From Fodinicurvata sp. EGI_FJ10296 (GTDB lineage Bacteria; Pseudomonadota; Alphaproteobacteria; DSM-16000; Inquilinaceae), in the NCBI RefSeq assembly GCF_040712075.1, contig NZ_JBFCVL010000001.1, positions 69,501-133,500 on the forward strand: a DNA stretch of 64,000 bases, in the 5' to 3' direction. The notes beneath the pieces are model-generated. The model made no database searches. It saw nothing but the letters and a program-made list of their open reading frames with translations, and was not told the DNA's origin. This document shows positions 1 through 64,000 of the stretch, in pieces; position 1 is the first letter of the stretch; each line of letters opens with the position of its first letter. Position numbers and translations under genes: made by a program.

Positions 1-487
1 CCGTCACACCGCGCGGCACCAGAACCAGGGCGATGGCCAAACCCTCGGGCATGTTGTGGATGCCGATCGCCAGCGTCATCAGCCATCCGAGATCCGCACC
101 GCCGCCGAACGAGACGCCCACGCCGATGCCTTCGGCTGCGGAATGGACAGTCATGACGCCAACGATGAGCACGGCTTTGCGGGCATCGGCGCCGACCATC
201 TCCCCGATCTTCATTTCATCGCCGTGGGGCATCAAACGCCCGGCCACGGCCATGAACACCGCACCCAGGACAGCGCCGATCACGGTAGAGCCGAGACCAT
301 AGGCCGTGCCCTCGATGATCAATTGAATGCTGGCGCCGATCATCAGGCCCCCGGCAACCGCACCACCGACGGCTTGCAGCCGTTCGCCTCCCTGCCTGGC
401 CCACAGCAGCGGCAGGGCTCCCACTCCGGTCGCAATGGCGGTCAAAAGCGCCGCCACGAAGACCAGGGCCGTCGAAGGATCATCCAT
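1..487 (-). CDS. ZIP-family divalent metal transporter, 3'-truncated by window edge
   Basis: Inner-membrane uptake of zinc or a related divalent metal is the expected role. The minus-strand frame opens at ATG 487 and is still open at base 1, so about 162 residues are visible. A first membrane helix covers roughly residues 6-26. The two family signatures are present: HSAAEG with His115 and HNMPEG with His144, the metal-binding helices IV and V of ZIP/GufA/ZupT proteins. The start overlaps the stop of the upstream ORF by 8 bases, suggesting translational coupling. Family assignment is firm; metal specificity cannot be read from the sequence. Confidence 0.9.
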   Translation of the reverse strand, partial: MDDPSTALVFVAALLTAIATGVGALPLLWARQGGERLQAVGGAVAGGLMIGASIQLIIEGTAYGLGSTVIGAVLGAVFMAVAGRLMPHGDEMKIGEMVGADARKAVLIVGVMTVHSAAEGIGVGVSFGGGADLGWLMTLAIGIHNMPEGLAIALVLVPRGVT

Positions 488-842
488 CGGGACCGTGGTG
501 GTCGGTTTGATGCAGGACCCTGTCGCGAACGCCGGTCACATACTCGCGACCCGCAGGCGTCAGAACGGCGCCCATGGGAAAGGCGCTGCGAATAAGACCC
601 TTTCGCTCCAGCGCCGTGAATACCGCCGGATTGGTTAGCCCCGTGGCGTCGCGCATCATGACCAGTGCCTGGCCGACATGCATGTGATTGCCGTGGGGCT
701 GCGGAAACTGCCCGACGAAATAGCCGTCGCCGTCCGGTTCTTCGTAGCCGTGTCCTGCCTCGGCAAATCCCTGAAGAATCGCCAATGTCTTGCACTGCAG
801 CGGATTCAGCCGCAGCGGGTTCGGTCGTCCGTCGATCGCCAT
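480..842 (-). CDS. hypothetical winged-helix-like protein upstream of the ZIP transporter
   Basis: A 120-residue soluble protein of unrecognised family. I chose ATG 842 (MAIDGRPNPL) because upstream codons of the same open frame run into repeat-like DNA. A helix-rich first half is followed by a segment with TNPAVFTALERKGLI and a later TPAGREYV turn, which looks like a winged-helix recognition helix and wing of the MarR/PadR kind. This is visual resemblance only. It overlaps the ZIP gene by 8 bases, so a local metal-responsive regulator is possible but unproven. Confidence 0.6.
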   Translation of the reverse strand: MAIDGRPNPLRLNPLQCKTLAILQGFAEAGHGYEEPDGDGYFVGQFPQPHGNHMHVGQALVMMRDATGLTNPAVFTALERKGLIRSAFPMGAVLTPAGREYVTGVRDRVLHQTDHHGPDG

Positions 843-959
843 GAAGTCTCTTTTCAGTGCAGGCTTCGTTGGCAGCAGAGTATAGGGACCTCGGCCGGCG
901 GCAACAAGCCACGACAAATCTTCGCGGCACCCAGTAACGACGACATCCGGATCGGGGCC

Positions 960-974
960 CCTGATCAAGTCAGG
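960..974. repeat. small palindromic intergenic repeat (DLIRGP type)
   Basis: CCTGA-TCAAG-TCAGG forms a perfect 5-bp stem. Read on the minus strand the surrounding bases would encode a PDLIRGPDP-like peptide, the look of a dispersed palindromic element common in alphaproteobacterial intergenic DNA. Assignment to a named family is by memory only. Confidence 0.45.
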
Positions 975-1013
975 GACGATCAGGTGGGGTGGCGCGTTAC
1001 CACCCGCCCCGAT

Positions 1014-1035
1014 ACCCGGCGCGGTAACGCCGGGT
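1014..1035 (-). terminator. hairpin downstream of the autotransporter remnant
   Basis: ACCCGGCG and CGCCGGGT pair over 8 bp around the loop CGGTAA. It lies just past the stop (1046) of the minus-strand autotransporter remnant. No T-tract follows, so it is either a weak terminator or another palindromic repeat. Confidence 0.35.
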
Positions 1036-1045
1036 GCCGCCCCGG

Positions 1046-1222
1046 TCACCAGGTAAAGCGAAGCCCGGCCTGGCCGCGATGGTCGGCGTAGTTGTCGCCG
1101 AGGCTGCCGTCATAGGCGGCAAAAGGGTCAACGCTGTCGGTGACGCCGACATCGAGCGTGACACCCAGTTCGGCGATCTCGCGCGGCAGCCCTGTTTCGG
1201 CTGAAATCACCGTCAGGCAGCC
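1046..1222 (-). pseudogene. C-terminal beta-barrel remnant of an autotransporter
   Basis: About 58 codons are open on the minus strand, ending in GQAGLRFTW-stop at 1046. The alternating polar/hydrophobic strands, the [15 protein letters not shown] stretch and the terminal aromatic residue (Trp) are typical of the last strands of an autotransporter beta-domain. The frame closes with TAG at 1223-1225, there is no plausible start or signal peptide, and the rest of the barrel and passenger are absent. I read it as a decayed gene end. An unrelated outer-membrane barrel fragment is the main alternative. Confidence 0.6.
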
Positions 1223-1376
1223 CTATCGGTTCTGCCGAGTTGAGGCGCCCACGCGCGGCGACTCGCGCCCAGCTCCGCTCCCCACATACCTGCTATCAAA
1301 GCGTCCTGTTGAATTATCGGCCCGGCTATGGTTGCTTTCGCACCGATATCCTTGCAATCGGTGGTGGAGCAGTTCG

Positions 1377-2576
1377 ATGAGTGCCTTCAAGACACTGGAT
1401 GACGTCGACGTTGCGGGCAAAACCGTGCTGGTGCGCGCCGATCTCAATGTCCCGATGAGCGACGGCAAGGTCAGCGATACCACGCGGCTCGACCGGCTCG
1501 CACCGACGCTGACAGAACTGGCCGACAAGGGGGCAAAGGTCGTGGTCATGTCTCATTTCGGTCGACCCAAGGGCAAGCGCTCCGAAAAGGACAGCCTGCG
1601 CCCCGTCGCGGCGGCGCTCTCGGTCTCGCTGGACGGACGACCGGTCAGCTTCGCCGAGGACTGTATCGGCGCCCCTGCGGCCTCGGCCATCGAGGCGCTG
1701 ACGCCGGGCGGCGTGTTGGTGCTCGAAAATCTGCGTTTTCACGCTGAGGAAGAGGCCAACGACGTCGAATTCGCCCGATCGCTGTCGGTGCTGGGCGATC
1801 TCTACGTCAATGATGCCTTTTCCGCCGCGCACCGTGCCCACGCCTCGACCGAGGCGATCGCCCGGCTGCTGCCGTCCGTGGCCGGCCGGCTGATGGAGCA
1901 GGAACTCACCGCCCTGACCAACGCCCTGGAAAAGCCGGAACGCCCGGTGCTTGCCGTCGTCGGCGGTGCCAAGATTTCCACCAAGCTCGATCTGCTCGGC
2001 AACATGATCGGCAAGGTCGACATGCTCGTGCTCGGCGGCGGCATGGCCAACACGTTCCTGCACGCCAAGGGCGTCGATGTCGGAACCTCGCTGTGCGAGT
2101 CGGACATGGCCGACGCGGCCCGCGACATCATGGCCAGGGCCGAAAAGTCGGGCTGCCGCATCATTCTGCCCAGTGACGCGGTCGTTGCGCGCAAGCTCGA
2201 AGCCGGCGCCCCGAACGAGACCGTGGCCATCGATGCCATCCCGTCCGATGCCATGATGCTCGATGTCGGCCCGGACACCATTGCCGCCCTCACGGCCGCT
2301 GTCGACGGTGTCAAGACGGTGCTCTGGAACGGGCCGCTTGGCGTCTTCGAGGTCGAACCCTTTGGCACCGGTACCTTTGCCCTGGCCCGCCACGTCGCCG
2401 AACTGACGGAAAAGGGTCGGGTCCTGTCGGTCGCCGGCGGCGGCGATACCGTCGCGGCCCTGAGCCGGGCCGGTGTCGATGACCGGTTCACCTATGTATC
2501 GAGTGCCGGCGGCGCCTTTCTGGAATGGCTTGAAGGCAAGGACCTGCCGGGCGTTGCCGCGCTGAAGACGGATTGA
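1377..2576 (+). CDS. pgk: phosphoglycerate kinase
   Basis: Cytosolic glycolytic/gluconeogenic enzyme interconverting 1,3-bisphosphoglycerate + ADP and 3-phosphoglycerate + ATP. The 399-residue product has the usual family length. Visible hallmarks are [11 protein letters not shown] near the N-terminus, SHFGRPKG, the [13 protein letters not shown] loop, [10 protein letters not shown] at the hinge and the C-terminal [10 protein letters not shown] nucleotide loop. The frame extends upstream to 1140, but ATG 1377 follows a purine-rich GGTGGAG site and gives the normal N-terminus. It is followed at once by the glycosidase-like gene, implying one transcript. Confidence 0.97.
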
Positions 2577-2581
2577 CGGCC

Positions 2582-3901
2582 ATGAAATGGGGGGCAGGAA
2601 CGGTCGCGCTGTCGGTCGACGGCGGCGGCCGCCCCGCAGAGCCGGACCGTAGCATCTGGGACGATTTCTGCCGCTGGCCGGACCGCGTCGCGGACGGGTC
2701 CAGACCCTCGCGGGGGTCCGATTTCACCGGTCATCTGGACGAAGACCTGGCATCTTTCCGGGAAGCGGGGCTCGGCACGGCTGCCTTTACGGTCTCATGG
2801 TCGCGTATCGAGCCCACGGGTCGCGGCCGTGCCGACGCCGACGGCCTGGGTCACTACGACCGTCTGGTCGACCGGATCCTCGATGCCGAGCTGACGCCTT
2901 TGCCGACACTGCACCACTGGGACCTGCCGGCCGCGCTGGAAAACATGGTCGGACCCCACGGCGGCGGCTGGCTGAACCGCGATACCATATTCCGGTTTCG
3001 CGACTACGCCTGCACCGTCGCGGCCCGGCTGGGCGATCGGCTGGAGACCCTCCTGGTCATGAACGATCCCGCCCGGCTTGCGCTTGAGGGATATGGCGAG
3101 GGCCGCTTTCCTCCCGGCCGCAGCGGCGGGTCCTACGCCGCCGGCGGCCCCATCTTCGGCGCGTTGCATCATCAGACTCTGGCGGTTGCCGCGACGCTGG
3201 CGGCCTTGCGCGGCGAAACGCCGTCCACACGGCTCGGCACGATTGCGGGTGCGGTCGAGTGCGTGGCCGCCGACGACACGCAAGGCGCACTCGATGCTGC
3301 AGAAATGGTGTCGAGCTTTCTGAACCATGCCCATATTGGCGCATTGACCACCGGGCGCTATACGGCGCCGATCGCCGAAGCCTTCGGCGGGTGGTTCGAG
3401 GACGGCGATACCGACCACCTTGGCGCAGACCTGGATGTGCTCGGCGTGGATCCTGCCGGACGGGCAACAGTCGCTCATACCGGCGGACGCGTGCTGACGC
3501 CAAGGATGAGCCTGCCCCGGATCCCCCGATTACCGGATGACGCCGCCGACTGTTTCAACCGGTCGCTCGCCGACCTGTCGGGTCAGGAAGGCCTGAAGGC
3601 CGATATCATCGCGTTCGTCCGTCCGGGCAGCAGTATGGTGGACCAGCGGCGCCCCGGGCCCCCTGGCGGCCCCGACGCCATCGACGATGCCGACCGGGCG
3701 GACCGCCTGGCGGGCCTGATCGCCAGCGCCGAAGCCGCACCCGGTGTCACATCGGGCATTGTGCGGCCTTTCCTCGATGGCTTCGAACCGGTGGGCGGGC
3801 TCGCCGATCGGCAGGGGCTGATCCATGTCGACCACGCGACGCATCGCCGAATGCGAAAGCGAAGCTGGCATCTTCTGGCCCGCCATCTGGGCGCCGCCTG
3901 A
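2582..3901 (+). CDS. family-1 glycoside hydrolase-like protein, catalytic residues lost
   Basis: The 439-residue chain aligns by eye with GH1 beta-glucosidases: SIWDDFCR at the N-terminus, SWSRIEPTGRG, TLHHWDLPAALE, GGWLNRDT, and near the end a degenerate version of the family's DNFEW motif (FLDGFEPVGG) followed by GLIHVDHATHRR. The acid/base motif NEP reads N-D-P (Asp162). The TENG nucleophile motif is missing, with FVRPGSS where it should lie. Both catalytic glutamates are therefore absent and hydrolysis is unlikely. A sugar-binding or regulatory role is an inference. ATG 2582 lies 5 bases after the pgk stop; a TTG at 2573 overlapping that stop is possible. Confidence 0.8.
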   Translation: MKWGAGTVALSVDGGGRPAEPDRSIWDDFCRWPDRVADGSRPSRGSDFTGHLDEDLASFREAGLGTAAFTVSWSRIEPTGRGRADADGLGHYDRLVDRILDAELTPLPTLHHWDLPAALENMVGPHGGGWLNRDTIFRFRDYACTVAARLGDRLETLLVMNDPARLALEGYGEGRFPPGRSGGSYAAGGPIFGALHHQTLAVAATLAALRGETPSTRLGTIAGAVECVAADDTQGALDAAEMVSSFLNHAHIGALTTGRYTAPIAEAFGGWFEDGDTDHLGADLDVLGVDPAGRATVAHTGGRVLTPRMSLPRIPRLPDDAADCFNRSLADLSGQEGLKADIIAFVRPGSSMVDQRRPGPPGGPDAIDDADRADRLAGLIASAEAAPGVTSGIVRPFLDGFEPVGGLADRQGLIHVDHATHRRMRKRSWHLLARHLGAA

Positions 3902-3932
3902 ATCGAATACAGCTCAAGGTTTTGTAAACGAA

Positions 3933-3952
3933 CGTTATGTACCCTCATAACG
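3933..3952. promoter_or_regulatory. palindrome upstream of FAD oxidoreductase gene
   Basis: CGTTATG and CATAACG form a perfect 7-bp inverted repeat separated by TACCCT, in an AT-richer patch about 80 bases before the oxidoreductase ATG. Position and size suit an operator for a dimeric regulator or a small transcript hairpin. No regulator gene is adjacent. Confidence 0.4.
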
Positions 3953-4030
3953 ATTATGGCCGGTGCGGCTGCACGGCAGCGGTCATTTCGCAAGCGCGTT
4001 GTCCGCGCGACACCGGAACAGGGGGAACGG

Positions 4031-5278
4031 ATGCAGGCGACCATGCCCGAGCGGGTCGAGTATCTGGTGGTCGGAGCCGGCATTCAGGGGCTGGCCATTG
4101 CCGGCGCGATTGCCGAGCGGCTGGAGATGTCGGGCCGTGGTTCCGGAGACGGCGTTCTGGTCGTTGACAAGGCAGGCCCCGGTACCGGCGCTTCCTGGTC
4201 CGCATCCGGGTCCATCCATCGCTTCGACGCGTCGCCGGTGCTCTTCCCGATCATCGACCGGAGCCTAGATTTTCTGGCCAGCGATCCGGTCACCTACGGG
4301 TTCCAGCAGGTCGGCGCCATCCGCGAGACCGCCGAAGGCCCGACGGCCGCCGACACCCACCCCGAAATCCAGCATTTGTCGCCCGCAGCCATCGGCCGCC
4401 TGATCGACGACACATGGCCGGATCTGACAATTGCCGACGGGGCAGCGCTGTATCACGATCCCGCTGGCGGCTATGTCGGCGCCCGGCAGATGATTGCCGG
4501 CCTGACGGAAGCCGCGCGGCGCTGGGGCGTGCGGATCCACGCCGGAACCGAAGTCACGCGATACGAAACTGGCGGCATCGACGGATGCATTGTGTCGACG
4601 ACGCGCGGCCAGACTCAAGCCGGGCACATCATCATCGCAGTCGGTCCCCATGCTCCTGAACACTGGTCCATGCTCGGCGAGATGCAGAACCTTCCGCCCA
4701 TCGCAGGAGACCAGGCAGCACCCGGAACAGGCCCGTCGGGATGGCTGGCCCAGCCCTGCCTTGAGGGCGATGTCGAAACCACCGTCGGCTGGCGGGGCGC
4801 CGACCGGCGTAACGCGCCGCTGCTGATCCTGAATACCGAGACCATCACCGGTGACAAGGTATCCATCAGCCTGCGCCATGGCGGCGAACGTTTGGACGGC
4901 CAGGGGCTGCATGTTCGACTGATGCCCTGGGCACCCATCGACCCCGGCGGATCGACATCATGGTTTCAGGCCGTCGCACCTGACGCGATCGGCCGTCGCA
5001 TGACGCGCTTTGCCGACGGTGCGACATTCGTCGACCGCCCGTGTACCGGCGGTATGGCCCTCAGCCCGGATCGGTTCCCGGTTGCGGACTATGTCGGCCC
5101 GTCGGTCTATTGGCTGGCCGATACCGGCTTGGGCGCCCGTGGCGTCGGTCTTGCCCAGTTCGCGGCCGACCATGTGGTCACCGGCGCGCGCGATCCCGCT
5201 CTTGCGCCATTCGCCATCGACCGGTTCCGCCGCGGCTGCCCGTTGCCGACCGCCGATGCGCCCCTGCCGGGGCTGTGA
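4031..5278 (+). CDS. FAD-dependent oxidoreductase (DAO family)
   Basis: A 415-residue flavoprotein with the dinucleotide-binding fold at the N-terminus (YLVVGAGIQGLAIAG), a DKAGPGTGASWSASG flavin loop, and a C-terminal WLADTGLGARGVGLAQFAADHV segment typical of glycine/D-amino-acid-oxidase-type enzymes. The substrate is probably an amine or amino acid but is not identifiable. I chose ATG 4031 because GGGGGAACGG sits directly upstream; an in-frame ATG at 3956 would add 25 basic residues. It stands alone between convergent neighbours. Confidence 0.82.
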   Translation: MQATMPERVEYLVVGAGIQGLAIAGAIAERLEMSGRGSGDGVLVVDKAGPGTGASWSASGSIHRFDASPVLFPIIDRSLDFLASDPVTYGFQQVGAIRETAEGPTAADTHPEIQHLSPAAIGRLIDDTWPDLTIADGAALYHDPAGGYVGARQMIAGLTEAARRWGVRIHAGTEVTRYETGGIDGCIVSTTRGQTQAGHIIIAVGPHAPEHWSMLGEMQNLPPIAGDQAAPGTGPSGWLAQPCLEGDVETTVGWRGADRRNAPLLILNTETITGDKVSISLRHGGERLDGQGLHVRLMPWAPIDPGGSTSWFQAVAPDAIGRRMTRFADGATFVDRPCTGGMALSPDRFPVADYVGPSVYWLADTGLGARGVGLAQFAADHVVTGARDPALAPFAIDRFRRGCPLPTADAPLPGL

Positions 5279-5299
5279 CGGGATCTGGCTGAAAGGTCT

Positions 5300-5953
5300 C
5301 TATTCCCGCGTTTCAGGACGCCGGGGATCGCCGGTTGGCACCTGTTCGTTAATGTCGTCTGTGGCGGCGCCGCTTTCTTCGGTGCTTTCGCGCATGATCA
5401 GCGGAACCTGCGACAAGCCGAAGATCATCGACAGCGGCATGATGCCGAAGACCTTGAAGTTCACCCAGAAATCGGTCGAGAAATTCCGCCAGACGAGCTC
5501 GTTCAGCACCGCAAGAACGATGAAGAACAGCCCCCAGCGCAGACTCAGCGATCGCCATCCCTGGTCGGTCAGTGACAGCACGGTTCCCATCAGAATCTTC
5601 AGGAATGTGCGGCCGAACACCAATCCGACCAGGATGATCGTCGCGAACAGCAGGTTGACGAAAGTCGGCTTGATCTTGATGAAGACGTCGTCGTCCATGA
5701 ACAGGGTCAGGGCGCCGAAAATGACCACGAAGCCGCAGGATATCAGCGGCATCATCGGCACCCGCCGTTCCAGCCTGAACGACACGGCAATGGCCACGAC
5801 CGTGGTCGCCATCAGCCAGGCCGTGCCGACATAGATGCCTTCGAGCCGGTTGGCGATGAAGAACACGATCAGCGGGCCGGCTTCCAGCCCCAGCCGGATC
5901 CACGGGTTGATCGCATGCCTGCCACCGCCTGCGATTACTTGGTTTTCGGCCAT
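5300..5953 (-). CDS. ispZ: intracellular septation protein A (IspZ/YciB family)
   Basis: A 217-residue inner-membrane protein with about five or six hydrophobic segments. GPLIVFFIANRLEGIYVGTA, VPMMPLISCGFVVIFGALTL, and the C-terminal WVNFKVFGIMPLSMIF region match the YciB/IspZ family, which links cell division and envelope synthesis in enterobacteria. ATG 5953 (MAENQV) gives the family start; the longer upstream frame overlaps the divergent DUF6522 gene and is not credible. The C-terminal tail is charged and variable. Confidence 0.9.
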   Translation of the reverse strand: MAENQVIAGGGRHAINPWIRLGLEAGPLIVFFIANRLEGIYVGTAWLMATTVVAIAVSFRLERRVPMMPLISCGFVVIFGALTLFMDDDVFIKIKPTFVNLLFATIILVGLVFGRTFLKILMGTVLSLTDQGWRSLSLRWGLFFIVLAVLNELVWRNFSTDFWVNFKVFGIMPLSMIFGLSQVPLIMRESTEESGAATDDINEQVPTGDPRRPETRE

Positions 5954-6025
5954 GATATGGTAAGCCCCTATATATAACGGCACGTTCGAACAACAGCGCC
6001 GACCCCGTTCCGGCAAGGAGTGACA

Positions 6026-6307
6026 ATGGCGATGACGACCGAAGATCGCAAGGACAACGCTTCTCCCGTGACCCGCGCCCCCGACGGTTCCTTCACCGTC
6101 GACGCCACCTATATCGCGCCGAAGCTGGGGCTCGAACCCGACCGTTTCATGGCATTGCTGCGCGACGGCCGGGTTTTTCAGGCGACCGAGCGTGGAACCG
6201 GCAGCGATGCGGGCACCTGGCGACTGACCTTTACCTGGGCATCGCACCGATGGCAAATCGTCGTCGATGACATCGGCCAGCTGCTGACAGAGGGGCCGCT
6301 ATCCTGA
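6026..6307 (+). CDS. DUF6522-family small protein
   Basis: A 93-residue cytosolic protein with the pattern FTVDATYIAPKLGLEPDRFMALLRDGRV, then TERGTGSDAGTWRLTF and a final VVDDIGQLL strand, as I recall for DUF6522. Function is unknown. The start ATG 6026 follows a clear AAGGAG 5 bases upstream. It is divergent from ispZ, so both promoters must lie in the 72-base gap, which holds a short TATATATA-like AT-rich patch near 5970. Confidence 0.75.
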   Translation: MAMTTEDRKDNASPVTRAPDGSFTVDATYIAPKLGLEPDRFMALLRDGRVFQATERGTGSDAGTWRLTFTWASHRWQIVVDDIGQLLTEGPLS

Positions 6308-6331
6308 CCGGCGCCAACGACGGGCCATTGC

Positions 6332-7921
6332 CTATTGAAACGCCACCTCGCTGAAGCTGCGCAGCTTGCGGCTGTGCAATTTCTCCTGCCCCAGTGTGCG
6401 CAGCACCTCCATGGTGCGAATGCCGATTTTCAGATGCTGGCCGACCTGCTGCTTGTAAAAGGCATCGGCCATGCCGGGGAGCTTGAGTTCGCCGTGCAAC
6501 GGCTTGTCTGACACGCACAACAAGGTGCCGTAAGGGACGCGGAAACGAAATCCGTTGGCCGCAATCGTCGCCGATTCCATGTCGAGCGCAATGGCCCGCG
6601 ACTGGCTGAACCGCTGAACGGGTTCGTGATGATCGCGCAATTCCCAGTTTCGATTGTCGATCGTGGCAACGGTGCCGGTGCGCATGATCGATTTCAGCTC
6701 ATAGTCCTTCAGCCCCGTAATTTCGCCGACCGCCGACTGGAGCGCCTGCTGCACTTCGGCCAGCGGCGGCAAAGGCACCCAGATCGGCAGATCGGCATCA
6801 AGGACGTGATCTTCGCGCACATAGCCATGAGCCAGCACATAGTCGCCGAGTTTCTGCGAGTTCCGGAGACCGGCGCAATGACCAAGCATCAGCCACGCAT
6901 GCGGCCGCATCACGGCGATGTGATCGGTGATCGTCTTGGCGTTGGACGGCCCCACGCCGATATTCACCATGGTAATGCCGGTGTTGTTCGGCGCGACCAG
7001 ATGATAGGCCGGCATCTGCGGCGCACGTTCCACGGCGGTGCCCTGCGGCCCCTCGGCACTCAGCCGCGTGTTGGGCGTGATCCGCCCTCCCGGCTCGACG
7101 AAAGCATCATAAGTCGGATCTCCCTGGGCCATCAAGGCCTGGGCATGCCGGATGAATTCATCGATATAGAACTGGTAGTTTGTGAACAGCACGAAGTTCT
7201 GGAAGTGCTCGCATGCGGTCGCCGTATAGTGCCGAAGGCGATGCAACGAATAGTCGATCCGCGGTGCGGTGAACATTGCCAACGGACGGTCGCCCGAACC
7301 GGGCGTAATGAAATGCGTGCCATTGACGATGCTGTCGTCCATCACCGCCAGATCAGGCACGTCGAACACATTGCGCAGGCCCCTGATGCGTTCCGGCGTC
7401 AGGTCGCTTTCGACATGCATGCCGTCGGGAAAGGCGAAATGGACGGGTATCGGGGTCGATGAGGTTCCGATCTCGATCGGCACCTGATGATTGTGCAGCA
7501 ACTGCTCGAACTGCTGGTGCAGATAGGCGTTGAACAGATCCGGCCGGGTTATGGTGACGGAATAGCTTCCAGGGTCGGTCACAAAGCCGAAGGACAGGCG
7601 CGTATCCACCTGCGCCCAACCCGTCGTGCGGATTCTCACATAGGGATAAAAGGCCCGTTGCCGCTTCTGCGGATCTTTACCATGGGCGTATTCCCGGAAA
7701 CGGTCGCGCAGGAACCGTGTGCCGGTATCGTAGATTTCCGCGACCCGCTGATACGCCGCCGTCAGGTCCGTGAATTGTTCGGCTGCGGCACTCACGCCGA
7801 CCTCGACCGGCTCAACTTCAGCCGATTCTCCGGATGGGTCGATGATCCGGCCGCCGGCCGTTCCAATGCCTTCGACGTCCACGCCTGCCATGCCTTGTCC
7901 ACCCCGTTTCGTTCTATCCAT
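6332..7921 (-). CDS. amn: AMP nucleosidase
   Basis: Cleaves AMP to adenine and ribose 5-phosphate, adjusting adenylate pools. The 529-residue product has the AMN-specific N-terminal domain (TRFLRDRFREYAHGKDPQKR, YPYVRIRT) and the C-terminal nucleoside-phosphorylase-fold domain. The latter carries NIGVGPSNAKTITDHIAVMRP, GHCAGLRNSQKLGDYVLAHGY, the ALDMESATIAANGFRF motif and CVSDKPLHGELKLPG. Start is ATG 7921 after GTGGAAAG; ATG 7891 behind GGACAAGG is nearly as good. It is 24 bases after ftsY on the same strand. Confidence 0.95.
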   Translation of the reverse strand: MDRTKRGGQGMAGVDVEGIGTAGGRIIDPSGESAEVEPVEVGVSAAAEQFTDLTAAYQRVAEIYDTGTRFLRDRFREYAHGKDPQKRQRAFYPYVRIRTTGWAQVDTRLSFGFVTDPGSYSVTITRPDLFNAYLHQQFEQLLHNHQVPIEIGTSSTPIPVHFAFPDGMHVESDLTPERIRGLRNVFDVPDLAVMDDSIVNGTHFITPGSGDRPLAMFTAPRIDYSLHRLRHYTATACEHFQNFVLFTNYQFYIDEFIRHAQALMAQGDPTYDAFVEPGGRITPNTRLSAEGPQGTAVERAPQMPAYHLVAPNNTGITMVNIGVGPSNAKTITDHIAVMRPHAWLMLGHCAGLRNSQKLGDYVLAHGYVREDHVLDADLPIWVPLPPLAEVQQALQSAVGEITGLKDYELKSIMRTGTVATIDNRNWELRDHHEPVQRFSQSRAIALDMESATIAANGFRFRVPYGTLLCVSDKPLHGELKLPGMADAFYKQQVGQHLKIGIRTMEVLRTLGQEKLHSRKLRSFSEVAFQ

Positions 7922-7945
7922 CACTTTCCACGCCGCAGTCGGCGG

Positions 7946-8902
7946 TCAGCCGTCGCTCAACCCCATCAGCGACCGCGCGAACTGCCGGGGCTCGAAGTCG
8001 CGCAGATCCTCGGCCGTCTCCCCAACGCCAACGGCGTGAACGGGCAGACCGAACGTTTCCGCAAGCGAAACGACGACGCCGCCACGCGCCGTCCCGTCCA
8101 GCTTGGTGACGATCAGCCCGGTGACATTGACCGCCTCCTGAAACGCTTCGACCTGTGCATGAGCATTCTGCCCGGTTGTCGCATCCAGGACGAGGACAAC
8201 GTGATGGGGAATCGACGAATCCTGCTTTTTCAGGACTCGCACCACCTTGGTCAGCTCCTCCATCAGCGTTTTCTTGTTCTGCAGGCGGCCGGCGGTATCG
8301 ACCAGCAGCACGTCGCTGCCTTCCTTGCGCGCCGATTCGTATGCGTCGAACGCCAGGCCGGCGGCGTCGGCGCCGATCGGCCGTGCAATGACCGGCGAGC
8401 CCGTTCGCGCGCCCCAGATCTTCAGCTGATCGACGGCCGCCGCGCGGAAAGTGTCGCCCGCCGCCATGGTCACCGACAGTCCCTGGCCGCGCCATAGATG
8501 CGCCAGCTTGCCAATCGTCGTGGTCTTGCCGGTCCCGTTGACGCCGACCATCAGGATCACCGTGGGCTTTCCGCCCTCGGGCCGCAACGGCTGTGCGACC
8601 TTGGCCAGAATCGCCGCCGCCTGTTCGGCAAGCGCCTCGCGGACCTCTTCCGGCGACACTTCCTTGCCGAAACGGGTGCGGGACAGTTCCGCCGTCATAC
8701 GGGCGGCATTGGCCGGCCCCAGATCGGCGCCGATCAGCAGGTCCTCCAGTTCCTCAAGCGTCTCGTCGTCGAGTTTGCGCTTGGTGAAGATGCCGGTAAT
8801 CCCTTCCGACAGCTTCGACGACGACCGCGACAGGCCGTCCTTCAAACGGCTGAACCAGCTTTTCTTCTTGCCGCCATCCGGGGCGTCGGGCGAGGAGACC
8901 AT
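7946..8902 (-). CDS. ftsY: signal recognition particle receptor FtsY
   Basis: Membrane-associated SRP-family GTPase that docks ribosome-SRP complexes at the translocon. The 318 residues show a short basic N-terminal segment without the long acidic domain of E. coli, a helical N domain, and the NG GTPase motifs: MVGVNGTGKTTTIGKLA (P-loop), AAGDTFRAAAVDQL, LLVDTAGRLQNKK, VTKLDGTARGG and GVGETAEDLRDF. The start ATG 8902 is only 9 bases from the mtaB stop, so it is co-transcribed with mtaB and dapF, a conserved alphaproteobacterial arrangement. Confidence 0.97.
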   Translation of the reverse strand: MVSSPDAPDGGKKKSWFSRLKDGLSRSSSKLSEGITGIFTKRKLDDETLEELEDLLIGADLGPANAARMTAELSRTRFGKEVSPEEVREALAEQAAAILAKVAQPLRPEGGKPTVILMVGVNGTGKTTTIGKLAHLWRGQGLSVTMAAGDTFRAAAVDQLKIWGARTGSPVIARPIGADAAGLAFDAYESARKEGSDVLLVDTAGRLQNKKTLMEELTKVVRVLKKQDSSIPHHVVLVLDATTGQNAHAQVEAFQEAVNVTGLIVTKLDGTARGGVVVSLAETFGLPVHAVGVGETAEDLRDFEPRQFARSLMGLSDG

Positions 8903-8911
8903 CTCTGGACC

Positions 8912-10303
8912 TTATGATACGTCGGTTGTTTCCGGTGGGGTTGCCGGGGAAAAGAACCCATGCGGTCCGCAAACCGCACGCCGGGTCTGAAGAACGCCGT
9001 CGTCATGGCCGATCACGACCGCCGCGATCAACGATCCGGCCGGTGCCGGCCCGTCGACCAGCCGGGCCGTGGCAAACTGTTCAGTGCGCCCCAGCCCGCT
9101 GTTTTCAATCAGCAACATCTCATGGCAGCCGACTCGGCTGTCAAGAAAACGCTGCTGCGCCGCCGCAGCGGCCTGGCGAAGCGCAGCAGCACGGGCCTTG
9201 CGGACATTGCCGGGTATCTGCGGCATGCGGGCTGCCGGCGTGCCCGGCCGTTCGGAATAGGGAAAAACATGGACCCATGTCAGGCCGCAGGCATCGATTG
9301 CCGCAAGCGTGTTGGCGGCCATTTCCCCAGTCTCGGTCGGGAACCCGGCGATCAGGTCGGCGCCGAACACGATGTCGGGCCGGATTCGTCGGGCGCGTTC
9401 GGTCAATGCCACGGCCTCGTCCGGCGTATGCCGCCGCTTCATCCGTTTCAGGATCATCGGATCGCCCGATTGCAGGGACAGGTGCAGATGCGGCATGAAT
9501 CGATGGTCGTTCGCGATCACGTCCCACAATGCCTCGTCGACTTCGATACAGTCGAGCGAAGAAAGCCTGAGACGCGGCAGGTCGGGAACATGGCGCAGGA
9601 CGGCCTGAACCAGATGTCCCAGAACCGGCTTTCCGGGAAGATCGCCGCCGTACGAGGTGATGTCGACGCCGCTCAGCACGACCTCACGCGTACCATTGCC
9701 GACCAGGGCCTGGATTTGCCGCACCACTTCGGCAACCGGAACCGACCGCGAGGGGCCGCGGCCATAGGGAATGATGCAGAACGTACAGCGATGGTCGCAT
9801 CCCTGCTGTACCTGTACGAAACCACGCGTACGATCGGTGAAACCGTCCACGAGGTGCTGGGCCGTATCGCGCACCGACCCAATATCATTCACGAGAGCCC
9901 GCTGCGTGGCCGTTGCCGCGTCGGCCATGCCCGACCAGGTTTCCGGGCGAAGCTTTTCGGCATTGCCGACGACATGGTCGACCTCGGCCATGGCGGTGTA
10001 ACGATCAGGGTCGATCTGGGCTGAACATCCGGTGACGACAACCCGGCATTCGGGCCGGTCGCGCTTGATCCGGCGGATGGTCTGTCGGGCCTGACGCTCG
10101 GCCTCGGCGGTCACGGCGCAGGTATTCACGACAACCGTTTCGGGACCGTCCGGACACTCGGCCTCGGCTGCGGCCAGGTGGCCGCGGATAACTTCGCTTT
10201 CGTAGGTGTTCAGCCGGCAGCCGAGCGTGATCACACGGCGCCGGTCCGCCGATGCCGGACCGGCATCGGGATCGGCGTTTACAGCTGCCCCCGTCGCTTC
10301 CAT
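8912..10303 (-). CDS. mtaB: tRNA t6A37 methylthiotransferase MtaB
   Basis: Radical-SAM enzyme converting t6A37 to ms2t6A37 in ANN-decoding tRNAs. In the 463-residue product the N-terminal methylthiotransferase domain carries three cluster cysteines (TLGCRLN, NTCAVT, VTGCSAQ). The radical SAM core has CDHRCTFCIIPYGRG, and GADLIAGFPTETG and HVFPYSERPGTPA follow in MtaB style; a short TRAM-like tail closes it. ATG 10303 follows GAGGTGACA; a TTG at 10342 would overlap dapF. It lies between dapF and ftsY in one minus-strand operon. Confidence 0.95.
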   Translation of the reverse strand: MEATGAAVNADPDAGPASADRRRVITLGCRLNTYESEVIRGHLAAAEAECPDGPETVVVNTCAVTAEAERQARQTIRRIKRDRPECRVVVTGCSAQIDPDRYTAMAEVDHVVGNAEKLRPETWSGMADAATATQRALVNDIGSVRDTAQHLVDGFTDRTRGFVQVQQGCDHRCTFCIIPYGRGPSRSVPVAEVVRQIQALVGNGTREVVLSGVDITSYGGDLPGKPVLGHLVQAVLRHVPDLPRLRLSSLDCIEVDEALWDVIANDHRFMPHLHLSLQSGDPMILKRMKRRHTPDEAVALTERARRIRPDIVFGADLIAGFPTETGEMAANTLAAIDACGLTWVHVFPYSERPGTPAARMPQIPGNVRKARAAALRQAAAAAQQRFLDSRVGCHEMLLIENSGLGRTEQFATARLVDGPAPAGSLIAAVVIGHDDGVLQTRRAVCGPHGFFSPATPPETTDVS

Positions 10304-10328
10304 TGTCACCTCGTTGCCCGGCACACCG

Positions 10329-11165
10329 TCACCGGCCGTCAAGAAAGGCCGGATCCAGCGTGCCGGCGAACACCCGTGCCGCCGGTCCGGTCATCAGGAC
10401 CCGGCCGTCATCGCCCCATTCGATCCGGAGGTCGCCGCCATCCAGTCGCACGGTCGCCGCCCGGCCGGTCAATCCGCGCCGGCACGCCGCAACGGCGGTC
10501 GCACACGCGCCCGATCCGCAGGCCTGGGTCACGCCGGCGCCGCGTTCCCAGACCCGCATCCGGATCAGATCCGGTGCCAGAATCTGCGCGAATTCGACAT
10601 TGGTGCGGTCGGGAAAAAGCGTGTGGTTTTCGATCAGCGGCCCCAGACGTTCGACATCGACGGCATCGGCTTCGTCAACGAAGAAGACGACATGCGGGTT
10701 GCCCATGCCCACCGCGACCGGCTTTGCGACGTCGCCGACGGAAACGGGCAGGCTCATGGTGTCGACCTCCCGGGCCAGTGGGATGTCGCGCCAGTCCAGC
10801 CGTGCTTGTCCCATGTCGCAGGTCACGCTGCCGTCGGCGTTGCGGTGGCACGCGATCGCCCCGGCCACCGTATCGATGACGGTTTCACGCCGTCCGGTTT
10901 CGGACATAACCAGATCTGCCACGCAACGCGTGCCGTTTCCGCATGCCCTGGCTTCTCCGCCGTCGGGGTTGAGGATCCGCATATAGACGTCCACACCCTT
11001 GGTCGCCGTCGGTTCGATGATCAGCAACTGATCGAACCCCACACCCCGGCGCCGGTCGCCGATGCGCCTGACCTGATCGGCCGTCAGATCGACGACGTCA
11101 CGACGCGCGTCGATAACGACGAAGTCATTGCCCAGACCGTGCATCTTGATGAAATTTTGCGTCAT
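10329..11165 (-). CDS. dapF: diaminopimelate epimerase
   Basis: Interconverts LL- and meso-diaminopimelate for lysine and peptidoglycan synthesis. The 278-residue protein starts MTQNFIKMHGLGNDFVV, as in the family, and has both catalytic cysteines in the duplicated motifs ARACGNGTRC and TQACGSGACAT, plus GNPHVVFFVDE and ERGAGVT. ATG 11165 is preferred over the long upstream frame because the conserved N-terminus begins there. It leads the dapF-mtaB-ftsY-amn run. Confidence 0.97.
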   Translation of the reverse strand: MTQNFIKMHGLGNDFVVIDARRDVVDLTADQVRRIGDRRRGVGFDQLLIIEPTATKGVDVYMRILNPDGGEARACGNGTRCVADLVMSETGRRETVIDTVAGAIACHRNADGSVTCDMGQARLDWRDIPLAREVDTMSLPVSVGDVAKPVAVGMGNPHVVFFVDEADAVDVERLGPLIENHTLFPDRTNVEFAQILAPDLIRMRVWERGAGVTQACGSGACATAVAACRRGLTGRAATVRLDGGDLRIEWGDDGRVLMTGPAARVFAGTLDPAFLDGR

Positions 11166-11295
11166 GATCGGGTTATAGGCGTCTGCCGGGACGTAGTAAA
11201 CCGGCGCCGGCCGATGCCGGAATTGCGGCACACGCATTGCCGGCCGAGACCGTGGGGCCGCGCCAGATCACCAGCGCAGTATCTTTGCCGGTTTT

Positions 11296-12648
11296 TCAGG
11301 CCGGCTTCTTCAGGCCGGTAACGTCGGTGAGGTCGGCATCGCTCATGTTGCAGCCGTCCAGCCTGGCGTTGGACAGATCTGCATTCTGGAGATTTGCCCC
11401 GGTCAGATTGGCCCCACGAAGGTCGACGCCGGTCAGCACGGCCCCGGAAAGCTGCGCGTGGCTCATATCGGCTTCGAAAAGATTGGCGTCGCTCAGCCGG
11501 GCGCGCATGAGATTGGCCGACCACGTAAGCTTGTTCGCACCGGCGATTTCAACCGGCGACATCCGCGCCTGGGTCAGAGTCGCCCCGATCAGCGATGCAC
11601 GCTGCAGGTTGGTGCCGCGCAGATCGGCCATCGTGAGGTCGGCGCCCCGCAGGTCGGCGAAGGTCATATCGGCCATCGCCAGACCGGCGCGGATGAGCTT
11701 GGCGTCCGACAGGCACACCGAGCGCATCAGCGAGGCCGACAGATTGCGCCCGGTAAAATCGCTCTCCGCCAGATCCAGTTCAGAGAAATCGATGCGTTCG
11801 CCGCTGCGGCCGTTGGTGACCGTCCACAGCGCGTGATCGCGCAGCACATCCAGGATCGGCCGGCGCAGGCTTCCCGACGGTTTCAGCACCCTGGCATTGG
11901 TCAGGTTGGCTTTCAGCAAATCGTTACGGTCGTAGATGGCGCCGACGAGATCGGCATTGGTCATGTTGCAGCCGATGACCTTGGCATTGCGCAGATCGGC
12001 ACCGCTGAGATTCGCGCCGGTCAGATTGGCGTCGGACAGATCGGCGCCTTCCAGCACGCAGCCGGTCAGATCGGAATTGGTCAGGTTGGTCCTGATCAGC
12101 CGGGCGTCGCGCAGCACGCTGTCGGTCAGATCGGTCTGCATGACGAACGCGTTGGCCAGCTTCGCCCGTGTCAGATTGGCGTTGTTGATCTTGGCGCAGG
12201 TCAACTCGGTGATCGTGGTGTCGAAACTGATCGGCTCCAGCGATCCGTCGCTGCCGGGCGTGACGATAACGCCGTCGCGAAGGTCGGTGTCGATCATGCA
12301 GGCGCCGGTCAGAACCGCCCCCCGCAGGCAGGTGCCGCGCATATCGGCAAGGGTCAGGTCGGCATCGGTCAGATTGGCCAGCCTGAGATCGGCGCCGTAG
12401 AGATTGGCATGCGCAAGCACGGTGCCCACGATACGCGCACCATAGAGATTGGCTCCGGACAAATCGGCCTCGGAGAGGTCGCGGCCGGACATTTCGAGAT
12501 GAGAAAGATCGACCAGCCGCAGGCATGCCCGCCGGCCCCCGCTGCGCCGCTGCAGATACCGGGCGTGATCGCGAATAACCCGGTCAAGTTCCTGCTGGGA
12601 CAGGCGCTTGCGGTAGGATTCCTTATTGTCGTCGGTCGATCTTGGCAC
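11296..12648 (-). CDS. pentapeptide repeat protein
   Basis: A 450-residue protein dominated by A(D/N)LXX pentapeptides in three blocks: SGRDLSEADLSGANLYGA onward, TNSDLTGCVLEGADLSDANL in the middle, and a C-terminal ADLRGTNLQ to NADLSNARLDG block. It should fold as a right-handed quadrilateral beta-helix. About 60 residues without repeats (around PILDVLRDHALW) separate the second and third blocks. A basic N-terminal segment contains KRLSQQELDRVIRDHARYL. GTG 12648 sits behind GGAAGGGGG; a GTG at 12738 would add 30 unconvincing residues. Function is unknown; no gyrase-inhibitor neighbour is present. Confidence 0.85.
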   Translation of the reverse strand: MPRSTDDNKESYRKRLSQQELDRVIRDHARYLQRRSGGRRACLRLVDLSHLEMSGRDLSEADLSGANLYGARIVGTVLAHANLYGADLRLANLTDADLTLADMRGTCLRGAVLTGACMIDTDLRDGVIVTPGSDGSLEPISFDTTITELTCAKINNANLTRAKLANAFVMQTDLTDSVLRDARLIRTNLTNSDLTGCVLEGADLSDANLTGANLSGADLRNAKVIGCNMTNADLVGAIYDRNDLLKANLTNARVLKPSGSLRRPILDVLRDHALWTVTNGRSGERIDFSELDLAESDFTGRNLSASLMRSVCLSDAKLIRAGLAMADMTFADLRGADLTMADLRGTNLQRASLIGATLTQARMSPVEIAGANKLTWSANLMRARLSDANLFEADMSHAQLSGAVLTGVDLRGANLTGANLQNADLSNARLDGCNMSDADLTDVTGLKKPA

Positions 12649-12944
12649 GGACTGCCGCCCCCTTCCGGGACCCGTTGACGCGAAGCTGGAAGTCGGCACT
12701 CTGCCGCAATATCCCGAATAAACCGTTAAATTCGGCACAACTTCCGATTTGTGGCCTCAACGGATGCAATCCTGCGATGCCTCGTAAAAATCTGGTAGCG
12801 GTCATGCCCGATGGATCGAACAGCCGCGCCCCCGACAAACATAGATGCCAACCTGGTTTCAGGCTGTCAAAGCCAATAGGGGCCTGACACCCGTTTATGG
12901 TAGAGAGGCGTGACGCGGGCGCCGCCGCCGGCAGGACAGTGGAA

Positions 12945-13709
12945 ATGGAATCAATGACGGTATCGAACGACGCGGATTATATCGGTCTGCAGCGAATCGG
13001 TCGCATCGTGGCAGATACACTCGCTGCCATGGGCAAGGCACTGGAACCAGGAATAACCACGGCGGAACTCGACGGGCTTGGCCGCAGTATGCTCGACAAA
13101 CTCGATGCCCGCTCGGCGCCGGAACTTGCCTATGGTTTTCCCGGTGCGACCTGCATCAGTGTCAACGAGGAAATCGCGCACGGCATTCCGGGGCCACGGC
13201 GGATCGAGCGCGGCGATCTGGTCAATATCGATGTGTCGGCAGAATGCGGCGGCTTTTACGCGGACACCGGCGCGTCGTTCGCGGTGCCGCCATTCTCGAA
13301 ATCCATCGCCAGACTCTGCCGTGATGGCCGCAGAGCGATGGCGGCCGGTGTCGAACAGGCACGCGCCAACGGGCCGATCGCGGCGATCGGCAAGGCCGTC
13401 GGCCGGTTCGCACACCGCAATGGCTATTCCCTGGTGCGGAACCTTGAAAGCCACGGTGTCGGCCGGTCCCTGCACGAGGAGCCGGGTGGCATCGCCACCT
13501 GGCCCAACCCCAAGGACCGCCGGATGATCCATGACGGCCTCGTCTTTACCGTCGAACCGTTCCTGTCGCTGGGTGCCGAATGCGCCGAAAGCGGCGACGA
13601 CGCCTGGACGCTTTACAGCTATCCCTCGGCACCGACCGTACAGTATGAGCACACCGTCATCGCAACCCGCAACGGACCGACGATCGTTACGCTGCCGAGC
13701 GGCGCCTGA
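12945..13709 (+). CDS. map: type I methionine aminopeptidase
   Basis: Removes initiator methionine from nascent proteins; cytosolic metalloprotease. In 254 residues the full ligand set is visible: His in EEIAHGIPGP, Asp in VNIDVSAECGG, Asp in YADTGASF, His in ESHGVGRSLHEEP, Glu in FTVEPFL and Glu in QYEHTVI. ATG 12945 follows GGACAGTGGAA; ATG 12954 (MTVSND) is also possible. The gene faces the YcaQ-type glycosylase gene tail to tail, leaving two bases between stops. Confidence 0.96.
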   Translation: MESMTVSNDADYIGLQRIGRIVADTLAAMGKALEPGITTAELDGLGRSMLDKLDARSAPELAYGFPGATCISVNEEIAHGIPGPRRIERGDLVNIDVSAECGGFYADTGASFAVPPFSKSIARLCRDGRRAMAAGVEQARANGPIAAIGKAVGRFAHRNGYSLVRNLESHGVGRSLHEEPGGIATWPNPKDRRMIHDGLVFTVEPFLSLGAECAESGDDAWTLYSYPSAPTVQYEHTVIATRNGPTIVTLPSGA

Positions 13710-13711
13710 CG

Positions 13712-15061
13712 TCAGCCGCAGATGCCGATATCCGGCCCGTCCAGGGCGTTGGCCAGTTCGCCACGGCCATCGATGGCGACCGCCGTCAGGCCCAGCCATC
13801 GCGCCATCAATGCCAGTTCCGCCGCCAGCGGTCCGGCGACGGCATCGGCGCTAAAGCCGGGCTCCACATGCGCGGCACAGACCCTGAGAAGACCGGCGGC
13901 CCGGTCCGCTTTCAGATCCAGGCGGGCGGCAATGCTGTCGCCGAGCAGGAACGGCAGGACATAATACCCGTATTGCCGCTTATGGGCCGGCGTATAGATC
14001 TCCAGCCGGATGCGCGCCCCGAACAGCGCCTCGACCCGGCCCCGGCACCAGATCAACGGATCGAAAGGCGCAAGCAGCGCCCGGCCCGCCACGCGCCGGG
14101 GATGGCGCGCCTTGTGCCAGAGATAAGCCGGCCGCGCCCATCCCTTGACTTCGACGGGACGCAGCTCGCCGCTCTCCACCAGATCGGCGATCGCAGCCGA
14201 CGCATCCGCCGGCCGGAAACGATAGTAATCGCGCATACATTGCTGGGACGCGATGCCCAGGGCCGACGCCGCCACCCGCATCAGGTCGCGCCGCGCATCG
14301 GCCGGATCGGGCGTCGGCATTGCCAGGATTGCCGGCGGCAGCACCCGGTCGGTCAGATCGTAGACCCGTTCGAAGGCGCCCCGACGGGTCGCCGTGGTGA
14401 TCTCCCCGGCCCAGAACAGCCATTCCAGCGCACGCTTGCCCTCGGACCACCCCCACCAGCCGCCGGCGCCCCGGTCGCCGCCATCCTTGACGCGACTGAG
14501 ATCCGATGCCGCGATCGGCCCGCGATCGGCAATTTCACGGCGAACCTCGTCGATGATATCCGCCCGTTCCCGGCCCCATCGGGCGAGTCCGGTATAGATA
14601 TCCTCCCCCGCCGCTGCCCGCGCCATGCGCCACCGGAACAATGGCTGCAGGGAAACAGGCAGATACGACGCCTCGTGCCCCCAATATTCGAACAGCACCC
14701 GCCGCCGTCCCGCATAGGCCAGATGGTTCAGATCCGAAATGGTATAGGATCCGAGCCGCGAAAAACCCGGCAGAGTGTGGGCACGCGCGATCACGTTTAC
14801 TGAATCGATCTGCAGAACGCCCAGACGGTCGATCATCCGGCGCAGTTGCGCCCGGCCGGGCGTGGCCGCATCGCGGTCGGCGCCGGTTCCCCGGCCCGAG
14901 AAGCCCTGGCCCGAAAAACCCTGCGCAGCAAGCGCGATGCGCCGTGCTGCCTTTTGTGACAATCGGTCGGACGATGTCGGCCGGACGGATGGCGCCAGAT
15001 CAGTTGGCACCAGGTCGGATGGGGTCGGGCCAGTTGTGGCAAGTGCGGAACGGGGGGCCAT
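13712..15061 (-). CDS. YcaQ/AlkZ-family winged-helix DNA glycosylase
   Basis: Members of this HTH_42 family excise alkylated bases and unhook interstrand crosslinks. The 449-residue protein contains the catalytic-loop signature LGVLQIDSVNVIARAH, where Gln-x-Asp is the YcaQ-type version of the QxQ/QxD motif. Further matches are HEASYLPVSLQPLFRWRM, a winged-helix middle (LSRVKDGG), and APFDPLIWCRGRVEALFG with YGYYVLPFLLGD. ATG 15061 begins 5 bases after the upstream stop, so it is probably translated with the nitronate monooxygenase gene. The first ~45 residues are low-complexity S/T/P-rich. Substrate preference is inference from the motif. Confidence 0.85.
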   Translation of the reverse strand: MAPRSALATTGPTPSDLVPTDLAPSVRPTSSDRLSQKAARRIALAAQGFSGQGFSGRGTGADRDAATPGRAQLRRMIDRLGVLQIDSVNVIARAHTLPGFSRLGSYTISDLNHLAYAGRRRVLFEYWGHEASYLPVSLQPLFRWRMARAAAGEDIYTGLARWGRERADIIDEVRREIADRGPIAASDLSRVKDGGDRGAGGWWGWSEGKRALEWLFWAGEITTATRRGAFERVYDLTDRVLPPAILAMPTPDPADARRDLMRVAASALGIASQQCMRDYYRFRPADASAAIADLVESGELRPVEVKGWARPAYLWHKARHPRRVAGRALLAPFDPLIWCRGRVEALFGARIRLEIYTPAHKRQYGYYVLPFLLGDSIAARLDLKADRAAGLLRVCAAHVEPGFSADAVAGPLAAELALMARWLGLTAVAIDGRGELANALDGPDIGICG

Positions 15062-15066
15062 GCCGC

Positions 15067-16137
15067 TCAACGTAGCAGCGATTGCGCCCCGTGCCATGCC
15101 TGATCAAGCACTTCCGCGGCGGGAATGGCCCTGGCCAGTGCGGCCGACTGCCCGGCCCAGGCCTGCATCCGATCGACGTCGCCCTCGTTCGTGCCGGCCG
15201 CGCGCATGGCGGCGGTCAAACCGCGCTGAATCGGGTACGGCGCCGGATCGGGCGCATCATTACCGGTCGCGGCGCGTACATAGCGGGTCGCGATGCTGCG
15301 CCCGGCCCGGCCGCTGAATACGCGGGACACCATGGTTTCCTCAGGCGGCGTGCGGGCCAGCGCGTCGGCCCAGGCCGCCGGGATGGTGGATTCCGGGCAG
15401 CGCAGAAAGCCGGTTCCGATCTGGGCCGCGCTCGCCCCCAGGGCAAGGGCGGCGGCGACGCCCCGGCCATCGGCGATGCCGCCGGTCGCGACCACCGGCA
15501 GTTTCACGGCATCGACGATGGCAGGGACCAGCGACACCAGACCGACGGCCGTTTGCTCGGCCGTTCCGGCGTCGAAACAACCGCGATGACCGCCGGCCTC
15601 AGCACCCTGGGCGACGATGACGTCGGCGCCGGCGTCTTCCGCCGCCCGGGCCTCGGCGACCGTGGAAACATTGGCGAACCAGGCGATACCGCGCCGTTTC
15701 ATTTCGGCTACGAAGTCGGCGTCGTACAGCCCCATGACCGACGAGATGATTGGCGGCGCCGCTTCCAGCATCGCCGCGCATTGCGCCTTGAAATCCGGCG
15801 GGGCGGCATCGCCGGCGTCCGGCGCCACCTCAGGGCCCCACTGGCCGAGAAAGGCGCGGATGCGCGCCTCGGCGTCCGCATCACGCACCGGCGCCGGATC
15901 GGGGATCCAGATATTCAGTTGAAACGGACCATCGGTGCCGGCGCGCACGGTGTCGGCCCAGGACAGAATGTCCGCCGGCGGCATGAGCAGCACGCCTGCG
16001 GCGCCCAGACCGCCGGCCCGGGCCACGGCAATGGAAAGCGACGGCGGACACGCGCCCGCCATCGGCGCCAGCAGGATCGGCGCTTGCAGCCCGAAACGGC
16101 GGCAAAACTCTTCAGCTCTGGCCAGCGGTGCGCTCAC
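15067..16137 (-). CDS. nitronate monooxygenase (NPD/2-nitropropane dioxygenase family)
   Basis: FMN-dependent TIM barrel oxidising nitronates such as propionate 3-nitronate. The 356 residues include APILLAPMAGACPPSLS, the QGAEAGGHRG loop with the catalytic His, PVVATGGIADGRGVAAALALGA and QIGTGFLRCPES, all diagnostic. I used GTG 16137, preceded by GGGAGAATCCAAG; upstream codons of the open frame overlap the membrane-protein gene at 16185 and are not conserved-looking. A general detoxification role is known for the family. Confidence 0.9.
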   Translation of the reverse strand: MSAPLARAEEFCRRFGLQAPILLAPMAGACPPSLSIAVARAGGLGAAGVLLMPPADILSWADTVRAGTDGPFQLNIWIPDPAPVRDADAEARIRAFLGQWGPEVAPDAGDAAPPDFKAQCAAMLEAAPPIISSVMGLYDADFVAEMKRRGIAWFANVSTVAEARAAEDAGADVIVAQGAEAGGHRGCFDAGTAEQTAVGLVSLVPAIVDAVKLPVVATGGIADGRGVAAALALGASAAQIGTGFLRCPESTIPAAWADALARTPPEETMVSRVFSGRAGRSIATRYVRAATGNDAPDPAPYPIQRGLTAAMRAAGTNEGDVDRMQAWAGQSAALARAIPAAEVLDQAWHGAQSLLR

Positions 16138-16184
16138 CTTGGATTCTCCCGATCTTCGGCCCGGCATCGCCGATGCACAATCAT

Positions 16185-16547
16185 TCAGAACGTATAAAAG
16201 CCGAGCAGCCGGAGTTGCAGAAATCCGGCCAGCAGCAGCGTATTGATCGACCAGACCACCGTCAGCCAGCGCGCAAGCAGCGCGTGGAGTTCCTGTTCGG
16301 CGTTCGGCGCGCAGCGCCAGACAGACACGACGATCCACAGCGTATAGGCCACAAATATCGGCAGCATGATCTGTTCGAGCCATATCACGGACTCGGCCAG
16401 CGCGAAGGCATATATGGCGGCCAGGACGGCGCTGGTCGCCACGCCATATATCCAGAAAACGCGCCAGAGCGGGCCGTTGCCGGTCCAATAGCGGTGCAAT
16501 GCCGCAAGCGGTGACGTCCGGTCGGTCGGTGATTGAAGGGCGGCCAT
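16185..16547 (-). CDS. small three-helix membrane protein, function unknown
   Basis: A 120-residue protein with three hydrophobic segments (roughly residues 32-52, 58-78 and 94-116) and no cleavable signal. ATG 16547 follows GGGAGTACCGAT. I do not recognise the family. It lies upstream of the nitronate monooxygenase on the same strand with a 47-base gap, so co-transcription is possible, and is divergent from the DUF892 gene. Confidence 0.65.
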   Translation of the reverse strand: MAALQSPTDRTSPLAALHRYWTGNGPLWRVFWIYGVATSAVLAAIYAFALAESVIWLEQIMLPIFVAYTLWIVVSVWRCAPNAEQELHALLARWLTVVWSINTLLLAGFLQLRLLGFYTF

Positions 16548-16685
16548 ATCGGTACTCCCGTACAACCTGTGAGGGGTTTGTCATCAGTCGATCGGCTCAA
16601 CGCCGCCATGGTATCACCGTATGACGATTTCGGGAACCAGCGGCCGCGTCGGTTGTTTATTGGCTGAAGCCGAAAGGAATCCGCC

Positions 16686-17360
16686 ATGCATGAAGAACAC
16701 ATTGCCACACCGGAAAAGTCGCGGGCCTTCGCCCGGGAAGCCCTGATCAGCGAATTGCAGAATACCCACGCGCTCGAACGTCAGGCCATCAGCGTCCTGG
16801 AATCGCAGCTGAAAACCGTCTCGGCGTTTCCGGAGTTCCATGCCCGGCTCGCCCAGCATATCGGCGAGTCGCACGAGCAGTCCATGCGGCTCGAACGGGC
16901 TCTGGAGGCGTGCAACGCGGCCGGATCCTCACTCAAGGACGCGCTGGTCAGCTTTCTGGGCAAGGGCCAGTCGTCGTTCCGGTCGATCGGCGACGATGCG
17001 GTGTTGAAGGTGCTGCAGTCGAACACGATGTTCGAAAGCATGGAAATCGCCGCCTATCGGGGGCTGCTGGAACTGACCGACAAGGCGGGGATGGCCGAGC
17101 TTCGCCCTGAACTGGAGAAATCCCTGCAGGAAGAGGAAGCCATGGCCAGTTGGCTCCACGACAACCTGCAGAGTATCGTCGCCCGCTATGTGGAACTGGC
17201 CACGGCAGAACGCGTCGCCAACGAGGCCAACCAACCGGGATCGTCTCAGCCGGAGCGATCGGCCTCGGGTGCCGATGCAGACACGGACGACGAGGCGGGG
17301 CGCATGGATCCGTCGCCGCAGCAGGACAAACTGCACGGACCGAAGCGCGACCCTGAGTGA
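16686..17360 (+). CDS. DUF892 ferritin-like protein (YciE/YciF family)
   Basis: A 224-residue protein whose first 170 residues form an all-helical ferritin-like bundle. EALISELQNTHALERQAISVLE supplies the first helix, then SHEQSMRLERALEACN, an SNTMFESMEIAAYRGLLEL helix and LQEEEAMASWLHDNL. The spaced Glu/His residues fit the di-metal sites of the YciF fold. These proteins are stress-induced, with unsettled biochemistry. The C-terminal 50 residues are an acidic disordered tail. ATG 16686 follows AAAGGAA. Confidence 0.85.
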   Translation: MHEEHIATPEKSRAFAREALISELQNTHALERQAISVLESQLKTVSAFPEFHARLAQHIGESHEQSMRLERALEACNAAGSSLKDALVSFLGKGQSSFRSIGDDAVLKVLQSNTMFESMEIAAYRGLLELTDKAGMAELRPELEKSLQEEEAMASWLHDNLQSIVARYVELATAERVANEANQPGSSQPERSASGADADTDDEAGRMDPSPQQDKLHGPKRDPE

Positions 17361-17388
17361 CTCTCCGACCAGGGGCTGTCGACCTGTG

Positions 17389-18000
17389 TCAGGCGCGGAT
17401 TCCCGATCCGTCGGCAGCGGCGGCGGCGCATCGCCGTGCCGCTACAACCGTCGTCGCCACCAGTCCTGCCGCCAGCAGAACGAATGCGATCGGGATCATC
17501 AAGGACATGACCGATATCAACGATGCCGTGACCTGCACGCAGAGAAGGATGAAGATGACCGGCGCACAGCAGGCGCTGCCCGCCAACAAGCCCGGCAGGC
17601 CCGCCAGAACCCCTGTCGCCGGGCTCAGCCCGCAAACGGCCGAGCAGCGCCGGGCGACGCGTGCCAGTCCGATCTGCATGCCGGTCAAAGCCCCCATGGC
17701 GGAACCGATTGCCAGGTTAACCGGCGAGATCAGCCAGACCAGATGCGGCGCTTCGACCACGGCGATCGGTTCGAACTGAAACGGCGCCCGTTCCCGCCAC
17801 ATCAGCCCTTCCCAATTCGCCACCAGAAAGAAACTGAATGGCCGCGCCGCGCCATCCAGAGTCAGATCCTGAACGGCGAGCTGATAGATCAGCAGATAGG
17901 CCAGCATCACCGACAGCGCCAGCAGCCATGCTCCCCGATCCCGGACCACGCGGCCCATGAGCCCATATTCCGCCATGCCCGCTTCCGTCCTCTTACTCAT
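17389..18000 (-). CDS. polytopic membrane protein with GSACCAP motif, DUF3179 partner
   Basis: A 203-residue membrane protein with about five hydrophobic segments. A GSACCAPVIFILL motif places a vicinal cysteine pair at the mouth of a helix, suggesting metal or disulfide chemistry; another pair of cysteines sits near RRCSAVCG. Its ATG overlaps the stop of the DUF3179 gene by 8 bases, so the two products are made together. I do not recognise a named family. The last residues (AARRCAAAAADG) are Ala/Arg-rich and probably cytoplasmic. Confidence 0.7.
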   Translation of the reverse strand: MSKRTEAGMAEYGLMGRVVRDRGAWLLALSVMLAYLLIYQLAVQDLTLDGAARPFSFFLVANWEGLMWRERAPFQFEPIAVVEAPHLVWLISPVNLAIGSAMGALTGMQIGLARVARRCSAVCGLSPATGVLAGLPGLLAGSACCAPVIFILLCVQVTASLISVMSLMIPIAFVLLAAGLVATTVVAARRCAAAAADGSGIRA

Positions 18001-19027
18001 GCACGGCCGAGTCGGGATAGAACGCCGCCCAGGCGAACCACATCGCCGCGAACGCGTTCAGCGGCTCAAGACTATCGCCCCCCACCCATTCAACGGCGTG
18101 CGGCCCGGTCGGGTTGATGACAGCCTCGCCGGCCGTCTCGCCAATGAAGACGTAACCAGTATCGAGGATTTCGTCGTAGACGGCGGTGAAGACCTCGTCC
18201 CCAGCCTCCAGGACGAGTCGGCGCGCAGCCCGCAAGCTGTCCAGGTTGAAGGCCATGGCGACACGGTCGGTCCGGGCACCGATGAATACCTGTTTGTTGG
18301 CGAATCGGTCGTCGGTATTCATCAGCGGGAACATCGTTTCGCTATCCGGGACGTAGTAGCCCGAGATCGGGTTGTAGCCGCCATACGGGTCACGGTCGTA
18401 ATTGCGCGCGAACCCGGTGTCGGTGGACAACACCCCGGTTTCAGGATGAGCAGACCGCCATCGCCCCCATGTCGTCCACAGCAATGCCCGTTCCCGCAAT
18501 GACGCGCCGGCATGCGGGCCGCCAATGCCCCGCATCAGAATCTGCGGATACCAGGTATCGGTGTCCCGGTCGTACATGATGAGATTGCTGTTGACCAATT
18601 GACCCGTTACGCCGAATTCGGTGCCGCCGCGTTCGAAGGCGATCGCCGTCCCGGTCAGCGGGCAATAGGTGACGGCAATCCCGTCGCCGCCGACCGTATC
18701 GTTGACGATTTCGTGCCAGACCAGAATCCGTTGAGGATAGGCGCGCACGACACCGTTTTCGACCAGCCCGAAGACGACGTCATCCGGGGCGAGCCATGAA
18801 TCGGCCTCGGCGGCACTATGGAAACGGGGATTGTCGATGGCGGGAATACCGTCCTTGCCCGGACCGCCCGACATTTTGGCGTCCCAATAGCTTTGGGCGT
18901 CGGCACCCATATGCCGATCGGTGCCGCTGACCGGGTAGCGTGGGACCGCCGCGAGAACCGATGCCGGCGCCGACGCGACGACCAGCAAGGGCAGGATGCC
19001 TGAAAGCACCGTTCGGCGTGTTGGCAT
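17993..19027 (-). CDS. DUF3179-domain exported protein
   Basis: A 344-residue protein with a short signal (MPTRRTVLSGILPLLVVASAPASVLA) whose RR could make it a Tat substrate. The mature part has the family features: FGLVENGVVRAYPQRILVWHEIVND, VTYCPLTGTAIAFERG with a conserved Cys, LIMYDRDTDTWYPQ, and LLWTTWGRWRSAHPETGVLS. The function of DUF3179 is unknown; the Cys-Pro-Leu-Thr loop resembles a thiol active site. ATG 19027 was chosen because the signal begins there; the frame is open 100 codons further upstream without good sense. Confidence 0.85.
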   Translation of the reverse strand: MPTRRTVLSGILPLLVVASAPASVLAAVPRYPVSGTDRHMGADAQSYWDAKMSGGPGKDGIPAIDNPRFHSAAEADSWLAPDDVVFGLVENGVVRAYPQRILVWHEIVNDTVGGDGIAVTYCPLTGTAIAFERGGTEFGVTGQLVNSNLIMYDRDTDTWYPQILMRGIGGPHAGASLRERALLWTTWGRWRSAHPETGVLSTDTGFARNYDRDPYGGYNPISGYYVPDSETMFPLMNTDDRFANKQVFIGARTDRVAMAFNLDSLRAARRLVLEAGDEVFTAVYDEILDTGYVFIGETAGEAVINPTGPHAVEWVGGDSLEPLNAFAAMWFAWAAFYPDSAVHE

Positions 19028-19196
19028 GGGCTGTCTCCCGATCCGTTGACGGCAGGCACGCGGAAGCCCGCGCCTGACTATCGAACAAGAAGACGCCAGT
19101 TGCCTCTGATCATCAATTCGCGGAAACCGAAAGAGCCAGGTTTCGGAAGGTTGGCACGTTGGCGGGCAAGCGTGGTGCAGGCCCGCGACCGCGCAA

Positions 19197-19379
19197 TTAT
19201 TGCGCCTGTGGGGCCTGAGGCGTCTGGGGGGGATGTTCGTGATACCAGGCATCGATCGCCTCGTAGCAGGCCCGTGCCACGAGATCGGGCGAGCAGCCGG
19301 CATCGACGGCTTCCTGACAGATCTCATGGAGGTCGGCGGCTACGGCCGGAATGATCAGTTCGGACGGCGTATCACGCAT
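19197..19379 (-). CDS. 60-residue hypothetical protein, last gene of the fibre-locus run
   Basis: MRDTPSELIIPAVAADL begins a mostly helical chain with HEICQEAVDAGCSPDLVARACYEAIDAWYHEH and a PQTPQAPQAQ tail. Start ATG 19379 lies behind TTGAGGGGTTTGAAA and overlaps the stop of the receiver-like gene by 8 bases, a sign of coupling. There is no recognised family. Its length and pairing suggest a small partner of the receiver protein. Confidence 0.55.
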   Translation of the reverse strand: MRDTPSELIIPAVAADLHEICQEAVDAGCSPDLVARACYEAIDAWYHEHPPQTPQAPQAQ

Positions 19380-19938
19380 TTTCAAACCCCTCAATGGTCC
19401 TTCCCGGGGTTCTGTCCGGCCCGGTCGGGACCGGCACCCCTTGTTCTGTTACGCAACGTCGGTGGCCGCCACGTCGTTCGACCCACTCTGTTGGATGGAC
19501 CGGTTCGGCCGCGAAATCAATGAACCTTTCGAACAGGTAAGCTGTTCGAAGGGGCTTCGTCCATGTCTCGACCGACCAATCGCCATACCTCCGGGCGCGC
19601 AATGCTGCGACCTTAAGGGCTGGCGTATCGACGCCGGCAACGATGACCAGGCGCCGAACCGTACCGGCGGCGTGCAGGACGGGCAACAGATCGACCGCGT
19701 CGCGGCACGGCATGTGCACATTCGTTATAACCGTGCCGGGGCGATAGACGTCCAGCACCATGGCAAGCCGTTCCGACCGGGTCAGAGCGGCGAGGTCGAC
19801 CCCGGCCGCGACCGCCACGGCGTCGACATAGCGCGCGAAATGGTCGTTGTCATCGAGAAAGACGATCGACCGGCCGCCGCGTCCCGGGCATGGGTCGGCA
19901 AGGGCACGATCCGGCAAAAGCCAATCGACGAATGTCAT
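19372..19938 (-). CDS. receiver-domain protein lacking the phospho-acceptor Asp
   Basis: Residues 24-135 of 188 follow the CheY layout: hydrophobic strand then acidic pair (SIVFLDDN, Asp29-Asp30), VITNVHMP where the acceptor aspartate should be but Asn73 stands, VIVAGV, and WTKPL with the conserved Lys128-Pro129. There is no output domain; the C-terminal 50 residues are Arg/Pro/Gly-rich. It begins 43 bases after the N/Q/S/T-rich exported protein and overlaps the 60-residue gene. A phosphorylation-independent signalling or adaptor role is inference. Confidence 0.65.
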   Translation of the reverse strand: MTFVDWLLPDRALADPCPGRGGRSIVFLDDNDHFARYVDAVAVAAGVDLAALTRSERLAMVLDVYRPGTVITNVHMPCRDAVDLLPVLHAAGTVRRLVIVAGVDTPALKVAALRARRYGDWSVETWTKPLRTAYLFERFIDFAAEPVHPTEWVERRGGHRRCVTEQGVPVPTGPDRTPGRTIEGFENA

Positions 19939-19981
19939 GGCGGCGATGCCGTTTGCGGGTGGGGCCCGAAACAGACGGGCC

Positions 19982-20488
19982 CTAATCCGCCTTCTCGGAG
20001 AACCAGTCTTTTCCCTGATAACGGTCGCCGCCTTCGGCCCCGATATTGGTGTCGGCGCTGCTTTCGGACTGGGTTTCGCTGTTCACCGCGACCTCGGTAT
20101 TCGCCGCCGACCCCTGGTTGCCGTCGCTCAACTGGTCCGTTGTCTGATGAACCGTTCCGACTGATCCGTCAGACAAATTCTGCGTAATCTCGTTCAGATT
20201 GCCGACGGAGGTCGACGAACTGTTATAGGTATAATTATTGACGTACTGCTCCAGCGCCCCCTGTGCGCCGCTGCCACCGCCGCCATTGCGTTCCGCCTGC
20301 CGTTCGGCATGCTGGAATTGCGCGGCCATGCTGCGGTTGCGCTGGGACGGCGCCCAGGGCCGCTTGCCCATCTGCTGGGCCTCGGCCGACTGGACCGACA
20401 ACGGCCCCGGCAGATTTCCGGCTTCCATTCCCAGTGTGACGGCGGCGATCGCGCAGAAGGCGGCCGAAAGAACGATGTAGCGCTTCAT
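19982..20488 (-). CDS. small N/Q/S/T-rich exported protein, putative amyloid subunit (HfaA-like)
   Basis: 168 residues: signal peptide through about residue 38 (AQSAEAQ-type cleavage), a basic Q/R/A-rich linker (42-68), a glycine run, then a polar segment 81-150 rich in Asn, Gln, Ser and Thr. That segment has NNYTYNSSSTSVGNLNE and two echoing units, ITQNLSDGSVG (101-111) and TTDQLSDGNQG (116-126). Composition and units resemble curlin and holdfast-anchor HfaA-type subunits. ATG 20488 follows GGAGGTTTTTC, a strong site. It lies downstream of the CsgG-like gene, as expected for secreted fibre cargo. Confidence 0.65.
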   Translation of the reverse strand: MKRYIVLSAAFCAIAAVTLGMEAGNLPGPLSVQSAEAQQMGKRPWAPSQRNRSMAAQFQHAERQAERNGGGGSGAQGALEQYVNNYTYNSSSTSVGNLNEITQNLSDGSVGTVHQTTDQLSDGNQGSAANTEVAVNSETQSESSADTNIGAEGGDRYQGKDWFSEKAD

Positions 20489-20533
20489 GAAAAACCTCCA
20501 TGTGCGGCTTGCGCTGACGGCTTTGGCGGTGGG

Positions 20534-20584
20534 CGGATGGCCATACGGGGTGGGCGAACCCACCCCGCAGGCTCCCGCCATCCG
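20534..20584 (-). promoter_or_regulatory. two-tier stem-loop between the two exported-protein genes
   Basis: CGGGGTGGG (20546-20554) and CCCACCCCG (20559-20567) pair perfectly around the tetraloop CGAA. An outer 7-bp stem joins CGGATGG (20534-20540) to CCATCCG (20578-20584). It sits in the 147-base gap between the 381- and 168-residue genes. No T-run follows, so partial termination, processing or mRNA stabilisation of the downstream cistron is more likely than full termination. Confidence 0.55.
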
Positions 20585-20635
20585 ATAAAAGCCGCATATC
20601 GAATGGTGGATGGCAGAGCGTCAGTCGTTGACGCC

Positions 20636-21781
20636 TCAGTTGTCGCCGGTCGGGTCGATATCGCCGACGGTGATGCTGATCGACTTGTTGTTGCCAACCG
20701 CCGTGGCGACGGAATTCACGATCGGACGATCGAGGTTGCCGAGGTTGGTGTAGTTGTGCAGCCAGACATCGTCGACGTTTGACTCGGCATCGACATTCGC
20801 CAGGGCGAACTGGGTGACGTCGCCGATCAGCGCACTGGAATCTTCAGCCATCATTTCACCGCTGAAGTTGTTGGCGACCGCCGTCGCCGCGCTGTCAACC
20901 GAAGAGTTCAGAACGTCGTCGACATCGGACTCCGCTTCGACCTCTGAATGCTCAAGCAGATCGAGGAGTGTGGCCGACGTTGCCAGACCCGAGATGACCA
21001 GACCCGAATTCAGGCTGTTCAACTGGCTATAGACACCGGTCAGCGCTTCTGCGTCGTCTTTGGCGTCCTCGTCGATGTAGCCGGGCACGTCAAAGGCGAA
21101 TTGACCTTCGTGCAGCAGGATGCCGCCGCCGTCATGAGTGTCAGTGAATTCGGCATCGACGCTGGCATTGTTGGCGATGGCTGTCGCCGCACTGACGGTT
21201 TCTGGCAGTTCGGCTCCGGCGCCGAGAGCCTCCAACGGAACAACGTCGCCGATCTCGAACTCGGAGAGGTCGACAGCAACCACAAAGGTATTGCCATCGT
21301 TTGTGCATTCGGTGTCATTCGGGCCGGTATCCGAACACTGCAGCGTAGTTTCAGTCTCGCCACTAACGAGGCTGACACCATCGTTCGTGAACTTCAGCTT
21401 TGCTCCGCCGGTGATGGTTTCATCCCCGTGCCACTGAAAGTCGAAATCGCCATACGCATCCCAATCGACAGCGAACTCAATGATTCCAGGATCGCCCTCT
21501 CCCTCGCCCATGGGCTGGTTGTTCTCGACGTCGGAGACTTTGGATTCCGCATCGACGGAGCCGACGAAGATCTGCAGGTCCTCAACCATGCCGAGATTGT
21601 CGAGTTCGGTTGGATCGAACTCGTTGTTGAAGCTCCAGTCCAGATCGACGTTGGTGGTGACCTCGGCGTCCCATCCCCAGCCCACCTCATCGAAGGCAGT
21701 GGCCGGGGCGGCGGCGAGGGCCAGGCCCAGGGCGGCGACGGAGGCGCCGGCGAGCATTCCGAGCTTTTTCGTGCGTCTCAT
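20636..21781 (-). CDS. repeat-bearing exported acidic protein, putative fibre or anchor component (HfaD-like)
   Basis: 381 residues with a clear signal peptide (cleavage near AAPATA-FD, residue 29). The mature protein is very acidic. It has two repeat families: VDAESKVSDV, VEAESDVDDV, VDAESNVDDV (about 76-85, 281-290, 330-339), and SAATAIANNAS, SAATAVANNFS, SVATAVGNNKS (197-207, 297-307, 357-367). The last two copies come as paired units. Such alternating short strands with NN turns fit stacked beta structure. It starts 3 bases after the CsgG-like stop, with AGGAGA upstream. The HfaD comparison is by position and style, not alignment. Confidence 0.65.
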   Translation of the reverse strand: MRRTKKLGMLAGASVAALGLALAAAPATAFDEVGWGWDAEVTTNVDLDWSFNNEFDPTELDNLGMVEDLQIFVGSVDAESKVSDVENNQPMGEGEGDPGIIEFAVDWDAYGDFDFQWHGDETITGGAKLKFTNDGVSLVSGETETTLQCSDTGPNDTECTNDGNTFVVAVDLSEFEIGDVVPLEALGAGAELPETVSAATAIANNASVDAEFTDTHDGGGILLHEGQFAFDVPGYIDEDAKDDAEALTGVYSQLNSLNSGLVISGLATSATLLDLLEHSEVEAESDVDDVLNSSVDSAATAVANNFSGEMMAEDSSALIGDVTQFALANVDAESNVDDVWLHNYTNLGNLDRPIVNSVATAVGNNKSISITVGDIDPTGDN

Positions 21782-21784
21782 ATC

Positions 21785-22618
21785 TCAGTTCTCCTGTGGA
21801 CGATTGCGATCAAGGGTCTCGCTAAAGAACTCGGTCTCTGCCAGTTCGCATTCGGGACTGGACGGGAGGCCGAGGAAGTCCGTCATGATCTGATGGGTGG
21901 CCATCTCCACGACGGACCGCACGCCGAGTTGAAGCGGTTCGTTTTCGATACGACCCGCATCGAACTCCACGAGTTGGTCTCCGAAGAATCGGAAGACGTT
22001 GCCTTCGACTTCGTAGCCGGCAATCTGCTTCTGCAGCGTCGTGACGTACGGAACGTCGAAGGTGATCGGATTCACGACCCTGAGGTCGAGGCCGACATTG
22101 ATGATGACCGAGCGCCCGCCGAACCCGGCGCCGCCGACATAAAGTCCGGCGCCCTGGCTGACGATGTTGTAGTTGAGCTCGGTCAGGGCGCCGAGGACGA
22201 CGAAATTGGCCGGCCTGACGGTGGGACCCTGGGGATAGGTGCGCGGCATGATGCCCTGGCGGACCATTTCCCGGTCAGCCAGCGGGATGCGCAGGTCGAA
22301 GCGCTCGACCAGATTGACCTTGCCGGTCTCCCACAGGGCGCTCATGACCATTTCGGTCACGCCCTGGGTCAGCACCATGCTGTCGCTTTCCATATCGCGC
22401 TGGCCCGTCTTGTCCAGGATCTCTCCGACCGTAAAGGTGGGAAGGTTCTCACCCGGCAATTCCGACAGTTGCGCCAGACACTCGGTATAGGGTGTGTAGT
22501 TCGACGTTACCGGGAAGCTGTAAGACGGCTCGTGACCATTGGAATCAGTGGCAACGGTGGCGGCGCATCCGGTAAGTGTCGTCGCTGCAAGCAGCGATGC
22601 GGCTATAGTCGTTTTCAT
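21785..22618 (-). CDS. CsgG/HfaB-family outer-membrane secretion lipoprotein
   Basis: 277 residues, the same length as E. coli CsgG. A lipoprotein signal ends in LTGC (Cys18). Downstream come GEILDKTGQ, a VTEMVMSALWETGKVNLVERFDL segment, ANFVVLGALTELNYN, INVGLDLRVVNPITF, YEVEGNVFRFF and NEPLQLGVRSVVEMA. The last three line up with CsgG's LRVVN, VFRF and NEP...SAIE elements. The family forms a nonameric outer-membrane channel exporting amyloid subunits. ATG 22618 follows AGAGGTC. It heads the run of exported proteins; no CsgE or CsgF homologue is seen. Confidence 0.85.
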   Translation of the reverse strand: MKTTIAASLLAATTLTGCAATVATDSNGHEPSYSFPVTSNYTPYTECLAQLSELPGENLPTFTVGEILDKTGQRDMESDSMVLTQGVTEMVMSALWETGKVNLVERFDLRIPLADREMVRQGIMPRTYPQGPTVRPANFVVLGALTELNYNIVSQGAGLYVGGAGFGGRSVIINVGLDLRVVNPITFDVPYVTTLQKQIAGYEVEGNVFRFFGDQLVEFDAGRIENEPLQLGVRSVVEMATHQIMTDFLGLPSSPECELAETEFFSETLDRNRPQEN

Positions 22619-22820
22619 AATGACCTCTGTGCGGCTTTTCCAGAGATTTATTGCTGTCACTCACCGCACAAGACTATGAAAATGCGTCACTGTTGTATAT
22701 TGGTATATCGGATCATTTATATTTCAGCAGGATAAAAGCAACTTTCCAATTTTTCCTTCTAATGAATATTATTCACTACATCAGGCGACTCTGTTTATCC
22801 GAAAGTCGCGCGCCGGCCAT
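22619..22820. promoter_or_regulatory. AT-rich leader upstream of the CsgG-like gene
   Basis: About 200 bases with strikingly low GC and a near-palindrome GTATATTGGTATATC around 22696-22711. This is the only sizeable space in which a promoter for the CsgG-like operon could lie. I could not settle on a single convincing -35/-10 pair. Confidence 0.4.
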
Positions 22821-22984
22821 TGCCCGGAAATGAAGGGCGGAATCGAAAACGGACCGTCGGCGGGCGCCGACAGTCCGTTCCAGTTGACTTCTGCGATGTT
22901 CGGGATTGGACTCTCTTGGCGGGCGGCGCAGGACCAAGCCCTCTGCCAGAAGCTCACCCGAGCAGCGTCGCAAGGAATTCGCTT

Positions 22985-23032
22985 GCCCCGGACGCGATGC
23001 AGCACGAAGTGATGCTTCGCCGAGCCGGGGCC
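22985..23032. repeat. palindromic intergenic repeat with CACGAAGTG core
   Basis: GCCCCGG at the left end pairs with CCGGGGC at the right, and an inner stem flanks CACGAAGTG. The same core and layout recur at 29992-30036 and 46363-46410, so this is one copy of a dispersed REP-like family. Confidence 0.6.
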
Positions 23033-23043
23033 ACACTATCATC

Positions 23044-23135
23044 GCTCTCGCGGGGCGTGTGGACCCCGGATGTCGCTTCGCCCCTTCGGGGATGAAATAG
23101 GGGGCGGATGCTGTGTCGAGAAACACAGTTGCCCG
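23044..23135 (-). repeat. inverted copy of the ~99-base intergenic repeat
   Basis: Read on the minus strand this segment matches 29854-29952 and 30092-30190: GGCAACTGTGTTT, then CAGCATCCGCCCCCTAT, a CCCC hairpin, and GGGGTCCACACG. The central hairpin differs most (GGGGCGAAGCGAC in place of AAGCACGAAGTGCTG). It lies between the CsgD-like regulator and the CsgG-like gene. Confidence 0.75.
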
Positions 23136-23150
23136 TTCGATGTCGTGCCG

Positions 23151-23831
23151 TCAGTGGGTGCTGGGCTCCAGCGGTGCGTCTGAACACACACCATGGGTAA
23201 GTCCCCAGATCGCGGCTTCGGTCCGGTTGGAGACCTTAACCTTGCGCAGCAGGTTCTTCAGGTGAAACTTCACCGTTGCCTCGGGCAGGGAAAGCCTGTG
23301 CGCAATCACCTTGTTCGGCTGTCCCTGAACCAGGCATTGCAGGATCTGCAGTTCCTTTTCCGACAGACCGGCCTGATCGGCAGCCGTCCCGTCGACGAAA
23401 CGGTTCGACCCCTTGAAGGTCGTCACCAGAAAATCCGCCAATTCCGTCGGAAATACCACCTCGCCGGCCTTGACCAGTTCCAGCGACAGGTTCAGAGCAT
23501 CGAGCGAAATGTCCGGCAGCACCAGAGCACGCGCGCCAGCCTGCAGAGCGCTTATCAGCGTTCTGGGATCGAGCTGGTCGGTCAATGCAACGATGCGATA
23601 ATCACCCATTGCCTTCAGTTTGTGTATCCCGTCGAGAAAATCGTCATCATCGGCAAACCATTCGACCAGGATGAATGCATCGTGCGTATTCATTTCTCCG
23701 AGCTTTGGCAATACTGATGACAAATTCGCTCCTTCGAGAACGACCGAAAACGGTGCGCCCTCAAAAAGACTCCGCATCCCCTCACGGAACAATCTGCTCC
23801 TGTTGATTAGAATGATATTTGATTCAGTCAT
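23151..23831 (-). CDS. LuxR/FixJ-type regulator with atypical receiver (CsgD-like)
   Basis: 226 residues. The N-terminal 1-130 has a receiver-like fold without its active site: the first acidic pair is replaced (IILINRS) and the acceptor position reads ILVEWF (about Glu57). Residues 156-211 are a complete LuxR HTH: LSEKELQILQCLVQGQPNK, then VIAHRLSLPEATVKFHLKNL and KVKVSNRTEAAIWGL. Length, architecture and missing phospho-site resemble E. coli CsgD (216 aa), master regulator of curli. It lies just upstream of the CsgG-like operon in the same direction, so control of that operon is a reasonable inference. Confidence 0.85.
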   Translation of the reverse strand: MTESNIILINRSRLFREGMRSLFEGAPFSVVLEGANLSSVLPKLGEMNTHDAFILVEWFADDDDFLDGIHKLKAMGDYRIVALTDQLDPRTLISALQAGARALVLPDISLDALNLSLELVKAGEVVFPTELADFLVTTFKGSNRFVDGTAADQAGLSEKELQILQCLVQGQPNKVIAHRLSLPEATVKFHLKNLLRKVKVSNRTEAAIWGLTHGVCSDAPLEPSTH

Positions 23832-24584
23832 GCCGCCCCCTTTTGATTGATCGAGAACTTATTGATGATGATTCGTGCTTATGCTTCAGATTACATCCTC
23901 CTGGTAGCGTTTACAAACGTACTCATGGATGAAGGTCATTGTCAAATTGCGCGCGGAACTCGCCGTAAGGGTGGAGTTTTATCATACGATGATTTGCTGA
24001 TAGTCATCCGAATGCACAATGGCTTCAAGTCCGTGCTAGATTGATCTAAATGCTTTTTCATTACCGTCAGCCGACTCATGCTTTTTTCCCGATACTCCCG
24101 GATTTTTTCGATCATTTTTTCAAGTCGTTTTTGTGATATATTCGTTTTTTGCGATTTTGTTAACGAAATATTAAATATTATTTTTCATACTTTACTTGAT
24201 ATTTTCGTATATATTATGGACGAAACGGTACCACAACATGACGCCACCTACAATGATAATAAAATCCCGTTTTTTGGGGTCGACCCTACCCAAAGGGGAC
24301 ATTACGATCGGCCCCCCTAGTTCATAGTAGGTAATCCAAAGGTATCGATATCGTCGATAACAGTCGGGAGCCCGATTTGTGCCAGTAATGCCGACGCCGG
24401 ATTGTATCCGCCCGATTGTTCGGCACGGCCCACCCCGGTCGAATGACGGTTCAGGCTCCGCGACCATGAGTCTATGGCGCCGGCACGCATGTTGGGCTAT
24501 CCATGCCCCGCCCCCTGACTATCGGGGCGATGCGATGGCGATAGCGGCAATGATCGACCCGCAATGATCAAGAGGTGACGATCG
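23832..24584. other. 750-base AT-rich non-coding region with dyad elements
   Basis: The sequence drops to clearly low GC from about 24050 to 24330, with T-runs and many ATT/TAT words, unlike the flanking genes. ATCAT-ACG-ATGAT (23981-23993) is a perfect 5-bp inverted repeat. GGGTCGACCC (24278-24287) is a 10-base palindrome. Small open frames here have no coding signature. It separates the CsgD-like gene from the divergent CoA-transferase, so it probably holds both promoters and regulator sites. Confidence 0.5.
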
Positions 24585-25886
24585 ATGGCGTTGACCAATG
24601 ACGCCGCGCTGAGCGGGCTGACTGTACTCGATTTGAGCCGGGTTCTTGCGGGCCCTTGGGCAACGCAGATCCTGGGCGATCTGGGCGCCGACATTCTCAA
24701 GGTCGAGCGGCCCGGCACCGGGGATGAAACCCGCGGCTGGGGTCCGCCATACCTGAAGGGCAGCAATGGCGGCGACAGCGACCGCGCGGCCTATTTCGCG
24801 GCGGCCAACCGCAACAAGCGCTCGGTCGCCGTCGACATGGCCCACCCGGACGGCGCGAAGCTGCTGCGCGATCTTGCCGCTGAGAGCGACATCGTCATCG
24901 AGAATTTCAAGGTTGGCGGACTGGCCAGATATGGCCTCGACTACGAGAGCCTGAGCGCGATCAATCCGCGCCTGATCTATTGCTCGATCACCGGATTCGG
25001 CCAGTCCGGCCCCTATGCCGCCCGGGGGGGATACGACTTTGTCATCCAGGCCATGTCGGGTCTGATGAGTGTCACCGGCGAACCAGACGGACAGCCGCAG
25101 AAAGTGGGCGTTGCGCTTACCGATGTGATGACGGGCCTTTATGCCGTGATCGGGATCCTTGCGGCCGTGTCGGAACGGGAGCGCTCGGGGCTGGGGCAGC
25201 ATATCGATTTGTCGCTGCTCGATGTCGGGGTCGCGGCCATGGCCAATCAGGCAATGAACTATCTGGCCTCGGGCACCGCGCCGACACGCATGGGCAACGC
25301 GCATCCCAATATCGTCCCGTATCAGGTGTTCCCGACAAGGGACGGCCATGTGGTAATCGCAGTCGGCAACGACAGCCAGTTCCAGCGTCTGTGCAACGCC
25401 CTCGACCGGCCCGATCTGGCGGCGGATCCGGCTTTTGCGACCAACCGCGACCGGGTCGGCAGCCGTGAACGGCTGATCCCCCTGCTGACGGACGCCCTCG
25501 CCAGCGATACCACCACGTCCTGGGTCGGCCGTCTGGAAGACGTCGGCGTTCCCTGCGGCCCCGTCAACACCATGGCCGGCGTTTTCGACGACCCCCATGT
25601 CAAGGCGCGGGGACTGGCTCTTTCGCTGGACGATTCCGCCATCGGGCCGGTTCCGGGCGTGGCCAGTCCGCTAAATCTGTCGCGGACGCCGGCACGCGCC
25701 GTCACCGCCCCGCCCGCTCTGGGCGCCGACACCATGGCTGTTCTGCGCGAGCGACTGGCGCTGGACGATACGGCGCTGAGCAGGCTGCGGGACGCGGGCG
25801 CGATCGGCGGCAGAGAAGCCTCCAGTACCCAATCGTCGAAGAGCGGGCACGAGGCCGGCTCCAGCCGTAGCAAGGAGACCTCATGA
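24585..25886 (+). CDS. CaiB/BaiF-family (type III) CoA-transferase
   Basis: 433 residues. Family elements are LDLSRVLAGPWATQILGDLGADILKVE at the N-terminus, GDETRGWGPPY, NRNKRSVAVDM, NFKVGGLARYGLDYE, the SITGFGQSGPYA loop, and VALTDVMTGLYA, whose Asp is the catalytic carboxylate forming the aspartyl-CoA thioester. The CoA donor and acceptor acids cannot be assigned. The C-terminal 30 residues are a polar S/K-rich tail. ATG 24585 follows AGAGGTGACGATCG. The stop overlaps the next gene by 4 bases. Confidence 0.9.
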   Translation: MALTNDAALSGLTVLDLSRVLAGPWATQILGDLGADILKVERPGTGDETRGWGPPYLKGSNGGDSDRAAYFAAANRNKRSVAVDMAHPDGAKLLRDLAAESDIVIENFKVGGLARYGLDYESLSAINPRLIYCSITGFGQSGPYAARGGYDFVIQAMSGLMSVTGEPDGQPQKVGVALTDVMTGLYAVIGILAAVSERERSGLGQHIDLSLLDVGVAAMANQAMNYLASGTAPTRMGNAHPNIVPYQVFPTRDGHVVIAVGNDSQFQRLCNALDRPDLAADPAFATNRDRVGSRERLIPLLTDALASDTTTSWVGRLEDVGVPCGPVNTMAGVFDDPHVKARGLALSLDDSAIGPVPGVASPLNLSRTPARAVTAPPALGADTMAVLRERLALDDTALSRLRDAGAIGGREASSTQSSKSGHEAGSSRSKETS

Positions 25887-26296
25887 ACCGTCTCGCCGAA
25901 TCGCTCGGTTTCGGAGCCCTGCTGTCGGCCATTTCCGTCACGCTGGCCATGGGCCTTTACCACGACCTGTCGCCGCTGTTTCTCCGCCCGGTCCTGCTGG
26001 CGGGTGCCGTCAGTCCGCTACTCGCCGGCACGTTGTGCTGGCTGCTGCTGAGGAAGTCGCACGATCTCCGCAGCGTTCTGATAACCGGGGCTGTGGCCGG
26101 GTTCCTGACCGTCGCGATCGGAACCGGGCTTTATGCCTCGGTCGCGCTTATTCCCGTCACTGCCGTTCTCGTCGGGCCGATCGTTTCGCTGCCGACGGCA
26201 GGCCTTGCGCTCGCCTATGCCCATTTTGCAGGACGGTGGTTGCCTCGTACCCTTAACAGTGCGGCGGGCGCATCGGACGCCTCACGGCTGGGATAG
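25883..26296 (+). CDS. small four-helix membrane protein, coupled to CoA-transferase
   Basis: 137 residues with about four hydrophobic helices and short loops. ATGA overlaps the CoA-transferase stop, with AAGGAG just upstream of its ATG. No family recognised. Tight coupling suggests co-expression, not necessarily related function. Its end overlaps the convergent lipid-kinase gene by 15 bases. Confidence 0.7.
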   Translation: MNRLAESLGFGALLSAISVTLAMGLYHDLSPLFLRPVLLAGAVSPLLAGTLCWLLLRKSHDLRSVLITGAVAGFLTVAIGTGLYASVALIPVTAVLVGPIVSLPTAGLALAYAHFAGRWLPRTLNSAAGASDASRLG

Positions 26297-27190
26297 AGCC
26301 GGATACCGAACCTTGAGCTTTGTCGCGCCCAGTTCATAGACCAGCGGCGCCCGCACGAAATCGACTTCGCCATCATTCGCCACCGGGCGTGACTTCTCGA
26401 AGTCGATCCGGACTTCACGGGCCTCCATGGTTTCAAGTTCCGGGTCACGCTCGACCGAACCCAGGAACACGCGGGCCACCTGCTCCACCGCACCGAACCG
26501 GCTTTTCGGGTGCGATATGTAAACAGTCAGCGTGTCGCTATCGAGCGCAGGCCGGTCGAACAGCCGCCCGGCGCGAAAGCGGAACGCCGCCGCCGTGACG
26601 ATCAGGGCCGTGGTTTCCACGTCGCGGACCTCGCCATCGGCAGTGATACGGACATGCATCGTCCGGTGACGCCGAAGCGCCCGATACGCCGCCCGCGCCA
26701 TCGCCGCCCATTTGCCATAGCCGAACAGCCGCCGCCGCCGTTCACGGTCGATCACCATCTCGGGATAGAGACCCAGCGCCGACATGGTCAGGAACGGCTC
26801 ACCATTCACGCGGCCGATACTGATCGGGCCGATCGGCGCCTGGCTGATCGCGGCCACGGCTTCGGACAGGTCAAGCGGAATGCCCAGATCGCGTGCCAGC
26901 AGATTCATGGTCCCGAGCGGCAGAACGCCCAGCGTCGTATCCGTTTCAAGGAAAAGCTCCGTTGCCGTTTTCAATGTTCCATCGCCGCCGCCGACCCAGA
27001 CCTCGTCGGCTCTGGTGCGCGCATCGGCGAGTGCGTCGCGGATAGTCTCCGGCGACGACAACTCCACCTTTGGCGGCTCGCCGCCGGCGTCGGCCGCGGC
27101 CTTGTGAATGGCGTCGGTGATCTGCTGCTCGGTCATCTCGCGGACCGACCCCGCGCGCCTGTTGACGACGCAGACGATCGGCCTGGTCAT
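26282..27190 (-). CDS. diacylglycerol kinase-family lipid kinase (DAGK catalytic domain)
   Basis: 302 residues, YegS/DgkB-like. The nucleotide loop VWVGGGDGTLKTATE and the following LGVLPLGTMNLLARDLGIP are diagnostic of the family. Later elements are ALGLYPEMVIDRERRRR and a C-terminal beta domain ending VANDGEVDFVRAPLVYEL. It should phosphorylate a diacylglycerol- or sphingosine-like lipid at the membrane. ATG 27190 gives the usual VCVVNRRAGS start; upstream codons are not family-like. Confidence 0.9.
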   Translation of the reverse strand: MTRPIVCVVNRRAGSVREMTEQQITDAIHKAAADAGGEPPKVELSSPETIRDALADARTRADEVWVGGGDGTLKTATELFLETDTTLGVLPLGTMNLLARDLGIPLDLSEAVAAISQAPIGPISIGRVNGEPFLTMSALGLYPEMVIDRERRRRLFGYGKWAAMARAAYRALRRHRTMHVRITADGEVRDVETTALIVTAAAFRFRAGRLFDRPALDSDTLTVYISHPKSRFGAVEQVARVFLGSVERDPELETMEAREVRIDFEKSRPVANDGEVDFVRAPLVYELGATKLKVRYPALSQP

Positions 27191-27368
27191 GATGCGTCGC
27201 CTGAGAAGGTGGGGACTGAGCAGATGGGGAATGTCCCGTAGCGGGAGGGCATGGCGGTACTTTCGCGAAATAGAGTCGGGTTTGAGGGTAGGCAGAGGCG
27301 ACACAAAGAACAAGCACCGGCCCAAAGCGTTCCAGCGGCAACCGCCCGGCCATTCGCCCCGTCTGCCC

Positions 27369-28304
27369 TCACAGGGGAAGCACGGCCACGAGTGCGGACA
27401 GCGTCAGCAGCGACAGCAACGTCGTCACCAGGATCGTGCCGGACGCCACCTGGCCGTAGATGCCATAGCGTTCCGCCAGAACGAAGACCGTGGCCGCCGA
27501 GGGCAGCGCGGCCAGCAGTATGGCCGCCGACACCCGGTCGGGCGGCAGATCGAAGAAGGCGGCGGCGAACCACCAGGTCAGCAGCGGCTGCGCAACCAGT
27601 TTCAGCGCCGAAAGTACGCCAACCTCTACCATGCCGTCACCGATCCGGGTCTTGACCAGAAACAGGCCCAAGGCGAACAGTGCACACGGTCCGGCCGACT
27701 GGCCGAGCAAATCGAGAAATCGGTGGACGGGTCCGATAACCGGCACCCCGATGACAGCCACCGCCAGGCCCAGCACGGGCGCCATGATCATCGGATTTGT
27801 GGCAATGGCGGCGGCGATGGCCCGCATTCGGGCGCCGGACGGGACATCGGATTTCACGTCCGCCTCGATCATGACGACGCCCAACGTAACCCCGACCAAC
27901 CCATAGACCAGCGTCACCAGGGCGGCCGGGGCCGTGCCTTCGGGCCCGAAGGCCGAGACAAACAGCGGAATGCCCATGTAGCCCGAATTGGCGAAGGCGC
28001 CGGCCAGCCCGGCCAGCGACCAGACGGCCGCCCGGCGATGGCCGAGCAGCCGGGCGAAAAAGCCGCTGGCCACCGCTACCGCCAGTGCGGGGACGAAGAA
28101 GACGACCAGAAAGGCGATATCGAGCAGTTCGGCCGGATCGACGCTCGCCAGGGCCAGAAACAGCATCGCCGGCAGGGCGATATAATAGACATAGGCGTTC
28201 AGTCCGCCGCTGCTGTCGGTACCCAGCAAACCGCGCCATCCCGCCAGATAGCCGGCGAGAATAATGGCGAAGATCGGCAATACGACATCGATGATCGCGG
28301 TCAC
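27369..28304 (-). CDS. AEC-family transporter (auxin efflux carrier type)
   Basis: 311 residues in ten hydrophobic helices: VTAIIDVVLPIFAIILAGYLAGWRG at the start, GLNAYVYYIALPAMLFLALA, and FANSGYMGIPLFVSAFGPEG with the family's N-x-G-Y-M-G-I-P crossover motif in the first half. LPSAATVFVLAERYG lies in the second. Bacterial AEC proteins move malate, malonate or related acids. GTG 28304 sits behind GGGAGTCCCGTTTC; no ATG precedes the first conserved helix. Confidence 0.9.
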   Translation of the reverse strand: MTAIIDVVLPIFAIILAGYLAGWRGLLGTDSSGGLNAYVYYIALPAMLFLALASVDPAELLDIAFLVVFFVPALAVAVASGFFARLLGHRRAAVWSLAGLAGAFANSGYMGIPLFVSAFGPEGTAPAALVTLVYGLVGVTLGVVMIEADVKSDVPSGARMRAIAAAIATNPMIMAPVLGLAVAVIGVPVIGPVHRFLDLLGQSAGPCALFALGLFLVKTRIGDGMVEVGVLSALKLVAQPLLTWWFAAAFFDLPPDRVSAAILLAALPSAATVFVLAERYGIYGQVASGTILVTTLLSLLTLSALVAVLPL

Positions 28305-28554
28305 GAAACGGGACTCCCGGCGTGGATCAGGGGGGCGGGAACGAAAAGGCGGGCCGGTCGCAGGCACCGGGAGAGTGGCCCATGCCAGCCCCCGGAACAA
28401 GACCCCGGAACAAGACCGGCCGGACAGGAAACCGGCACCCGCTGCCCGGACTTTCGGCAGTTGAGCTATGGCCGGACCGTGGTATTCTCCCGCCCATAGA
28501 TCGGGCGCCGGCCCAAAGGCGCGGCGGCCACAGCCCCACTTGATCCGGTGACCC

Positions 28555-29802
28555 ATGTCCTATTCCATCGATTCCGACCGCCTGATGGCGGACCTCCGCG
28601 CACTGGCCGAATTCGGCAAACGCCCGCCCGGCGTCCACCGCCCCGCGTTTTCCGCCGAAGACATCGCCGCGCGCAAATGGCTGATGACAAAGCTGAAAGA
28701 GGCGGGTCTGACGCCGGAGATGGACCGGCTGGGCACCGTCATCGGACGCCATCCGGGGGCCAAACGGGCGATCCTGGTCGGCTCGCACACAGACACGGTC
28801 CCCAACGGCGGCTGGCTCGACGGCGCCATGGGCGTGATCTATGCGCTGGAGATCGCTCGGACGATCATGGAAAACGAGCCCGACGGCGAAATCGGCGTCG
28901 ATGTCATCGATTTCCAGGACGAGGAAGGCAGCTTCCTGTCCGTGCTGGGCAGCAAGGTGTTTGTCGGCTCGGCCAGCCTGGAGGATGCGCTGGACCAGAC
29001 AAATCACGAGGGCGTCAAGCTGGCCGAAATCCTGCCGACGCTCGATCTGCCCGATGGCGACATCCGGCTGGACCGCGACCGGCATGTCGCCTTTCTGGAA
29101 ACCCATATCGAGCAGGGCCCGCGCCTGCTGTCGGCGGGCGTTCCCATCGGCGTCGTCCCGTCGATCGCCGGAATCCGCCGCTATGAAATCAGCACAGAGG
29201 GCCGCCCCGACCATGCCGGCACGACCCCCGTGCCGGTTCGCCGCGATGCCGGCATGGCGGTGATGTGCGTGGCGACCGCAATCGATGCGGCGTTCCGGCA
29301 GGCGGCATCGGACGGATCGACCGGCCCCGGTGCCGGCGATGCGGTCTGGAATGCAGGTGCCATCACGTTCCGGCCGGGCGCCTATAACGTCGTCCCCGAA
29401 GCCGCGGATCTCCTTTTTGAAATCCGTGCGCCGGACGCAGAGACCATCGCCGCCATGGACAGCGTCATCAGAAAGACGGCAGAGCGGGAGGCGCGTGCCC
29501 GGGATGTCGAGCTCACGATCACCGACAAGGCCAACGTCGCACCGACCGCGATGGATGACGGTGCGCAGCAGGCGCTGCGGGACGGGGCCGGCGACCTGCA
29601 GATGAAGTATATGGACCTGACATCGGGCGCCGGACACGATGCCATGGTCATGGCCGACCATGTGCCGACGGGACTGATGTTCGTTCCCAGCATCAACGGC
29701 CGAAGCCATTGCCTGGACGAGGACACCGACGAGGCCGACATCATCGCCGGCTGCAAGGCGATGTTCCAGGCCGTGCGCCGGCTGCGTTCGAGCCTGTCTT
29801 AA
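28555..29802 (+). CDS. Zn-dependent amidohydrolase (N-carbamoyl-L-amino-acid hydrolase/allantoate amidohydrolase family)
   Basis: 415 residues, M20-type. Dinuclear metal ligands are visible in VGSHTDTVPNGG, DGAMGVIYALE, DFQDEEGSF, AFLETHIEQGP and the C-terminal NGRSH. A dimerisation/lid domain occupies the middle (TEGRPDHAGTTPVPVRRDA). The family hydrolyses carbamoyl or ureido groups in hydantoin, pyrimidine or purine breakdown. The exact substrate (N-carbamoyl amino acid, allantoate or ureidoglycolate) cannot be decided here. ATG 28555 is the first good start. Repeat-filled DNA follows. Confidence 0.88.
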   Translation: MSYSIDSDRLMADLRALAEFGKRPPGVHRPAFSAEDIAARKWLMTKLKEAGLTPEMDRLGTVIGRHPGAKRAILVGSHTDTVPNGGWLDGAMGVIYALEIARTIMENEPDGEIGVDVIDFQDEEGSFLSVLGSKVFVGSASLEDALDQTNHEGVKLAEILPTLDLPDGDIRLDRDRHVAFLETHIEQGPRLLSAGVPIGVVPSIAGIRRYEISTEGRPDHAGTTPVPVRRDAGMAVMCVATAIDAAFRQAASDGSTGPGAGDAVWNAGAITFRPGAYNVVPEAADLLFEIRAPDAETIAAMDSVIRKTAEREARARDVELTITDKANVAPTAMDDGAQQALRDGAGDLQMKYMDLTSGAGHDAMVMADHVPTGLMFVPSINGRSHCLDEDTDEADIIAGCKAMFQAVRRLRSSLS

Positions 29803-29853
29803 CCGGCTGCCGTCCGTATAATCAGCTCCTTTTCTCCTCCTCGGCGGCGCGAA

Positions 29854-29952
29854 GCGTCATCCGGCAACTGTGTTTATCAATGCAGCATCCGCCCCCTATC
29901 TCATCCCCGGAAGCACGAAGTGCTGTCCGGGGTCCACACATTCCGCGAGAGC
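29854..29952 (+). repeat. ~99-base intergenic repeat, copy 1
   Basis: Runs from GCGTCATCCGGCAACTG to CCGCGAGAGC, with the perfect hairpin CCCCGGAAGCAC-GAA-GTGCTGTCCGGGG at its centre. Nearly identical to 30092-30190, differing in a short patch after GTTTAT and near the end. An inverted relative lies at 23044-23135. Confidence 0.85.
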
Positions 29953-29991
29953 CCGTCCCGCGTTTCGTCCGCCGAGAGCCACGGCACCCGA

Positions 29992-30036
29992 TCCCGGGTC
30001 GGCAGCGCGTCACTTCGCGCCGCGCTGCGCACGGGA
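29992..30036. repeat. REP-like palindrome between the two long repeat copies
   Basis: TCCCGGGTCGGCAGCGCG and CGCGCTGCGCACGGGA form an imperfect long stem around TCACTTCGCGC. Reverse-complemented it matches 46363-46410 closely, making it a second copy of the CACGAAGTG-core family. Confidence 0.65.
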
Positions 30037-30091
30037 ATTGGAGAAGGTGGAAAGCGCCCCGGACCACCTTTTCCTGCCCCGGAAGCGCGCA

Positions 30092-30190
30092 GCGTCATCC
30101 GGCAACTGTGTTTATTGCCTCAGCATCCGCCCCCTATCTCATCCCCGGAAGCACGAAGTGCTGTCCGGGGTCCACACGCTCCGCGAGAGC
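30092..30190 (+). repeat. ~99-base intergenic repeat, copy 2
   Basis: Direct copy of 29854-29952, starting 238 bases downstream in the same orientation. The region from CAGCATCCGCCCCCTATCTC through GGGGTCCACAC is identical between them. Confidence 0.85.
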
Positions 30191-30424
30191 GCTGATAGTG
30201 CAGGCCCCGGCACTCTGCAGGCAAAATCGTCCAAGCAAATCCGATTCATCGACCTCGATCGATGTCGACGCCTGCATACCGTAGGCGTTCACGGGGTCGC
30301 CGGAAAGACGGCTTGCGTTCCCAAGCGAGACAGGATATTTCACAACCAAAGCATATGAAATAGAAGGGTCGGCGGCGCCGCGCGCCGCCGGCGTCCTTTT
30401 TCGTCGCGCCTGCGGAGACGATCG

Positions 30425-31471
30425 ATTCCTGCCGAAGCCACGACCCGCCATCAAAGCGTCGAAAGTGTCTCGACGCGCTTAGGCCGACTTATCCCCGGCC
30501 TCGCCGTTTGCACCCTGCTCGGCGGATTGGCACTGGGCGCCAACAGCCTCGTCGCTTTTCTGCCGGCCGTCGCCGTCGCCCTGGCGGCCGGCATGACGGC
30601 GCGCGCCGCCATCGGCGACCGGCCAAGCCTCGATCCCGGCATCGCCTATGCGGCACGGACTCTGCTGCGTCTGGCGGTCGCGCTCATGGGCGCGCGATTG
30701 TCGATCGACGTGGTCGCGGGCGTCGGCTCGATACCGCTGATTCTGGCGATTGCCGGCGTAACGGGAACCCTGTCGATCGGCTATGCGCTCGGCCGGCTGC
30801 TGGGGCTGACGCGCGGTCTCAGCCTGACCGCCAGCGGCGCCACCGCGATCTGCGGCGCCTCGGCGGCGCTGGCGATTGCTGCCACCCTGCCGGCTACCGA
30901 ACGCCGACAAGCCGAAACCGTGTTTGCGGTCGTCGGCGTCACGGCGCTCAGCACCGTGGCGATGCTCGTTTATCCATGGGCGGCTGGTCAGATCGGCGTC
31001 TCCGATCTCGTCGCCGGGCTGTTCTTCGGGGCAACGATCCACGACGTCGCCCAGGTCGTCGGTGCCGGCGCGCTGGTCAGCGTCGACGCAACCGCCGTCG
31101 CTACCTATACCAAGATGCTGCGGGTGATGCTGCTGGCGCCCGTGGTCACCGTCACCGCCATCATTGCCCTGCGCTGGGAAACCGACGCCGCGGCGCCGAA
31201 AAAGGGCTGGAGGGCGCTGGTGCCGCCGCCGTTCGTCATCGCCTTCCTGGTGCTGGGCGCTGCCACCGTTGCCGGCCTGATCCCCGACATGATCCAGCAG
31301 GCGGCAACGGCGACATCAAGCGGCCTGCTGGTGGTCGCCATTGCCGCACTCGGGTTCCGGACGACGGTGGGCGGGCTGGCATCATTCGGCCTGCGCGGGC
31401 TGGGCTATATGCTGATGCTGACGGCCCTGATCGCCGCCATCGGTTTCACCCTGCTCGCGCTGCTGGCCTGA
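30425..31471 (+). CDS. YeiH/UPF0324-family membrane protein, start codon unclear
   Basis: Ten-helix putative sulfate/anion exporter. Conserved parts include LMGARLSIDVV, TASGATAICGASAALAIAATLPA, FAVVGVTALSTVAMLVYP and FFGATIHDVAQVVGAGALVS, all typical of UPF0324. The conserved first helix (GRLIPGLAVCTLLGGLALGAN) lies upstream of the first usable TTG at 30527, and no in-frame ATG or GTG exists before the stop at 30356. An ATT at 30425, preceded by GGAGACGATCG, is the best placed alternative, giving 348 residues. It faces the 31484 gene tail to tail. Confidence 0.85.
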   Translation: MPAEATTRHQSVESVSTRLGRLIPGLAVCTLLGGLALGANSLVAFLPAVAVALAAGMTARAAIGDRPSLDPGIAYAARTLLRLAVALMGARLSIDVVAGVGSIPLILAIAGVTGTLSIGYALGRLLGLTRGLSLTASGATAICGASAALAIAATLPATERRQAETVFAVVGVTALSTVAMLVYPWAAGQIGVSDLVAGLFFGATIHDVAQVVGAGALVSVDATAVATYTKMLRVMLLAPVVTVTAIIALRWETDAAAPKKGWRALVPPPFVIAFLVLGAATVAGLIPDMIQQAATATSSGLLVVAIAALGFRTTVGGLASFGLRGLGYMLMLTALIAAIGFTLLALLA

Positions 31472-31483
31472 CCGGCGGCCAGT

Positions 31484-32485
31484 TCAGGACTGGCCGCCGA
31501 CCGAGGTCTTCTGAACTTCGGCCTCGGAGTCGGCAGTGCCGCCGACCCAGTTCGCCGCCTTGTCCTTCAGATCGCCGAACTTGTTGGACATCTCGGTAAG
31601 CCGGGCATCCCAGGCCGGATCCGGGCTCTGCCCCTCGATCGTCTTGAAGAAGACCTGCATCATGCAGGTGACGGCGAATGGCTCGACGATGGCGACCTTG
31701 ACGCTCCAGGCAAGGAGAATGGCGATGACCACGCCGATCGCGCTCCAGCTGCCCGGGAACAGCGCCGCAATGCCGGCCGCAGGTGCCAGCATCACCAGGA
31801 AGATGACGATGGACAGGCCGTAAACCGCCAGGGTCAGCCAAACGGCGTTTTTCAGCATCGTCTGATAGTTCTGGCCATAATAGACGAGCGCGGTGCGGGC
31901 CGATTCCCACGGGTTGGTCGCCCGCGTCCGGATGGCATAGGCCAGAATGACCTCATCGATATAGCCGACCGCCGTTTTCAGGAACGCATGGATGATCGAC
32001 ACCAGATTGCGGACCCCGGGAATGGGCAGGATCGTGAAAACGGTCTTGATCATGCCCATGATCGCACGCAGCACGCCCTTGACCAGCTGATCGATACCGA
32101 ACAGCACGCTGGCTTCAACGAAACGTTCCTTGACCACCGATTGCGCATGACCGATCTGGGATTGGCCGCCGGGCATCGGCTGGCCGTCCATCTTCTCGAC
32201 CAGAACGGCAATATGCCCTGCCTTCACGATGTAAAGCAGGTATTCCCGGAACCAGTAGACGACGAAGCCGACCAGCGAAAAACCGATGAACCCGCCCCAG
32301 AATGTCGATCCGGCCCGGAAGCCTTCCTCACCCAATCCGCCGACGCCCCAACCGACTCCCGCGCCCGTTCCGGTGCCCAGAATATAGGCCAGCGTAATAC
32401 CGAAATAGACCGCGAGACGCAGCAGTATGAAGGGCATGGTTTGCAGGAGCAAACCAATCGCCCTGCCAATGCTGAAATCCCACAT
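31484..32485 (-). CDS. polytopic membrane protein of unknown function
   Basis: 333 residues with about six to seven hydrophobic stretches. A glycine-rich GTGTGAGVGWGVGGL loop follows the second helix, and an IRTRATNPWESARTALVYYGQNY cytoplasmic segment precedes the next pair of helices. The C-terminal 50 residues are soluble and charged. I do not recognise a family with confidence; its overall length and single-domain character suggest a conserved hypothetical. ATG 32485 (MWDFSIGRAIG) begins the first helix. Divergent from the receiver-like gene across about 270 bases. Confidence 0.7.
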   Translation of the reverse strand: MWDFSIGRAIGLLLQTMPFILLRLAVYFGITLAYILGTGTGAGVGWGVGGLGEEGFRAGSTFWGGFIGFSLVGFVVYWFREYLLYIVKAGHIAVLVEKMDGQPMPGGQSQIGHAQSVVKERFVEASVLFGIDQLVKGVLRAIMGMIKTVFTILPIPGVRNLVSIIHAFLKTAVGYIDEVILAYAIRTRATNPWESARTALVYYGQNYQTMLKNAVWLTLAVYGLSIVIFLVMLAPAAGIAALFPGSWSAIGVVIAILLAWSVKVAIVEPFAVTCMMQVFFKTIEGQSPDPAWDARLTEMSNKFGDLKDKAANWVGGTADSEAEVQKTSVGGQS

Positions 32486-32754
32486 TCTTGCCCGCTCCCG
32501 ATAATTGTTTTCGTATGCTTTTTGTTCGTGTCTCAGCGTTGAAATGCGCGCCGATTTCGTTCTATCGGCGCCCAGTTTGGAAGAAGGTGCCAAAAAAGTA
32601 TCGGGCGAACAAGGCTGCTGTAGTCCGTTTGCGCCAGGGCGCTGATACTTTCGGGGGAACGGACCCACCCAACAAGGCAATGAAGTCAAATATTAACTTC
32701 TTGCGGCAAGACTGCCGCCTTGCAGGCTGGGCAATCGGGTCAGGGGAGCTACGC

Positions 32755-33540
32755 GTGGCAACAGAAAAGTCTTTCATGCCGTCGGAGGAGGAAATCGACC
32801 GCCTCGCGACTCAGGAATCCATGGAAGAGGCGCGGGATATCATCTCGGACATGGAGTTGAAGCTCCAGGAGGCGCGCACCAACAGCCGCGACGGCGCCGT
32901 CATCGCCAAGGATCTCCTTCAGGCCGCCAGCAATCTGCGCCTCAAGGTCAGGGCCGTTTCCTTGCCGGGCCTTGGTGCGCTGACGCACCGGCTGGAAGAT
33001 TACCTGACCAGCATTCGCACGATCGAGAAGCCGCATATCGCCGATCTGCAGCATTTCTCCGATCGAATCTCGGCCCTGCTGGATGGTGACGAATTGCCGG
33101 CAACCGACATTCCGTCGGTCGTCCGCGATCTTCCGCGCAAGCGCACCTTCGATGTCGAGGACATCTCGACCGTCGAGATCGACGTCACACTGGTCATGCC
33201 GCAGCGAACCGCCGCCCGTGTGGTTGAACGGGAACTTGCCGCCTGCGGCTATCGTGTTTCGACCGTGCTCGATCCGTTCGAGGCGCTGGAACTGATCCTG
33301 GAAACGAAGCCGGATCTCGTCGTCACCGGCATGGTCATGCCGCGCCTGACCGGCGTCGATCTGGCCTGCGCCCTTGCCGCGATGCCGAGCACGCGGTCCA
33401 CGCCCGTGGCTGTGCTGACGAGCCTTGCGCCCGGTCACCCGGATCTGGCCGCCCTGCCGATGCATGCCGGACTGATCCGGCGCGGCGCCCAGTTCGGTGA
33501 CGATCTGGCCCACGTCCTGCAGCGGTTCAGTATAACGTGA
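32755..33540 (+). CDS. receiver-like protein with helical N-terminus, acceptor Asp replaced by Gly
   Basis: 261 residues. Residues 10-112 are helical with an HPt- or dimerisation-like look (ARDIISDMELKLQEA, LGALTHRLEDYLTS). Residues 142-258 follow a receiver domain, but at the phospho-acceptor the expected D-x-x-M-P reads G-M-V-M-P (Gly192). The first acidic pair is also absent (VTLVMPQRT). LTSL supplies the Thr strand. There is no DNA-binding output. GTG 32755 follows GGGGAG. The upstream 120 codons of the open frame look non-coding. Confidence 0.7.
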   Translation: MATEKSFMPSEEEIDRLATQESMEEARDIISDMELKLQEARTNSRDGAVIAKDLLQAASNLRLKVRAVSLPGLGALTHRLEDYLTSIRTIEKPHIADLQHFSDRISALLDGDELPATDIPSVVRDLPRKRTFDVEDISTVEIDVTLVMPQRTAARVVERELAACGYRVSTVLDPFEALELILETKPDLVVTGMVMPRLTGVDLACALAAMPSTRSTPVAVLTSLAPGHPDLAALPMHAGLIRRGAQFGDDLAHVLQRFSIT

Positions 33541-33550
33541 GAAATCCGCT

Positions 33551-34213
33551 CTAGTGAACGGCGGCGGGCTCTCTTGGGCCGGCCACCGGTGACTCTGCGT
33601 GTGTATCCACTCGTGAAGCCACTCGTGAAGCCACTGGGGCCGATTTCAGCGGTGACGCCGCCGGGATGCCGCCGATCTGGCCGTGCTGGCGAAGCAGCGA
33701 CGCCAGCGCGCCGACGAACAGCGCTTCGCCGCGGCGGTTGGTCGGTTCGCGCATCAGAATTTCATGAATATCGGCCATCATGGCGGCCAGGGCGATATCC
33801 TCGATCCGGGATTCCACGAACCGCACCAGGCCGCCCTTGCCGGTGGTCAGGCTGTTTACCAGTCGGCGGACCACGGTGTCAGGAAGGATGAACAACCTTC
33901 CGGCGGTGCCGGCCAGCGTGCGGCCAGCTTCGTGGATGGCGGCGCGCGGTTCAAGCCGCCGACCGGGATTGGCCAGAAGCACGCTGCCCGTTTCGACCGT
34001 GACGGGCTTGTCATCGAGGATCGCCGCCAAACCGCCGTGCGGCGCGATCAGTATGCGGAAAGCTTCCGGATCGTCGGCCCGCTCGACAACCAACGGCCCC
34101 GGGGCAGGACCGGGGCCAGGACCGGGGCCGGAAGCGGGCGTCGCCCGGTAATCGATTGTCGAAACGACAATACCGGGCGGGCCGAGGATTGGACACGTCA
34201 CGCGATCGACCAT
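33551..34213 (-). CDS. AraC-type N-terminal sensor-like protein without HTH domain
   Basis: 220 residues. The layout (IDYRATPAS, then AFRILIAPHGGLAAILDDKPVTV, LLANPGRRLE, and a helical RIEDIALAAMMADIHEILMREP) resembles the cupin-like ligand domain plus linker helices of AraC-family regulators. The chain then ends in a low-complexity S/V/P tail instead of the paired HTH. Two short direct-repeat tracts sit inside it: GPGPGPGPAPGP (near residue 30) and a duplicated 12-base unit giving VASRVASRV. A truncated regulator or free-standing sensor are both possible. Confidence 0.5.
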   Translation of the reverse strand: MVDRVTCPILGPPGIVVSTIDYRATPASGPGPGPGPAPGPLVVERADDPEAFRILIAPHGGLAAILDDKPVTVETGSVLLANPGRRLEPRAAIHEAGRTLAGTAGRLFILPDTVVRRLVNSLTTGKGGLVRFVESRIEDIALAAMMADIHEILMREPTNRRGEALFVGALASLLRQHGQIGGIPAASPLKSAPVASRVASRVDTHAESPVAGPREPAAVH

Positions 34214-34249
34214 GTGTTGCTACCGCATGAGAAATTTTTGACTGCTTAT

Positions 34250-34279
34250 TAAGCATGCCCGATCCCAACTGCAAGTCAA
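34250..34279 (-). promoter_or_regulatory. possible sigma-70-type promoter for the AraC-like sensor gene
   Basis: On the minus strand TTGACT is followed after 18 bases by TGCTTA, within an AT-richer patch about 40 bases before ATG 34213. The -10 match is poor, so this is tentative. Confidence 0.3.
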
Positions 34280-34350
34280 CACCTTCGGTTGATAATTTTC
34301 AATTCCTTTGTTCTTTTTGCGCGCAACGCGGGGACGCCAGCGTGCCCGGC

Positions 34351-35757
34351 TCAGCCATAAGCCGGTGGCACCCCCAGAACGGTATCGGCGCGGCCGAGCA
34401 GCCCTTCGATCGATTGCGCGACCGCCAGCAGCCGCGGCTCGCTCCAGGCCCGGCCCAGCAATTGAAGACCGATCGGCATATCGGCACCATCCTTGCCGAC
34501 CGGCATGGTGACGGCGGCCAGTGTCATCAGATTGCCGATGGCGGTGTTGCGCAGCGCCAGCATATTCGCCCTGGGGTATGCCCCTTCTTCGGCCAGACTG
34601 TCGACAGTCGGCGGCGTCGACGCCACCGTCGGCGTCAGGACGGCATCGACATCGGCGATCGCCGCGTCGGCATCTCTTGCCATCGAGTTGAGAATTTCGC
34701 GACGCCGGACATACTCCCATGACGACACCTGGTCGGCCCCGTCGACCCGATGGCGCACGTTCGGATCGAGGATGTCGAGCCATTCCGGCAGATGGCCGCG
34801 CAGAAAGGCGGCCAGTTCGCAGGCCGACAGGGCGCCCAGCTTGAACATGTCGAACGCTTCGTCGCAGCGTGGCAGGTCAAGCGTCACGATACGCGCGCCG
34901 GCCTGCTCCAGGCGTCCGATCGCCGCCCGGACCCCCTCTGCGACGCCGGGGCTGCAATCGTCGAAGAAGTATTGCTCCGGAACGCCCAGGCGCAGATCCG
35001 AAATCAGCGGCGGCGACATGACAGACATGGAGCGCGGCGACAATGCGCCATCGATGGCGTCATAGGCGAAGGCCAGATCGTCCACGCTGCGCGCCAGCAG
35101 ACCGGGCGTATCGAGGGTGCTGGACAACGGCACGATGCCGGCTGTCGACCAGCGCCCGCTTGTGGTCTTGAGTCCGGCGACGCCGGTCATCGACGCCGGG
35201 ACCCGGACCGAGCCGGCGGTATCGGTGCCGAAGGCCAGCATGGCCGATCCTTCAATCAGCGAAACGCCGGCGCCCGCACTCGATCCTCCGGGAACGCGGT
35301 GTTGCTCGCCGTCCCAGGGGTTGCGCGGCGTGCCCCAATGCGAATTCGTGCCCAGGCCACCGAAGGCGAATTCCACCGAATGGGTCTTGCCGGTGATCGG
35401 CGCCATCTGCTGCAGGACGGCCATGACCATCGGTCCCGCCTGCTCCCAATCTGCCGGTAATTGCCGCGACGACCCGGCATAGATCGGCATGCCGGGCACG
35501 CCGAAAATGTCCTTGATCGAGATCGGCACGCCCATCAGCGGTCCGGCGTCGCGGCCGTTGGCGATCATCCGGTCGACGATATCGGCCGTCTCCGCCGCGC
35601 GGTCGCCGTCCCATGTCTTGTAGGTGTTGTTCGCCCGATGGTGCGACTTGTAAGCGCTCGTCGCCTCGGCCATCAGGGCCGTCGCCGAGACCCGTCCGTC
35701 GCGAAGCGCGGCGGCTGTCTGGCGCAGGGTCGAACCTGGAATCGAGAAATCGGTCAT
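34351..35757 (-). CDS. amidase-signature enzyme
   Basis: 468-residue amidase-signature hydrolase. The Ser-cisSer-Lys triad is visible in VPISIKDIFGVPG (Lys), PGGSSAGAGVSL (cis-Ser) and GTDTAGSVRVPA (nucleophile Ser). FAFGGLGTNSHWGTPRNPWD and MTGVAGLKTTSGRW are further family landmarks. Acts on an unknown amide in the cytosol. ATG 35757 (MTDFSIPGS) is the natural start; the longer frame overlaps the spacer. An AT-rich gap of about 135 bases follows. Confidence 0.9.
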   Translation of the reverse strand: MTDFSIPGSTLRQTAAALRDGRVSATALMAEATSAYKSHHRANNTYKTWDGDRAAETADIVDRMIANGRDAGPLMGVPISIKDIFGVPGMPIYAGSSRQLPADWEQAGPMVMAVLQQMAPITGKTHSVEFAFGGLGTNSHWGTPRNPWDGEQHRVPGGSSAGAGVSLIEGSAMLAFGTDTAGSVRVPASMTGVAGLKTTSGRWSTAGIVPLSSTLDTPGLLARSVDDLAFAYDAIDGALSPRSMSVMSPPLISDLRLGVPEQYFFDDCSPGVAEGVRAAIGRLEQAGARIVTLDLPRCDEAFDMFKLGALSACELAAFLRGHLPEWLDILDPNVRHRVDGADQVSSWEYVRRREILNSMARDADAAIADVDAVLTPTVASTPPTVDSLAEEGAYPRANMLALRNTAIGNLMTLAAVTMPVGKDGADMPIGLQLLGRAWSEPRLLAVAQSIEGLLGRADTVLGVPPAYG

Positions 35758-35899
35758 CGCGCGTGTCCCGCTGTTATTGATGAGTTGCTGCCCGAAAGGG
35801 GTAAGCTCGGTGGGGAGTGGCAGAAGATCGCACGGCATCTGTAGCCGAGAATCGATCCGGCCGAAAGAAGCCGCCCGCCAGGAAGTGCCGGTGACTGGA

Positions 35900-38317
35900 C
35901 TATACGACCCTCAGCCGCCGATAGGGGCGGCCGCGCGTAAACGAGGTCGCAGCATCGGCAATCGAATCGGCGTCGATGCCGTAATAGCGATAGAGTTCCG
36001 ATACCGAGCCGGTCTGGCCGAAATGCTCCACGCCCAGCGGTTTGACACGATGGCCGCAGACGCCGCCCAGCCAGCCGAGCGTCGTGGGGTGGCCGTCGAT
36101 GACGGTGACGATACCGGCATCCAGCGGCACATCGGCCATCAGCCGTTCCGCCGGCGAGATCGCTTCGGCGTCGCCACGGCGCCGGGCCCGTTCGGCGGCG
36201 TGCCAGCCAGCGGTCAGCCGATCGGCCGAGGTCACAGCCAGCAGTCCGACGCCGCGCCGGGCTTCCGCCAGCATGGCCACCGCCGTGATCGCTTCGGAAA
36301 CGATGGCGCCGGCATAGGCGATCACGACCTCGCAACCCGGCCCCGGCGGCTTGAGCCAGTAGCCGCCCTCGATGATCCCGCGCTTCAGATCGTCGGTCAT
36401 GCTGCGCACCGGCTGTTCGATGACGCGGGTCGACAGGCGCAGATAGACGGAGCCGCCGGTCTCGTCGCGCAACCAGCTGGTTTCGTACTGGCCCCCACCC
36501 TCGCTGCCGCCGTCCTCGCTCGCGCTCGCATCGCGCTGCATATAGTCGAAGCCCCACCCCATGATGACGGCCAGTTCGTCGACGAAGGCCGGTTCGAAAG
36601 CCGCCAACCCGTCCTGCGCCATGCCGATCAACGGTGTGGAAATCGACTGGTGCGCCCCGCCCTCGGCGGCCAGCGATATGCCCGACGGCGTCGCCACCAG
36701 CATGAAGCGCGCATCCTGATAGCAGGCATAGTTCAGCGCATCGAGACCGCGCTGGATGAACGGGTCATAGAGCGTCCCGATCGGCAGCAGCCGCTGCCCG
36801 AACAGGCTGTGTGACAGTCCCATCGCGGCCAGCGCCAGGAACAGATTGTTCTCCGCGATGCCCAGTTCCAGATGCTGGCCCTTGGGACCCATCGACCATT
36901 TCTGCGTCGAGGCGATGCCCTGTTCGCGGAAGATATCAGCAACCGTATCGCGGTCGTAAAGGCCGCGCCGGTTCACCCATGGCCCCAGATTGGTGGACAC
37001 GGTCACATCGGGCGAGGTGGTGATGATGCGAGCGGCCAGATCGTCGTCGGATCGGGCGATCTCGTTCAGCACGCGCCCGAACCCGTCCTGGGTCGACATC
37101 TCCCGCCCCGCGCGGAACGAAAGCTGCGTCGGCACGGCGATCCGCTGGGCCCGGAAACGGCGCGGCCCCTCTGCATCGAAAGGCACGCGGGCGAGGAAGT
37201 CCTGCACCGCTTCGGGGTTGTTCACCCCCTCCATCGGCTCCCATTCATGGCCCTGGCGGATGGCATGGGCTGCCCGCAATTCGGCCATCTGATCGTCGGT
37301 CAGCAGTCCGGCGTGATTGTCCTTGTGCCCGGCCAGCGGCAAGCCGAAACCCTTGATGGTATAGGCGATGAAGCAGACCGGCCGGTCATGGTCGATCGAC
37401 GCGAACGCTTCCCGCAGGGTCTCGCGGTCATGACCGGCCAGGTTGGTCATTAGCGCGCCCAGTTCGGTATCGGACATTGCTCCGATCCGGTCCAGAAGCG
37501 CCGGCTCGCCACTCAGGTCCTGGCCCAGCCGCTCGCGCCAGGCCGCTCCGCCGCGAAAGGTCAGCGCAGAATAGACGGCATTGGGACAGGCGTCGATCCA
37601 GTCGCGCAAGGCGTCGCCGCCCGGTTCGGCAAAGGCGGCCTCCAGCTTTCGGCCGTATTTCAGTATCCGCAGATCCCAGCCCAGCCCCTGAAACATCTCC
37701 GCGAATCGGGCATGCAGCCCCTCGCGGATGACGCCATCCAGGCTGTGCCGGTTGTAGTCGATAATCCACCAGGTGTTGCGCAGCCGATGCTTATAGCCCT
37801 CGAACAGCGCCTCGAAGATGTTGCCCTCGTCCAGTTCGGCATCCCCGACCAGCGCCACCATCCGCCCCTCACGGGTGTCGGGGCCGCGCCAGTCATGGGC
37901 GGCCAGATAGTCCTGGACCAGGCTGGCAAAGCAGGTCACCGCTGCCCCGAGGCCTACCGAACCTGTGGAAAAATCGACGTCATCGGTATCCTTGGTCCGG
38001 CTGGGATAGCTTTGAGCACCACCGAAGCCGCGGAAATCGCGCAGCTTTTCGATCGACTGATTGCCCAGCAGATACTGAATGGCGTGGAAGACCGGCGAGG
38101 CGTGCGGCTTGACCGCCACCCGGTCGGCCGGTCGCAATATGTCGAAATACAGTGTCGACAGGATGGTCGCCGACGACGCGCTGGACGCCTGATGGCCACC
38201 GACCTTCACCCCGTCCGGATTGGGCCGGATGCGGTTGGCGTGATGAATCATCCATGTCGACAGCCAGAGCACCTTGCGCTCCAGGTCGTCGACCACCGCC
38301 GTCCGATTGCTGTCCAT
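35900..38317 (-). CDS. transketolase-like / homodimeric 2-oxoacid dehydrogenase E1-like TPP enzyme
   Basis: 805 residues. The N-terminal TPP domain has VGGHQASSASSATILSTLY and VGDAELDEGNIFEALFEGY followed by IIDYNRHSLDG, the GDG-type cofactor motif. A central pyrimidine-binding domain (LELGIAENNLFLALAAMGLS) holds the catalytic Glu, and a C-terminal transketolase domain ends YYGIDADSIADAA. The organisation matches AceE/MdeB-like E1 proteins and transketolases, not DXS. No E2 or E3 gene is nearby, so the acceptor is unknown. ATG 38317 follows AGGGGG. The gene is isolated between the amidase and ycjF. Confidence 0.85.
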   Translation of the reverse strand: MDSNRTAVVDDLERKVLWLSTWMIHHANRIRPNPDGVKVGGHQASSASSATILSTLYFDILRPADRVAVKPHASPVFHAIQYLLGNQSIEKLRDFRGFGGAQSYPSRTKDTDDVDFSTGSVGLGAAVTCFASLVQDYLAAHDWRGPDTREGRMVALVGDAELDEGNIFEALFEGYKHRLRNTWWIIDYNRHSLDGVIREGLHARFAEMFQGLGWDLRILKYGRKLEAAFAEPGGDALRDWIDACPNAVYSALTFRGGAAWRERLGQDLSGEPALLDRIGAMSDTELGALMTNLAGHDRETLREAFASIDHDRPVCFIAYTIKGFGLPLAGHKDNHAGLLTDDQMAELRAAHAIRQGHEWEPMEGVNNPEAVQDFLARVPFDAEGPRRFRAQRIAVPTQLSFRAGREMSTQDGFGRVLNEIARSDDDLAARIITTSPDVTVSTNLGPWVNRRGLYDRDTVADIFREQGIASTQKWSMGPKGQHLELGIAENNLFLALAAMGLSHSLFGQRLLPIGTLYDPFIQRGLDALNYACYQDARFMLVATPSGISLAAEGGAHQSISTPLIGMAQDGLAAFEPAFVDELAVIMGWGFDYMQRDASASEDGGSEGGGQYETSWLRDETGGSVYLRLSTRVIEQPVRSMTDDLKRGIIEGGYWLKPPGPGCEVVIAYAGAIVSEAITAVAMLAEARRGVGLLAVTSADRLTAGWHAAERARRRGDAEAISPAERLMADVPLDAGIVTVIDGHPTTLGWLGGVCGHRVKPLGVEHFGQTGSVSELYRYYGIDADSIADAATSFTRGRPYRRLRVV

Positions 38318-38405
38318 GAAGCGCCCCCTGGGTTGCCGCCAGACCGCCCGCGCGATCCGTATAACTCTGATCGATACCGAAGCATCAGGCAACACCGCTA
38401 CGCGC

Positions 38406-39542
38406 TCATGTCTTTTCCGTCTGTCCGGCTCCAGTTCTGCTGCCGGTCAGAACCTCGCGCACCACCATGCGTGCCGAGGGGCGGCGGCCGGGGCGCCACG
38501 GCAGCGGGCGGACCTCGTCGGCGATGGCCAGGGTCAGGCGCGCCACCAGAAGCCCGTTCAGAACGCCGACACCGGCACGGCGGGAAAGCTGGGTTGCCAG
38601 GCCAGAGCCGACGAGATCGCCGATCAGATCGTCGGCGGCGTCGATCGCACCGGCGGCGATCACCGTGAAAAAGGCCCGGCGCACCAGCGTCACCGTTCCC
38701 AGCCGGCCGGGCCGGACACCATAGATGGCGGCAATGCGCGATGCCGCCCGCGCCGTCAGCGCGACCGTCGCCATCATGTCCAGCGCCGCGAACGGGCTGA
38801 CGGCCGTGATCACGGCGGCGCGGCGGGCCGTCTCGGCCACCACGCGGCGGGTCCGGCGGTCCAGCGGCGCCAGCACCCGGTCGTCCAGAGCGTCAACCAG
38901 CGCCGCCGCCCCCGCGATCGACACGCGGTCGTCGCGAAAGGCGGCGATCGGCCATTCCATGTCGGGACGGCGGCGATAGAGGTCGATCACCGATCCGCAC
39001 ACGCCTTCGGCCAGGGCGCGGGTATCACCGTGCTTGGCCGCCTGCGCCTGGCGGCGCAACCGGGTGACGGAACCCAGCCTGGACAGTGCCGCCAGATCGC
39101 GCGCCACCATTGCCACCAGCACGACGATCAGAAGCCCGGCGCCAGCCAGCGCCGCGCCCGCCCAGACACCATCGCCGTCGATGAACCGGGTCAGGGCGGC
39201 AGAGGCGAGCGCGCCCAGAACCCCCGTGACGACCAGCCCTACAGCCAGCGCGGTCAGCGAGCGGACGAGGCGTGCCAGCACGCCCGGCCGCTCCGGCCAC
39301 GCCGCAACGTCGTCTGGATCGTCGGCAAAGACGGTGTCGGCCACCGGCGCCACCTTTGCTGCGTCCAGCGTCTCCGGCGCCGCACCGGCCTTTCGCGCTT
39401 GCTCTTCGCGCGCGCGCTCGGCCGCCGCCGCGGTCTCCAGCACATCGGCATCGGTCTCGATCGTGCGGGGACCGGTATTGGCGGCCCGCCGCCCCGAGTT
39501 GTTCCCGGCGTCGTTCCCGTTGTCGGACCCGGCGCCGCTCAT
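38406..39542 (-). CDS. YcjF/TIGR01620-family DUF697 membrane protein
   Basis: 378 residues: a polar S/D/G-rich N-terminus, two helices around residues 95-145 (LTALAVGLVVTGVLG, AGAALAGAGLLIVVLVAM) and a DUF697-type C-terminal region (AVSPFAALDMMATVALTARA, GAIDAADDLIGDLVGSGLA). Its ATG overlaps the YcjX stop as ATGA, and the two proteins are conserved partners, often stress-induced. Function is unknown; association with GTPases is known for DUF697 domains. Confidence 0.88.
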   Translation of the reverse strand: MSGAGSDNGNDAGNNSGRRAANTGPRTIETDADVLETAAAAERAREEQARKAGAAPETLDAAKVAPVADTVFADDPDDVAAWPERPGVLARLVRSLTALAVGLVVTGVLGALASAALTRFIDGDGVWAGAALAGAGLLIVVLVAMVARDLAALSRLGSVTRLRRQAQAAKHGDTRALAEGVCGSVIDLYRRRPDMEWPIAAFRDDRVSIAGAAALVDALDDRVLAPLDRRTRRVVAETARRAAVITAVSPFAALDMMATVALTARAASRIAAIYGVRPGRLGTVTLVRRAFFTVIAAGAIDAADDLIGDLVGSGLATQLSRRAGVGVLNGLLVARLTLAIADEVRPLPWRPGRRPSARMVVREVLTGSRTGAGQTEKT

Positions 39543-40966
39543 ACCGTCAGATCCCCGACCAGGAAATCGATTGCGCGATCCAGGCGCGTGTGGGGCCAGG
39601 ACGCCCCGACGCCCAGCCCGTCGGGCGGCGCAAAGGCCGCAACGCTGAAATCTCCTTCCGCAGGACGCGTGCCCGGTTCGGGCAGCAGGCCCGGATAATG
39701 CGCGATCGGACGGCCGTCCGACGCCCGCTTGCCACTGACATAGGTCTCGTCGGCCGACCACGGCCCCTTGGGCCGGGCGTCGACCGTCGAGCGCAGCGCC
39801 GCCAGCGTCTGCATGGCCATGCCTGCGCCGGAAAAGGCGACCCGCCGGCGCGCTTCGGCCATCACATGCTCGAAATTGGCCTGCAGCCGCGGATGCTGGT
39901 CAGAGGGCACATGGTCGGCCTTGGTCGCCGCGAACAGCACCCGGTCGATCCGGGGCGACAACCAGCGCGGCATCCAGCCCGACCCCAGCTTCAGGGTTTC
40001 CAGCACCGGCATCAGGGCGGCGACCGCGCCTTCCGGCCCGTCCGCTCGCTGCAGATGCGACAGCAGGTCGAACAGCACGACCTGCCGGTCCAGCCGGGCA
40101 AAGTGGTCGCGGAAAAAGGGCCGGACGACACGATCGACATAGCTGTCGTAGCGATCGGCGAGCAACCGGCGCGTCGTGTTGCGACGGCCGCGCCCCCCAT
40201 CCCCCATCAGGCCGTCGCCCATCATCCCGCCAGACCTGTCGCCGGGCGGGACTGGCGAGAAGGTCATCAGCGGCGATCCTTCCAGATCGCCCGGCATCAG
40301 GAAACGCCCCGGCTGCAGGCGGTCCGGCCCGCCCCCTTCGCGACGGACGGCGTCGAGCCACGCCGTATACAGCCGGGCCAGTTCAATCGCCCAGCGTTCC
40401 GCCTCGGCTGCCGGCAGACGCGGATCGTCCAGCGGCGCCCCGGAAACAGCATCGAGCCAGGCGTCGGCCTCCGGCAGTCGGCGGCGGTCGCGCTCGACAC
40501 GGGCGACCATACGCTCGGACCATTGGGCGAATGATAGCGACATCAGCTCCAGATCCAGCAGCCACTCGCCGGGATAGTCAAAGACATCGATATGCAGGAC
40601 CCGATCGCCCAGGCGCGCCGCCAACCCCTCGGGCGTATAGCGGACCGACACGCGCAGTTCGGCGACCCGGCGCGTGCTTTCCGGCCATTCCGGCGGATTG
40701 CCGACACTGCCGGTGAGCCGGGCCACCGCATCTTCATAGGGAAACCGAGGGATGTTCTGGCGCGGCTGGGGCCGCAGCACCGCCGCCTTGTAGCGGCCCG
40801 CGGAAACCGGACCGAATGCTGTCAGCCGGTCCGGATGCAGCAATGCGTGCACAAGCGCCGTGACGAAAACCGTCTTGCCCGCCCGGCTGAGCCCGGTGAC
40901 CCCCAGCCGCACCCGCCTTTCGACCAGGGCGCGGCTTCGGTCCATGACCGTATCGATCAGATCCAT
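39539..40966 (-). CDS. YcjX-family P-loop GTPase-like protein
   Basis: 475 residues with the family's unusual P-loop GVTGLSRAGKT (23-33), then FVTALVHALLHPDRLTAFG, a Walker-B-like HIDVFDYPGEWLLDL, FARLDRQVVLFDLL, and VLFAATKADHVP, which serves as an NKxD-like base-recognition loop. It carries a short Met/Gly insert (MMGDGLMGDGG) not needed for the fold. Role unknown; YcjX crystal structures show GTP binding. It heads the ycjX-ycjF pair. Confidence 0.9.
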   Translation of the reverse strand: MDLIDTVMDRSRALVERRVRLGVTGLSRAGKTVFVTALVHALLHPDRLTAFGPVSAGRYKAAVLRPQPRQNIPRFPYEDAVARLTGSVGNPPEWPESTRRVAELRVSVRYTPEGLAARLGDRVLHIDVFDYPGEWLLDLELMSLSFAQWSERMVARVERDRRRLPEADAWLDAVSGAPLDDPRLPAAEAERWAIELARLYTAWLDAVRREGGGPDRLQPGRFLMPGDLEGSPLMTFSPVPPGDRSGGMMGDGLMGDGGRGRRNTTRRLLADRYDSYVDRVVRPFFRDHFARLDRQVVLFDLLSHLQRADGPEGAVAALMPVLETLKLGSGWMPRWLSPRIDRVLFAATKADHVPSDQHPRLQANFEHVMAEARRRVAFSGAGMAMQTLAALRSTVDARPKGPWSADETYVSGKRASDGRPIAHYPGLLPEPGTRPAEGDFSVAAFAPPDGLGVGASWPHTRLDRAIDFLVGDLTV

Positions 40967-41091
40967 GACGCCGTTCTACAACGCCTGACGCAGTATCGCC
41001 AAGCGGGCCGACGCCCACGCGCACTTTGCGCATTCATCGAAACCACGCGTGACGCCGCCGCCGCTTGTCGCTAGGATGCGGCGACCATTGA

Positions 41092-41316
41092 ATGTCAAAC
41101 GGGGGACGAGCCTTGGAAGATCCGCGTATGGACCCGCGCCGCGAGCTGGCGAGCGCCGCCGGCCTTCTTGCTCTGGGGGTCGTGCTGATCCTCCTGCTGG
41201 GCGCGCCGCGCTTCCCCGGCATGGACTGGATCGGCAGTTCCCTGACGTTTCTTGTCGGACTTGCCGTTGTGCCGCTGATCAGTCTGGCCCTCGACATGCT
41301 CATGAACCGGTCGTAA
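41092..41316 (+). CDS. 74-residue membrane protein, two helices
   Basis: Two hydrophobic segments (AAGLLALGVVLILLLGA and SSLTFLVGLAVVPLISLAL) separated by a short PRFPGMDW loop. ATG 41092, TTG 41113 behind GGGGACGAG, and ATG 41128 are all possible starts. It lies 47 bases before the metallo-beta-lactamase-fold gene in the same direction. No family recognised. Confidence 0.55.
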   Translation: MSNGGRALEDPRMDPRRELASAAGLLALGVVLILLLGAPRFPGMDWIGSSLTFLVGLAVVPLISLALDMLMNRS

Positions 41317-41363
41317 CGGCCGGACGCCGGGCACCCACACGAATTCCCGCCCACGGATAACCC

Positions 41364-42281
41364 ATGGAATTGACCCTGCTCGGCACCGGGTGTCCGGTGG
41401 TCAGCACCACCCGGTACGGCCCGGCCCAACTGGTCCGTCATGCCGGCCGCTCGCTGTTGATCGATTGCGGCAGCGGCGTGACCCAACGGCTGGTCGCCGC
41501 CGGCTGCCCCGGCCGCGACCTCGACGCCATCGTCCTGACCCACCTGCATTCCGACCATCTGGTCGATCTGTATCAGTTGATCATTTCGTCCTGGCACCAG
41601 GGCCGCGAACGGCCGCAGCGCATTTTCGGCCCAGCCGGAACGCGCGCCCATGTCGAGGGGCTGATGGCGCTGTGGGCACCGGAACGCCAACTGCGCATCA
41701 CCCACGAACAGCGCCCGTCAACCGCCGCGCTCGATATCGAAGTCACGGAGATCGACGCCGACTGGACCATGCACTGGGCCACGGACTGGGCCACGGACTG
41801 GGACAGCCTGACCGTCTCGGCCATACCCGTCGACCATCGCCCGGTGTCGCCGGCCTTTGGGTTTGCCTTTGCCGCCGATGACCGACGCATCGTCTTTTCC
41901 GGCGATACGCGCCCGTGCGCGGCCCTTGAAAAGGCCGCTTCCGGCGCCGACCTGCTATTGCACGAGGTATTCGTTCACCGGGAAATGCCGGTGATCGAAG
42001 GCGTCCGATCGGCGGAGACCGTGGCCAGCGTTGCCGGCTATCACACTCTTTCCACACAAGTCGGGGAACTTGCGGCTCGCGCAGGGGTTGGTTGTCTGGC
42101 ACTAACGCATTTCGTGCCGCCAGGCTGCGACCGCGAGGCACTGCTGGCAGAGATCGGGGCGGATTTCACCGGGCCGATCATCATCGGCGAGGACCTGATG
42201 ACCTTCGATCTGCATCGCCGGATGCTCTGCTATGGCAATGCGCGGCTGACATTGCCTTTGGCCGACACCGTACGGCCCTGA
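41364..42281 (+). CDS. metallo-beta-lactamase-fold hydrolase (RNase Z/arylsulfatase-like)
   Basis: 305 residues. Metal-binding motif VLTHLHSDHLVDL, the GTGCPVVSTTRYGP opening strand, PVDHRP, FSGDTRPC with the bridging Asp, LLHEVF and the terminal LTHFVPP give a complete two-metal site. The LLGTGCPxxxxxRxGP start is typical of RNase Z-related enzymes, but tRNase function is not assured. A 12-base duplication produces WATDWATDW near residue 135. ATG 41364 begins the conserved strand directly. Confidence 0.88.
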   Translation: MELTLLGTGCPVVSTTRYGPAQLVRHAGRSLLIDCGSGVTQRLVAAGCPGRDLDAIVLTHLHSDHLVDLYQLIISSWHQGRERPQRIFGPAGTRAHVEGLMALWAPERQLRITHEQRPSTAALDIEVTEIDADWTMHWATDWATDWDSLTVSAIPVDHRPVSPAFGFAFAADDRRIVFSGDTRPCAALEKAASGADLLLHEVFVHREMPVIEGVRSAETVASVAGYHTLSTQVGELAARAGVGCLALTHFVPPGCDREALLAEIGADFTGPIIIGEDLMTFDLHRRMLCYGNARLTLPLADTVRP

Positions 42282-42390
42282 GCTATGAAAGCGGCACACG
42301 GCTGATCGGCACCGGCGCCGCTTGACTAACGTGCTGCGCTGCAGCATTTGTAATGGTATAAACGCAGGGAGCATGCAAAGAGCAACGATC

Positions 42391-42921
42391 ATGACGAAAT
42401 ATACGACCCGATACGATCCCCCCGATATCTTCGAAGCACTGGACGCCGCCGAAGGGCTGACCGACGATGCGGCTGAGCAGGCCGAAATCGCGGCATCGCT
42501 GCTGGGTGTCTCTGTTGACGATGCCAGGGCTGCCATCGACAAACGCGCCGAAGCCGTTGAGGCCCGCCGTGCGCGGATGGAACGGATCGCAACTTCGGCG
42601 TCGCGCCAGCGCGCACCGGCTACCGGTAATGGCGCCTATGCCTCGTCGCCGGACATGACCCCGCCCGACATGAGCTGGTATCACGGTTTCAAGGCCCCCC
42701 AGCATGGCGGCAGCGGCGAGAATGGCCATCCGCTCGACAATCGCGGGATGGACCAGCACCGGCCCAGCCACGGGCGCAGGGCCCAGTCGTCGACACCGGA
42801 AGTCGTTGTCGTCCGCAAGGGCAAACCACGTTCGACCGCCACGCCGCACGACGCAGCCCGACCTGCCAGCGCCCGCAGACCTTCGCTCGAAGGCAAGCTG
42901 CGCCTCAACCTGAACAATTGA
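42391..42921 (+). CDS. hypothetical polar protein
   Basis: 176 residues. The first 75 are helical and acidic (DIFEALDAAEGLTDDAAEQAEIAASLLGVSVDDARAAIDKRAEA) and could form a small helical domain. The rest is low-complexity, rich in Pro, Ser, Arg and His, probably disordered, ending EGKLRLNLNN. ATG 42391 follows AGAGCAACGATC; ATG 42373 is possible. No family recognised. Convergent with the TauE gene. Confidence 0.6.
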   Translation: MTKYTTRYDPPDIFEALDAAEGLTDDAAEQAEIAASLLGVSVDDARAAIDKRAEAVEARRARMERIATSASRQRAPATGNGAYASSPDMTPPDMSWYHGFKAPQHGGSGENGHPLDNRGMDQHRPSHGRRAQSSTPEVVVVRKGKPRSTATPHDAARPASARRPSLEGKLRLNLNN

Positions 42922-42951
42922 GGCGCAACGCTTCCACCGCTCCCGTTGTTG

Positions 42952-43791
42952 CTACATCATCGCGTTCGCGACGTCGTACCACATCCTGAGCGCCGTCAGG
43001 CCGAGGAAGATGGCGAATGCGGCCTGCAGGCGGCCCGGCGCCATGGTGTGGGCCAGCTTGGCGCCGTAGGGCGCGAGCAGCATGGTCGTCGGGACGATCA
43101 GCGCAACGCCGATCAGATTGATGTAGCCGACCGTGAACGGCGGTCGGCCATCCGCCCCCAGACCGCTGATCAGGAATCCGGTCGCGCCGGGAATGGCGAT
43201 GATCACGCCGATGGCGGCGGCCGTTCCGACGGCCCGGCGGATCGGCCAGGAATAGGCGGTCAGGATCGGAACGCTGAGCGTTCCGCCGCCGATACCCATC
43301 ATGGTCGAGATCATACCGATAAAAGCCGCAATGGCACCGCGCGCCGGCTGCCCGGGCAGCGCCTCGCCCGCGCGCCAGCCCTTGTCCCCGCGCAGCATAT
43401 TGGCTGAGACCAGGATCGCGATGGTCGCGAAGATCGCCGACAGCACCAGGCCTGACACCAGCGAGGCGACGAACGCGCCGACGACGACGCCGCCCAGCAG
43501 CGGCGGCCCCCACTGCTTCAGCAGCGGCACGTCGACAGAACCGCGCTTGTAGTGGGAGCGCGCGGAGATGATCGATGTCGGAATGATGATCGCCAGAGAC
43601 GTGCCGACGGCAACGTGCATGCGGATCAGCTCGTCGATGTTGACAGCCGTGAGCACGATATAAAGCGCCGGCACGATCACGATTCCGCCGCCGACGCCGA
43701 GCAAACCGGCGATCAGACCTGCGAATGCACCGACGGTGACCATCGCCAGCGCCCATAGAACAAGGGTAGTCGGATCTTCGATACCAAACAC
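42952..43791 (-). CDS. TauE/SafE-family sulfite/anion exporter
   Basis: 279 residues in about eight helices, with the duplicated glycine signatures GLIAGLLGVGGGIVIVPALY and ISTMMGIGGGTLSVPILTAYSWPIRRAVGTAA. The family moves sulfite, sulfoacetate or related sulfur oxyanions outward. GTG 43791 (VFGIEDPTTL) starts just before the first helix; the upstream open frame is Arg-rich and unconvincing. Divergent from the GGT gene. Confidence 0.9.
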   Translation of the reverse strand: MFGIEDPTTLVLWALAMVTVGAFAGLIAGLLGVGGGIVIVPALYIVLTAVNIDELIRMHVAVGTSLAIIIPTSIISARSHYKRGSVDVPLLKQWGPPLLGGVVVGAFVASLVSGLVLSAIFATIAILVSANMLRGDKGWRAGEALPGQPARGAIAAFIGMISTMMGIGGGTLSVPILTAYSWPIRRAVGTAAAIGVIIAIPGATGFLISGLGADGRPPFTVGYINLIGVALIVPTTMLLAPYGAKLAHTMAPGRLQAAFAIFLGLTALRMWYDVANAMM

Positions 43792-44023
43792 GAATTGGGT
43801 TTCCCGAATTTCTTGCGGTGACCGACGGGCGAATGCCGACCGGCGAGGACGAGGTGCGACCGCTATGCCCGTGCCTATGTCCGTCGCCGAGCCCGTCGCT
43901 ATGGATGATGGCCGACACGCTACATTGCGCATCAGCCGCCTTAAAGCTAAAACATACCTTCATCCTCAGCCGACGTCCTCCTCCTCTCCGCCACGGAGTC
44001 GATCGGACCGAGGTGAACTCGAA

Positions 44024-45652
44024 ATGAAAATGGAAGCGGTTTCGATGCCCTCAGCCTTGCCCCGAATGTCCTTCGACATGCCTTATTCCGGCGGACGTAT
44101 GCCCGTCATGGCCCGCAACATGGTGTCGACGTCGCAGCCGCTGGCGGCCCAGGCCGGCCTGCGCATGCTGGCTTCGGGCGGTAATGCCGTGGACGCGGCC
44201 CTCGCAGCGGCGATCGCGCTGCCGGTCGTCGAGCCGACCGGCAATGGCCTTGGCAGCGATGCCTTTGCGATACTCCACGATGGCAAAGAGATCCACGGCC
44301 TGAACGCTTCCGGCCGGTCTCCGGCCGCCTGGACGCCGGACCGCTTTGCCGGTCGCGATACCATGCCGGAAAGAGGCTGGGATTCGGTGACGGTGCCCGG
44401 GGCGGTTTCGGCCTGGGTGGCGCTGTCGGATCGTTTCGGCAAATTGCCCTTTGCCCGCCTGTTCGAGCCGGCGATCGATTATGCCGAACGCGGATTCGCG
44501 GTGACGCCGTATATCGGCCGCCTGTGGAAGCGTGGCGCCGAAGTGCTGAGCGAGCAGCCGGGCTTTCGTGAAGCTTTCATGCCGGACGGCAAGGTGCCGG
44601 AGGTCGGGCAGATCTTCACCTTTCCGGCACTCGCCCGCTCGCTGCGCCTGATCGCCGAGTCCAAAGGCAAGGCATTCTACGAAGGCGAACTGGCCGAAGC
44701 CATTGCCGCTTTCTCGGCGGCCAATGGCGGCGCCATGACCGTCGCCGACCTCGCGGCCCACAAGCCGGACTGGTGCGGCACGGTCAAGAAGACCTATCGG
44801 TCGGTGACGGCCCATGAGATACCGCCCAACGGCCAGGGCATTGCCGCGCTGATCGCGCTCGGCATTCTTGAGAACACGAGCATTCGCGATCACGGCCCCG
44901 ACAGCGTTGCCGGGCTTCATCTTCAGATTGAGGCAATGAAACTGGCGCTCGCCGACACCTATGCCAATGTCGCCGACCCCGATGCCATGACGGTTTCCAC
45001 CGACGCCATGCTCGATCAGGCCTATCTGAAGGAGCGTGCGGCGCTGATCGATACCGGCCGCGCCGGCGATCCGCCGCATGGTCTGCCCCGGCCCGGCGGC
45101 ACGGTCTATCTGACCGCCGCCGACGAGAACGGCATGATGATTTCCTATATCCAGTCCAATTATTCAGGCTTCGGTTCGGGTGTCGTCGTCCCCGATACCG
45201 GCATCAGCCTGCAGAACCGCGGGTCGGGCTTCAGCCTGAAAGAGAACCACCCGAACCGCGTTGCACCCGGAAAGCGGCCATTTCATACGATCATCCCCGG
45301 CTTTCTCACCGATGCCAACGGCGAGGGGCTGACCTCCTACGGCGTCATGGGAGGGCCGATGCAGGCCCAGGGTCACGTTCAGATGATATTGCGGCTCGTC
45401 GATTTCGGGCAGAACCCGCAAACGGCCGCCGATGCGCCGCGCTGGCGCGTGCTGTCCGGGCGCAAGGTGGCGATGGAGTCGAGCTATCCCCAGGCGACCC
45501 TGGACGCCCTTTCGGCGATGGGCCACGAAATTTCCATCGAGCCGCCGGAAGCCGCCTTCGGGTTCGGCGGGGCGCAGTTGATCCATCGGATGGACGGGCA
45601 CTATGTCGGTGGCTCTGACCCCCGCAAGGACGGGCAAGCTGTCGGCTTCTAA
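44024..45652 (+). CDS. gamma-glutamyltransferase-family Ntn hydrolase
   Basis: 542 residues, no signal peptide, so likely the cytosolic YwrD-like branch. The large-subunit region has MVSTSQPLAAQAGLRMLASGGNAVDAALA and EPTGNGLGSDAF. Thr360 in RPGGTVYLTAADENG is the autocatalytic cleavage and nucleophile residue. The small subunit shows NSY-like SNYSGFGSG and PGKRPFHTIIPGF. It should hydrolyse gamma-glutamyl bonds such as those of glutathione conjugates. ATG 44024 follows AGGTGAACTCGAA; in-frame ATGs at 44030 and 44045 are alternatives. Confidence 0.92.
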   Translation: MKMEAVSMPSALPRMSFDMPYSGGRMPVMARNMVSTSQPLAAQAGLRMLASGGNAVDAALAAAIALPVVEPTGNGLGSDAFAILHDGKEIHGLNASGRSPAAWTPDRFAGRDTMPERGWDSVTVPGAVSAWVALSDRFGKLPFARLFEPAIDYAERGFAVTPYIGRLWKRGAEVLSEQPGFREAFMPDGKVPEVGQIFTFPALARSLRLIAESKGKAFYEGELAEAIAAFSAANGGAMTVADLAAHKPDWCGTVKKTYRSVTAHEIPPNGQGIAALIALGILENTSIRDHGPDSVAGLHLQIEAMKLALADTYANVADPDAMTVSTDAMLDQAYLKERAALIDTGRAGDPPHGLPRPGGTVYLTAADENGMMISYIQSNYSGFGSGVVVPDTGISLQNRGSGFSLKENHPNRVAPGKRPFHTIIPGFLTDANGEGLTSYGVMGGPMQAQGHVQMILRLVDFGQNPQTAADAPRWRVLSGRKVAMESSYPQATLDALSAMGHEISIEPPEAAFGFGGAQLIHRMDGHYVGGSDPRKDGQAVGF

Positions 45653-45766
45653 ATCATAAGATACGAATACATCTTTAAGTTGTTTAAATAAGCTTCTTTT
45701 ACTACCATTCCGGGTCGGCCCATCGCTTTGGCGGCCGCAACCCGGAATGTGCAGGAGAAAGAAGCG

Positions 45767-46324
45767 ATGACAGACGCCCCGGCGACAGCCCATCAACAAG
45801 ATCAGGTGGCCGCCGACACGATCAACAACACAACCATGGGCAACAACACAACCATGGGCAACAACACAACCATGGGCGACGGGTCGATTCCGCTATGCCC
45901 ACACCAGGGCTGCGGCTTCAAATGCTGCACCTTCCAGCAGGGAAACTTCATCGTCCTGCACCCCGGCGAACTGGATGCCGCCAAGGCGTCAGGCGCGGGC
46001 ACCGATCATCTGGAGCTGTTGGAAAACTATCACGGCGGTCACAAGGTCGTATGCCGCGCCGCCGACACCGCAAATTGCGATGGCGGATACAAGCCGCTGG
46101 ACTGCGCTTCGTATCCGTTCTTTCCGACCGTGAATGAGGCGACCGGCGTCGTCGAAGGCACGCTCAAGGGCGCAAAATGCCCGCTTACGACAGCGATCGC
46201 CAATTTCCACCGCCTCTGGGTCGAAGATCAATGGCGCCGGCTGGCCGATACCAATGCCGAGGTCAAGCCGTGGCTGGCGAAAGTCGCTCTGGTCGGCTAC
46301 GAGACAGTCGACCGGCCCGACTGA
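45767..46324 (+). CDS. Cys-rich metal-binding protein (YkgJ-like) with NNTTMG tandem repeat
   Basis: 185 residues. After an A/D/T-rich start and three NNTTMG units (20-37) comes a cysteine cluster: Cys44, 49, 53, 54, 96, 104, 113. The spacing C-x4-C-x3-CC, a later C, and DCASYPFFP resemble YkgJ-type zinc- or iron-binding proteins. The C-terminal part (NFHRLWVEDQWRRLAD) is helical. ATG 45767 follows AGGAGAAAGAAG. Function unknown. The upstream gap from 45653 is AT-rich. Confidence 0.7.
   Translation: MTDAPATAHQQDQVAADTINNTTMGNNTTMGNNTTMGDGSIPLCPHQGCGFKCCTFQQGNFIVLHPGELDAAKASGAGTDHLELLENYHGGHKVVCRAADTANCDGGYKPLDCASYPFFPTVNEATGVVEGTLKGAKCPLTTAIANFHRLWVEDQWRRLADTNAEVKPWLAKVALVGYETVDRPD
45824..45877 (+). 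repeat. three perfect 18-base tandem repeats inside the Cys-rich gene
   Basis: Unit AACAACACAACCATGGGC repeats three times without mismatch, encoding NNTTMG each time. Perfect identity at the DNA level suggests recent slippage expansion. Each unit carries an in-frame ATG. Confidence 0.95.
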
Positions 46325-46362
46325 CGGGTTGGCGGAAATGGTGACTGCCACCCCCTCTGATC

Positions 46363-46410
46363 GTCCCGGGCGCTGCGCGGCCACGAAGTGACGCGCTGCA
46401 GACCCGGGAC
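46363..46410. repeat. REP-like palindrome
   Basis: GTCCCGGGCGCTGCGCG pairs with CGCGCTGCAGACCCGGGAC around GCCACGAAGTGA. It is the same family as 22985-23032 and, inverted, 29992-30036. It sits in the 408-base gap before the stator genes; the rest of that gap shows no gene. Confidence 0.7.
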
Positions 46411-46732
46411 CTCGTGCAGCAACTCTCGATCGTGGCACGCGAACCGGGTTCATGCGTCTCGGGGTCCCCGATCGATGTCGGGGGCGATCAGAATGGAGCG
46501 GGCAGGATGAGAGCGGGCAGGGCAACCTGAATTGGGGAAGCATTGGCGTTCCAGCCGTAAACGCCCTCGCCCGGCGGAACTCAGGCAGATTGCCAGATGC
46601 CGGCCACACTGCCAGGCACTGTTGCTTTACGAACCTTTAAATCCATACCCCTATGTTGATCTGATCGGGAACCGCTGCAGCCGCTTTTGGCTCCGGTCGA
46701 TCCGGACGGGATACGGGGTGGGATAAGGGCTT

Positions 46733-47548
46733 ATGAATTTCGGAACCCTGATCGGGATCATACTCGGCGCCGCCGTGCTCGTCGGTGCGGCGATCGCCAT
46801 GTCGGCCGATCCTGCCATCCTCTGGAATCCGGTCGGCCTGCTGGTCGTTCTGGGCGGCACCGCCGCCGCGACCTTCGTGTCGTTCCGGATGGACGACGTG
46901 CTGCGCGCGCTCAAGGGATTCGTCATCATCTTCCGGGAAGACGATCTGGCGCCCAAACGCAATATTTCCGACATGCTCAAGGTGGCGCGGATCTGGGCAA
47001 AGGGCGATGTCCGCGGCGCGTCCGGCCTGATCCGTACCATGCCCAATCCGTTTCTGCGCCTGGGGCTTGAACTGGCCATCGATTCGACCACCCCGCTGGA
47101 CGACATCGTGCAGACATTGCGGTGGCGGATCGAGAAACTGCGCAACCGCGAAGACGCCGATGCGGCAATCTTCCGGGCCATGGCCTCATATGCCCCGGCA
47201 TTCGGCATGCTGGGCACCCTGCTCGGCCTGATCGAAATGCTGCGCATGGTCGGCGACGGACCGGGTCTCGACTTTTCCGAGCTGACCGGCGCCATGGCGG
47301 TCGCCCTGATGACGACGCTTTACGGGTTGTTGCTGGCCAATCTGGTTTTCCGGCCGATCGCGACCAAGCTCGACCGGCGCACCCGCCTGCGCGTCGCCGA
47401 GATGAACCTGATCGTGGCCAGCATCGTGGTGATGCGCACGAAGCGGTCGATGGGCGTTGTCCGTGAAACGCTGGAGAATTTCGTCACAGAGCAAGCCGAC
47501 GAACTGTCGGACCGCCACGCGGAACGCCCCGACCCGGTGACGCCATGA
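46733..47548 (+). CDS. MotA/PomA-family proton- or sodium-channel subunit
   Basis: 271 residues. Two helices near the N-terminus (LIGIILGAAVLVGAAIAM and NPVGLLVVLGGTAAATFV), a large cytoplasmic loop with LRLGLELAIDSTTPLDDIVQTLRWRIEKL, then AMASYAPAFGMLGTLLGLIEML and GAMAVALMTTLYGLLLANLVF. This is the four-helix MotA layout. It pairs with the next gene through an ATGA overlap. Flagellar stator is the default reading, but no other motility gene is in the window. Confidence 0.85.
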   Translation: MNFGTLIGIILGAAVLVGAAIAMSADPAILWNPVGLLVVLGGTAAATFVSFRMDDVLRALKGFVIIFREDDLAPKRNISDMLKVARIWAKGDVRGASGLIRTMPNPFLRLGLELAIDSTTPLDDIVQTLRWRIEKLRNREDADAAIFRAMASYAPAFGMLGTLLGLIEMLRMVGDGPGLDFSELTGAMAVALMTTLYGLLLANLVFRPIATKLDRRTRLRVAEMNLIVASIVVMRTKRSMGVVRETLENFVTEQADELSDRHAERPDPVTP

Positions 47549-48567
47549 CCACCAGCCACGCGGGCCGCACCGATCCCGGTGTTCCCGATTCCGGTGTTCC
47601 CGATCCCGCTGCCCCGGACCGGCGCAACGAAGCCCTGCAACACGGGGACGGTAGAGCGGCCGAAACCGCGCTCACACTTTCTGCGCTGCAACGCAATCTC
47701 TCTCACCATATGGGCGACGAGGGCGGCTGGTATTCCGACACCGATGGCGGATCGGATGCCGAACCGTGGCAGATCACCTATCTCGACACGATCACGCTGC
47801 TGCTGATCCTGTTTATCCTTCTGTCGGCGCTGCAACCGGTGTCGACCTTGCCCCGGTTCGCCGACACCGGCGGCAGCAGCGAATCCGGCGGAGAAGACCG
47901 GCCGGAACGGCGGACGCTGGTCGATCTGAACCTGCCGATGATGGAACCGGTTCCCGGCAGCGTCGTGCAGCCTCCGGTCGCCGTCGGCCCCAGGGGCCTT
48001 TCCGACGACGATATCGCGGCGCTATCACAACCGCAGCCGACCGACGAAGCCGAGCGTCGGACCGAGACCGACGGCACGGGCGCGGAACCGGCCCGCGACC
48101 TGCGCGACGACGTTTCCGCCCTGATCGCCGAACAGAACCTTCAGGATTCCGTGGACCTGTCGCTCGATTCCGCCACGGTGTCGATTACGATGCGCGATGC
48201 GCTGCTGTTCCCATCGGGAAGAGACGCCCTGACGCCTGAAGGCGCGGACATCCTGGCGGACGTCGCACCGCTGCTGACCACGATTGACGGTGAAATCTCG
48301 ATCGAAGGCCACACCGACCCGGTTCCGATCAGCACGGCGCAATTTCCCAGCAACTGGCATCTGTCCACTGCCAGAGCAGTCAGCGTCCTGCGCGAACTGA
48401 TCGGCGAAGGCGTGCCCGCCGAAACGCTGCGCGCCGTCGGCCACGCCGACACCCGCCCGGTTGCCGACAACACCCGTGCCGACGGCCGCGCCCGCAACCG
48501 GCGCGTTTCCATCGTGGTGACCATGGCCACGGACGACCATGCCGGCGGCATTCCCGATCTGCGATAA
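47545..48567 (+). CDS. MotB-like OmpA-domain stator subunit
   Basis: 340 residues. A long polar N-terminus with D-P-G-V-P/D-S-G-V-P style repeats precedes a single helix, WQITYLDTITLLLILFILLSA, whose Asp81 is the conserved ion-binding residue. A disordered acidic linker follows, then an OmpA-like peptidoglycan domain (FPSGRDALTPEGADILADVA, ISIEGHTDPVPI, WHLSTARAVSVLREL, NRRVSIVV). ATG overlaps the MotA-like stop by 4 bases. The N-terminal 70 residues before the helix are longer than in typical MotB. Confidence 0.85.
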   Translation: MTTSHAGRTDPGVPDSGVPDPAAPDRRNEALQHGDGRAAETALTLSALQRNLSHHMGDEGGWYSDTDGGSDAEPWQITYLDTITLLLILFILLSALQPVSTLPRFADTGGSSESGGEDRPERRTLVDLNLPMMEPVPGSVVQPPVAVGPRGLSDDDIAALSQPQPTDEAERRTETDGTGAEPARDLRDDVSALIAEQNLQDSVDLSLDSATVSITMRDALLFPSGRDALTPEGADILADVAPLLTTIDGEISIEGHTDPVPISTAQFPSNWHLSTARAVSVLRELIGEGVPAETLRAVGHADTRPVADNTRADGRARNRRVSIVVTMATDDHAGGIPDLR

Positions 48568-48648
48568 CCGTTGCATTCTCCGGAATGGCGCGTGACCATC
48601 GGCGGTCCCGTCATCCTGGGACCGTCTTTACGGAACACGAGGAATCGC

Positions 48649-49026
48649 ATGACCGAAATCAACAAGCCCGACGTGGTGGAAGCCGTCCGTCAAGCATTCA
48701 TGGGCTATGAGAAAGCTGTCGTAACCAACGATGTCCAGGCCCTGGATGACTATTTCTGGCGAAGCGAGCACACGCTGCGCTATGGCGTTAACGAAATCCT
48801 GTACGGCCACGACCAGATCGCCGCCTTTCGCGCCAGCCGATCGGCCATCGGACTGGACCGCACCCTCGCCAACACGAAGATCGTTACGTTCGGCGACGAC
48901 ACCGCCGTCGCCAACACCGAGTTCTACCGCAAGGGCAGCGACCGCGTCGGCCGGCAGAGCCAGACCTGGCGACGGTTTTCAGACGGTTGGAAGATTGTCT
49001 CTGCCCATGTCAGCCTGATGGAGTAA
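48649..49026 (+). CDS. hpxZ: HpxZ-like SnoaL-fold protein (oxalurate catabolism family)
   Basis: 125 residues of a compact alpha+beta barrel. MTEINKPDVVEAVRQAFMGYEKA, DDYFWRSEHTLRYGVNE, GHDQIAAFRASR and VGRQSQTWRRFSDGWKIVSAHVS match HpxZ/DUF3225. In Klebsiella the hpx genes degrade oxalurate from purines; HpxZ itself has no proven reaction. ATG 48649 follows AGGAATCGC. It is not next to the usual amidase subunits, so the link to purine breakdown is indirect. Confidence 0.8.
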   Translation: MTEINKPDVVEAVRQAFMGYEKAVVTNDVQALDDYFWRSEHTLRYGVNEILYGHDQIAAFRASRSAIGLDRTLANTKIVTFGDDTAVANTEFYRKGSDRVGRQSQTWRRFSDGWKIVSAHVSLME

Positions 49027-49222
49027 ACTGTTCCGGCTGCGCAGTCGGTAACCGACGACGGGCGCGAAACGCCGGGAGAGAACAGCGATGGACACGCCAG
49101 GCGGGTTCGACCTGATACGCCGTGCGCCGCCGCCTCGATTGGCCGGCCTCGTCTCCGGCATGACGGGGTATCGCGAATCGGCCCCGGCCAGCACATAGTC
49201 CAGGGCGCATAATTCCGGGCGA

Positions 49223-50314
49223 CTAACCGTCCGCCAACGGCGAACCATTGTCCGGCCGGACCGGATCGGCGAAAAGTTCATCCAGATCGAGCGTCGATCC
49301 GACGCCGATCCGGTCGAAATGGGCGTCGAGCCAGAGGTCGGCCCAGCTGCGGCCCCGCTCGAACAGCAATTCCAGATAGGACCACTCGGCATTCATCTTG
49401 CTGGAGGCGGCAAGGTCCTGCACTTCGCCGTCGGCATGCACCAGATGCAGATAGGTCCGTCCGGCGGGACCGATATCCAGCCCCTCGGCGTCGATGATGC
49501 GCTGCATCAGGTCGATCGCCCGCAGCTCCTTGACGAGGGCGCCGTTGAAGCTGATCTCGTTCACCCGATTGATGATCTCGCGTGCGCTGCGCGGGATCTC
49601 GTGACGCGTGAGCGGGTTGATCTGGACGATCAGGATGTCGGGCGTGGCGCGGCTTTCGACCAGCGGCTGCAGCGCCGGATTGCCGCTGAAACCGCCATCC
49701 CAGTAGTATTCACCATCGATTTCCACCGAGGGATACACTTGCGGCAGGCAGGCCGAGGCCATCACCGCGTCAGCGGTCACTTCGCCGCGCGAGAAAATCC
49801 GTGCCGTGCCATTGCGGACATTGGTCGCCGTGACATGCACGGCGATCGATTGGCATCGATTCACATTGTCGAAATCAACCTGCGATTCCAGCAGGTCGCG
49901 CAGCGGGTTGATGTTCAGCGGGTTCAGATCGTAGGGCGACCAGATTCGGCTGAGGCCCTCCATGAACAGATAGCCGGGCGAGTGATCGAGGCTGTAGCGA
50001 CCGAGCAACCGGTCCCAAAGGCTGCGCTGGGCCGGAGAAAAACGCGCCGCTTCGCTGACCGCCCGCCAGAAGGCGGCCAGCGCGTCGCGGGCGCCCTGAC
50101 GCCCGCCCCGCTCGCAGCCATCCGCCAGAACCACGGCGTTCATGGCGCCGGCGCTGGTTCCGCTGACCTCGGCGATGGATAACCGATCATCCTCCAGAAT
50201 GCGGTCCAGAACGCCCCATGTCAGGGCGCCGTGAGACCCGCCCCCTTGCAGGGCGAGATTGATCGGCTTCGGGCTGTCGGGTGTCGTCGCTGGCTTGGGG
50301 GTGTCGTGTTGCAT
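49223..50314 (-). CDS. patatin-like phospholipase
   Basis: 363 residues. The oxyanion loop LALQGGGSHGALTWGVLD, nucleophile elbow VSGTSAGAMNAV (Ser) and catalytic Asp in YYWDGGFSGNPAL form the Ser-Asp dyad of patatin-like lipases. The middle (ARFSPAQRSLWDRLLGRYSLD) is helical. No signal peptide, so cytosolic or secreted by other means. ATG 50314 gives a short polar lead. The 196-base gap to hpxZ shows no gene. Confidence 0.92.
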   Translation of the reverse strand: MQHDTPKPATTPDSPKPINLALQGGGSHGALTWGVLDRILEDDRLSIAEVSGTSAGAMNAVVLADGCERGGRQGARDALAAFWRAVSEAARFSPAQRSLWDRLLGRYSLDHSPGYLFMEGLSRIWSPYDLNPLNINPLRDLLESQVDFDNVNRCQSIAVHVTATNVRNGTARIFSRGEVTADAVMASACLPQVYPSVEIDGEYYWDGGFSGNPALQPLVESRATPDILIVQINPLTRHEIPRSAREIINRVNEISFNGALVKELRAIDLMQRIIDAEGLDIGPAGRTYLHLVHADGEVQDLAASSKMNAEWSYLELLFERGRSWADLWLDAHFDRIGVGSTLDLDELFADPVRPDNGSPLADG

Positions 50315-50383
50315 CGCAGCATCCTACGTTCCCCGCCGCCCCGCTTCAACCCTGGCGCATTGGCCTGCCGCTGCGGTCAGTGA

Positions 50384-50794
50384 TCAGGGACGCAGTGCCG
50401 TGCAGGCGATTGGCATCATGCGGCCGACGGTCCACATTGCATCCCGGCGCTGACCGCGCAGTTCGTGGGTCGCCGTGGCATAGCGAAAGCCGGACCCGGC
50501 CGGCTGCTGCGGCAGGACGAGCGGATCGGCACCCCTTTCGGTCGTGACCGTGGTCCGATCGCCGTCGAAATCGACCGATAGCCGCAGGCCGCCATCGCAC
50601 GCATAGACGACGGGAGGCTGGCTCGCCCCCTCCTGCTCGTCCCTCACTGAATCCGACCCGACCGGATCGGCTGTACCGGCCGTCCGGGACGCAGGCGCCT
50701 GCCGATCGCCGGCTGACCCGGCACAAGCCGAAAGCGCAACAGTGACGATCAATGCCGAAAGGGCCGTCGCCGACGGGACACCATGGACTTTCAT
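50384..50794 (-). CDS. MliC-like lipoprotein, putative C-type lysozyme inhibitor
   Basis: 136 residues. A lipoprotein signal ends in LSAC. After an S/D/E-rich linker comes the small beta-barrel pattern VVYACDGGLRLSVDFDGDRTTVT and GSGFRYATATHELRGQRRDAMWTVG with a closing CTAL; the two Cys (in YACDG and IACTAL) would form the MliC disulfide. It would protect the outer membrane from lysozyme. Divergent neighbour spacing suggests a single-gene unit. Confidence 0.75.
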   Translation of the reverse strand: MKVHGVPSATALSALIVTVALSACAGSAGDRQAPASRTAGTADPVGSDSVRDEQEGASQPPVVYACDGGLRLSVDFDGDRTTVTTERGADPLVLPQQPAGSGFRYATATHELRGQRRDAMWTVGRMMPIACTALRP

Positions 50795-50857
50795 ACGATT
50801 ATTCTCTTGTTTCTTGTGGCCTCGGGAATGGATGTGCGGGGCCTGAGATCCGGTTCG

Positions 50858-51709
50858 CTATTTACCGCCGGCGAAGTCCTTGAACGCGGCGGCATAGCCG
50901 GGATGCCAGCGCGACAGCGGCGGTCTGTTCTCTGTGATGTCGCCAGCTGCCCAGGCAATGCGCTTTTCATCGGTGGCGCGATCGACCTCGTTATCGGGAC
51001 ACAGAATATAGAAATCGCCTTCGCCCAGCCGCTCCAGCATGAACTCGATCGTCTGTTCCGGCGTCCAGGCACCGTCCGGTTTCTCCGTCCGGCCCTTTGC
51101 CGTCAGTGGCGTGAAGACGAATCCCGGGATCAGCAGATGGGCGCTGATGCGACAGCCCGGGGTCTCGCGCAGGCTGTGCTGCAGCGCCTCGGTAAACGTC
51201 TTCACGCCGGACTTCGACACGTTATAGGCCGGATCGCCCGGTGGGCATGTAATCCCCTGTTTCGACCCCGTATTGATGATCAGTCCGGGCCGGGACTGAG
51301 CGATCATGTTGGGCGCGAAAATCTGAGATCCGTTGATCACGCCCCACAGATTGACCCGGAGGATTTCCTGCCACGCATCGGCAGGTCCGAATATGTCGCT
51401 GCCGGGCTGAATGCCGGCATTGTTCATCAGCACATCGACCCGGCCGAATTGATCACGAACGGCCGACTCAAGCACCCGGATCGCATCGGCGTCGCCCATG
51501 TCGGTTGGCACGGCCATAACGGCATCCACCCCGTCCGGCGCCATCCGGGCGACGCGGCTGGCCGCCTGTTCCAGCCGCTCGCCGGCAAGATCGGCCAGGC
51601 AAACGCGCAGGCCCAGTCCGGCAAACCGCTCGGCGGCGGCAAGACCGATCCCGGAGGCGGCGCCGGTGATGACCGCCACGTTTCCGGCGGCAAGGCTTTC
51701 GTGGTTCAT
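50858..51709 (-). CDS. short-chain dehydrogenase/reductase
   Basis: 283 residues, classical SDR. TGAASGIGLAAAERF binds the nicotinamide dinucleotide, NNAGIQPG is the NNAG motif, INTGSKQGITCP holds the catalytic Ser, and YNVSK holds Tyr and Lys. ADLAGERL after strand two has Asp where NAD-preferring enzymes do. The substrate is unknown. It follows the amino-acid oxidase-type gene on the same strand at 46 bases, so it may belong to that pathway. Confidence 0.9.
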   Translation of the reverse strand: MNHESLAAGNVAVITGAASGIGLAAAERFAGLGLRVCLADLAGERLEQAASRVARMAPDGVDAVMAVPTDMGDADAIRVLESAVRDQFGRVDVLMNNAGIQPGSDIFGPADAWQEILRVNLWGVINGSQIFAPNMIAQSRPGLIINTGSKQGITCPPGDPAYNVSKSGVKTFTEALQHSLRETPGCRISAHLLIPGFVFTPLTAKGRTEKPDGAWTPEQTIEFMLERLGEGDFYILCPDNEVDRATDEKRIAWAAGDITENRPPLSRWHPGYAAAFKDFAGGK

Positions 51710-51755
51710 TTGTATCGCTCCCTTTCGGAATAATTATACAGCTACGCCAACCGAG

Positions 51756-52988
51756 TCAGACGACATTGATCTCCCGCAACGGCTCTCCCCGGATCAGGCG
51801 CCCGATCCCCAAAGGCGACAGATCCAGGCTTCGATAGCCGCCATGGACAATCAGTTCCGCCAGCCCCCGGCCGACCGCCGGCGCCTGCTGCAGGCCGTGG
51901 CCGCTGAATCCGGTCGCCATATAGAACCCTTCAACACCCGGCACGCCCCCGACGATCGCATTGCTGTCGAATACATTCATATCATAGTGCCCGGCCCAGG
52001 CGGGACCGGTGCGCAACCGTTCGAATGCGGGGATGCGCCGTGCCAGAACAGGCCAGATCGTCTCCTCGAACAGCGTGTGGTCGACGTCGTAATCGTAACA
52101 ATCAGGGTCCCGGTCGGCCGGCGGCGACATACCGCAAATGAACCCCTGGCCTTCGGGACGGCAGTAGACACCGCCTGGATCGACCACGAGCGGCATGTCC
52201 GGAACCGGGTCCGGACAGGTAAAGGTGAAAACCATCCGTTTGCGGCTGTGAACGGGAACAGCGACACCGCAGGTCATGGCGATCCCGGCGGCCGCCGTCC
52301 CGGCGCAGTCGACGACCACCGCCGCCGGGCAGACCCCGCCATCGGCGAGCCGCACCCCCGTCACCCGGCCGCCCGCCGTGGTTACGCCGGTCGCCACGCC
52401 GGTGCGATAAGTCACGCCGCCGGCCACCGCCCGCCGCCGGAAAGCCCGCATCAGCCCGTAGCCGTCATACCAGCCTTCGCCGCTGCGCCCCCAGCAGCCG
52501 CCGGCGATATCATCCACCGCCAACCATGGAAACCGCGCCGAAAGGTCGTCCGGGGACAAGCGCAGGATATCGGCGCCGCGCTGGGTCTGAATGCGATGAT
52601 TGCTGTCCAGGATATCCAGCTTCTCCGGCGTCGCCAGAAAAAGATAGCCCCCCTCGGTCAGGGCGATGTCGGGCCGATCGCCGTCAACGGCCAGATCGTC
52701 GCCCAGCGACCGCATCGCCTGGATGCCATAGAGCGAGATATCGATGTTCAGGGGTGTGGAGAACTGCTGGCGGATCGAGGCCGCCGAGCGGGCGGTTGCA
52801 CAGAACTGATAGCTCGGATCCCTTTCGATCACGACCACCCGCCCGGAAAATGCGGGATCCAGGGCGAGATGGCAGGCAACGGCGCTGCCCATGGCCGCCC
52901 CGCCGATAACAACAATATCGGCGCTTTCAGCCGGCGGGTCTGCTTCAGAACGCATGGCAGATCTTGACTTTCTTCTGTTGTTCTTCAT
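51756..52988 (-). CDS. FAD-dependent oxidoreductase (D-amino-acid/sarcosine oxidase type)
   Basis: 410 residues. ADIVVIGGAAMGSAVACHLAL is the FAD dinucleotide fold; ATARSAASIRQQFSTPLNIDISLY is the substrate-side loop common to DAO-family enzymes; YMATGFSGHGLQQAPAVGRGLAEL is the C-terminal flavin motif. ATG 52988 overlaps the stop of the Lrp-type regulator by 4 bases, so regulator and enzyme form one operon, pointing to an amino-acid or N-methylated amine substrate. ATG 52955 is an alternative start. Confidence 0.88.
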   Translation of the reverse strand: MKNNRRKSRSAMRSEADPPAESADIVVIGGAAMGSAVACHLALDPAFSGRVVVIERDPSYQFCATARSAASIRQQFSTPLNIDISLYGIQAMRSLGDDLAVDGDRPDIALTEGGYLFLATPEKLDILDSNHRIQTQRGADILRLSPDDLSARFPWLAVDDIAGGCWGRSGEGWYDGYGLMRAFRRRAVAGGVTYRTGVATGVTTAGGRVTGVRLADGGVCPAAVVVDCAGTAAAGIAMTCGVAVPVHSRKRMVFTFTCPDPVPDMPLVVDPGGVYCRPEGQGFICGMSPPADRDPDCYDYDVDHTLFEETIWPVLARRIPAFERLRTGPAWAGHYDMNVFDSNAIVGGVPGVEGFYMATGFSGHGLQQAPAVGRGLAELIVHGGYRSLDLSPLGIGRLIRGEPLREINVV

Positions 52989-53446
52989 CCGGCCACCGTC
53001 AAGGGTAGAGCCGTGGTCTCCTTGATGCACTCCATCGAGAAGCTGGTGCTGACATCGTAAAGCGGCACGGCGGAAATGAGCCGCTTGTAAAACGCATCAT
53101 AGCCTTTCATGTCCTTGACCACCGCCTTGATCAGGTAATCGGTTTCGCCGCTGAGGCGGTGAGTCTCCAGAATTTCCGGCATGGTGGCGACAGCCTCGGC
53201 GAAGCGCTTCAACCACGCCGGCTCGTGCTGGTTTGTCCGCACGAACACGAAGGCCACCATCCCCAGTCCCACCGATTCCGGATCGACCAGCGCGACCCGC
53301 TTGCGCAGCACGCCGGTATCCTCCAGCGATCGGACGCGCCGCCAGCACGACGTCGGCGGGAGGTCGAGCCGACGGGCGAGATCCTGAACGGACAGCGAGC
53401 CGTCTTCCTGGAGCAGCGCCAGTATCCGCCGATCGGTTGTGTCCAT
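52985..53446 (-). CDS. Lrp/AsnC-family transcriptional regulator
   Basis: 153 residues. N-terminal winged HTH (TDRRILALLQEDGSLSVQDLARRLDLPPTSCWRRVRSLE) and a C-terminal RAM ligand domain (VFVRTNQHEPAWLKRFAEAVATMPEILETHRLSGETDYLI). It probably senses an amino acid and controls itself and the overlapping oxidoreductase gene, as is usual for the family. ATG 53446 starts the HTH directly. Confidence 0.93.
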   Translation of the reverse strand: MDTTDRRILALLQEDGSLSVQDLARRLDLPPTSCWRRVRSLEDTGVLRKRVALVDPESVGLGMVAFVFVRTNQHEPAWLKRFAEAVATMPEILETHRLSGETDYLIKAVVKDMKGYDAFYKRLISAVPLYDVSTSFSMECIKETTALPLTVAG

Positions 53447-53630
53447 GGTCAGGTTTCCCTGTTTTTCCGTCTATTCGGAACATATGATCCAACTATGCCT
53501 GTACCGGCGGCATATTGAAACACGGATTTCGTCCCGGATCGGTATACTGATCAAATAGGTCGCTGCCATCCCGGTGACTGCAGGGGGAATGGCGGCCGGA
53601 AGCCACCAACCGATCGAGAAGGTCCTGATC

Positions 53631-53876
53631 ATGAAACTTTTTACCGAGCACCCCGAATCCGTTGGCGAAAGCTATTTGGAACACATGGGTGTGGCCGCAA
53701 GCTTCGGCGGGCAGCTTTTTTTGGCGTCGATGGCCTGCTTTGTCCATGCCGTGCTGCCGTTCCTGTTCACGAAGACGGGCAGCGGCATCATCACCAAACT
53801 ACACACCCGCATGGTCACCGGGCGCAGCCGGGTGCCAGCCAGCGCTGCCGACGACGTCACGACCGCACAAAGCTGA
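53631..53876 (+). CDS. DUF6356-family small membrane protein
   Basis: 81 residues. MKLFTEHPESVGESYLEHMGVAASFGGQLFLASMACFVHAVLPFLF matches the DUF6356 pattern as I recall it: a conserved HPxSVGE-YxEHM lead, one hydrophobic segment and an aromatic end, then a KTGSGIITKLHTRM tail. Function unknown. ATG 53631 follows AAGGTCCTGATC. It lies divergent from the Lrp gene. Confidence 0.75.
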   Translation: MKLFTEHPESVGESYLEHMGVAASFGGQLFLASMACFVHAVLPFLFTKTGSGIITKLHTRMVTGRSRVPASAADDVTTAQS

Positions 53877-53902
53877 GCGACGCCGAAATCCATCCTGACA
53901 TT

Positions 53903-53926
53903 TGACTTTCTATCTTGCAAAAGTCA
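53903..53926. promoter_or_regulatory. inverted repeat upstream of the sugar ABC operon
   Basis: TGACTTT and AAAGTCA are perfect 7-base arms around a 10-base spacer, 93 bases before the binding-protein start. Size and place fit an operator of a LacI- or DeoR-type sugar regulator; no such gene is in the window. A TTGACT within it could be a -35 box. Confidence 0.45.
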
Positions 53927-54018
53927 CGCTCGCGCGAAATGATCACATCCAAGTAGGCAGCCACGTGAACGAGCGGCTGAACCAACGATCAAAACGCGAC
54001 AAACAAGGGATGGAAACT

Positions 54019-55005
54019 ATGACCCGGAAATCTGTGCTACTCGCCGCTTCGGCCGCGCTTACTGTGGGGATGATGGGCACGGCAGGCGCCCAGGACGACG
54101 CCTACGACATTGCCACTGTCGTCAAGATCTCGGGCATCCAGTGGTTCAACCGCATGGAAGAAGGCGTGGCCGACTTTGCCGAGGACACCGGCCACAACGC
54201 GTTCCAGGTCGGTCCGGCGCAGGCCGACGCCCAGCAGCAGGTCCAGCTTCTCGAAGACATGATCGCGCAGGGCGTCGATGCCATCACCGTTGTTCCGTTT
54301 TCGCCGGAAGCGCTGGAACCCGTTCTTGCGCGCGCCATGGAAGCCGGCATCACGGTCATCTCGCACGAAGCGTCGAACATCGAGAACGTCCATTGGGACA
54401 TCGAGGCGTTCTCCAATGCCGGCTTCGGCGAGAACCTGATGCAGAATCTCGGCGAATGCCTGGGCGGCGAAGGCGAATACGCCATCTTCGTCGGCAGCCT
54501 GACGTCGAAGACCCACAATGAATGGGTCGATGCCGCCGTCGCCTACCAGGAAGAGAACTTCCCCGACATGACGCTGGTGGGCTCGAAGAACGAGACCTTC
54601 GACGACCAGCAGGAAGCCTATGCCGCCACGCAGGAACTGCTCCGCGCCTATCCCGATGTTCGCGGATTCCAGGGCAGCGCCTCGACCGACGTCGCAGGCA
54701 TCGGCCTGGCGCTGGAAGAACGCGGCATGGCCGAAGACACCTGCGTCGTCGGCACCAGCCTGCCATCGATCGCCAATCAGTATCTGGAAACCGGCGCCGT
54801 GGACATGATTTCGTTCTGGGATCCCGCCCTCGCCGGCTATGCCATGAACCAGCTCGCCGTCATGATGCTTGAGGGCGAGGAAATCGAGGCGGGCATGGAT
54901 CTCGGCCTCGAAGGCTATGAGAGCATCGAGATGGACGGCAAGGTTCTCTACGGCCAGGCCTGGGTCGAAGTCACCGCCGACAACGCCGCCGATTATCCGT
55001 TCTGA
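54019..55005 (+). CDS. sugar ABC transporter substrate-binding protein (RhaS/LsrB-like)
   Basis: 328 residues, periplasmic. Signal peptide [25 protein letters not shown]. The type I periplasmic fold shows [43 protein letters not shown], and a [16 protein letters not shown] segment reminiscent of rhamnose- and AI-2-binding proteins. The ligand is undetermined. ATG 54019 follows AAGGGATGG; ATG 54010 would add three residues. First gene of the ABC-aldolase operon, 169 bases before the ATPase. Confidence 0.9.
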
Positions 55006-55174
55006 TCGGGCCGTTCTGATCGGTCCGGCCTGATGAGTTCAATCCGGTCGGATCGATCCGCATCAACGTCCGGCGGCCGGTCCGCCTGCTACCGCAAGAC
55101 AAGGCAGGCGGACCGCCGTGGGCCGGCGTATTCCGATCGGCGAAAGCTGGTCCCGGCTGCGGGGAGAAGGCGCC

Positions 55175-56686
55175 ATGTCGGCGGCCAAGTCGGCGGATTC
55201 GTCCGCGTCGTTCATCAATATCGTCGATGTGTCGAAACGATTCGGCGGCGTGCAGGCGTTGACGGATGTCGGTTTCTCGATCGATCCCGGCGAAATCGTC
55301 TGTCTTGCCGGTGAGAACGGAAGCGGCAAATCCACGCTCATCAAGGTTCTTTCCGGTGTCGTCGAGCCCACCACAGGTCGGATCGAGATCGACGGCCAGT
55401 CATTCGACACGCTGACGCCGCGACTTTCCGTCCAGCACGGCATTCAGGTCATCTATCAGGATTTCGCGTTGTTCGGGAACCTGTCCGTGGCGGAGAACAT
55501 CGCCTTCAGCGCCGAATTATCGGCCGGTCGCACCCTCGTGCGGTGGCGAGCGATGCGCGAACTCGCAGCCCGCGTCCTGGACCGGGTCGGTGTGAAGGTC
55601 GATCTTGACGCCAGGGTCGATACGCTGGCCCTGGCGGACAAGCAACTCGTCGCCATCTGCCGCGCGCTGTCGTCCGAAGCACGGCTCATCATCATGGACG
55701 AGCCGACCACCGCACTGACCGGCAAGGAGGTGGACTCACTGCTGGCGATCATCCGCCGCCTGAAGCAGGACGGCATCGCCGTGCTTTTCGTCAGCCACAA
55801 GCTGGCCGAGGTCATGGAGGTCTGCGAGAAGATCGTCGTGCTGCGCAACGGACGCAGCGTGGCAGAGGGTCCGGCCGCCGACTTTACCCTCACCTCGCTG
55901 GGTCATCACATGACCGGACGGCACTTCTCCCAGTCGGCGCCCGTACCACTGCCGGCCGACGCGCCCACGCTGCTGAAGGCGCGGGGGCTGGTGCGCGGCG
56001 AGAGCCTTCGCAATGTCGACCTGGACCTGCACGCGGGCGAAGTCCTCGGGATCACCGGGTTGCTGGGGTCCGGACGCACGGCGCTGGCCAAGGCGTTGTT
56101 CGGCCTGGTCAGGCTCGACGGCGGCACCATCGAAATAGACGGCAAGCCGGTGGAAATCGGGTCGCCAGAGCAGGCGATCGATGCCGGCATCGGCTATGTC
56201 CCGGAGGATCGGCTGACCGAGGGGCTGTTCCTGAACCAGTCGATCAGCCGCAATATCGCGATCGGGCGGCTCGACGCCCACACCTCGCCAACGGGTTTTC
56301 TCGACCGGAAATCCATGGCCGCCGACGTGCGCCACTGGCTCGATCGGCTGCAGGTCGTCGCGTCGGGCGCCGAGGCACCGGTGGAATCGCTGTCCGGCGG
56401 CAACCAGCAACGCGTGGTCCTGGCGCGGTGGCTGTCGACTCATCCGCGCATCCTGATCCTGAACGGCCCCACCGTCGGCGTCGACATCGGCTCCAAGGCC
56501 GATATCCACGAAATCATCAGGGGTCTGGCGGACTCCGGCCTGGGCGTCATCGTGATTTCCGACGACATCCCGGAGATATTGGGCGCGTGTCACCGGATCC
56601 TGATCATGAAGGACGGTCGGCTGACCGAGGAAATCGCCGGCGGCAGCGTCGACGAGGACGAACTCGTCCGCCGGCTCGCCTCGTGA
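55175..56686 (+). CDS. sugar ABC transporter ATPase (RbsA/MglA type, two cassettes)
   Basis: 503 residues with tandem nucleotide-binding domains. Cassette 1 has LAGENGSGKSTLIKVLSG (Walker A) and LIIMDEPTTALTG (Walker B), but its signature reads LALADKQ, weaker than LSGGQ. Cassette 2 has the divergent Walker A GLLGSGRTALAKALFG, signature ESLSGGNQQRVVLARWL and LILNGPTVGVDIGSK, where Asn-Gly replaces the Walker B Asp-Glu. Unequal halves are usual for this family. ATG 55175 follows GGGGAGAAGG. Confidence 0.95.
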   Translation: MSAAKSADSSASFINIVDVSKRFGGVQALTDVGFSIDPGEIVCLAGENGSGKSTLIKVLSGVVEPTTGRIEIDGQSFDTLTPRLSVQHGIQVIYQDFALFGNLSVAENIAFSAELSAGRTLVRWRAMRELAARVLDRVGVKVDLDARVDTLALADKQLVAICRALSSEARLIIMDEPTTALTGKEVDSLLAIIRRLKQDGIAVLFVSHKLAEVMEVCEKIVVLRNGRSVAEGPAADFTLTSLGHHMTGRHFSQSAPVPLPADAPTLLKARGLVRGESLRNVDLDLHAGEVLGITGLLGSGRTALAKALFGLVRLDGGTIEIDGKPVEIGSPEQAIDAGIGYVPEDRLTEGLFLNQSISRNIAIGRLDAHTSPTGFLDRKSMAADVRHWLDRLQVVASGAEAPVESLSGGNQQRVVLARWLSTHPRILILNGPTVGVDIGSKADIHEIIRGLADSGLGVIVISDDIPEILGACHRILIMKDGRLTEEIAGGSVDEDELVRRLAS

Positions 56687-57750
56687 ACGCGGCGCCGGAT
56701 CACTCCATGACCCGACCCCGGACTCACACAGCACCCCCCACCACGAATCGGAGCCCGGTCTTGAGCAGGATCGACTTCACCCGCAACGAGACGCTGGTCG
56801 CCCTGGTGGTTGTCGCTTTCTGCGCGGCCGCAGCGACGGCGTCGGCGAACTTCCTCACCGTCACCACGCTGTTCGACCTTCTGCGGAATTCCATCGTCAT
56901 CGGCATCTTCGCAATCGGCGTTCAACTGGTGCTGATTTCCGGCGGGATCGATGTCAGCTTCACCGCGATCTCCGCCTTTGCGATGTACACGACGACGCTG
57001 ACGCTGGTCAGTCTGGGCGTCGATGTGCCGTGGTACGGTGCGTTCGGGCTCGCGATCGCCATCGGAGGCATTCTGGGCGCGATCAACGGCATCTTCATTG
57101 CCATCTTCAGGCTTCCGACGCTGATCGTAACGCTCGGCACGCTGTCGATGTTCAGGGGGTTCCTGCTCACCTTCGTCGGCAGCGAACTGATCTCGAACGT
57201 GCCGGCGGGCATGCGTGATTTTTCCCGCATGATGATGATGCGGGGAACGACCGAACAGGGATACTTCTACTCGCTGCCCTGGGCCTTCGCTGCACTGGTG
57301 ATCGTGATTGCGCTGACCTGGTTCATTTTATACCGGACGCTGCTCGGACGGCAGATCTTCGCCATCGGCGGTTCGGTCGACAGCGCACGACGCATCGGCA
57401 TCAATGTCCGGGCGACGCAGTTCTTCGTCTATATATATGTGGGCGCGATGGCTGGACTGGCCGGGATTCTCCACGCCTCGATGGCCCGGGTCGCCAACCC
57501 GTTCGATCTCGTGGGGCTTGAGCTTTCGGTCATCGCGGCGGTCGTTCTGGGCGGCGCGCGGCTGACCGGGGGCTACGGTACCATTACCGGCACCTTGCTG
57601 GGCGTGGCGCTGATCGTGCTGGTCAACAACAGCCTGATCCTGCTCGGCATACCGTCGACCTGGCAGTCGGTCGTCATCGGCGTCCTGATCCTGCTGGGCA
57701 CGGGCGTTCCGGCCTTTCAGGCAAAACGCGCCCGCCAGCGCGCCGGATGA
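56683..57750 (+). CDS. sugar ABC transporter permease (RbsC family), first of two
   Basis: 355 residues, about nine to ten helices. RbsC-type signature GVQLVLISGGIDVSFTAISAFAMYTT, LPTLIVTLGTLSMFRGFLLTFVG, and GRQIFAIGGSVDSARRIGINV (coupling helix). GTG 56683 overlaps the ATPase stop as GTGA, implying coupling; ATG 56707 is possible and would drop eight residues. Pairs with the next permease to make a heterodimeric channel. Confidence 0.93.
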   Translation: MNAAPDHSMTRPRTHTAPPTTNRSPVLSRIDFTRNETLVALVVVAFCAAAATASANFLTVTTLFDLLRNSIVIGIFAIGVQLVLISGGIDVSFTAISAFAMYTTTLTLVSLGVDVPWYGAFGLAIAIGGILGAINGIFIAIFRLPTLIVTLGTLSMFRGFLLTFVGSELISNVPAGMRDFSRMMMMRGTTEQGYFYSLPWAFAALVIVIALTWFILYRTLLGRQIFAIGGSVDSARRIGINVRATQFFVYIYVGAMAGLAGILHASMARVANPFDLVGLELSVIAAVVLGGARLTGGYGTITGTLLGVALIVLVNNSLILLGIPSTWQSVVIGVLILLGTGVPAFQAKRARQRAG

Positions 57751-57821
57751 CCCGGCTGCGGCGTCAACAGTTCCACCGCCCCTGTTTCTTCTCGCCATGG
57801 GGCGATCCATAGGAGTCCGAC

Positions 57822-58859
57822 GTGACGAAGTCCGATACCCAGTCTTCACAGGCGATCGGCCCCGACACCGGGATTGCGGCCCGGTTGTCGTCGTTCGCCG
57901 CCTCGCAGATCGGACGGCTGGCGATCATCACCGCGCTGATCTTCGTCGCCATGACCGTACTTTCGCCGGAGCGGTTCCTGTCGACTGCGAACATGACGTC
58001 TATGGCGTTCCAGTTCCCCGAATTTGCCATTCTTGCTCTGGCGATGATGCTGGCGATGCTGACCGGCGGGATCGACCTTTCCGTCATCGGCGTTGCCAAT
58101 CTGTCGGCGATCTGCGGCGCGCTGACACTGTCGACGCTTGCCGGCGTCAGCGCCACCGGACTGGACGCCGGGCTGATCATCGTTCTGGCGATCGTCATCG
58201 CCCTGACGGTCGGTTTGCTGGCCGGGCTGATCAACGGCATCGCCATCGGCCATTTCGGTCTGCCGCCGATCCTGGCGACCCTGGGGTCGGGGCTGGTGTT
58301 CACCGGGCTGGGCGTGGCGATCACCGGCGGCAGCGCCGTCATCGGCTTTCCCGGTGGCTTTTCCATGATCGGCAACGGGCGCTTCATCGGCATTCCCGTC
58401 CCGGTGATCATCTTCGCGGTTCTGGCCGGCGCGATCGCGTTGATGCTCAACCGGACCGGCTATGGCACCCGCATCATGTTACTGGGCGCCAACCCGCTCG
58501 CGGCACGCTTTTCCGGCATGAACGACCTCAGGATCACGATCCGCAGCTACATGATGGGCGGCGCACTCGCGGCGACAGCAGGGCTCGTGATCATGAGCCG
58601 GGCCAACAGCGCCAAGGCCGACTACGGGTCCAGCTATCTTCTGCTGACCGTGCTCATCTGCGTTCTCGGCGGCATCAATCCGTATGGCGGCTTCGGACGT
58701 ATCGCCGGACTCGTTCTGGCGGTGCTTTCGCTGCAGTTCTTCTCCAGCGGCCTCAACATGCTGCAGGTCTCGAACTTCGCGCGCGAGTTCATCTGGGGTG
58801 CGCTTCTCCTCGTGGTCATGGTGGTCAACAGCTCAATGCTGACCGGCAACCGGCGATAG
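57822..58859 (+). CDS. sugar ABC transporter permease (RbsC family), second of two
   Basis: 345 residues. LAMMLAMLTGGIDLSVIGVANLSAI is the family's first signature; GLPPILATLGSGLVFTGLGVAITGG and GTRIMLLGANPLAARFSGMND follow, the latter being the coupling helix. Start is GTG 57822 behind AGGAGTCCGAC. It sits 71 bases after the first permease and 126 bases before the aldolase, all in one direction. Confidence 0.93.
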   Translation: MTKSDTQSSQAIGPDTGIAARLSSFAASQIGRLAIITALIFVAMTVLSPERFLSTANMTSMAFQFPEFAILALAMMLAMLTGGIDLSVIGVANLSAICGALTLSTLAGVSATGLDAGLIIVLAIVIALTVGLLAGLINGIAIGHFGLPPILATLGSGLVFTGLGVAITGGSAVIGFPGGFSMIGNGRFIGIPVPVIIFAVLAGAIALMLNRTGYGTRIMLLGANPLAARFSGMNDLRITIRSYMMGGALAATAGLVIMSRANSAKADYGSSYLLLTVLICVLGGINPYGGFGRIAGLVLAVLSLQFFSSGLNMLQVSNFAREFIWGALLLVVMVVNSSMLTGNRR

Positions 58860-58985
58860 CGCCGCAACGCATAGCACCCATTCCTTTCGGTCGTATGCTG
58901 GCGCGGTTGAGCCGCGCGATGGTTGTGGTTAGGGTCGGCCCGAGCACTCCGCCGACGATTCCGCCACAGCCAGGAACCCGCCCCT

Positions 58986-60488
58986 ATGTCCCAGAACGAC
59001 CTTTCCCGATCCGACGCTCCGGTGCGCCTGAAACCCGGCGTCGTGACCGGCGACGATTATGTCGCCCTGCTGGCCGCCTGCAAGGCCGGCGGTTACGCCC
59101 TGCCCGCCGTCAACGTGATCGGCACGAACAGCATCAACGCGACGCTCGAAGCCGCGGCGCGCAACAAGTCCGACGTGATCATCCAGTTGTCCAACGCCGG
59201 GGCGCGGTTTTTCGCCGGCGAAGGAATGGCCGACAAGGCCGAGGCGCGGACGCTGGGCGCGATTTCCGCCGCCCGCCATGTCCATTTGCTGGCCGAGCAT
59301 TACGGCGTTTGCGTCGTGCTGCACACCGACCATGCCAACCGCGAACTGATCGGCTGGGTCGATGCCCTGGTCGACGCCAGCACGCGCGAGCGGGAGGCGA
59401 CCGGCCGGCCGCTGTTCAGCTCTCATATGCTGGATCTGTCGGAGGAGCCGATCGACGACAATCTGGCCGAATGCGAGCGGATGTTGAAACGGCTTGCGCC
59501 GCTGGGCATGAGTCTGGAGATCGAACTCGGCGTCACCGGCGGCGAGGAGGACGGCATCGGCCAGGAACATGACGGCGCGGCCGACAACCCCAAGCTCTAC
59601 ACCCAGCCTGAAGACGTGCTCCAGGCCTATGAACGGCTGTCGCCTCTGGGCCACTTCACGGTCGCGGCCTCGTTCGGCAACGTCCACGGCGTCTACAGCC
59701 CCGGCAATGTCAGACTGCGGCCGGAAATCCTGCGCAACTCGCAGGCCCTGGTGGCTGAAACGCACAACACGGCGCCCAATCCGCTCGACCTGGTCTTCCA
59801 TGGCGGATCCGGTTCCGAGACTCAGAAGATCGAGGAAGCGCTCGACTATGGCGTGTTCAAGATGAACATCGACACCGATACGCAGTTCGCCTTCGCGAAC
59901 GCCGTCGGCCGCTTCGTCGGCGATAACCCCCGGGCGTTCGAATTCCAGGTCGATCCGGATTCCGGCAAGCCCTACAAGAAGCAGTACAACCCGCGCGCCT
60001 GGCTGAGAAAGGGCGAGCAGGGCATGGCCGACCGCCTCGACCAGGCCTTCGCCGACCTCAAGGCCACCGGCAAGACGCTGACGAAGGACCAACGGACGCC
60101 CGGCGATGCCAGCCGCTCGGGCGTCCGCCGGTCTCCGCCCGTGGGCCCGGACGTGGCTGCCTGCTCAAGGAACCACGCCATGACCGGCTTCCTTCCTCCC
60201 GCACACCCGGGTGAAATCCTTCGCGAGGAGTACCTCGCGCCGCTGAACATGAGCGCCGGTGCCTTGGCGAAGAAGCTGGGCGTGCCCCGGACACGCATCG
60301 AGCGCCTTGTCAGCGAGCAGTCCCCCGTTACGCCGGATACGGCACTTCGTCTTGCAAAGTACTTCCGGACGTCACCGGAGCTATGGCTCAACATGCAGGG
60401 CGGCTACGATCTCAAACGCGAAGCCGCCGCCAAGGCCGAGGATCCCAAATGCGTGTTCGCCCTCTTCAACTTCATCCTCTGGGATTAA
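58986..60488 (+). CDS. class II fructose-bisphosphate aldolase fused in frame to HigA-type antitoxin
   Basis: 500 codons without a stop. Residues 1-365 are a complete class II aldolase: HTDHAN with catalytic Asp115 and zinc ligand His116, EIELGVTGGEEDG (Glu180), NVHGVYSPGNV (His234), FHGGSGS (His272) and KMNIDTDTQFA. The expected stop after LKATGKTL is missing. A 33-residue linker rich in Arg, Pro and Ser leads to Met399, where a HigA protein begins. Enzyme activity probably persists; whether the fusion is made, or HigA is made separately from its own site, is open. Last gene of the sugar ABC operon, so it likely splits a ketose/aldose bisphosphate from that sugar. Confidence 0.85.
   Translation: MSQNDLSRSDAPVRLKPGVVTGDDYVALLAACKAGGYALPAVNVIGTNSINATLEAAARNKSDVIIQLSNAGARFFAGEGMADKAEARTLGAISAARHVHLLAEHYGVCVVLHTDHANRELIGWVDALVDASTREREATGRPLFSSHMLDLSEEPIDDNLAECERMLKRLAPLGMSLEIELGVTGGEEDGIGQEHDGAADNPKLYTQPEDVLQAYERLSPLGHFTVAASFGNVHGVYSPGNVRLRPEILRNSQALVAETHNTAPNPLDLVFHGGSGSETQKIEEALDYGVFKMNIDTDTQFAFANAVGRFVGDNPRAFEFQVDPDSGKPYKKQYNPRAWLRKGEQGMADRLDQAFADLKATGKTLTKDQRTPGDASRSGVRRSPPVGPDVAACSRNHAMTGFLPPAHPGEILREEYLAPLNMSAGALAKKLGVPRTRIERLVSEQSPVTPDTALRLAKYFRTSPELWLNMQGGYDLKREAAAKAEDPKCVFALFNFILWD
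60180..60488 (+). CDS. higA: HigA-type HTH antitoxin, independent start inside the aldolase frame
   Basis: 102 residues if started at ATG 60180, which has AAGGAACCACGCC directly upstream. FLPPAHPGEILREEYLAPLNMSAGALAKKLGVPRTRIERLVSE and ALRLAKYFRTSPELWLNMQGGYDLKRE are the XRE/HigA pattern. The usual HigB toxin upstream is absent. The last 13 residues (KCVFALFNFILWD) do not look like the family end and coincide with the switch to AT-rich DNA, suggesting a recombination joint. Confidence 0.8.
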   Translation: MTGFLPPAHPGEILREEYLAPLNMSAGALAKKLGVPRTRIERLVSEQSPVTPDTALRLAKYFRTSPELWLNMQGGYDLKREAAAKAEDPKCVFALFNFILWD

Positions 60489-60508
60489 AACTACAGATTT
60501 CCCGTACA

Positions 60509-60961
60509 TCAAACCTTGAAACATTTGTGCTCGCGGTCCAACCAAATAAGAAAAAAGACATCATCTACAAAAAATCCGTGCATTCTCAACTTGTTCGAAG
60601 GGTCAACTTTGATCTCATACAACGTCATATCTGGACTTATTTCTTCTGGTCTCGAGAATCGCCCTTCATCAGGATCTCCCTTGTGGGAGTCACAAAGTGA
60701 TTTTTTTTGCTTCAACAAGTTAGCGTTGTAGCCCCGAATCTTTTCCAACGTTCCGCTAAATTTCTTTAGCTCTTTATTTTGCCATTTTGAAAAACACTCG
60801 CAGCTACTTTGGAAGTATCGAAGGCTTACAGATACCCCTCTATTTCTTAAATGCTGGTAAAGCGCGTCAGGCTCAACAATATCATCGGCTGATTCGCTAG
60901 TTTCTGGCCCAAAGATTGGTGCCTTATCGGCTTTTCTTTGCCTTTTTGATCCTCTTTTCAT
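60509..60961 (-). CDS. unrecognised partner of Panacea antitoxin, putative toxin
   Basis: 150 residues, basic N-terminus (MKRGSKRQRKADK), helical middle (LRYFQSSCECFSKWQNKELKKFSGTLEKI), and a final beta-rich part, MTLYEIKVDPSNKLRMHGFFVDDVFFLIWLDREHKCF. The D-R-E-H ending and compact size resemble small mRNA-targeting or nuclease toxins, but I cannot place the family. Its start lies inside the antitoxin gene, overlapping by 38 bases, the usual sign of a linked pair. Base composition is much more AT-rich than the surroundings, pointing to transfer. Confidence 0.65.
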   Translation of the reverse strand: MKRGSKRQRKADKAPIFGPETSESADDIVEPDALYQHLRNRGVSVSLRYFQSSCECFSKWQNKELKKFSGTLEKIRGYNANLLKQKKSLCDSHKGDPDEGRFSRPEEISPDMTLYEIKVDPSNKLRMHGFFVDDVFFLIWLDREHKCFKV

Positions 60962-61400
60962 AATATTTCTTAATCACGTCTTTCGGGATAACATTGTTGC
61001 ATCTGGCTTCCGCAGGAAGGTCACCACGAGCATTTATCCAAGGATCATGTTGATGCGTAATCCTCTCCAGCTCTTTTGCGCTAAATTTAGCGAAATTCTG
61101 ATAAACAGCCTCAAGATATGAGACGACCTGCCCCTCTAACTCTGGCATTCTGTCGGCCGGTGGGAGCGCCTCCCACCTATTACCGCTATATTCCTTGAAT
61201 ACTGAAGGCAGAACCGGACCGTGAGTCCAAGCCTCAAAATCCTCGCCAAACAGTGACACACCCTTATTAGCTAGATAATATGACTGCGCAAAATACAAAA
61301 GTTTCTGCACCTTTAAATGCGTGATCGATTCACCTGATTCCCTGTCAATTCTGTTGATAAACCATTTTGCCATATCAGACGGAGTGCATAGATCAGCCAT
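60924..61400 (-). CDS. Panacea-domain (DUF4065, SocA/GepA-like) antitoxin
   Basis: 158 residues. DMAKWFINRIDRESGESITHLKVQKLLYFAQSYYLANKG and LFGEDFEAWTHGPVLPSVFKEYSG are the DUF4065 hallmark, now called Panacea, a widespread antitoxin fold that neutralises many unrelated toxins. A basic C-terminal tail (KKYYEKRIKKAKKSR) may contact the partner or nucleic acid. ATG 61398-61400 follows GGAGTAATCG. AT-rich codon use, no homologue among its neighbours, and position next to a solitary higA mark an acquired defence or stability island. Confidence 0.88.
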   Translation of the reverse strand: MADLCTPSDMAKWFINRIDRESGESITHLKVQKLLYFAQSYYLANKGVSLFGEDFEAWTHGPVLPSVFKEYSGNRWEALPPADRMPELEGQVVSYLEAVYQNFAKFSAKELERITHQHDPWINARGDLPAEARCNNVIPKDVIKKYYEKRIKKAKKSR

Positions 61401-62032
61401 CGATTACTCCTTCATTAGATCATTTCAATAAATATTAAAATTGGATGCTGGAACAACATACGCTCACCACATAAAAATTGGCGGACAATCTTACAGCGCA
61501 TTACTTTTACAGACCTAATTTGAAGTTATACGAGTATTTCTTCAACCCACTTACCCACGCTCTTGAGAGAGTTTTATGCCTCGAACCAGCCTCGAGTCAG
61601 GAGGAGACGAGCGCGTCATCGATATCATAGAACCGAATCTAATCCAAGATGTGGTAGCAATCTGCTCGTAGCTCAAGGAATGTCCGGTTTTGTAGGTCAC
61701 GATTCACCCAGTCTCTGAAATATCTGCACACTGGGCATGGCTCTCCGCCATCTTGCAGTGGGTGAGAGATCGTGGATTTAATAAGACTTACGGTGCACCG
61801 TGTTAGAGTCTGAGCTATCGTGCGCCAGCAGAACACGCGTCCGGTTCGGATCCGTTGCCAGCTTCGGGCTCAACTGAATCTCATGGCTTCGGCGCCGAAC
61901 ACTGCGCTCGGCATTCGCCGACATCATTGCTATGCGCAAGTTATCGATAGATTGGCCCCTCCAGTCGTTCGGCGGGACGGAACCGGCCCGGCAGGCCGGC
62001 AGGCCGGCAGGCAAGCGTATCCCGGCCGCAGG
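61401..62032. other. 632-base intergenic end of the AT-rich island
   Basis: 61401-61560 is AT-rich and probably holds the promoter of the Panacea pair. ACGGTGCACCGT (61790-61801) is a perfect 12-base palindrome. From about 61830 the sequence returns to host-like GC. CCGGCAGG units repeat near 61990-62010. Small open frames here (for example 61639-61836 and 61778-62014 on the minus strand) have no recognisable product and are probably not genes; the second might be a gene remnant. Confidence 0.5.
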
Positions 62033-63082
62033 TTACGGCAGCGGCATCCAGTCGGGAATGGCGACATCGGCATGTTCGAACTGCGGCATGCCGGCCGACA
62101 GTTCTTCCATGTTGGAAATGTCGTTCTCCAGCAGCATTTCCTGCGTGATCAGGGTCGGCGGCACGATCACCTGCTCGCCCGGATCCTCGCCGGCCATCTG
62201 CATGGCGAGCGCTCGGACCGACACCTCGCCCACCACGGCGGGGTTGGTGGCCGCTGTTGCCACCCACGGGCTCGACGGTTCGGTCATGGCCGCGATGTCG
62301 GCGGTCGAGATGTCGGCGGAATAGATCCGGATGAAATCGGCCATCCCGGCTTCGTCGACGGCGATCTTCACGCCCTTGGCGAACTCGTCATAGGGGGCGA
62401 AGACAACTTCGATATTCGGATTGGCCCTGAGCACGGCGGCGGCCTGATCGGCCACCGAATTGGCAATCGGATTGTCGAGCGTGCCCCAGCGCGCCACTTC
62501 CTCGATGCCGGGATAGGTCTCCCTGAACTCCTCCCAGACTTCGTCGCGACGGTCCAGCGGCGCGATGCCGGCGACATAGACATAGCCGGCGGCGAAGCTG
62601 TCGCCGTTGTCGGCGATCGCCTGTTCCAGCGCCAGCCGCGCCAGATCCCTGTCGGACTGCTCGATCTGCGGGATCGACGGGTTCCCCATGTTGACGTCGA
62701 AGGCAACGATGGGGATTCCGGCATCCACCGCCGCCTGGCCCAGATCGGCCAGGCTTTCGGTCAGGCCGTGCTGAACGATGATGCCGTCGACGCCAAGGCT
62801 GATCGCCTGATCGAGCATGTCGGCCTGTGCCGCCGCATCCTGTCGGGAATCGAACACCCGCAGCGTCACACCCAGGGCTTCGGCCTGACGTTCCACCCCG
62901 GCCAGATAGGCCTGAAAGAAATCGCCCGTCGACAGATAGCGCACCAGCGCGATTTCGACTTCACCCTGGCTGCCGTCAAATGGCGCCGGCATGTCCTGGG
63001 CGACAGCCGACGTCGCGCCGAGACCCAATGCCGTTCCGCTCAATACCGCCACAGTGACGGCCCTAACCGTACAAAAACGCAT
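62033..63082 (-). CDS. sugar ABC transporter substrate-binding protein (RbsB-like)
   Basis: 349 residues with signal peptide ending TSAVAQ (about residue 29). Type I periplasmic fold: VRYLSTGDFFQAYLAGVERQAEALGV, QADMLDQAISLGVDGIIVQHGL, GIPIVAFDVNMGN, ANPNIEVVFAPYDEFAKGVKIAVDEAG. It does not closely resemble the 54019 protein, so a different sugar is likely. It follows the permease gene by about 50 bases; both read leftward, and the ATPase presumably lies beyond the window. Confidence 0.9.
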   Translation of the reverse strand: MRFCTVRAVTVAVLSGTALGLGATSAVAQDMPAPFDGSQGEVEIALVRYLSTGDFFQAYLAGVERQAEALGVTLRVFDSRQDAAAQADMLDQAISLGVDGIIVQHGLTESLADLGQAAVDAGIPIVAFDVNMGNPSIPQIEQSDRDLARLALEQAIADNGDSFAAGYVYVAGIAPLDRRDEVWEEFRETYPGIEEVARWGTLDNPIANSVADQAAAVLRANPNIEVVFAPYDEFAKGVKIAVDEAGMADFIRIYSADISTADIAAMTEPSSPWVATAATNPAVVGEVSVRALAMQMAGEDPGEQVIVPPTLITQEMLLENDISNMEELSAGMPQFEHADVAIPDWMPLP

Positions 63083-63132
63083 GATGGTCGCTCCCTTCTT
63101 TTGTTGTCCATTATTTGATTTGAGATCGTGTG

Positions 63133-64000
63133 CTATCGCCGGCCGGCCCGCAACCCGAATGTGAATACCAGCGCCAGCACCAGAACCACGCCCTTGATGA
63201 AGTCTTGCGTGTAGTAGGGCGCGTTCAGCATCGTCAGCCCGTTCAGCAGGGTGCCGACGAACAAGGCGCCAATGACCGTGCCGAAGGCGTTGGGCCGACG
63301 CAGCCCCAGCACCGCAAAGCCGATCAGGGCAGCGGCGACGGCATCGAGCAGCAGGGAATTGCCAGACGAGACGTCCCCCCGGCCGACCCGGGCGGCCAGC
63401 AGGATGCCGCCGATCGCAGCATACACGCCGGAGATCATGTAGGCAGCGATCTTGTAGCGCTCGACATTCGCGCCGGCCAGTCTGGCAGCCTTTTCATTGC
63501 CGCCGATCGCGTACATGACGCGGCCCCACCGGGTCTTCTCCAGAAAAAACCAGAGCGCCACACCAAGCACGGCCATGAACACGACAGGCAGCGGGATAAC
63601 GTCGAACAGCCGCATGCGGCCCAAGGCCAGGAACGCCTCGGCAAAGCGGCCCTCGGCAGTAACACCGTCCGACAGCGTCATGCCGGTGGCGATCGACCTG
63701 CCGCCGGTGGGGATCAACTGCAGACCGATCAGCAGGAACATCATTCCCAGTGTCGCCAGAAGGTCGGGAATGCGCGCCTTCACGATCAGGACGCCATTCA
63801 GAAACCCGACCAGAGCGCCCAGAAACAGGCAGAAGACCACGGCAAGGGCGGTCGATCCCTCCCAGATGACCATCACATAGGATGACGCCATCAACGCCAT
63901 CGCCGCCACCGCGCCGATCGACAAATCGAAGCCGCCGACGACCAGGGTCGCGGTGACGCCGAGCGCCAGCAGCGCAACGATCGAAACGGACTGCAGAATG
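63133..64000 (-). CDS. sugar ABC transporter permease (RbsC family), 5'-truncated by window edge
   Basis: About 289 codons visible; the frame is open at 64000 and the true start lies outside. TATLVVGGFDLSIGAVAAMALM is the family signature near the N-terminus, KARIPDLLATLGMMFLLIGLQL and GRVMYAIGGNEKAARLAGANVERYK (coupling helix) follow, and it ends LALVFTFGLRAGRR. It pairs with the 62033 binding protein. Confidence 0.93.
   Translation of the reverse strand, partial: ILQSVSIVALLALGVTATLVVGGFDLSIGAVAAMALMASSYVMVIWEGSTALAVVFCLFLGALVGFLNGVLIVKARIPDLLATLGMMFLLIGLQLIPTGGRSIATGMTLSDGVTAEGRFAEAFLALGRMRLFDVIPLPVVFMAVLGVALWFFLEKTRWGRVMYAIGGNEKAARLAGANVERYKIAAYMISGVYAAIGGILLAARVGRGDVSSGNSLLLDAVAAALIGFAVLGLRRPNAFGTVIGALFVGTLLNGLTMLNAPYYTQDFIKGVVLVLALVFTFGLRAGRR

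Follow-up and report, generated by a model that had tools for sequence, protein, structure and literature searches.

The closest described systems are HfaABD of Caulobacter, which anchors holdfast polysaccharide (PMC6707917), and the curli system of Escherichia coli (CsgDEFG-BAC). Dueholm et al. (PMC3521004) described alphaproteobacterial curli systems without several csg genes; HfaB is unmentioned there. Here, we analyze a locus of Fodinicurvata sp. EGI_FJ10296 that lies in the window, the whole stretch of 64,000 nucleotides under study, and that combines a CsgG/HfaB-type lipoprotein with two exported proteins and a LuxR-type regulator. The module is a distinct branch of the adhesin-export kind to which HfaABD and CsgG belong, and it is apparently undescribed: a search of part of the open-access literature, in which "HfaB" queries were swamped by papers on FABP, did not find a description of it.

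Organization of the locus

The genes and other features of the locus are listed in Table 1. The exporter gene is followed after 3 bases by the gene for the 381-aa protein, which has a signal peptide as well as three ATAxxNN units, and the 168-aa protein after its own signal peptide has an N/Q/S/T fraction of 0.39, compared to 0.24 for its two neighbors. An earlier note on this DNA had described a CsgG-like lipoprotein, a repeat protein and an N/Q/S/T-rich protein behind it, and an adjoining LuxR gene, and all of these stand. The lipoprotein has a lipobox and a Pfam CsgG match, and linkage with the LuxR gene, examined by synteny across relatives, is conserved at 11 of 11 complete chromosomal loci. 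Because the same set recurs elsewhere in the genome and in other lineages, its occurrence is more than chance. The second receiver-like protein, the 60-aa ORF and the further genome copies were absent from the earlier note; the 188-aa receiver-like protein can be aligned with copies at both other loci of the genome (L006 and L007).

Table 1. Features of the window locus and of the two further loci of the module in the same genome
Feature	Position	Strand	Basis or content
Window locus	19200-23831	-	One exporter, one cargo pair
Five genes and a 60-aa ORF, head to tail	19200-23831	-	ORF calls
LuxR/NarL-type regulator, 226 aa, degenerate (pseudo-)receiver and GerE HTH	23151..23831	-	Pfam, NarL comparison
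Leader AAGCCGCACAGAGGTCATT, directly 5' of the hfaB-like start codon	22619..22637	-	Core common to the five own copies
HfaB/CsgG-family outer-membrane lipoprotein, 277 aa, lipobox LTGC, ATG at 22618	21785..22618	-	Pfam, NCBIfam, tree, Foldseek
Exported acidic repeat protein, 381 aa, HfaD-like by place and repeat pattern	20636..21781	-	15-row alignment, weak HfaD profile match
Three ATAxxNN units of the 381-aa protein	~21167-21187, ~20867-20887, ~20687-20707	-	15-row alignment
Intergenic stem-loop of the cargo pair, GC-rich, 11 bp	20544..20569	-	Kept in place, not in sequence
Exported N/Q/S/T-rich protein, 168 aa, HfaA-like	19982..20488	-	hhalign to canonical HfaA
HfaA-shared motif of the 168-aa protein	~20102-20221	-	hhalign
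Receiver-like protein, 188 aa, two paralogues in the genome	19372..19938	-	Response_reg 0.0057, below cut-off; alignment
ORF of 60 aa that overlaps the receiver-like gene at its end, without a known family and not certainly a gene	19200..19379	-	ORF call, Pfam
Second own locus	C1:317400		Exporter with its own LuxR gene, cargo pair, receiver-like gene
Third own locus	C1:459738-468867		Three exporters, four cargo pairs, three LuxR genes, one receiver-like gene

An exporter of the CsgG/HfaB family

The exporter scores 87.5 bits against PF03783 (E 1e-24; curated cut-off 20.8), which places it in the CsgG/HfaB superfamily, and it matches a PDB CsgG sequence at 6e-13. Among NCBIfam models, HfaB (144.8 bits, 2.6e-42) is well ahead of CsgG (45.9 bits, 4.9e-12), with the HfaB score remaining below the 300-bit cut-off of the equivalog NF037935; that cut-off is passed in 19 of the 385 genomes of the class, and its own genome is not among them. 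In a 45-row tree, exporters of the window type and all HfaB sequences stand apart from CsgG (support 96/99), and a long branch (100/100) splits canonical, OmpA-fused and phage HfaB from the window type, whose members may or may not form one clade, standing as one side of a branch in 17% of bootstrap trees. The gene order is B-D-A, so that the locus departs from canonical HfaABD, defined by an exporter in the canonical HfaB clade and the order hfaA-hfaB-hfaD, on both counts. The first PDB fold match of the exporter model, whose mean pLDDT is 52.5, is CsgG 4uv2 (Foldseek 3.4e-12, probability 1.00); in the alignment with CsgG, the stretch FKPYPASNF is shortened and replaced in the exporter. As judged from the profile scores and the tree, the exporter belongs to the CsgG/HfaB family, as had been proposed, and lies nearer to HfaB, outside the canonical HfaB clade. 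Searches of the whole genome for CsgE (PF10627), CsgF (PF10614) and curlin repeats (PF07012) found none of them, and all three were detected in the E. coli control, which agrees with the earlier statement that CsgE and CsgF are missing.

Cargo proteins and the stem-loop between their genes

Comparison of the 168 family (15 members) with 12 canonical HfaA sequences gave an hhalign value of 94.1% (E 1.2e-7 for this single comparison), with reversed controls at 0.2%. The small exported protein expected of an HfaABD-type locus is present in the sense that about 40 residues overlap, confined to a C-terminal motif (SVGNLNEI...GTV..TTDQ..DGNQ), and by this profile match the 168 family is kin to HfaA at the level of the motif. 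The value depends on the HfaA profile, of which three versions were made: four sequences gave 54%, an iterated profile 97.6% and a cleaned set of twelve 94.1%; the iterated version was dropped because a fused frame of 1701 aa had contaminated it. Two of the 15 members (those of L021 and L079) entered by place and by eye and lean on synteny, since the first profile had missed them.

The 381 family is a three-fold repeat, HfaD-like in style. The key positions of the ATAxxNN units are among the most conserved columns of a 15-row alignment, in which Q70, Q227, Q324, S80, V287, V336, A201, A301, N204, N304 and N364 are kept. Profile comparison with HfaD gave weak hhalign values of 12.7, 8.2 and 7.3% for three profile versions (reversed, 0.1-0.4%), which are no more than suggestive of homology; the likeness to HfaD is one of place and repeat pattern. 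The earlier assignment of HfaABD-type cargo is supported in part, by the HfaA motif of the smaller protein and the HfaD-like repeat pattern of the larger one, and is weak (7-13%) as regards possible homology of the latter to HfaD. A structure of the 381-aa protein predicted from a two-sequence alignment had a pLDDT of 28 and was discarded.

A strong hairpin lies between the cargo genes in 13 of 14 loci, each with p 0.0025-0.035 relative to 400 windows drawn at random from that locus, in a test that was designed after the folds had been seen, that left out L074, L076 and L081, and to which one genome contributed six paralogous loci of the 14; counted by lineage, eight of nine pass, two being Vibrionaceae plasmids. 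The single failure (L080) arose because scoring allowed loops of up to 9, and its fold is a long stem with a larger loop. Since a short T run follows some of the hairpins and is absent after most, a leaky terminator and an RNA stability or processing element are both candidates for the stem-loop, for which Rfam has no family. The five exporter genes of the genome have in common a leader, AAGCCGC(A/G)CAGAGG, before the start codon; five shuffled sets contained no words shared among leaders, and the leader was not seen 5' of exporters in other genomes. A possible pairing of 7 complementary bases was noted between the intergenic regions and the exporter leader.

A NarL-like regulator linked to chromosomal copies

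Pfam finds a GerE domain in the regulator (E 1.1e-18) and a sub-threshold Response_reg match (0.0086). Its best full-length relative is NarL, with 101.9 bits over residues 4-210; the CsgD model reaches 62.4 bits over residues 117-210 only, under its curated cut-off of 250, and the description of the regulator as CsgD-like is not established. The same note's impression of a non-phosphorylatable receiver fares better. Aligned to NarL, the window copy has Glu ("ILVEW") in place of the phospho-acceptor Asp, three paralogues have Glu or Asn there, and the strand-1 acidic pair is broken.

Genes for a LuxR protein of the window type (matches with E up to 1e-5) lie no more than about 4 kb from the exporter at every one of the 11 complete chromosomal loci (window, L006, L007, L021 and L074-L080), which represent nine lineages, three of the loci coming from one genome, and which were fetched via the exporter or cargo, not via LuxR. 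The corresponding count is 0 of 23 at comparison hfa loci (L082-L104; 19 canonical and 4 OmpA-fused), where the scanned stretches were of unequal size, 6-12 kb as against 11-20 kb and the 64-kb window for the present type. Five of the 15 GerE matches of the genome fall at its three module loci. No LuxR gene of this type was found at plasmid loci L105-L107, so the regulator is not part of the module core.

Copies within the genome and in other lineages

The genome contains five CsgG-family genes, all of the window type, and six cargo pairs. Identity to the window proteins is 79-86% for the exporters, 42-46% for the 381 family and 52-60% for the 168 family. At fourfold-degenerate sites pooled over the ten exporter pairs, agreement is 34% in codons 1-60, where composition predicts 39%, and rises to 67, 76 and 79% in codons 60-130, 130-200 and 200-278; the same four segments agree at 29, 43, 45 and 54% with exporters of other genomes. 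For copies 6a and 6d, agreement is 113/120 in the body, 10/25 in the first 60 codons (Fisher p 3e-9) and 56/115 in the adjacent 381-type gene (9e-16), p values that are descriptive because the segments were set after the protein alignment had been seen and the pair was picked after all ten had been seen; the pooled figures are independent of that choice. The likeliest explanation of the uniform exporter body, as read from these sites, is exchange between exporter genes by gene conversion, and the pore genes look homogenized while the cargo diverges.

Across the class (385 genomes), members of the 381 family were found in the genome studied and in eight more, where the gene adjoins an HfaB-like gene (in G385, an HfaB-like fragment at a contig end). 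Within these eight, a 168-family gene was recognized by profile in five (L075, L077, L078, L080 and L081) and by place in L079; at L074 and L076, which have the exporter and 381-type cargo, no match to the family was found. The exporter and 381-type cargo, together with a 168-type gene by place, are also present in Tianweitania sediminis, and one genome (G054) has the window type alongside OmpA-fused HfaB. The window-type exporter is absent from 16 other sampled genomes of the same taxonomic family, one of which has a CsgG-family gene that groups with E. coli CsgG in the tree. Exporter matches at 49-55% came from five plasmid records of Vibrio alginolyticus and one of Photobacterium ganghwense; in the two records whose downstream genes were scored, that of Photobacterium and one from V. 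alginolyticus, these genes match the 381 family (3e-56 and 8e-47) and the 168 family (5e-15 and 9e-15). A csgG variant that PMC13391905 reports for V. alginolyticus could be the plasmid exporter gene or a different one. A search of viral contigs found no relatives of the 381 family.

Discussion

The locus is probably one of several HfaB-type surface-protein export modules, in which the HfaB-like lipoprotein would form a CsgG-fold pore in the outer membrane and export both the 381-aa HfaD-like and the 168-aa HfaA-like protein. By analogy with the described systems, the two cargo proteins may remain at the cell surface and build a joint adhesive anchor or fiber, a process that would proceed without helpers of the CsgE/CsgF kind. 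The neighboring LuxR protein may control the module without phosphorylation, gene conversion would keep the exporter bodies uniform, and the stem-loop could determine how much of one cargo protein is made relative to the other. A more far-reaching proposal is that these modules form a separate secretion-assembly class, with interchangeable, gene-converted exporters, diversifying paired cargo, a LuxR pseudo-receiver regulator and a ratio-setting stem-loop, spread across alphaproteobacteria and Vibrionaceae plasmids and providing a repertoire of alternative adhesins; we think this quite unlikely.

Other functions can be envisaged for an export module of the HfaB type. It might be a true holdfast anchor that tethers an adhesive polysaccharide, as Caulobacter HfaABD does, rather than making its own protein fiber, and both the nearest named exporter family, HfaB, and the HfaA-type motif in the 168-aa protein point that way; the long branch to canonical HfaB, the B-D-A order, a number of cargo pairs that exceeds the need of one polar anchor, and the coexistence of the window type with OmpA-fused HfaB in G054 make this possible but somewhat unlikely. 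A curli-type amyloid, with the 168-aa protein as subunit, the 381-aa protein as nucleator and the LuxR gene as the equivalent of CsgD, would account for a CsgG-family pore, cargo with Q/N repeats and an adjoining LuxR protein with a degenerate receiver, but we consider it improbable in a genome with no detectable curlin repeat, CsgE or CsgF, given also that the exporter is nearer to HfaB, that the FKPYPASNF stretch of CsgG is altered and that the regulator is best matched by NarL.

Two further alternatives concern parts of the proposal. The LuxR gene could be a mere traveling neighbor of an adhesin cassette under other control, consistent with the plasmid copies, which carry exporter and cargo but no LuxR gene, and with the absence of the type from the other sampled genomes of the family. 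This is unlikely in view of its presence at all complete chromosomal loci, which were retrieved through exporter or cargo, its absence from the 23 other hfa loci, and the third of the genome's GerE matches that fall at module loci. Similarly, exporter uniformity could reflect selection at the protein or nucleotide level, or a recent duplication of the exporter only, rather than gene conversion. The exporter is indeed well conserved between genomes, and the segments and the strongest pair were chosen with the data in view; nevertheless, selection or duplication is a doubtful explanation for fourfold sites that agree no better than composition predicts in the first 60 codons and far better in the body, beyond the body agreement found between genomes, and for a pair of copies whose nearly identical bodies adjoin a dissimilar 5' segment and dissimilar cargo.

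The module suggests that HfaB-type export reaches beyond canonical hfaABD loci and includes one or more additional branches that differ in cargo, in their link to a regulator and in mobility. A genome in which five exporters are near-identical and six cargo pairs are divergent also provides a direct test ground for recognition between pore and cargo. Compared to known systems, the module shares membership of the HfaB family and flanking exported proteins with the OmpA-fused loci (L088-L091) and the jumbo-phage hfaB loci (L119 and L120), both of which, unlike the module, group with canonical HfaB in the tree; a scan of the OmpA-fused loci also found no LuxR gene of the window type. With E. coli curli, it has in common a CsgG-family pore, an adjoining LuxR-type regulator and Q/N-repeat cargo, whereas it lacks CsgE, CsgF and the curlin repeat, its regulator is nearest to NarL and has a degenerate receiver, and its exporter is nearer to HfaB. 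In contrast to Caulobacter HfaABD, the module has the order B-D-A instead of A-B-D, an exporter that scores under the HfaB cut-off and falls outside the canonical HfaB clade, a LuxR neighbor, five exporters and six cargo pairs, and a 381-aa protein that matches HfaD only weakly. It nevertheless resembles HfaABD in lacking CsgE and CsgF and in pairing an HfaB-family lipoprotein with a larger repeat protein and a small protein that bears the C-terminal motif of HfaA.

Intergenic elements of the putative surface-fibre module

The stem-loop that lies between the two cargo genes is conserved across lineages in its position but not in its sequence, as judged by comparing the window with the corresponding intergenic regions of L006 and L007 (same genome), L021, L075 and L077-L079 (other genomes) and the Vibrionaceae plasmid loci L105 and L106. 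Within the Fodinicurvata sp. EGI_FJ10296 genome, GCGGCTT, the complement of part of the leader that precedes the exporter genes, is invariant in all six intergenic regions between the 381- and 168-aa genes.

Features of the module and its relatives
Feature	Position	Strand	Context
Stem-loop	window 20544-20569	-	separates 381-aa and 168-aa cargo genes
Leader AAGCCGC(A/G)CAGAGG	window 22619-22637	-	precedes exporter gene, as in all five of the genome's own (window, L006, L007)
Leader-like sequence	window 20489-20510	-	precedes 168-aa gene; similar to exporter leader
Small exported family, NNxPY-like start	L006 17692-18204; L078 6132-6611; L079 9056-9571; L080 8778-9308	+ (all)
Exporter and both cargo genes	L105 6974-8987; L106 6932-8864		Photobacterium and Vibrio alginolyticus plasmids
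hfaB-like gene, small gene upstream, larger gene downstream	L119 3339-5944; L120 3341-5705		jumbo phages of Brevundimonas and Caulobacter

Neighbouring genes and HfaB variants

In four relatives (L075, L078, L080 and L081) the 168-family gene is followed by a protein of Sel1/TPR-like appearance, and one neighbour of the Vibrio plasmid copy resembles, by eye, a phage tail-tube protein. The HfaB variant of L088-L091 carries an OmpA-like domain at its C-terminus, judged by eye from L088 and L089, and forms a separate clade of its own in the tree. The NNxPY-like family repeatedly adjoins the LuxR genes and weakly resembles the N-terminal half of HfaA (hhalign, 25.8%), and the larger genes behind the phage hfaB-like genes match the HfaD profile.
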